Assembly: GCA_034440575.1 (NCBI GenBank)
Contig: JAOTOL010001480.1
Span: 1 to 64,000 of the forward strand
Reading direction: 5' to 3'
Source of the DNA: Imbricaverruca yamaguchii
Lineage: Eukaryota; Arthropoda; Thecostraca; Neoverrucidae
DNA length: 64,000 bases
The notes below the pieces were generated by a model. It was given only the letters and a program-made list of their open reading frames with translations, was not told the origin of the DNA and did not search any database. Shown piece after piece: positions 1 to 64,000 of the stretch. Numbering within the stretch: the first letter of the stretch is position 1; the number at the start of each line of letters is the position of its first letter. Position numbers and translations under genes: made by a program.

Positions 1-2382
1 CCGACCTGCTGCTCCCCGGATAATGGTAATGATCTACCAGTAGTCTGCAGTGTGATAGTTCTCCGATTGGAGGCGATGTGATCAGTACAAGGATCTAGAG
101 ACCGCAAGGTCCTAAGTGTTTCTTCTTCCTAACATGTACTTCGTGGCAATGCTCATCGCTGGTTTTATTTTTAGCAGATTATACGCGTATTTATTTAGTA
201 TGACACTGGGTGGCCGATTTCCTGAGTAGCCCATTACGCGATGTGCAAATCGTGATCGAGGAGTCGCCCACGGCTCGTCCGTGCAACAGTTGCGCATGAA
301 GCGAACGCCATCTCTTTTCAACCGCAGAAAGGTAGCTTTAACGATGATATCGAAGTGTTAACCACACTTAACGTCCACGTCACCATGTGAATAGTGTGCA
401 AAACTAGATGTAAATAGTTTCAACTCCGTGTAGACCTCGGGGCTGTCCTGATGCTGGTTTTGCACCAATACACGGTGACTTCAATGTCCTTGATTAGCTT
501 GTGTTCAGTAGGCACTGTTGTGCGTGAACTGTACCAAGAGGCGCCTACACTTAAAGCCATATGCCTCGCCAAAGCAGATGACTTGCGCAATGTGCACGGC
601 TCCGTAGCAAAGGCGTCGATGTGTTTGGAAGGTAGCGATATACTTAGAAGTGGACGTTTCTGAGTGGGCAGTAGGGGTAGACTGGCAATGAAGTAATTGA
701 GGTTGTTGAATGGCCGGCCGTACTCACGGTTCTAGAGCGACCCCGCGGAATTAGTCTGGGGGAAGCCACGGCAGTCGGCCCCGGATGACAATCACGAGGC
801 GGGCTTGATCGAGTTATGTATATGAAGCTTCAAAGGAGCCGAGAGAGGGATACAGGTCGATATGCGCTTGGCAAGAATTTCGTCCTCTCCCTTCTTCCCA
901 CCCAGTGACGCGATCTGGGACACCTCAGACACTGTGGATGTGCCCCTGGCCACTTTCAACGGTCAGTGACCACACCAGCCCTCCGGTGGTGACGAGGCCT
1001 GCAGGCGAGTCCCGACTCACACACCCCTGCAATGTACAGACAAATCAAGTGTTCAAGTCCAGATAGTAATAGGGCAAAATCACGGCAGTTGGAAGTAAAT
1101 GTGCTGAAAAGGTGGGCTTTCAGTTTCCACGCCCGACAATTTCCATGTATTTGGATATAAACACTGGGGAATGAGTGCATTTTCCTCCCAAAATACCGCC
1201 AGGGAACGGAGCATTCAGGGAGTATTACATTGAAGAAAAACGCCGTCTAATCTAACTGCGAATGCATCGCCCATCGTCCCCTTTCTTCAATTTGTTCCTG
1301 GGCACCGCATGTCAATAATTGTCGCACTGCAAAATATGGTCCACCGAAACTACACAACCGTGAGGTTGTGGTGGTAACCATCTAGTCATGGACAAATTGG
1401 TCGAATTCATCTTGTGTAGACTATGATCATTTTGCACGGATTGTGATTCAACTAGCACACTATCCGAATATCTCCAACGAAATGGCGACGGCGGACACCC
1501 TCGATCCACAGTGAGAATATCTCCGCCCGTTCAGCGCTTCCGGTAGCATCGCTGAAAATAAAATTCCAGATCCGCCATGACTCTCACTTAGCACATGTAT
1601 TTTAGGGCTATTAGCGTTCTGTACACAAGAATAACAGAAACCCAACACAGTAGAATCGTCATACTTCAATGATATCTAGCGGGACCCGGTCGCGGCCGGG
1701 CCACTGTCGACGGTCGCGCAGCAATAACATATCACACGGCACGCTCACGGGCGTCGCCAACACGCTCTTTCCCATTCTCGCTTCCATCTAACTTGTTCTC
1801 GCTTTCCGTCACAGTTGCTCGCGCACGCTCCGTGTCCTCTCAATCTGCCCTTTTGCGATCCGTCTCGCACGTGGCCAGCGCTGCTCCGCCGGCAGCACAC
1901 TGTGCAGACGAGGCCAAGCGAGGTCCGACAATAAAAACGGCGGTGCGCGCCGTCGTAAACCGATCCGAATCGAGAAACGCGCCGCCGCCGCCAGGGTCGC
2001 ACGTGGTTCCGATAAATAATCTACTAGTGTAAAAATCATCGAGACGGGATTGGTGGTGGCGGCGCGGCGGCAGGTTAAGCGCAGCGGGCGGCCGCGCGCC
2101 GCCAGCCCGGCCGTCCGACCCAGGCCATCATGTCCGTGTGTGTGTGTGTATTGAGGAGGCGGGTGCTGTGGGTGACGACCGGCCGCCCTGGAAGCAGTTG
2201 CCGTCCGATAGTCTAGCTGCGCACCGACAGAGGAGGCGCCGCCGCCGCTGCCCGGTGGTGGGCGCCGCTCAGCGCGCGTGCCGCCGGCGCGGCGGTGGCG
2301 GCGCCTCGGGCCGGACGGCGGCGGCGGCAACGCACGCGCCGCACGCCGTCTCGTCCTCCTCCTCTATCGGCTCCTCCATGGG
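1..2382. other. 3' untranslated region and downstream flank of par-1/MARK
   Basis: Bases 1,680-2,382 are GC-rich (GCC/CGG runs, a short GT run near 2,137-2,150) and probably include the 3' UTR of the minus-strand kinase gene. Bases 1-1,680 are of mixed composition and I see no gene in them. No confident minus-strand polyadenylation signal could be picked; TTTATT, the complement of AATAAA, occurs near 163 and 189, far from the stop codon. Open frames here look like chance. Confidence 0.4.
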
Positions 2383-32144
<29,762 letters not shown>

Positions 32145-32285
32145 GGCAGCCCGCGGCGGCGACGGCGCTCACACGCGCGCACCGCTCGCCATCGCCTGCA
32201 CCGACCGCCGGCGCCGGCTGGCTCGCAGCACTCGCCGCCGCTGGTCGCAGCAGCTCAGCTCAGCTCGGCACCGCCGGGTCGCGTC

Positions 32286-32338
32286 CGGTCGCGTCAGGTC
32301 ACGTCAGGTCACGTCAGGTCGCGTCAGGTCACGTCAGG
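32286..32338. promoter_or_regulatory. 10-bp tandem array with AGGTCA DR4 and TGACGTGAC sites
   Basis: Five or six 10-bp units of GTCAGGTCAC lie about 140-195 bp upstream of the kinase start codon. They form AGGTCA-CGTC-AGGTCA direct repeats (32,296-32,311, with another half-site at 32,326) and, on the minus strand, repeated CTGACGTGAC. The 10-bp spacing places sites on one face of the helix. Nuclear-receptor or CREB-type binding is an inference from the motifs only. Confidence 0.45.
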
Positions 32339-35300
32339 CCAGAGGTGGCGCACACCGCAACACGACCACCTGGAACAAGGCTCCCGTTACTCACTATGAC
32401 AGGTCGGAAACCTTTCGTCGAGTCATGGTGGCGTCAGTCGGTCAACGAAGGACGCAGATACGTAATGTTGGTGTGCTTTTTATGGGGAGGGTATACGCCT
32501 GGCACCACGCCGTTCTACAGGAGCAAAAACGCTCCCTTTGAGGGTGCCATACATTTCTGTACATGGTCTACTACGGAGTCAGCCTACTGCACTGCACCAG
32601 GCTGGCTCTTTCGGTACAGTTTCGATTGACTTCTCACTAATCCAGCAATGATAATCACATAATGGTATATATCTTCTCAGGTTGTTTATTTTGTGTTATT
32701 TGGATTTAGTTGGATCTATGCATTATTTGGATGACACATTCCCACTTGCTGTCTTGCTTTGGTGGCAATATGGTTAATAAGCAATCCAGAAAGATAGAAG
32801 AGGGAGGTGCGAAGTTGATCCTAAAACAAATTTGATAAAATATTATCCTCTCATCTGGTTCATTATGTAAAAATCCGATTTGCAACATTTTGTCAGTGCT
32901 AGAACCATGCGAGAATAAACATCTCAATGACAGTTTTCATCACAAAACGAACGGGTTGCAGAACAATTAAAAGGGATGGTCAGACTAGCTTTGTCCTCTG
33001 TAGAGCAACATCCATGATGACATGCATTTCCAACAATGCCTCCAACACTCATCACTTCTCACTCACAATATCACATCACTCATCACATATCACAACTAAG
33101 AGGGTTTAATTTAAGTGTTGTTCCTGTTAATTTTAATAATTCGCTCAAAGCCTTTATGAAGTTTTATACATGAGTGAGCCCTAAATTAAATACATATCAT
33201 TGGCATTTCTCTATATAACTGTGTGCTTGCAGTTTTGCTTCAGGTGATGATGCAGAATGGTTCATACAGATAAAAACTAAAAAGTTAACAACACAAGTCA
33301 ATTTTGGCCGAACAACGTGACTAAATTTGCATGCCATTCAGGTGGCCAAACATTTATTTTCCAAAAATATGAAGGCTGCAACAAAAATGGTACTATTTTG
33401 ACACTGTTCACCTTAGAACAGACTCACACTCATTTGCAAGACACTATGAATTTGGGCCAAATTTGATCTCTGAAACCTCGAATCTGGATGCACATCACTA
33501 TCAAGAAGGCCAACTGAAGTTGAAACTGAAGTTGCATCGGAGTGTTGGAGTTGACGATTACAATTCTCGTGCAAAAAAAAGTGGTGAGGATAGCTTTATT
33601 TGCATTTTTGGTATCAGAAATTTCATTTGCATTTGTCATTGAGTTTCTGCTATTTCCAGCGAACAAAATGAAGTTTGTAGTTATCATCAAACATCACTAT
33701 TCAATCCTTCAGAAGGAACAGGAGATATTCATTGCCTAATTAATAAAGGGCTAGATCAGGTCTATCCGAATGATGTCCTTCTATTTAGACTATCACATAT
33801 TGGTGATCAATTCCAGTTAGGCATATCAAGGTGTAGGACGGTTAAAGCAACAACAGGTCTTCAGTCAAAGGATTGCTGATCAGCAGAATAGCTGACTGTC
33901 TGCCTGCTGATGTGGGGAATCCCTCATTGAATACATTTTAAAATAGGGTGTACAACTATTTTAGGCTGGAAAATCTTGTTTTTGAGTTCTAAGTAGTGGT
34001 GGATAGGGTAATATCTATGCTAAGTGGGTGTGCACTGCACGGGCCCCGCTAGGCGGACGTGTATGGAGTCTGAAAATTATTGGCAGGGCACTCATGTCAC
34101 ATCTGTTGCATGATATCATAAAGTGAATATGACTGGATAGGTAAGGCAGAAGGACATTGCTGAATGCAGAGGATGTTGGTCCCTGTGTTACTGTTGGAAC
34201 CTTGACCCCTACATTTTATAACATGCTGATAAATTGAGTAGCATACTAATTATATAGGGTATAATATACTATTAGCATGTTATACTACATAACACGTGCC
34301 TAGCAGTGGATTCAGCACCAACCTTTGGGAATGTGATACTGATGAGATTGGCTATGGTAGCACAATGCAGCATGATCAGAGGAGTTTGGAATTGTCAGGA
34401 GCGTGCTACACAATAGCAGGCGAAAGATAAGCGATATGCTGTGATATATAGCTTCCTTGGTACTTGATATAATGGATTGATTGGGGTGTGAGCAGATATT
34501 TTTATGGTATCTTTTCTAGATATGCTTAACCCAGATGACCCAAGTGGCCCTTATTAAGCCTCAACACTTTATTAACTTTGAGACAAGCATAACACTAAAA
34601 CTCAGTGGTAATATATAACAAATGTTACTATAGATGTGCAAGCATTGCTGGCATTTTATCACCAAGTCTTCTCTTCCAGGGTGGTGGAATAAAGAGATAA
34701 ATGCGATAAATGAAGTTGTGTTGTTTCCATGTATAAAAATGTTATCAATTGCATGCCAAGAGACGGCCTGGTATCAATACATCTGCACAGGATTTACAAC
34801 ACATAATGTAGAGGAGCTAAACATGGTGGCATATTGAGCCCACTCCTTGAGGACAAGCTTTGAATCAGGGGGTAAAACACTGGATTGTTTGGGGATTGTT
34901 TTCTAATGAAGAGATGTATTTAGACAAACTTTGATAATCAGCATAAAACTTGTGTCTAATTTTTTAGCATCATTGTATAGATTACTTTGTAGAGTACTTT
35001 CAGACAACAAGCAGTGCAAATTACCAGTCACCATTGCCATATTTTGAATGAACATTGAGGAAAGTCATGATAGAAGCCATCAACTTATGCTATTTATTAG
35101 GGACATCTGCTGTCTTGAAAATATCAGGCTAATGTCCGCCGTTTTCAGTCGTAAGCAGCATCCAAGTTTTGGAAAGTTAATGCTGCACGTTTTCTGGTGG
35201 CCAAACTTCTTGCATTTGTCCAATTTCCTTTGCCAAAATGAAGCGAATCATCTGGTCACTTGAGCATTGTAGACACCCATTAATCCTTGACATTATATAA

Positions 35301-36285
35301 CTTGCTCTCCAGAGGACAAAGCTAGTCTGATTATTCCTTTTGATCATCCTGCAATACATTCAATTTGCAATGAAAAATGGAATTGAGCTGTTTATTGTCT
35401 CATGGTTCTAGCATTGAGATAACCTTGCAAATTGAATATTTGCATAAGGAAGCAGACAAGCAGATATTTAAACTTAGTTTCAGGTATCATTTTGCACCTC
35501 ACCTATCTTTCCAAATTGCATATAAAGAACATTACCACCAAAGCAAGGCTTGCCAGAACCCTGGTGAGGTGTGTCTACCCAGAATGACAAGCCTCATAGA
35601 TGAGTGGAGCCAAACTTGTGACTCTGGCATTGCTTCTGTGGTATGAATACAAATCACAAATTTGTAATTAATAAATTCGAACACAACTCACAAATTCACA
35701 TCCAAATGCAAAACTTTGTTTTGCTTTGATGCTTTGATGTTGGAGGCAGTGTCATGGGGAACATGACCACAAAGGCCACCAACGTCATATGGGAGGAGTG
35801 TCAAACCAGCCCAAAGGGTGCTTATGTTGACAAGAGGGGTGTCTGGCCAATACTTGATTGCTTAAAATATAATACAAAGAAGCGTTGTAATTTGATAAGC
35901 TTGGATACAGATGCATATTAATATAATAGGTGTAAAAATGCACTTGAACCCATTTACTTGTTTTTACAATAGCTTGTGCCTTTAATTTCCACTCAATCAA
36001 TCTAACCAGAACAATGATGGCAGTAGTTGTGACATGGGTACATACAATTGGTCCCAGGACCAGTGTAGGTAGCTGGCTGGTTGGTTCATCCTTGTTTTTT
36101 TTTACTTGCTAGCTGCCTTGGATATATTGTAGTTAATTTCTCACATCAGTCAACCATAGGAAAAGAGCAGTCATGGATGGAACTCAAAACATAAGTGTTT
36201 GGTTAGGGGACAGAAACCATATATCCACCCACTACTTGCCTGCAGGACAAGGTGGCAGTTCAGTCATACAGTCATATAGCACCAG

Positions 36286-36447
36286 GTGGTGGTTATTTAT
36301 TTTATGGCACATCAATAGTTGAGTCATGTAACATTGCCAACCTGTCACAACAATTTGTCGCGGGCGAAGAGTAGCGATAGTTGAGACTCGAGCCCACAAT
36401 CTTTTGATTGTGAGATGAGAAACTCACCCCTAGACTACTCATCCCCC
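36286..36447 (-). mobile_element. SINE copy, CpG-decayed
   Basis: The copy begins GGTGGTTATTTATTTTATGG and ends CTAGACTACTCATCCCC, with the family body and the tRNA-like head read on the minus strand (complement of GAGACTCGAGCCCACAATC). The GGTCGCGGGCGAAGAG region has kept three CpGs while others became TG/CA. Confidence 0.85.
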
Positions 36448-36571
36448 ATATAGTATGAATGCTTATTAAGGGCCATATGGGTTCATCTGCATTAGCATAT
36501 GCAGGGAAGATACTATAAAATGATGAAAAGAAACTGATGGTGGCGATTGAGTTCATGACATTTTGATCATT

Positions 36572-36694
36572 GAGTCAGGTAATGCATCCAATATCTCATG
36601 TTGATTGGCAGTGGGTGAAGAGAAGCAACAGGTGAAATTAGAACCCACAATATCTCCATTGTGAGATGGGCAACTTACCACTAGCATACTCATC
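36572..36694 (-). mobile_element. older SINE copy, strongly decayed
   Basis: The order TTGATTGGCAGTGGGTGAAG, GAAATTAGAACCCACAATAT and CACTAGCATACTCATCC matches the SINE family, with almost all CpGs lost. Confidence 0.7.
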
Positions 36695-37095
36695 CATGAA
36701 AATAAACAGAAACATCCTATACTATTGTATATCCAAAGTTCAAAAGAAAGTATCTAGCTCATTGTGCTACCATGGCCAGCTTCTTCAGCATCACATGCTT
36801 GAAGGCCAGTTCTGAATCCATCACAAGATACTCCTACTAAGGGTGTAATTTTCTATACATAGGCATAATCTAAGATAACAGCTAACATCGATTCCACCCA
36901 AATTACCTGAATTCCTACCCTTATACTGCACAACTTAAGATTAAAATAATAAGGTTCAAATTTTAATATTTTGGACTTCATTAATTTATGAACCTTGTTC
37001 TAGACAAAATACTGAACCTATGGTTATTCATGTCAGCCCTATCACCCACCTGTTCCTGTGGCTATTCTCATCAGCATTGCATGCATGAAGGAATG

Positions 37096-37150
37096 ATGAT
37101 GATTGGAGTTTTTGGGTGCATCAACCAGGGTAGGTATTGAATCCAGTATT
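37096..37150 (-). repeat. LINE 3'-tail motif, decayed
   Basis: ATGATGATTGGAGTTTTTGG, GTGCATCAACCAGGGTAGG matches the complement of the LINE 3' end (GGAGTTTAGGGGCGCGTCGACATC), with CpGs converted. Confidence 0.5.
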
Positions 37151-37841
37151 ATTGCATATCATGGCAAAATTTGATTATTTTGAATTTACTTTTTCAATAG
37201 TGTATTTTAACATGAACAAGATGATGTGAAAATTCACTTTCTCTGGATATTAATACTTTTCAGCTGACAAACAAATACATAATCACAATCTTCACTCTAC
37301 AAATAGTCAATAGTGTATAATCATCAGTATCTGGTGTCACAGATGTGATAAAGAAGTTCAACACTTTGACATTCAAAAGCTTATGTTTCTGGCTTAATTC
37401 TATATTCATTCTTGACAAGAAATATTTGTGGCCACATGCATACATAGCCTTTAATCAATGCAGGAAGTTCCTTGCTATGCTGTTAACATTAATGACAACA
37501 CCAGCAATATTGACAAGATTTGATGACATAGAGGCAGGCAAGTTTACTAGAGACATTTCTGCTTTTCTGGTTAGATCATGCTATATGTTTCATATATTAT
37601 TATCACATTATCCTACTCTGGCTTACATTTGGTTGGGTTATTTTACTTCTTCTATGCTTTATCTATTCATATGCAATTTTGCTTAATTCTTGATTGATTG
37701 AGCAGTAAAGACAAACAAGACAGCTGCAAGTATCAATGTAAGCATAGCTTCTCTGTGTACTGACATAATTATTAAGCTTTCTTTTGGGGACAACCAAATA
37801 AGTTTAAAATTTGCCAACAACATAGTGTCATTCCCAGCAAG

Positions 37842-38004
37842 GTTCGTTGGTTATTGGTTTTACTGCACATCAACAGTTGAGTCATGTAGCATCACCAATC
37901 TCTCACACTAATTGGTCACAGGCAAAGAGTAGCAACAAGTGAGATTCAGACCCACAACCTTTTGATTGTGAGACAAGCAACTTACCCCTAGACCACTTGT
38001 CCCC
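37842..38004 (-). mobile_element. SINE copy, CpG-decayed
   Basis: It starts GTTCGTTGGTTATTGGTTTT and ends CTAGACCACTTGTCCCC. The body reads CACACTAATTGGTCACAGGC where the 59-kb copy has CACGCCGATTGGACGCGGG, showing CpG to TpG/CpA change at several positions. Confidence 0.87.
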
Positions 38005-39466
38005 TCCCAACAAGATTATTTGCTGAAATTGTTCAAAGGTCTGCCAGTATTTGTTTAAAAACATAAATTCCACAGCCACTAGACTTATGATTTGCTTCTC
38101 AAAGCATCAAGGCTTTATAAGCCACAGCCTGAGTGCTGTTGTGAGTCTGAGACCATTGCAGTACAAATGGACAACCCACAGCCTGGACAATCCCATTAAC
38201 CTATGTAAATGTTTGCATCTTTAACTCATAAAATACTATTAATATTTCCTTCATATCATGCCTATCATGTCATCAATTGTATGGACCAGTTTACTTAAAA
38301 GTAATCATTTGCAGAGAAAATGAATGGTTGCATCATCTTAACCAAATCAAAAAGCCCCATTGCTTTAATCCAACAAATCAAGTTTACCTTCATCTCCAAA
38401 TTTACCCTGAATCCACTGTCAAGCACAATTATTACATGCATAATCCCAATTTTCAAGGATTATGTCACCTACTATTATCGACCCCACTCAATCCATCCCA
38501 AAAGTGCCTCACCCTGACCCTGGACTCAAATGCTAAATATCTGTGCCTAAAGTAACATCTCAACAACCTTGACCACTGACCCACCAACTGTAGTATGGCT
38601 AGATTATGTTCAGATACATTTTACCTCTATCCATCATATTATACTTTTCAACATTATTGATTGGACATCAAACAAATGCTCCAAAAACTTACCAAGTTGA
38701 TCACCAAAACAGGGATTGCATTATAAGGGATTGCAAAACAGGGATTGCATTGCCAGTACAGTTCTTCACTTTGGTTCAGATTATTTTTATACTGAGCATG
38801 CCTTCAATGTGATATCATGCGACAATTATATGCATGGTCACAATTTTACTGATATCCTGATGTTCAAAGAAGCAAATCTGAAAATCATGCATGAAACATA
38901 TTGGCAACATGGCATATGGATTCACTAATATACTTTCAGTATTGATGCATAGCAGTGCATTTTGATGCATGGGTGTACACAGATGCAAAACAGGCTCATC
39001 TTGGATGCACAGCAATCCTTGGTAGATGCAATTTATCAATCTTTCTTTGCAATACTACTTGGTTTTATGGTGGCAATTTGCTCTCCTGTCTACTAGATTT
39101 TCAGCCTTCCAAGTCATTCCTCCCTTCAACTAAGCATTTGAGACATGAACTAAAGAAGTATGTTGAAAAGCTTTTAATATTAATAGGAATTGGTTTCAAT
39201 CAATTTTCTTAGCTTTTTCATTAACAAAATTGTTTCTCATGGTGAGAATAGTGATCATAGACAGATTGCTTCAGCATAATTTTTCTTGAGCCATCGTATA
39301 TTGAGAAACACACATCCCAATAGTAGTTGGGTAACACATCAGTCAATGCATGAATATCCAACTCATGGGGTGTGTTGAGAATATTTATTAGTTGAGCAGT
39401 GTCAGCATGTCAGGAGTGTCAGGTATGGATTTATAAACATGGTTGACATCAATTAAGTATACTTTT

Positions 39467-39598
39467 GGGATGAGTAGCCTAGTGGTAAGTTGCTCCTCTC
39501 ACAATCAACCTGTCACCACTCTTTGCCTGTGGCCAATCGGCATGAGACTGGCAACTCTGCAAGACTCAATGGTTGATGTGTCACAAAAACCAATAACA
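39467..39598 (+). mobile_element. SINE copy in the opposite orientation, CpG-decayed
   Basis: It reads tRNA-like head first (GGGATGAGTAGCCTAGTGG), then a deletion of most of the B-box region, then the body (TGGCCAATCGGCATGAGACT) and the tail (CACAAAAACCAATAACAC). Confidence 0.75.
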
Positions 39599-41634
39599 CA
39601 CCAATTAAGTATACTTTATCATTTTCTCTACCATTGCTATGAAAGTTGGCTTATAACCTCATCCTTCGCTAATTTAACCACAGTACCAATTTGTCATCTG
39701 GCAGTCATTCATTGGTTGCCATATTTTGTAGAGCTGTGTGCAGCCTCCATGGAAATCAGAAAGCAAATTACAATTTGCTGATGTTCGTAAGTTGAATTAT
39801 ACTTATATTCAGCAGCAGGGTGGGAAACTTACTTTCTGGGTTTGGAGTCAGAGTTCAAACAGATTTCTTACGGAGTACATTTTCATGGACATATTATTTT
39901 TCATGCATGGAATCTATTTGCCAGTAACCGATGGGAAAATCATATGTACCTAGTCAGTACCTACCTAATATACATAAGCAATACACATAATTTTTGGTCA
40001 CATCAAAGCATAGAAACAAAGTGAACAATGGATGGCAGTGTGAGACAGGGAGTTGTGATGCCCAGCTCAGCTTTGTCTCTCATAACTCACAGGAGCAATG
40101 CAATTTCCTTTCACTATTGGTCTCAGTACAAGGCTAGCCAAATTAAAAATAAACACAAATAATTCATGCTTCACCCTCAGCTCAGAACGCAAACCTACCC
40201 ACATACTCAGCCAATTCCTGTGCGATACAGACTGGACACCAACACCTCACATGTGATAGTCAGAAGGCAAAGGATAAGTCAAGGTCTTGTGTTTGCAGTA
40301 TGGCACTGTTAAACATGCATTCAGTTGCTAATGGTTATGACATTAAACAATACCTTGCTTTGATTGGTTGAAAGACAGTTTTCAGAACAGAAAATTCTAA
40401 CGAAGCAAATTTTGATCAGTGACCTCTGGGATGCTGGAAGTCTCTTAAAATGGTCAGTTTTCCCACTATAGGGTGGCTCAAAAGCAGGTTTCTGGAGACG
40501 CATCAGCTGAATTTGTAGTGACTGGAGGCCACTGTTCAGTGCACAGGCAAGAGGTTTAGCACATTGTCCTCGGCATTTCCGCTGATTGTGGTGTAGTGTG
40601 ATGTGTGCTCAGGCATTGTCTGTGTGCTTGATGGTACGAAAAGTGACTAGTTTATTTGGTAATTGGAAGTAGAATAACATGTTTTGTGGATGTTTTATTC
40701 AATCTTGCATTAGTTTTTAGTGATATTTTTGTTCCTTCTGCATGTTTGTGTCAGAGTACATGTGGAGCCCATTCTATCTAGTATGAATCCAGAGTGAAAA
40801 ATGTTTTAAGAGATGAAATCTCTTAAGAAGTGCCTTAATTCCCACCCTGTTCAGCAGTGTCAATGGTAAAACCAATTTGATTATTAAATCTGATGAGATA
40901 ATTATATTCCTTAGTCACCTTTCATTTACACAGATCACTATGCTGAGTCTCCTCCCTCCATCTTGTTCCTTAGACTATGTGACCTGGGAGCAAATTTCTG
41001 CTGATAAACCAATTACTGGCCATTGTCATGTCTCATTATCTATAGCACTCAAATTTTGAGTGCATGTGATCCAATGCAGGATATGCTAACACAGTTCCAG
41101 TCATAAGGCCAACAAAAAGTACTAGGAATTTCATGCCACAATTTCAAATATGAAATTCACTGATGATAGGTTCCAAAATCCTATTGAAAATGTTTAAAGC
41201 AAAGTTGTCATGGAGTGAGGGAGCAATTTTAGGCATTCAAGTTTATATACATAGTTCAGTCAGGGGCCAAAGCAGATAAAATACCACAACATACTGTTCA
41301 CTCTCATATTATTGGACTAAATGTGACATCCAAAGGATGAAGTTCTACACTTTTCAGTTCTAAGATGGTATACCTAGCTAGGTTTAATTTTGGAGGAAAT
41401 GTCTTTTTCGGTCAGCCATCAATGCCACTGATCAGGAGAAAATGAAATCCCTCAGCCTAATAATGAAAAAAAACATTCCATGAAGGACACGCCCAATGAC
41501 TATGACCAGTTACCCACCTGTCCTGTTTTCAGGTTAGATTGCCTGCGCGCTATTCGTCGCAACTGCAATGAGATGGGCGTTTCCAAGAGACAATAGGAAT
41601 AATCACCATCGGGACATACGAAACGTGATCTCAC

Positions 41635-41760
41635 CTGAATATGTACCTACAGGGTTGGATCTGACGACACTATTATCTCCTAAATGTTATATATATTCTG
41701 CAAGATGGCGTTCACTAAATGCCGCAGAAAAATCGGTATCCAATCTGCGCATGCGCAATA
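41635..41760 (-). promoter_or_regulatory. candidate minus-strand promoter and non-coding first exon
   Basis: Within 125 bp lie TGCGCATGCGCA (41,746-41,757, the palindromic NRF1-type site), CAAGATGGCG (41,701-41,710, YY1-type), ATATATATAA on the minus strand (about 41,697-41,688) and, on the minus strand, CATATTCAG followed by the strong donor GTGAGA (exon end at 41,635). It lies exactly where CpG frequency returns. If real, it would drive transcription leftwards into the CpG-poor block, possibly towards the kinase gene. This is inference from motifs. Confidence 0.35.
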
Positions 41761-42970
41761 GTGTTTGACAGAGTGAAAGCACAGCATACGGTGAATTAAC
41801 TTCTTCACCTCTTATCAGTTGCAGACCAATCCACGGGACGATTGAGTGATGCGCGCCAAAGAGGGAAATGTCGAACAATCATAGCAGGTGTCGTAAGCAC
41901 TTCCAGGGCAAAGTGATTGAAAGGAGACATCCTGGGCTTCACATCTATTTTTCCATATGAGGTAGATAACGATCATTTGGTGTAGGCCGCAGGTGATGTT
42001 CAGCTTCAAAAGCATCAAAATGATTCCTCTGAACTGCAATGACCATGGAGCTCTTGCGCCAGGAACATAGGTGTGGATCTCAATAGGGCAGGCACGGTAG
42101 CTAACCACACAAGTAGTTCAGCTGCCGCCAGTGGCGTCGCAACGAAATTCTTCCAGGGGGCAAGATTGAAAGGGGGCCTCCTGCTCCCCGAAAAGGGCCT
42201 CCATTGTGTTAGGACCTCCCATTGTTTTTACGCCCTTAGTATGGTTCAGGAATGGGAAATATGACTTCATATTAATTTACTGTTTGTTCTTGGCATGGTA
42301 CATTATTTACTCAACACGCAAAAACATTTTTTTTCGCTGAAAACTGGGACATATCAAGGTATAAATAAGTGATATGTGGATAAATACCTAAGTGTCAAAA
42401 CCAACCGACGTCTCAATGCTTTTTCGAGCAGAAGAATCTTCCCGCTGGCCTTTAGATTGCAGCGAGGCTGATGCTAAGCATATCTTTCAGACATCTCCCA
42501 TTGATCAACCCTTTATGTCCTTCAAGAATAACTGAACATAGCTAGATTCATCATTACTGTTATTTATTATCACCAGTTTGATGCCCTAAGCAAAACTTAA
42601 GCGATCATTTCTCAGTCCTAGGACGATAATTTCGCGAAGGTGACAACAAGAAGTGGGTTTCGTTGGCTTCTTGATCGGAATCTTAGAAATTTGCGACTTT
42701 TTCTCAAATTTGGTGCTGGATGCAAGGCACTTGTCAAACAAGCTAAAATAACAAATTCTTCGCGAATATTCACGCACCTGGTATTTCGACATCCGTCTTG
42801 TCAAAGGGGACCTATAGGAATGAAATGATTAGTGATCAACTGAATTATCCTGTGGAGGGGCCTAATCTACCACTATCTTTCCTGATTCGTCGGATTTCAA
42901 CCAAAATTCCCCTCCCAATTCTACGGTTTTATTTTGGTATCCCTTGATAAATAAACTCACACTGCTGACA
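41761..42970. other. no gene recognised
   Basis: CpG content is normal again. Near 42,127, CCAGTGGCGTCGCAACGAAA resembles the start of an interspersed element; a similar CCAGTGGCGTACCGAAGTGG occurs at 60,358. I see no coding or RNA gene here. Confidence 0.4.
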
Positions 42971-42979
42971 TTACACTCA

Positions 42980-44330
42980 TACCACAACAACCGGAGAGAA
43001 AAAAAATCAGAAAAGATCCACAAAAATAGCATTGAGCCCAGAAAACTGGCGTTGGGTAACCGGAACCACGCGCCTGGGAGCGATAAGTCAGGTTGGGACA
43101 CAAGAAAATCGCACCGAAGCCCCAAAACCGAGCGCCCACAAATGTGCGTTAGAAGCCCCAAATAAACAGCAGGATCCCAAGAGCAACGGGGGTCGAAAAT
43201 ACAACTGACGCTCTGAAGCACACAATCTCCCAAAAAAGCGGCAGGGCCTCAAAACATGCGTTGCAGCCCTAAATAAACATACATGGAGCTCTAAAAAATA
43301 CACTGGAAACTCTCGAAGCACGCAGGGACCATGCTAACGCACAAGGGTCTGGAAAAGTTGCTGGAACCGCAAAAGGCAGAATGGTTCCAAATCGAACAAA
43401 AGGACCATGGGTTAAATACAGGGGTGTCTATTTTTTAGAAAAAAGCATTGGGTGGGGGCCGAAGTGTACTGACCCCCACCCCAACCAAAAACTTATCGGA
43501 TTTCGCCCACTATATTTTTATACCTCAATAATTATTTCACGATGTGTATGTTTGTGTTTATTCAATATCCTCGCCAACGGGAAAAACCATCCAGTAACAA
43601 GTGAAGTCACATAAACAAAAGAGCAGTGCGCCGTGCACGTCAACATAACTGTGAGTCATAGCATGCGACTACAGTGTCATGCAATGCATTCGGGTCCATC
43701 GTCATCGTCAACGTCATCGTCATCTTCGACGTCATCGTCATCGTCAACGTCAACGTCACCGTCACCCTCCCTTCACTCCAAACATCAGTAAACTCACAAC
43801 GGCTCAAATCAAATATTTATGCGCCCATATGCAGGTTAAAACACACCTGCCTTGATGGAGCATCGCAGCACAGTCGGCCTGAGCTGTGATGACGATGGGT
43901 GAAGGTATTTCCTTGGTGCCTAGCATTAGGGAGTGACGAAACCAACGTTTTGGTGTGGCCGAGTTCAGGGTTTGGAAGTCCACTATCTAAGCCTAATCTG
44001 TTTCTTTACAGTACAAAATATGCTGGTCAACATCAACTAAGTTTTCTATGTAGCATGGTGTTTTTCTTCTTTCTTCATTTGGCTTTCTCATCAGCACAAA
44101 AACAGCATAAGTTATTGGGGGCCCAAATAAACCTTGAGGGAGCCAAGATCAACGTTGGTGGGGCCATGACCCCAACAAAAGTATACAAATCGAAACCCCT
44201 GGTTAAATAAGCACATCGGGATTTTCCAAAACGCCCTGACACGTAAAAATATCCTCGGTGCATAAAAAGCAACAAAACCCTAAAACGAGCAGGAGTTTAG
44301 AAAATGTATTAAACCCCGAACTTGAATTTA
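42980..44330. repeat. degenerate ~20-24 bp periodic repeat, locus 1
   Basis: From about 42,980 to 43,385, and again from about 44,110 to 44,330, short phrases of the form GCCCCAAAA or GGNCCNNAAAA recur about every 20-24 bp (for example GCCCCAAAACCGAGCGCCC, GCCCCAAATAAACAGCAGG, GCCCTAAATAAACATACATG, GGGGCCCAAATAAACC-like). No two units are identical. The same pattern fills 60.4-61.1 kb. Confidence 0.6.
43694..43768. repeat. (CGTCAT/CGTCAA)n simple repeat
   Basis: A run of hexamer-like units GTCATCGTCAACGTCATCGT. CpG is intact in every unit, in contrast to the block at 32.6-41.5 kb. Confidence 0.92.
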
Positions 44331-44684
44331 CAATATATTACCCATCACTTTGAAATGTAAAATTTCCCAATTTCAGGCATTCCAGTTCATATCACCCGGT
44401 CGCCACGACGCCAATGTCCGTGCACGTGCGCGCATTCGGCGCATTCGCAACACTTCGTGCGATTCTACGGTTTCTGCTAGGCCTTTTGCCTTTTCCTAAT
44501 TACTGTCACATGACAAACTTGCGCCATATTTCACGTGCTGGAATGCTTAGTATGGGCGCTCGCTGCGAAAAGTGGAGTAATTTAATCCGATCATTTATTT
44601 CCTACTTCCCACATTTTCTGGTAGTTATGAAATGCAGATTCCGTTCAGCTTTGACACACCTGATATTGTAGGGGTAGCGGCTCT

Positions 44685-44870
44685 GCCGTGGGTGGGATGT
44701 CGGGGGTGGTGGCGGGTGTGGGTGCGCGGTGTTGTGGGGGTTTGGGTGTGCGAGGTGTGAGTGGGGTGGGTGTGTGTGGGGTGAGTGGGGTGTGGGTGAA
44801 AGGGTGTGGCTGAGTGGGGTGTGGGTGATAGTTGGGTGTGGGTGTGAGGTTTTCTTGATGGTGCTTCTAC
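44685..44870. repeat. GT-rich low-complexity tract
   Basis: A degenerate run of GGGTGTGGGTG/GTGTGGGGTG units immediately upstream of the non-LTR element's ORF1. It may be the element's 5' end or an independent simple repeat. Confidence 0.7.
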
Positions 44871-44999
44871 TCGGGGTGAATGGTATGGGTGTTTAAGGTG
44901 TATTTTAGAGCCACCCTAACCTAAACTCGACTGGAACTGATTGAACTACTTGAACTAACTGACCTATTGAGGGCTTCACTTAACTAAATCCTTTGTTGA

Positions 45000-45828
45000 T
45001 TGTGGACACTCCCAAAACAGGACTCCCACTCGTCGTATGACAGGATTTGCCCGATGTACCTGAAGAAGAAAGAAAGTATTGCTATTAAACACACACAACA
45101 AGTAACCTTCCGGGAGGAAAGAGATATTTATGAACACACTCACCCCAGAATCACCTACGCATCAAAAGCCAAAAGTCATACCGTGATCCCGCAACATACT
45201 CAGCCCGACAAGGTTTCTGAGCTCATCTCTCAAATGATAGCCCTAGTTCGTTCCTTTGGAGTGCCCCTTACGATACCAACAAGGAACAGGCAGCCAACTC
45301 AAGATTGCGTTGAGACCACCGAAATCCCCCACCATAAGTGAAAATCCTGCACATGACACAACCGACACGGCAGAGCGCGTTGCTTCGTCGGCAAGGGTCC
45401 AGGAAGTCGCAGTTACCCCACCCGTTATAGAGCGAACTCCAGAAGAGTGGCATCGTGTTCAGCGGAATAAGAAGCCCCCTAAGACCTCCACTACCATCGA
45501 ATCCTTACCCGCCATACCCACCGAACCCACTCTCATCCAGCCTTCGAAAACCACGCCAGTTCCCCCACCTCCACCACCACCAACCATCTCAGATCCAACG
45601 CTTGGTCATGCTGTGGTTCAGGTGCGACCTGGAGCCCCGGATTTAGGAGCACAAGGTCGCACCGCCCGACATATCCCAACCTCCTCGACCTCCAAGTCTG
45701 AGGGCCAGCGCCCATTGGCGGCTCCTCACTCCACGCCATTACTTGCAGCAGCCATAAGACCGCCGGAGACACCTTCCCGTCGAACCGAGCACCCCCAATA
45801 TCGTCCCCATCCCCAAATCGCGCTATGA
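45000..45828 (+). pseudogene. non-LTR ORF1 (gag-like), frameshifted
   Basis: The first part (to about 45,340) ends QPDKVSELISQMIALVRSFG. The second, in another frame, is a Pro/Thr-rich tail with PEEWHRVQRNKKPPKTSTTI and a polyproline run. ORF1 proteins of this group bind the element RNA. The zinc-knuckle part expected upstream is degraded (a CGHSQNRTP remnant near 45,001). At least one frameshift separates the two halves. Confidence 0.75.
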
Positions 45829-45980
45829 AGCGTGCTCTTCCCGGTGCTGTGTCGCCAGGTGAGTTTGGGAGCCCGTGTTCACGCCCACGAAGCCAAGACC
45901 CCCGACTACAAGACCATAACTTAGTCACTCCTGGCCTTCTACACTCTTAGCTTATGACTTCCTCTTTTACCTACTGACAA

Positions 45981-48900
45981 ATGAGTAATATTCTACAGTG
46001 GAACTGTAGAGGTGTGAGAACTAGCAATAACGGATTACAACATATTTTGCATCGTCGTACACCGGCCGTAGTATGCCTACAGGAGACCAAACTGTCTCCT
46101 GGTGCTTCCTTTTATTTAAGGAACTGCTCTGTTTTACGCAAGGACGTCGTTACCCACACGGTGGCACATGGTGGTGTACTTCTTGCAGTGCACCACTCAG
46201 TCCCCTTCCAACAAGTACACCTGAGATCAAACATCCAGGCTGTCGCTGCTCGGATGATAGTTAATCGCCATGTTACCTCCATACCATATACTTACTCCCA
46301 GGAAGAATCTTTCCATTTGCAGAACTGCTGCAAGAGGGAAATCAGCTCACTCTCCCGCTGATTGTATGCGGCGACTTTAACGCACATCACCAAGTTTGGG
46401 GCTCAGCAAATAGTACTGCTCGTGGACGTGCATTGGAACGCATTATCAGATATTTTCCCCTTGGTATTCTTAACACTGGAACTCCAACACACTTTACACT
46501 GCAAACAGGACAGACCTCAGTGCTGGACCTGACGCTTTGCAGCCCTGAACTTTCTCCCTGTTTAGAATGGTCGGTGGATGATGATCCAGGTACGAGTGAC
46601 CATTTTTCCGTTTGGACTCGCTTCATTGATGGTGTGGAAGCTGGTCGACGACCACCCAAGTGGATTATTTAAAAAGGTGACTGGAGTTCCTTTCAGTCCG
46701 ATGTCGAGGAGAGACTCGGTGAGTGCTCCGAAGGATTGGTTTCCATAGAGGTGTTTACAACCAGAACGTTACAAAGTGCTCAGCAATATATTCCTCGTTC
46801 GTCGGGCACGTCACGCCGTGTACCAGTCCCTTGGTCGTCTGATAAATGCCGAGATGCATTGCATGCTAGAAAGACGGCATTCTGTATTTTTACTCGTGAC
46901 AGCTGTATGGCGAATCTCGTAACTTTCCCCAAGGCAAGGGCACACGCGAGGCGCACAATTGCTGATTCCAAACGACAATCATGCAAAGCGTATGTCAACA
47001 TGTTGAACCGTTGCACCTCACTGTCATCGGTGTGGTCCCACATCAAACGTATCTCCGGCAAACTTACCTGTATCCCACTCCCCACACTGCATATAAATGG
47101 ACAAGATATTATTAATCCGAAGGATGTCGTCGACGAGATTAGATTGGCCTTCTCCGAACGATCGAAAAATAAAAACAGCGGACGTTCCTCGGAATACAAA
47201 GACCGGTGCGAAGCACTACCCCTTGAATTTACAGCAACAGATTATATCCATTAAAACAATCCATTCTCTATTTCCGAATTGACTGCCGCTATAAGCACCC
47301 TTAGGAACGCAGCAGAAGGACCCGACACCTTACACAATGGTGCTAATAAACATCTGCCGATTACAGCTGTAAACACACTTCTGCAAGTGTTCAACGAAAT
47401 GTGGGAAAGGGGAACATTTCCATTGACATGGCGGAGGGCGCTTGTCGTCCCTATCTCCAAGTCAAGCAAAACGGTAAAGGATCCACTTCATTATGGACCC
47501 ATATCATTGACCTGTTCTCTTTGCAAATTGTTTGAAAAAATGGTGAACTTGCGACTCATGTGGTTTTTATAACGTAACCATGTACTCACCTCGATACAAA
47601 GTGGCATCCGCAGCCACCGTATCACCTTTGGCCATATTTTAGCTCTTGATTCCGTTGTACGCCTGAGTTTGATCAAACGATGTCATACCCGCTGCCATAT
47701 TTTTCGATGTTGACGGCGCTTATGATACCGCATGGCGTCATGGTATCCTCATGAAGTTGCGCTAAATAGGCATAAGAGGCCCGATGGGGTTTTTCTTGAC
47801 GAATTTTCTAACTAATAGGACATTTCGGGTCAGAATAGGTGGCTACCTCTCTGACACCCTCCAACAGATTGATGGGGTTCCGCAGGGAAGTATATTGAGT
47901 GTGACTCTGTTCGCCATTGCCATAAATGATGTGGTTGATGCACTGCCAACATCGCTAGGACGAGTGCTATTCGTGGATGATTTTACAGTGTGGTTCTCCT
48001 CTCGTACGGTGCGGACGGTGGAAAGACAGCTCCTATTAACTGAAGTGAAATTGATGGTGTGGTGTGATATAACTGGTTTCACTTTATCCACCTCAAAGAC
48101 TACCGCTGTTCATTTTGTCGCAAACGCCGTTGCACAGACCCAACGATAAGGATGAACGGTCACCTCATACCTTTCAGATCTGCAGCCAAGTTTCTGGGGG
48201 TGTGCATGGATCGTCATGTTACGTATAAAACTCACATCACTGACCTTGTCAACAAATGTACAAAAGGTCTTCAGGTAATGGGTACCGTTTCTAGGTGTTC
48301 ATATGGAGCTGACAGATCAGTTTTACTTCTCATGTACCGATCGCTCGTGCGTTCTAAAATTGACTATGGATCTTTTATTTGTGACGGAGCGAGGGTCACA
48401 TCCAGGCGCTGCCTTGATGTGATCCACAATTCAGCCCTTCGTATCGTTACTGGAGCCTTTCGCACTTCACCGGCTGCTAGTGTAATGGGGGAAGTAGACG
48501 AGCCACCTCTTGCGCTACGCCGTAAGTTATTGGACGCAAGATACGCGTGCAATGTTGTCTAAAACCGGAATCACCCAGCCTATCGATGGATATTCTCAGG
48601 GACACTGAGAGCACGTCACAGGGCCCAGCGTGCAATATCGTTTTCCATTCGTATGATCTCAATCCTTCGGGAATGTAATATCAGGCCGCGTTCTGTAGCA
48701 CGTGTCATCACGCCGAGCACTGCCCATGGCACGTTGTTCCAGTGCAAACTGACGTGACTATGACTTGCTCAAAGAAAGGACATATAAACCCGGTGGAACT
48801 ACGCATGTGGGCATTGTAAAAAAATGAATATCACAACTTTTCGCGCATCTACACAGACGGCTCAAAGTCGGTCTCTGGTGTTGGGTGTGCTTACGTCAGT

Positions 48901-49650
48901 CGACAAGGTGTTCGATCTTTTCGGTTACCGACACAAACATCGATTTTTACTGCTGAACTGTATGCCATTTTGCAAGCCCTCTATTTTATACAGAAAGACC
49001 GGTCCACAAAGTACGCGGTTTTCACAGACTGTTTGAGCAGTCTCCTGGCACTGAACACTTTTAACCAGGATTACTGACTTGATCGGGCTATTCTCAAAGT
49101 CGCAAAATCCCTACATGACATCGACAAAAATATCGTGTTCTGCTGGATTTCTACCCCTGTTGGAATCACGGGAAGCGAAGCTGCTGACATAACCGCCAAA
49201 CACGCCATTGGTAATGGCCGTGTGGTCCATCTTCGGCTCCCTCGAAGGGATCTATGCCCCACCATATTGTCACATATACGGTCATAATGGCAACAAACCT
49301 GGAATTCGAAGTGTAGGAAGCTCAAGGTTTTAAAAGCGACATTAGGGAAGTAGCTGTCCTCTCACCGAACCAAACGCCGGGAAGAGGTAATACTCTCCCG
49401 ATTGAGAATAGGCCATACCTTCGCAACACAGTTATATGCTTACCGGTGATGACCGTCCCCTATGTCCGCGCTGCTCTAACCCGCTTACCGTGTACCATGT
49501 TTTAGTTGGCTGTACACTGCTCGATCCTCTACGATGCCAGATTTTAGGACGGCTGAACACCGACTCTTCTTTACGTATGCTTATAGGAAACGACTCTGAG
49601 GTCATAGCGTCTGTTAATATTTTTTACGCTCATTTGACAAGCTCGCCTTG
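45981..49650 (+). pseudogene. non-LTR ORF2: endonuclease, RT, RNase H, broken
   Basis: The endonuclease starts MSNILQWNCRG, with QETKL, CGDFNAHH...WGS (about 46,367) and SDHFSVW (about 46,600). The RT has RRALVVPISK, GVPQGSILS (about 47,875) and the active-site FVDDF (about 47,970). The RNase H domain has YTDGSK (about 48,850), AELYAIL and TDCLSSL, while the usual W(I)PSHVGI is WISTPVGI, lacking the histidine. The end has CPRCSNPLTVYHVLVGC. Stops and frameshifts (for example near 46,361, 46,672, 47,254, 47,765, 49,080) exclude a functional polyprotein. Confidence 0.88.
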
Positions 49651-49794
49651 ACGTGATATACCCTCACCCGTGAAGATGGATAGCAAGGTATGATGGCAGC
49701 ACCGTAGATTGATTACAATTAAGTTATGGGCGCAAAATGACCCTAGATGTCGACGCGCCCCTAAACTCCAATCCACCACCACCACCACCATATG

Positions 49795-50010
49795 CCACCT
49801 AGAACTTAGAGGGATGTTGGGTCACTTCGTCTGACCTGGTGACCTGACCTGAGATGACCCAGGGTTAAAAATGTATGATGATATGCGGAAAAGACTGATA
49901 AACAGCTATGCGAGGTTTGGCCTTGCTAACCCGATTAGTATGGCGGCAAATTGGAAAAAACCGCATGGGGCAGACATCTGCCCCCCCCGGACGTGCGCGT
50001 GTTGAGTTAA
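49795..50010 (+). mobile_element. partial TTAA palindromic element, next to the LINE tail
   Basis: From TATGCCACCTAGAACTTAGA to TTAA (50,007-50,010) this matches the complement of 52,623-52,850, including GGTGACCTGACCTGAGATGA, GGGGCAGACATCTGCCCC and GGACGTGCGCGTGTTGAG. The missing part ends exactly at the LINE (CCA)n tail, so the LINE probably inserted into, or was joined to, this copy. Confidence 0.8.
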
Positions 50011-50627
50011 GGGAATTTAACGTTATAGTGTGTGACGTTAAGGTACTGAAGGAGGGGGGGGGGGACATCTCCCGGATGTATAAATGTGCTAGTTTTACTT
50101 TACTCCCTGGCAGGATGATTTGTGGCTGGGGGTGGGGAGGGCGATTTTGCGAGTGACGAGAAGTTGATTTTGCTAGGGTTTCGGCATTTGCTTGCTCTTG
50201 CCGAAGAGCGCTGAGGGGTCCGTGCGAAAAAGGAGGTAATTGTCCACACCACATATCACACCGGCCGCCGCGTGTGGGTCTTTAGTAGTGGGTTAGTCTA
50301 AAGATGTCATGCAGGGTCATCAGTGAGGTTAGACAGTGTTTGTCAATTCGGCTCATCTACGTCAGCTGTACCTCTGGGTAGCCGTTTTATGTTATGCTTT
50401 CGGAGTAAGTCGGCTCATTTACGTCCGACGGAACCGCTAGGTAACCGTTTATTTTGAATTGTAAAGCAAATCGGCTCATGCACATCCGGTGCAATTCGGG
50501 GATGGCTATTTGCGTCGTTCCTACGAGTGCATCGTGGACACGCATTGTGCGTGGGAGTCAGTGTTGGTGGTGTGGTGTTTACAATGATCCTGCTATTGTT
50601 GTGGCGCACATATGTTCAAACAACAAT

Positions 50628-51145
50628 TCAGAGGCGGTCCGCCCACTAAGGCACTTAAGGCAGTGCCTCACCTAAGTAGAGCTGAAACATCTTTCTGATG
50701 TTATGTTCGTACATAGCGATGCTCTTATCCATTGGAAAATAACAAAATTAAAAAGTTGACACGAAACGTTCATTAGTGACTCGTAATTATCATGAAAATT
50801 GAAGTTCAGATTTGCATATTCAATTTGGAACAGCTCTATCATTAATCTGAAATACGTATGAGTGAGGCCAGCTTTAATCCAAATGTCGCCATATTATGCG
50901 CTTTCGTTTCATACGAAGGGTAGGGTAGTTAACTATAGGGTAAAAATATATTTGCGAATTTCTATCGCGCCGCCCCCGCAAATTGTGAGGCTGGACACAA
51001 AACCTCCGTGTGTGGATTTTTATCAAAATACATCCATATTTAGGGGTAGCTCAATGCACCTGAAATTTGGCTATAGACGGCCTATTACACAAAACGGTGA
51101 AAAGCACACTCGGGTCACCCATTTCCCCTCCTACCCTATTTGAGA
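50628..51145. mobile_element. unnamed interspersed element, hAT-like end
   Basis: The start CAGAGGCGGTCCGCCCACTA with AGGCAGTGCC resembles hAT-type terminal repeats. The body is similar to 56,601-57,030 (shared order: CAG(A/G)GGCG.TCCGCCCA, GCAGTGCC, ACCTGAGTA-type, CACCATATT.TGC.CTTTCGTTTCATA). Its last part (AAATTGTGAGGCTGGACACA to TTAGGGGTAGCTCAATGC) recurs inverted at 54.3-54.56 kb. I see no coding sequence. Confidence 0.55.
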
Positions 51146-51229
51146 CATGTATTCGTTCAAAACATGGCTCCGGCCCAATCTAAAGACCACTGTCAGCAAT
51201 ACACGTGTATTTTGATCTTCAGGTTCCAC

Positions 51230-53914
51230 CATGATGCGCCGTCGTAGAGGGAGGGGGCAACAATGGGCTTTGCTCACGTTCTCACATTCTGCACTGACAT
51301 GGGCACGTAGGCGTACTCACGTATCATTTACTCGCGCGCCTCCTTCGCAGCGGTCACGGTATACTTGCTGGCGTTGGGGAAGCGGCGACGGTGGCCCTCC
51401 ACTACCTGAAGCAGGAACTACCTCTGTTCCTCGTTCTTGGTGAGTTCTTGGCGACGCCCCGCTCAGCGAAGTCGTTGACGACCTGGAGTCCGCGGGCTCG
51501 ACGAGAGGCGGCGATGAACTCGGGCTGCTGTTCGTTAAGGAGGACGCTGAACTTTGCGATGAAGTCAGCGCGGTGCTCATTCAGGTGTTTGGTCACGTCA
51601 TCGTCCAAGGACTCCGGCGTCGTCTGGTCGATGAGGGTCCAGTAGTCCGCGAAGCGCTTGAAAGCTTGATATCTGGTCCCGATGATGGCCCCAGCCAGAC
51701 TCCGAACGCCTTCTGCAGCACCAGCTCAAGCATATGTTGGTGGCAGGCGAGATGCAGGACCACCCTTTCCAGTTTCTGCTCCAAGATGGTGCAAGCGCTG
51801 AGGGAGATGCCCGTGTTGGAGCTGGTGGTATCGAAACGCAGGGCTGCAACTCGGTGGGCGATGCCCCAGTCATCAAGCGCGTTCATCACGGCTGTCGCCA
51901 TGGCAAGTCCTGAGCCACTGGGCAGCTTCAGCACAGCGAGGAGCTTGGCTATCCCGTCACCAGACACCAGCACCGGAAGACGGCCAACATGCCCGCCTCC
52001 CACATCCTCGACGATCTTGCCGTCCAAGTGTACTGTCAGCGGAACATCAGGGCAGAATGCTTCCTTGATCTGTCTCGCCGCCTCCTCACGGAACTTCATC
52101 CGTGCCACGCAAAACGACTCCCGGTTGAGTACGAGTTCGGACGGATCGTGTCCGAGGCTTTGGGCTGTGGTAGCTAGGACATGAACAGCGGCACGACTGA
52201 AAATCTTGGTCCAATGCAGCAGACAGATCTGCTCTCATAAGGCTCTTGGTTGCGCGCCGCTTGGGCAAGGAGGCCTGGGTGAGCGACGGCGGCGGCTGCT
52301 ACTCGTCGGTATCGGACGCATTGGAGGAAATTTCGAGGGTTTGGCCGGCCTCGTGGCACTCGCGCTCATGTCGCTGGCGGCGCTGCTGTTCTTCGACAGC
52401 GCGATGTCGCTGTTGCTTGTGTTGCGCAGCGAGCTGGACATCAGCTCCCGCCATGCGTCCCGGCGTCCTGTCTCGCGCTGAGCAGTTAGGAATGCCCGAT
52501 CCTCTTCTATCCTGATCAGGGTGAGAGCGTCGGCATGCGCGATATCGAATAGGTCTCCCTGTTTCTCCAGGAACGCCTCTTCAGCTGCTGCCTGCGTCTT
52601 CGAACGTCTTTTACTGTTCTTCTTAACCCCCGCACGTCCCGGGGGGGGGGGCAGATATCTGCCCCCCCCCTCCGGTTTTTCCTCATTTGCCGCCAAACTA
52701 ATAGGGTTAACAAGGCCAAACCTCTCACAGCTGTTCATTGGTCTTTTCTGCATATCCTCATACATTTTTAATCCTGGGTCATCTCAGGTCAGGTCACCAG
52801 GTCAGGCGACGTGACCCAACTACACTCGGAGTTCTAGGTGGCATAACTTCCACAATAATTGGGCGATTGATTTCAAACTTATAGTATGTCATCATCTCAT
52901 CAGGAACCATAATATTTATGTCGGTTTTTTTGTAGTATTGACCTTAGGTTAGGTCGCTGCCATGTCTTCCCCATTATAAGGCTATGGTAAAATATACAAA
53001 TGTTTCCTAGTTACACATTTGCGCTCGGAATGATCTCACAACGGTTGTGGCATGTAGATGGAAGCTATGCTCAATGTTACCGCTGACATTTTTGCTCAGT
53101 GACCTCACCAAGGTCTCTGAGGTCACCTGAGATCACTACACATTTCTGCGCATTACGTCGCACTGCATTGAGCTAGAATGCGGAAATTACCGTCATTGTG
53201 CTTGTATCGTCAAGACGTGTCGATTGATACCTTACATGACCTCCCTAGGCCTTGACCTGAGGTCTTGAATTCATGACCTTGACCTAAGTTTCGGTTGACC
53301 TGACCTTAAATTACACCGCCTATTGCCGGTAACGCATTTCAAGGACTGTCGAATAGCGTTCGCCATTTGTTTATATCTGTTACACGTCCTGAGATATGTG
53401 TCAATATCTGAGTCCCACCTGATCTGGTCAAATTTGACCTAAGATGGCCCAGTGACCTGAATATTCACCTGAGCGAAAAAATGACCGAAACACTTTCGAT
53501 AGAGCCCGTCCCCAGCTATCCAACGCCGGTTTCTGTTTGTCGCTAGCTAGCATAGTTCCAGAGACCTTAGGGGGGGCAGACATCTGCCCCCCCCCCCGGA
53601 CATGCGAAGTTGGCGCGGACCACCGGACGTGCGAGTGTTAAGGTGCCTTCTTCGAAAAGTTTCAACACCTTCCGCGCCCTGTCCTCCTTCTGCATGAGAA
53701 TGTGCGTCCGAGTCCATAATGTGGCCACCTCTTTGATCGTCTCCGCGGCCGCCTCTGTTGTGGTCCTCTTGTTGTCCAGGTGAAGGTAGAGGAAAAATCC
53801 GAGCGTCTGTCGATTGGATGGGAGCTTTGAGCCGATCATGCTATTCTCCAGTTTTCCAAGGAGGTACACTGCAGTCTTTGACCTCGTCGAAGCCGCCATG
53901 TTGTCACTTGGCAA
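51230..53914 (-). pseudogene. decayed DNA-transposon-like gene, interrupted by TTAA element
   Basis: The minus strand starts ATGCCAAGTGACAACATGG (53,914) with YLLGKLENSMIGSKLPSNRQ and TLGFFLYLHLDNKRTTTEAA. After the 1,019-bp insertion it continues KKNSKRRSKTQAAAEEAF and GDLFDIAHADALTLIRIEED (about 52,560-52,500), then in other frames ARMKFREEAARQIKEAFCPD, VPLTVHLDGK, LPVLVSGDG, LDDWGIAHRVAALRFDTTSS and HLACHQHMLELVLQKAF (about 52,110-51,690), fading out by 51.3 kb. The LPSNR, LFDIAHADAL, FDTT.SNTG and CRHH-like blocks recur together in proteins of a multi-copy family that I recall from cnidarian and arthropod genomes, probably a DDE/hAT-like transposase. Frameshifts and the insertion inactivate it. 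Confidence 0.7.
52623..53641. mobile_element. TTAA-flanked element with palindromic ends (1,019 bp)
   Basis: TTAA lies at 52,623-52,626 and 53,638-53,641. Inward from each TTAA comes a short CG-rich segment (left CCCCCGCACGTCCC; right, complemented, CACTCGCACGTCCGG), then G run-CAGATATCTG-C run (left, 52,641-52,670) or C run-CAGATGTCTG-G run (right, about 53,570-53,597). The right end has an extra segment that repeats GCGNACGTCCGG. The interior is non-coding and rich in AGGTCA/TGACCT (about 14 by eye in 52,780-53,470). It interrupts the transposon-like gene at the junction of its N-terminal and middle blocks, so it is a genuine insertion. TTAA duplication is typical of piggyBac-type transposition, but I recognise no transposase. 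Confidence 0.75.
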
Positions 53915-54261
53915 GAAGACTACCGGCCTGCAACAGCAGACAGGGTATGTTAGGGTGTGATATGGTATGACAGGGTATGTAATATGTATGCAATATCTGG
54001 TTGAGGGAGGGGCTTACATAACCCGGTTTCGCCCTTGTCTCCCAATACCGACAACGCATTGTTGACATGTATGGGAGGGACGCAGTTTTGCCCCAAGAAG
54101 TACATTTCCCCCTTTTCCCCCTCCCAATGAATACCTGCATACGCTAGCTATGCTTCTGAGTAGTGCAGATAAACAATTTTAATCCTCTTGAGGCTCTTGC
54201 GTTTGTGTAGGAAGAGAAATGCCTCATCAGAGGACGTTATCAGCAGTTTGTGTAATGGGTT

Positions 54262-54307
54262 AAGCACTTGAAGTTTTGCTATGTCCATAGCAAAACTTCA
54301 AGTGCTT
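54262..54307. repeat. perfect 22-bp inverted repeat with 2-nt loop
   Basis: AAGCACTTGAAGTTTTGCTA with TG (54,262-54,283), then TC, then the exact complement (54,286-54,307). A 22-bp perfect stem with a two-base loop would extrude very easily. It lies beside repeats of the 50.9-51.1 kb type. Confidence 0.97.
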
Positions 54308-54570
54308 TGAGCTACCCCTGAATATTTATATAATTGATAAAAAATACACACACGGGGCTTTTGTGTTCAACCTCACAATTTTCCCCAAACCCCAAAATGA
54401 CACATTTCAAATGCAAAACATTTATAATCAATAAAGGGAAAAATTAATTTTTGCGTTAAAAATGGTAACTTTGACCTCAGTGAGCTACCTCTAAATATTA
54501 ATATTTTTCAAAATTATTTTACACACGTTGTTTTTATGTCGAACCTCACCAATTGAAGGCTGGTTGAAAA
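54300..54570. repeat. two inverted copies of the 50.9-51.1 kb repeat end
   Basis: GAGCTACCCCTGAATATTTA ... ACACACGGGGCTTTTGTGTT and GAGCTACCTCTAAATATTAA ... ACACACGTTGTTTTTATGTC are two successive copies, about 180 bp apart, of the complement of 50,990-51,060. Confidence 0.7.
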
Positions 54571-54759
54571 TTCAGAAAAAAAATGTTTAAGTGTCACCCT
54601 AGCAGACAACGACCCGATGTCGGCTGGCCGTTACGGATATGCCGAATTCCACCCGTTTATGCCGATATAGATATATGCAGAAGGGCATATCGGTGGGGTT
54701 GTCGCGTGCGGGATAAGTCTGTACTGTTGATTGGTCTCAAAATCCAGAGCTAGAAACTG

Positions 54760-56150
54760 AAGTTGCTCGACCTCCAGATAACTAGTTGTCTTTCGAGCCC
54801 AGTCAACTCTAGTGTGACGTTATGGCACTCAACGATACCTGGCTTAAGCCCGCCACACCAGCCCGTCCACTGGTTCTGCCCGCTTATCACCTGTACCGAG
54901 CGGACCGACCGGACAAACAAGGCCTCGGCGGTGGGATTGTGGCCGCCAAGGACGGCGTAAGCGTGACACCGCTCAAAGTGACTGTAGAACCACGAGCCAA
55001 CAGTAGGCTCGAGTCATTATGGACCTTGGTGTAATCAGACGGCAAGAGGCGCTTCATTCTCGGAACCGTGTACCGCCCTCCCGGGCGCAATGCTGCATAT
55101 TCGAAATATAAAGTGGACTTCTCCGATCTTGAGTCACAGTACGAACGAATTTGCATCGATCATCCATCGTGCAAAGTGATTATCTGTTGCGATCAAAATT
55201 GCGATCTTACCAAGCCTGATGATGGCTGCGAAAAAAAGCTTCTGATGATTTTTTTCTTCTGGTTACTCGTATTCATCTGTGATGACACCCACCTATTCAA
55301 TCTGTTCTCTGCTGGATATTTTTGTAGCGAACTGTCGTTATTTTGGCAAACGTGGTTGGCGATTTTGCCATTTTAGCACACACAGATGTGTTCGCGTTTT
55401 TATCGATGTTCCTCGTTTCCGACCTCCGTGTCGCACCGTTGACTTTCGTAGTTTGCGCCGGATTGACCAAACTGTTTTGAGTCGTGACCTGATGGGTGTG
55501 GATTGGTGGAGAGTGTTTAATTTGGAGACGGTTACGTTGAAGCGGAACTCTTTCCTGATTCACTTTTTTCGATTTTTGACCGGCATGCTCCAGTCAGGCG
55601 GATGCGCCCCTAGCGCCCCAGCGGTATCGGATAGAACTAGAGCCCGCCGCCGGGAGGCGCTGCGTTCCCTCGGGCTACGACCCTGCCGTGTATAGAGAGC
55701 TCAACAGACATGTGCGTTCTGCCATTCGACATTTGTGCGTTCAGACATTTGTGAGTGGGTGCCTTTGCATTTTGCGAAAAGCCACTGTCCCTCTCCGAGC
55801 TGCGTGCCATCGTGATCAACAATTGCTCTCGGGTTTCGAAGTAAAAACCTAGAACTCCTTTTTGGTCGCACCCTCAGCTGGGACCCGCATGAATCTGGCA
55901 TTACCAGCCGATGTTTCGGAACTTTGGTCGATCTGTTGCATCTCAGAGGTTACCTACCACCATCTGTCATCTCGCTGCTCGTCGATGCCATGGTCCTCTC
56001 TCAGATCCGGTACTGCATTTCGGTGTTCGGCAATACCTTGTACCCAAAAGAATATGCCTCGAAATAAAAATAATCACTATGGAACAAAGGCAATTTTCGG
56101 ACGAGCTAAATCTTACAATATCACGGATCTGGCATAGTGTAGTGCCCTAA
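54760..56150 (+). pseudogene. second, distinct LINE family: fragmented endonuclease and RT
   Basis: The plus strand encodes NDTWLKPATPARPLVLPAYH and LYRADRPDKQGLGGG (about 54,825-54,940), then TVYRPPGRNAAYSKYK (about 55,065), both typical of CR1/RTE-like apurinic endonucleases. A fragment from the RT C-terminal part follows at about 55,880-56,060 (LRGYLPPSVISLLVDAMVLS, QIRYCISVFGNTLYP). Most of the RT is deleted and frames change repeatedly. Confidence 0.7.
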
Positions 56151-56600
56151 AGATTGACCAGATGTCAGGTGGTTCCATATGCAGGATCGCAGACATACGC
56201 GTTAGTGTCAATTTGTATACTTTTGGAGGGCCTTGACCGTCAATATTGGTTTGCAGTTCAGTCACTAGTCCATGTCAGTGTGTGCTAACTCGACCGACTA
56301 CAAGTCTATTACGGATACAGACGTTTCATTTCAGTTTATTTTTTATCCAAGGCTTCCGTTTTGTCCTTAGTCGCATTGCCATAATCTAAATCACTGCAGC
56401 AGCTGCACTGGATATTGCGAAAGACATACAAACGGAAGCTGTGCGCATTTCCCTGTCAAGTATGGGGAAGTTGTGTGAAGAGCTCAAATAAAGTCTATCA
56501 CAATGCCATAAAGTCCTGTTTTATGTCTTCGTCTCAGCTGTATCGATTTCCAAGGTAGCAACTATCGGAAGACGGCTAAGCTGTGAGACACAGGAGTTTG

Positions 56601-57030
56601 ACCAGGGGCGATCCGCCCATCAAGGAATTTTGGCAGTGCCCCATTCGTTGTTAGAGATTCCGGGAGGATTGGAGGAGGGGCGTAGGTGGGATTGGACCTA
56701 TTGGTTTGGAACCCTGGTAATGTTTATTTGTCATTTTCCCCATTCAAGTTGTTAATATGGCTTTAAAATAAGGTCTTCGACCACCCCTGGCTTCGTAAGA
56801 GATCTCCAGATCTAGCCTACCTGAGTACAGCTGGAAAATGTTTTCCAGCATCAGTTTCATACAAAACTACGCTTTAGTCCACCGGAATAATACAAAAATC
56901 AAGATTAAAAGTTGCGAACAAAACTGCATGAGTCACGCTTAGTTATAGTCAAAATTAAAGTCCTTGAATAAGGTACATTTCTGGCAGACATCACCATATT
57001 TTGCACTTTCGTTTCATAGCAAGCGCGGGG
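56601..57030. mobile_element. diverged copy of the 50.63-kb interspersed element
   Basis: CAGGGGCGATCCGCCCATCA begins a stretch that follows the same order as 50,628-50,925, ending ATCACCATATTTTGCACTTT, CGTTTCATAGC. I estimate similarity by eye only. Confidence 0.5.
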
Positions 57031-57564
57031 CACAAGGACTTCGCAGATGAGCGAAGATCTTCATTTCGGGTGCATTGTATCCACGAAGAGATCCATGAAG
57101 GTTCGATGTATGACAAAGAAGACAAACCTGTAGCGGCAGAAGCAGCGAAGACTCGAAGACAGCAAAACCCAAGAGCTACAAACACCTTAGACGATCACTC
57201 CCGCGACTCTAGAAGGAAGACCTCCCGCACTAAATCCACAACTGCTCTCTACCTCCCAGATAGGTACCACGGAGGAAAAAACCTAATGGCGACGAGCCCA
57301 CTGCCCTGAACCACTGTGGCCGAGGTAGCGCGGTAGGGACCAGAATGCGAAAGCTCGGTCCACGGGTGCAACACATCCGGGTATTATTAAGTAAGGAGGG
57401 GCACCTTGCAGGTGGGGCGGGCCCGACCCTGTCGCACCATGACACCCACACCGACGCTCATCACTCGCACCACAAATGCATCCGGCTCGCAATCGTCTAC
57501 ACCGAGCCACACATCACGCGAGAGTCGTCCCTCACTTCCGCGCAGACACTTCGCCATCAACAGG

Positions 57565-57616
57565 CAACCTAACCTAACCTAACCTCGCCATCACCTAACC
57601 TAACCTAACCTAACCA
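57565..57616. repeat. interstitial (CCTAA)n, arthropod telomere-type
   Basis: AACCTAACCTAACCTAACCT, a short interruption (CGCCATCA), then four more CCTAA units. (TTAGG)n is the ancestral arthropod telomere repeat; the short length shows it is not a telomere. Confidence 0.9.
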
Positions 57617-58079
57617 CCCACATTGTAGTTCAAGCACAGAGCAGCGCTGACCCACGAACACTACGGGAAACGCACACTTCTAACAACAGGCCCTGCTCCT
57701 TCACGCTACATCGTTGGCAATGAGCCTTTTTCTACATGGGCTGTGAAACACCGATGGCCTTCGAGGCAAGTTAATAGAATTTATGTCAAAAGTCCTGCAA
57801 CAAAAACCATGATGGGCTGCTGCGCTCCAAGCAACTCCCTTTCGATACTAAGACTCAATTTAGAATGCAATTCCAGGTTACATTTGCATGCCGATAACGT
57901 AAACGATCCACTTCGGAAATGGGGCGCAGCCATACTCATTGCTAACAGCATACCTCGTTGTCGAGGTATGCTGCTGTTGCATACCTCGTGTAGCGTTAAT
58001 TCTCCCCTGAACTGCATTGCAGTCGGCCTCAAAATTTCCCATGGCTAAAACACAATCATCTCACCATGCATTTCACCGT

Positions 58080-58970
58080 CAGCTGCAAACCCCGCACCAC
58101 AGAAGCTGATCGACTTCAGGCTTCCTCACCAGCTCTAAATATGGGGCACTTTAACGTTAAAAACCCCTTCTGGGAAACAATCGCCCGGACACTAGAAGCC
58201 GGGAAATTCACAGTTTATCTCGGATCACAGCTTGGTACTTCTAACACCGAGGCCGCCACCCGCCAAAACCCGACCTCAGGAGGATTGGACAGTTGCATTG
58301 ACTTACGTGCTGCTCCCAACGACTGAGCCCATTATTTTACTTGTCAGCTTGAGACGTGCCCATGCTAAGCGACCACTACCAAAATTAGTCAAAGCACGTC
58401 CGCTATGCAGCACACTAAGCTGTTCAGACCATCTAGGAACTTGAAAAGAGCAGACTGGGCAAAATTCGAGGAACTGGTGTACCTCAGCCTAGTAGTTTTA
58501 GAGACCAGCAAAATCGAGCAAATACTCAGGGCCATCATCAGTTCATCGGCACGTGACTAAGTCCCAAAAGTGATCGACCTAGGAAGAAGGTATCTACGCC
58601 ATGGTGGACACCGGACTCTCAAAGGACATTCCCAGCACGGTGCCGTGCCCACAAACAATAAGATGCGTGTGCGAAGCACAACTATCAGCATGCAGACAAT
58701 TTCAAAAACGCCACCAGTGCGCAATTCGGACAGCACGCCAACACTGTTGGCAGTCTTTTGAATCTCAAGTTAAGAAGTTCGCCCCTACCCGCAGAATCAG
58801 GGACTTGATGAAGCGTTGCAACCTGAAACGCCCACCACCGTGCTCGCTTCCCGAGCTGGTTGTGAAAGGACAATTAGATGAGCCGAATTACCTCGCCATT
58901 CATAATGCGACACGGGTACCCAGAGGTACGGCGGACGTAGATGAGCCGAATTGCCGAACACCGTACTAAC
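58080..58970 (+). pseudogene. third LINE-like fragment (endonuclease and linker)
   Basis: The plus strand encodes ALNMGHFNVKNPFWETIART (about 58,130-58,190), a decayed version of the GDFNAKHPxWG endonuclease motif of Jockey-like elements. Further on, ACRQFQKRHQCAIRTARQHC, WQSFESQVKKF (about 58,690-58,780) resembles the linker before the RT. Several frameshifts are present. Confidence 0.5.
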
Positions 58971-59261
58971 CCGACTGACAAGCCCGCATGGCATGCATAG
59001 ACTAACCCCCTACTAACAATCAACACGTGGCGACCGGCATGAACAGGCGGTGTGGACAATTACCTCCTATTTTACCACGGCGAAGGCCCCTCGGTGTTCT
59101 TCGACACGAGTAGGCTAATGCCGGAACCCTGGCAAAATCAACTTTCTCGTCACTCAAATCGCAGTCACAACCCCAGCTACAAAATATCGTGCGGAGAAGT
59201 AAAGTAGAACGAAAACCATTCAGACAACCGGCAGATGTCCTCCACCAGGTCCTCGCCTTCG

Positions 59262-59426
59262 GTTGGTTGGTTATCGGGTTTTACGACACGTCAACCGTTC
59301 AGTCATGTAGCGTTGCCAATCTCTCACGCCGATTGGACGCGGGAGAAGAGTAACGACAGGTGAGACTCGAACTCGCAATCTTTCGATTGTCAAACGGGCA
59401 CCCTTCAACTAGACTACTCGTCCCCA
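59262..59426 (-). mobile_element. tRNA-derived SINE copy, best preserved
   Basis: On the minus strand: GGGGACGAGTAGTCTAGTTG (A-box region), GCGAGTTCGAGTCTCACC (B box), the body with CGCGTCCAATCGGCGTGAGA, and a tail ending CGATAACCAACCAACC. Nearly all family CpGs are intact, which makes it the reference for the decayed copies at 36-40 kb. Confidence 0.9.
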
Positions 59427-60357
59427 GGTCCCCGCTTTTAGCACCAAAAGCATCACTCCCTTAACGTAAATGTACGCTTGCCTTAGCTTTGGTTACAAAA
59501 CACACTCGCTTCAAATGCGTCGCAAAGGCCCTTCATGGACCGGCACGCCTAAAGAAATAACTCCACCCATGCAATGTACTCTCAATGAAAATCGCAATGA
59601 AGGTTACTTTCTAGCTACATCGGAGCATGTTCACAAAAAGGTCCCGTTAATTCCAGAAACTAGGAGTGTGCGACATTGTGAGGTAGGAGCAAATTGCTTA
59701 CCTACTTGGTAGGTATGAGAGGTGGCAACGCTAGGACGAAGTCTGCTCAGGACCAGTGGCCTCTCAGACGCGCTTTCGTGTGATGTTTAGACAACTCGGT
59801 AATTTAATTTATGGCCCATAGCCATTCTACGTGGGGTATCTCGGCTCGGGCCCCTCCAATATCATTTGGCAATGGGTGACGTCACATTGGCTGGAAAATT
59901 GTGCCGCCGGGATTGCAGCCAGACTCCCGTGTTCTCTACACAGCATTTCCGCACTTAACCATCATGAAAATGTAAGAAAATTAGGCTCATTTAAAATATT
60001 GGAATATTTTGTCAATGAATATTCTTCAATATTATATGTTCTTTTCTTATACGCCAATATTCTTTGGCGTTACTAGCTTGCTACCTAGCTGAGGTGCTCC
60101 TGGGGCTACTTCTACTAATAAAACAGGGGTCGACATTAGGAAAAAAAAGAAAAAGAAAAAAAAGCAAGCATATTTTAATTGAATCCACGGTGACATTTTC
60201 TTTATTGACCGCCGCACGCATCGCGCGGAGCTATGGATAGGAGCAATATGATGCGACATGTCACGAAGCTATCGCAGTTGGCACGGAGGGGTATGAGTAA
60301 ATGGCATACAACTGCAGCAACATGCTTTCCCCACGACTAGGTGGCGCCTACCCAACG

Positions 60358-61090
60358 CCAGTGGCGTACCGAAGTGGAGGCAAAGCGAGAAATAGCTCCC
60401 TCCGAAAGGTGGCAGGCTCCCAAAGTGTCGCACCGTGTCCCTTAAAGAATCGCGTCGGGGCCCAGAAAAATGACGCTGGGGGCATGACACATCGCACGGA
60501 GCCCTAAGAATAGCACCGGCACCAGACAAAGAAGACGCCTACCACCGAGTACAGCAATCCGGTCTCGGAATATCATTGTGGAGCCGAATAATCCGGACAA
60601 ACTCCCCAAAAAATAATCTGGCCCTGCAAAAAGACGTTCGGGGCCCAAAATAATGTTGGTTCACAACAACTCCACGCAACGGCTTTCAAAATATCTGAAA
60701 GAAATGGGGCAAAAAGTGTAGGCACGGATCCAAAAATCGCACGCAGGATACAAATATATCGCGGGCTCGGGTCTGGAAAAATCGAGCCGGGCCCCACAAT
60801 AACTTCTAGGGGGCCTGGAAAATCTAACCGGACTCCGAAAAAAAATTAATGAATAGAGGCCCGTCCTCCTCCCCCCCCCAAACAAAAAAATGCGTTGGGG
60901 ACAGACGCACCGAGATATTCTACCAGGACCCGAAAAATCTACCTAAGCTCGGAAAATTTCATCAGACATCCCAAACGGAAACTTGTGTCGGTGCCTCGAC
61001 AACTCGCATTCTGACACCAAAGTTCGCGCTTTAGCCAAAAAATCTGGCCGAGGCGACTAAAAATCGCGATAGTGTCCTACAAATTCCCGT
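60358..61090. repeat. degenerate ~20-24 bp periodic repeat, locus 2
   Basis: After CCAGTGGCGTACCGAAGTGG, phrases such as GGGGCCCAGAAAAATGACGC, GGGCCCAAAATAATGTTGG, GGATCCAAAAATCGCACGC, GGGTCTGGAAAAATCGAGCC, GGACCCGAAAAATCTACCT recur about every 20-24 bp for more than 600 bp. Units differ everywhere except for a GG-N-CC core followed by an A run. Confidence 0.6.
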
Positions 61091-61136
61091 AGGGATCAAA
61101 TACATTATCGGAGCTGGGCACCAGAATCAAGTAGAA

Positions 61137-61160
61137 TATATGTATATGTATATATAAGTG

Positions 61161-61257
<97 letters not shown>

Positions 61258-61350
61258 ACACGTATATATATACATGTAGTAAATACATATATATGCACAT
61301 ATATATATATATATATATGTGTGTGTATGTGTGCGTGTGTGTGTGTGTGC
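61137..61350. repeat. (TA)n and (TG)n microsatellite
   Basis: A long TATATA tract with TGTATA interruptions, then GTGTGTGT. Any open frame in it is meaningless. Confidence 0.97.
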
Positions 61351-62714
61351 ACAGGGTTCTCAAATGTGCTCAGTTAGTGTCGGTCGGTCCGACCAGGGAT
61401 GCAACTATTCATCTCATGAATGACCGAACAGCCTGCCTTGCTGACCTCATTTTCTGCCCCACACCCACCGGTGCCGTACGTGGGTTAATTCTTGGCGTGA
61501 ACGTACCGTCTTTCAGGGGTGTGCGGAATTTCTGATTGCGGACAGAGTAAGTGCAACGGAGAAAATTTAAATGCACCGCGGACGTCACAAAATATGGGGC
61601 TAAATGTTCTTGCAATGTTTATAGTTCTATCCTGTCTTGTTAGGCCACTATCGCTGCTGAAAGAATGTCCGGATTTTTAAATTGTAACGTGTGCCGCATT
61701 GCGTCACGATGGGGGGCTGGACGTGCACGCCAAAGCTTTTTCATCATGTTGTGAAGTGTAACTACCAGCACATGGATCCAGTGAATGCAAACAGCCCTCC
61801 TCTACTCGTGCTGGCCATTTTCGAGAACCAAACGAAATCGTGAAAAGTGAACAGACCGCTGAAAAACATCAAGCCGGATCCCAATAAAATAAGGAGGGAT
61901 TCTAAAGTAAAATAACCTTTGATCTGAATGCGCTAATTCCTCAGTCCCTCCTTTCCCAGTAGCGTAACCGTAGAGGACGAAGCCGCCGCTGTTTATGGAG
62001 GCCACGCCTGGCGCCGACTCAGGCCGGTTTGTTTTTTTATTGCTGTTTTCAGGCGGATCTTCGGCTTCCAGGGCGGCGGCCGCGATGCGCTGTGACGCTG
62101 TCTGCCCAATGTTTGCAGCGTTATCGGCTCCAGTTCGACGTGGCTTTCTGACCCGGTGGAAGAGATCAGCTGGTGCGAGGTGGAAACAAAATCCATTAAA
62201 TGTCACACGGAGTGCCTTCGGGTTCACTCATCGGCTCTACTTTGCTTAGTCTGTTTATATATGATATTAAGTTCCTTCACAGTGGCATCGTAGCTTCCGA
62301 CACGGATGATACCCAAAATTAGGACCGAGCCATTCCTAAACGTGACAGGTTGGTATGGCCCAAAATTCGACTTCAAAACTCGCTTCAAGTACTTCAAAGA
62401 ACCAGCTAGCCTAAAATGATCGATGGAAAAGCGGGCTTTAACATCATTGGATCAAAGAACTCCGTCAGAAAGCAAGAAGCTGTATATTTTACCTTGAACG
62501 TGACTGCCAGTGCGACTGGACCCGTAAAATATAAAATACCTACTTGTCGTGACTTTCGACCCTGCATTTTAGTGGGATTTTCATATTTTAATCGCAAGAA
62601 AATGTTCAGATATCATCACTTTGAACAAGCCGCGACATCACCTCCACATCGAATCAGTGAAACTACCCATGCAAGTACATATATTCACGCACATCGCTTG
62701 ATGCCTATGCACAT

Positions 62715-62830
62715 GGATGTTGTTTTATATACTCTCTAGGTGGGGAGTGCTCCTTCAAAGTTGGCTTTGCCCGCAATAATACAACTTTTAGCATGTAACT
62801 TGATTGAGTGTGTCCCCCAATCCATTTGGG
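62715..62830. repeat. dispersed repeat shared with 4.9 kb
   Basis: GTTGTTTTATATACTCTCTA, AAAGTTGGCTTTGCCCGCAA, GTGTGTCCCCCAATCC follows the same order as 4,935-5,040. Confidence 0.5.
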
Positions 62831-63199
62831 GCTGCCGATTGCCATTTTTGCTTTGCATTGCATGCATCACATTTTGCCCCCCAACAATAAAAAATACCAC
62901 TCACGCCTATAAGTATGGAGTAGACCTTTCTAACTGCAGTATGAAAAGATACACATTTCCCTGCCATAAAAACTTCCCGTTACCCCAAACAAGATCACAC
63001 TTCACCAACCCTGAGATTGACCAAAATTGAGATACTCTTTGCCCAGCGTGACTGCATACATTCTGCATACATTCTTTCAACGCCCTTTATTGCAGGAACG
63101 CCCCCCCCCCCCAGTGCTCTCTATTGTATGCTTACTCAGCGGAGCGATAGGTCATCCGTGAAACACGTGCCTCTGTTAGCCTTCAACTGCACGTGCTGC

Positions 63200-63432
63200 A
63201 TCGTAGACTATTCATTTATTTATTTGTTTCACGATACATGCCCTCCACGTGCAGTGGCTATTGTGGACAGTCTGATAGACTAGGGACGACTCTAGTCTAT
63301 CAGATCCAGACTAGACTCTCCCTCACGGGGCAGCAAACACCTGGAACACTTTACATACACCATGTCATTGCTGCTCATATCTTCACTAAAAGCTTTAAGC
63401 GTCACTTAACAGATCACGTCAAACGAAGCTGA
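63200..63432 (+). pseudogene. possible LINE RT C-terminal remnant
   Basis: The plus strand ends one frame with QTRLSLTGQQTPGTLYIHHV and TKSFKRHLTDHV. A Trp-Asn-Ser/FKRxLxxHL-type ending is common at the C-terminus of CR1-like RTs. The resemblance is weak. A 7-bp inverted repeat (AGACTAG ... CTAGTCT) lies next to it (63,277-63,298). Confidence 0.3.
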
Positions 63433-63744
63433 TATAGCTCTGGCTCACCGAGAAAGCTGATAGCCGAATATGCGCTTCATGGAATTCATCACAATACCTA
63501 CATATTCTCACTTTCTTATGGTTATGTCTATCTTATTGACCCCTGTCAATTATATCCTTTACTCTCACCTGTATCTCGCATCATAAATTATACCATAAAT
63601 TATACCTGTTAATCATACCTGTATCCCGTATCATCGTGTTACTTTCACGTCGCTCTAAATATGGTGAAGAGATGGTCTATATTTGACAAGATGCCTGAAA
63701 ATTTAACGTAACTCGAAAGGAAATTGTAAATATGCACACCTATA

Positions 63745-64000
63745 GACATACCGACCCAAGTGACCCGTCAGCTCTGCCCCAGGTCGGCCCACGTGACCCA
63801 CCAGCCCGGCCTCAGGTCGACACACGTGACCCGTCAGCCCAGTCGGGCCGCGTCGGCGACGACGACGTCGGACGGCGGCGATTTTGGCTGTGAGCGGTGT
63901 CGCCGGTCTAAAATTACCGGCGGGCGACGGTGCGGTGGCCGGCTGCCCCCATATTTTTAGCGCACATCCCGGCGGAAAGTCGGCTCGCGAACGACGCCAC
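63745..64000. promoter_or_regulatory. CpG-rich block with CACGTG sites
   Basis: A GC-rich, CpG-rich end of the window with CCCACGTGACCC and ACACGTGACCC in a duplicated segment (about 40-bp unit), a CGACGACGACGTCGGACGG palindrome-like run and CCCATATTTTTAGCGC, a possible TATA-like site. It looks promoter-like, but no exon can be assigned and the window ends here. Confidence 0.3.

Follow-up and report, generated by a model that had tools for sequence, protein, structure and literature searches.

A high-copy, TTAA-flanked MITE family, very probably of piggyBac type, with G-run/C-run palindromes near its ends in Imbricaverruca yamaguchii

Introduction

The described system closest to the locus reported here is the piggyBac transposon of Trichoplusia ni (T. 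ni), both ends of which, in the structural account of PMC7351741, carry a 19-bp palindromic internal repeat that is bound by the cysteine-rich domain of the transposase. According to the same account, the dimerisation and DNA-binding domain contacts the tip box at bp 7-16, and cysteine-rich domains, acting as a dimer, hold the palindromic repeat of bp 17-33; the right end contains in addition a 17-bp insertion and a duplicated box, which is termed there a puzzling arrangement. Transposition falls to about half when 5 bp are added to the right end or when the inner box is randomised, and the hairpin that the enzyme forms lies at the TTAA tip and not at the sub-terminal palindrome (PMC7351741). 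Sub-terminal inverted repeats, in theory able to form hairpins or cruciforms, are also described for the human elements MER75, MER85 and Looper (PMC12324416). Starts of CCC and of CAC are both reported for piggyBac tips (PMC10813416), and the target duplications of Pokey, a piggyBac-type element, include ATAA and CTAA (PMC3849761).

Here we analyse a window of 64,000 nucleotides (positions 1 to 64,000 of contig JAOTOL010001480.1, assembly GCA_034440575.1) from I. yamaguchii, in which an earlier note made from the sequence had pointed to a TTAA-flanked, piggyBac-like mobile element whose sub-terminal palindromes it took to be foreign to piggyBac. This last point does not hold, as such palindromes are on record for T. 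ni piggyBac (PMC7351741) and for MER75, MER85 and Looper (PMC12324416), and the surprise that they caused is thereby resolved; it is only their make-up from G runs and C runs that is unusual. No G-run/C-run palindromes at piggyBac ends came up in the literature searched, as far as those sources report, with Repbase and Dfam lying outside that search.

Results and discussion

Architecture of the element and its ends

The element measures 1,019 bp including a TTAA at each border, as the earlier note had proposed, and 1,011 bp between them, and is built as follows (positions are those of the window).

52623..52626, unstranded: left TTAA target-site duplication; this side is TTAA in 30 of the 40 copies parsed
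52627..52639, plus strand: left 13-bp terminal repeat CCCCCGCACGTCC, of which bp 5-13 are the tip box CGCACGTCC
52640..52670, unstranded: left sub-terminal palindrome (C, 11 G, CAGATATCTG, 9 C), from folding and the parse of copies
52671..53569, unstranded: non-coding interior with 14 AGGTCA/TGACCT half-sites; open reading frames wholly within the element reach at most 51 aa
53570..53597, unstranded: right sub-terminal palindrome (7 G, CAGACATCTG, 11 C on the plus strand), from folding and the parse of copies
53598..53606, minus strand: second (inner) box CGCATGTCC, found at the right end only and set 27 bp further in than the terminal one
53607..53624, unstranded: 18-bp gap separating the right-end boxes, of this length in 40 of 40 copies
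53625..53637, minus strand: right 13-bp terminal repeat CACTCGCACGTCC, from comparison of the ends
53638..53641, unstranded: right TTAA target-site duplication; this side is TTAA in 33 of the 40 copies parsed

On the plus strand the right end thus reads 7 G, CAGACATCTG, 11 C, GGACATGCG, 18 bp, GGACGTGCGAGTG and TTAA, or, inward from the tip, CACTCGCACGTCC, the 18-bp gap, CGCATGTCC, 11 G, CAGATGTCTG and 7 C. Direct reading bears out the palindromes with the run lengths claimed for them earlier (11 G and 9 C on the left, 7 G and 11 C on the right). The accompanying claim, that a motif lies directly outside each palindrome, stands for the left end, where the palindrome directly follows the tip box; at the right end the 18-bp gap and the second box intervene, such that the motif adjoining the palindrome is the inner copy CGCATGTCC and the terminal CGCACGTCC lies 27 bp further out. 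Specifically, the box begins at bp 5 of the left end and at bp 5 and bp 32 of the right end, and when the right end is shuffled 20,000 times, 324 of the shuffles contain a copy of the box with at most one mismatch, its exact distance not being demanded. The palindromes are centred, by arithmetic, at about bp 30.5 (left) and 56.5 (right), and at 23.5 and 26.5 in two partial left ends described below.

The interior has no coding capacity of its own: the longer reading frames that overlap the element (176, 115 and 97 aa) enter it from the interrupted host gene, and a Pfam scan of 20 open frames of the window found no transposase domain among those 20. Short, non-coding, present in high copy and bounded by inverted repeats, the family has the properties by which MITEs are recognized. 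The interior is also rich in AGGTCA/TGACCT motifs, which we take to resemble nuclear-receptor half-sites: the window copy has 14 where the remainder of the window predicts 0.87, and there are 17 in the family consensus and 13-17 in each copy, against 1.2 per kb in the flanks. The search made for AGGTCA together with MITEs gave no literature match. As a conjecture, the family may scatter nuclear-receptor-like sites across the genome.

Genome copies and target-site duplication

A DNA search of the 767-Mb genome gave 40 near-full-length copies including that of the window, the 39 others matching at 94-96%; these are the best 40 by score of 4,052 first-look candidates, a choice that biases low their mean divergence of 2.2% from the consensus. 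Thirty-nine copies were analysed with 400-bp flanks, and a single copy (L053), which is without its left end, was omitted from the 39-row alignment and from the flank comparison. A pattern search of the genome found 879 exact units of box plus palindrome (471 + 408), each of which may be either a left end or an inner right box, versus none (0 + 0) for the reversed pattern. All 20 of the units that were fetched, 17 of them chosen for short G runs, belong to the family over at least 580 bp at 85-98% identity, and older copies with CACG or CCCG tips and short G runs are also present. The copy number of the family in this genome is in the hundreds at the least.

TTAA stands on both sides of 28 of the 40 copies, and in four more the two sides agree on a word other than TTAA (ATAA twice, CTAA and TTAG once each). 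In permutations of the 39 flank pairs, matched variants averaged 0.31 and reached four in none of 20,000 trials. The flank words differ, or one side is unread, in the remaining eight copies, two of which are off-by-one parses: the parse misplaced the left tips of L039 and L055 by one base, and inspection by eye gives CTAA and TTAA, making the count of 28 one too low. Because 28 copies are TTAA/TTAA and four others have matched non-TTAA words, the 4-bp flank is a genuine target duplication, with TTAA preferred and the central TA nearly fixed, and on this evidence the target duplication envisaged in the earlier note is established. Left tips begin with CCC in 34 of 39 copies, and right tips, judged by eye, with CAC in all copies but one.

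Could the copies have been spread by segmental duplication and not by transposition? Two of them (L042 and L056) have both flanks in common at 98%, part of one flank is common to L041 and L047 and likewise to L025, L029 and L039, and three same-orientation units with the interrupted run GGGGGAGGG, lying about 4.5 and 2.7 kb apart on another contig (C641:31471-38670), suggest a tandem duplication. However, no further pair among the 39 copies compared has both flanks in common, and the matched non-TTAA duplications vary from copy to copy, which together make segmental duplication a very improbable source of the family. Separately, the left flanks of L029 and L039 contain ends of a different TTAA element, whose G-run and C-run arms enclose a GGATTTC/GAAATCC core (TTAACACACGCTCTGGAGGGGG is one instance), beside or near the family insertions.

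We read the element as very probably a non-autonomous cut-and-paste mini-transposon (MITE) of piggyBac type. In this mechanism a transposase supplied in trans would recognize the 13-bp tips with their box CGCACGTCC, would cut at the TTAA borders and would reinsert the element at a new TTAA, which would be duplicated in the process. If T. ni is a guide, the palindrome core GGGG-CAGATRTCTG-CCCC would be the site of a cysteine-rich-domain dimer, the left palindrome thus being a putative site of this kind, and the inner right box might dock a second, non-cutting transposase dimer that helps to pair the ends.

Variation and role of the G and C runs

At 35 of 40 left and at all 40 right ends a palindrome core was parsed, either unaltered or with one or two changes. 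It follows that the palindrome did not arise as a homopolymer artefact peculiar to this window, and the earlier concern that it might vanish as one finds no support, other copies carrying palindromes as well. Long G/C runs are error-prone in sequencing, and this speaks for an assembly artefact as the origin of the homopolymer palindromes in general; against it stand the 879 units versus none for the reversed control, and the fact that several copies have interrupted runs, GGGGGAGGG for example, and we consider it scarcely credible.

The length of the runs is another matter. The G side has 5 to 16 bases at left ends (35 copies parsed) and 5 to 15 at right ends (40 parsed), and is sometimes broken by A or T; the commonest form has five G (29 of about 100 genomic places listed, counted by eye). 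Within the window, 12 of the 17 G/C runs of at least 8 lie outside the family ends. Given this variable run length, the five G of the commonest form and the 12 of 17 runs found elsewhere, the long runs would best be read as slippage expansions of a shorter G/C-rich palindrome arm, and the data suggest that arm length is free to vary among copies that have moved.

These observations bear on the possibility that hairpins (or G-quadruplexes) formed by the G and C runs do the work themselves, either in strand exchange or in recognition by the transposase. In single-stranded form both palindromes of the element do fold better than all 200 of 200 shuffles (z -5.8 and -4.0), and most copies have a parsed palindrome at each of their ends. 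The perfect arm of the left palindrome reads as 14 bp, compared with longest perfect arms of 7-10 bp in 30 Markov-simulated windows; the longest of the real window, at up to 38 bp, belong to an AT repeat, and the right palindrome has a mismatched central pair. The palindromes of the two partial copies fold less clearly, with 12 of 200 and 4 of 200 shuffles equally good. A working hairpin is nevertheless difficult to reconcile with a G side that ranges so widely and has only five bases in its commonest listed form, with the occurrence of long runs outside the family ends, or with the position of the enzyme-made hairpin of piggyBac at the TTAA tip (PMC7351741), and we regard it as quite unlikely. 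Of the two roles offered for the palindromes in the earlier note, transposase binding is thus probable by analogy, while a part in strand exchange finds no support here, the run length being variable.

Other ends within the window

Two further, partial copies lie in the window.

49791..50005, minus strand: left-end fragment of an older copy, 84% over 224 bp, with tip CACGCGCACGTCC and flank TTGA
9803..9871, minus strand: left-end fragment, 84% over 77 columns, with tip CCCGCGCACGTCC and flank TTAA

Scanning the window with TTAACMCNCGCAYGTCCGG returned four ends with at most one mismatch, namely the two of the element and these two, versus a best of three mismatches (2 hits) in 20 Markov windows. 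Similarity and motif searches of the window found no far end for either partial copy. Three further ends, each with TTAA, had been claimed; only two are counted here, and one of them is flanked by TTGA. Judged by eye, the sequences outside the four ends show no relation to one another, and similarity stops at the tips, so that the sharing of flanking sequence beyond TTAA, which the earlier note had named as contrary evidence, is not seen. Adjoining the 49.9-kb fragment, and excluded from the count of ends, is an 11-G run (50044-50083, with the G run at 50054) followed by ACATCTCCCGGATGT with a broken ACATCT core, which may be a decayed second end.

The insertion site and its surroundings

The element interrupts a decayed minus-strand gene (51405-53914), the two parts of which were delimited by homologue alignments.

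51405..52622, minus strand: 3' part of the decayed host gene
53642..53914, minus strand: 5' part of the same gene

An unbroken single alignment across the insertion junction was obtained for 69 of the 120 homologues listed (126 found), with gaps of a few residues at most at the junction save in one that is without 11 residues there; in the other 51 the insertion point is not spanned in one alignment. Judged from these alignments, the unbroken homologues amount to an empty site at the protein level, one that does not settle the TTAA duplication. With a single TTAA the host gene has a frameshift at the junction, while with both TTAA copies it runs in a continuous frame, in one piece, along its homologue P0001 (343 bits). 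This is not as a simple duplication predicts, and it counts against the reading of the element as a piggyBac-type MITE; the host gene has other frameshifts, and a junction of random length would be in frame with a chance of 1 in 3.

The decayed host gene matches no Pfam family, and its 126 homologues, among which are Artemia, aphid, barnacle, spider and metagenome proteins, are mostly unnamed; it is possibly a transposable-element protein. Elsewhere in the window, a LINE-type element on the plus strand (45978-48559) has an endonuclease and a reverse transcriptase; the best hits to it among ENA metagenome sequences are about 48% identical. Exons of a SIK/MARK-like protein kinase with a UBA-like domain lie on the minus strand (13577-13876 and 17246-17689), the UBA match being slightly under the Pfam cut-off, and their presence places the window in or beside a host gene. 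There is also a short AACCT repeat at 57566-57615, presumably the complement of the arthropod telomere unit TTAGG.

Search for a transposase partner

The genome has 119 matches to PF13843 (piggyBac transposase), and 18 of the best 30 are without internal stops; the presence of such genes speaks for the piggyBac reading. We examined 36 of these loci, 30 with 1.5-kb and six with approximately 2.5-kb flanks, and none of the 36 has the ends of the element, which counts against that reading. Paired TTAA tips, CCCATTA-like, were found at 22 of the 36, and the multi-copy piggyBac families of the same genome (L057-L086) have tips CCCATTAAAGCCGA or CCCATTAACGCCCG. The CCCATTA-tipped elements resemble ours in their TTAA flanks but are without the CGCACGTCC box, for which reason, with tips of CCCATTAAAGCCGA and similar, they were rejected as direct partners. 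In one CCCATTA-tipped family, whose transposase frame is open, bp 16-33 of one tip form an 18-bp palindrome, a position close to that in T. ni itself. Loose matches to the tip motif at five loci (L061, L067, L070, L088 and L090), each with two mismatches and no TTAA in front, were discarded. At two loci (L088 and L092) the CCCATTA-like pair around the transposase match encloses a second, perfect inverted pair, AGTACGTGTGGGCA, which is flanked by TTAA and has its two members about 2.9 kb apart. Searches for the palindrome patterns in viral contigs (three patterns: 0, 0 and 4 hits) and in prokaryote genome contigs (two patterns: 0 and 5 hits) produced nine hits, none with a tip box within 60 bp, and these were taken as unrelated palindromes.

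That no locus among the 36 examined (of 119) has these ends is what one might cite for another TTAA-duplicating superfamily, such as Kolobok, with a piggyBac-like layout that is convergent; Kolobok elements, too, duplicate TTAA (PMC6004289). Their tips, however, begin with AG or AGG in that description, which is true of no copy of our family, and in its sub-terminal palindromes and its 27-bp box repeat on one side only the family agrees with piggyBac. On tips and layout we reject membership of Kolobok and consider an origin in another such superfamily unlikely.

Comparison with known systems

Three features place the family with piggyBac: a short terminal inverted repeat starting with CCC or CAC (CCCCCGCACGTCC and CACTCGCACGTCC), a 4-bp TTAA duplication (the window's own site being ambiguous by reading frame), and sub-terminal palindromic repeats that are asymmetric between the ends. 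The family tips depart from the stricter tip motif CC[C/T]T given in PMC2872659. A piggyBac-like mode of action is well supported by the anatomy, in keeping with the interpretation first offered for this locus and now backed by copies, duplication and end layout. This is probably a new high-copy family of piggyBac-type MITEs, a statement that sets it against the literature and not against Repbase or Dfam.

Compared with T. ni piggyBac (IFP2; end sequences from PMC3078864), the element shares the TTAA duplication, the CCC tips, a sub-terminal palindrome at both ends and, in the right end only, a second copy of the tip box, the left box being single in both. In T. ni the left end has its box at bp 7 and the right end at bp 7 and 34, the corresponding positions in the element being bp 5, and bp 5 and 32, such that the two right-end copies are 27 bp apart in both; the palindromes of T. 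ni are centred at bp 25 and 53, an end-to-end shift of 28 bp as compared with 26 bp here. In contrast, the box and palindrome sequences are unrelated, the arms are G and C runs in the element, and the element encodes no transposase.

Among other described systems, the Pokey MITEs of Daphnia (mPok) are likewise piggyBac-type, about 750 bp long, with TTAA and some ATAA or CTAA duplications; they are likened here by description, and differ in that Pokey additionally targets a 28S rDNA site. PiggyBat of Myotis, as described, has asymmetric ends and palindromes beside repeated boxes, with a palindrome sequence unlike that of piggyBac, but its imperfect palindrome is on the left end only. Kolobok and the T2-MITE of Xenopus share the TTAA duplication and differ in their AG(G) tips (PMC6004289).

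The most useful part of these findings is the one-sided 27-bp geometry in unrelated sequence: unrelated letters with the same box distance, in 40 of 40 copies, are natural evidence that spacing matters, and the family provides ready-made ends with which box spacing can be tested. It is possible, if rather doubtful, that the cysteine-rich domain of a piggyBac lineage not yet seen reads GGGG-CAGATRTCTG-CCCC, and that the phased assembly of two dimers at one end, on boxes 27 bp apart, is an old, sequence-independent rule of the superfamily and not a quirk of the moth element. If this were true, the one-end two-dimer rule would have a counterpart in the 12/23 rule of V(D)J recombination.
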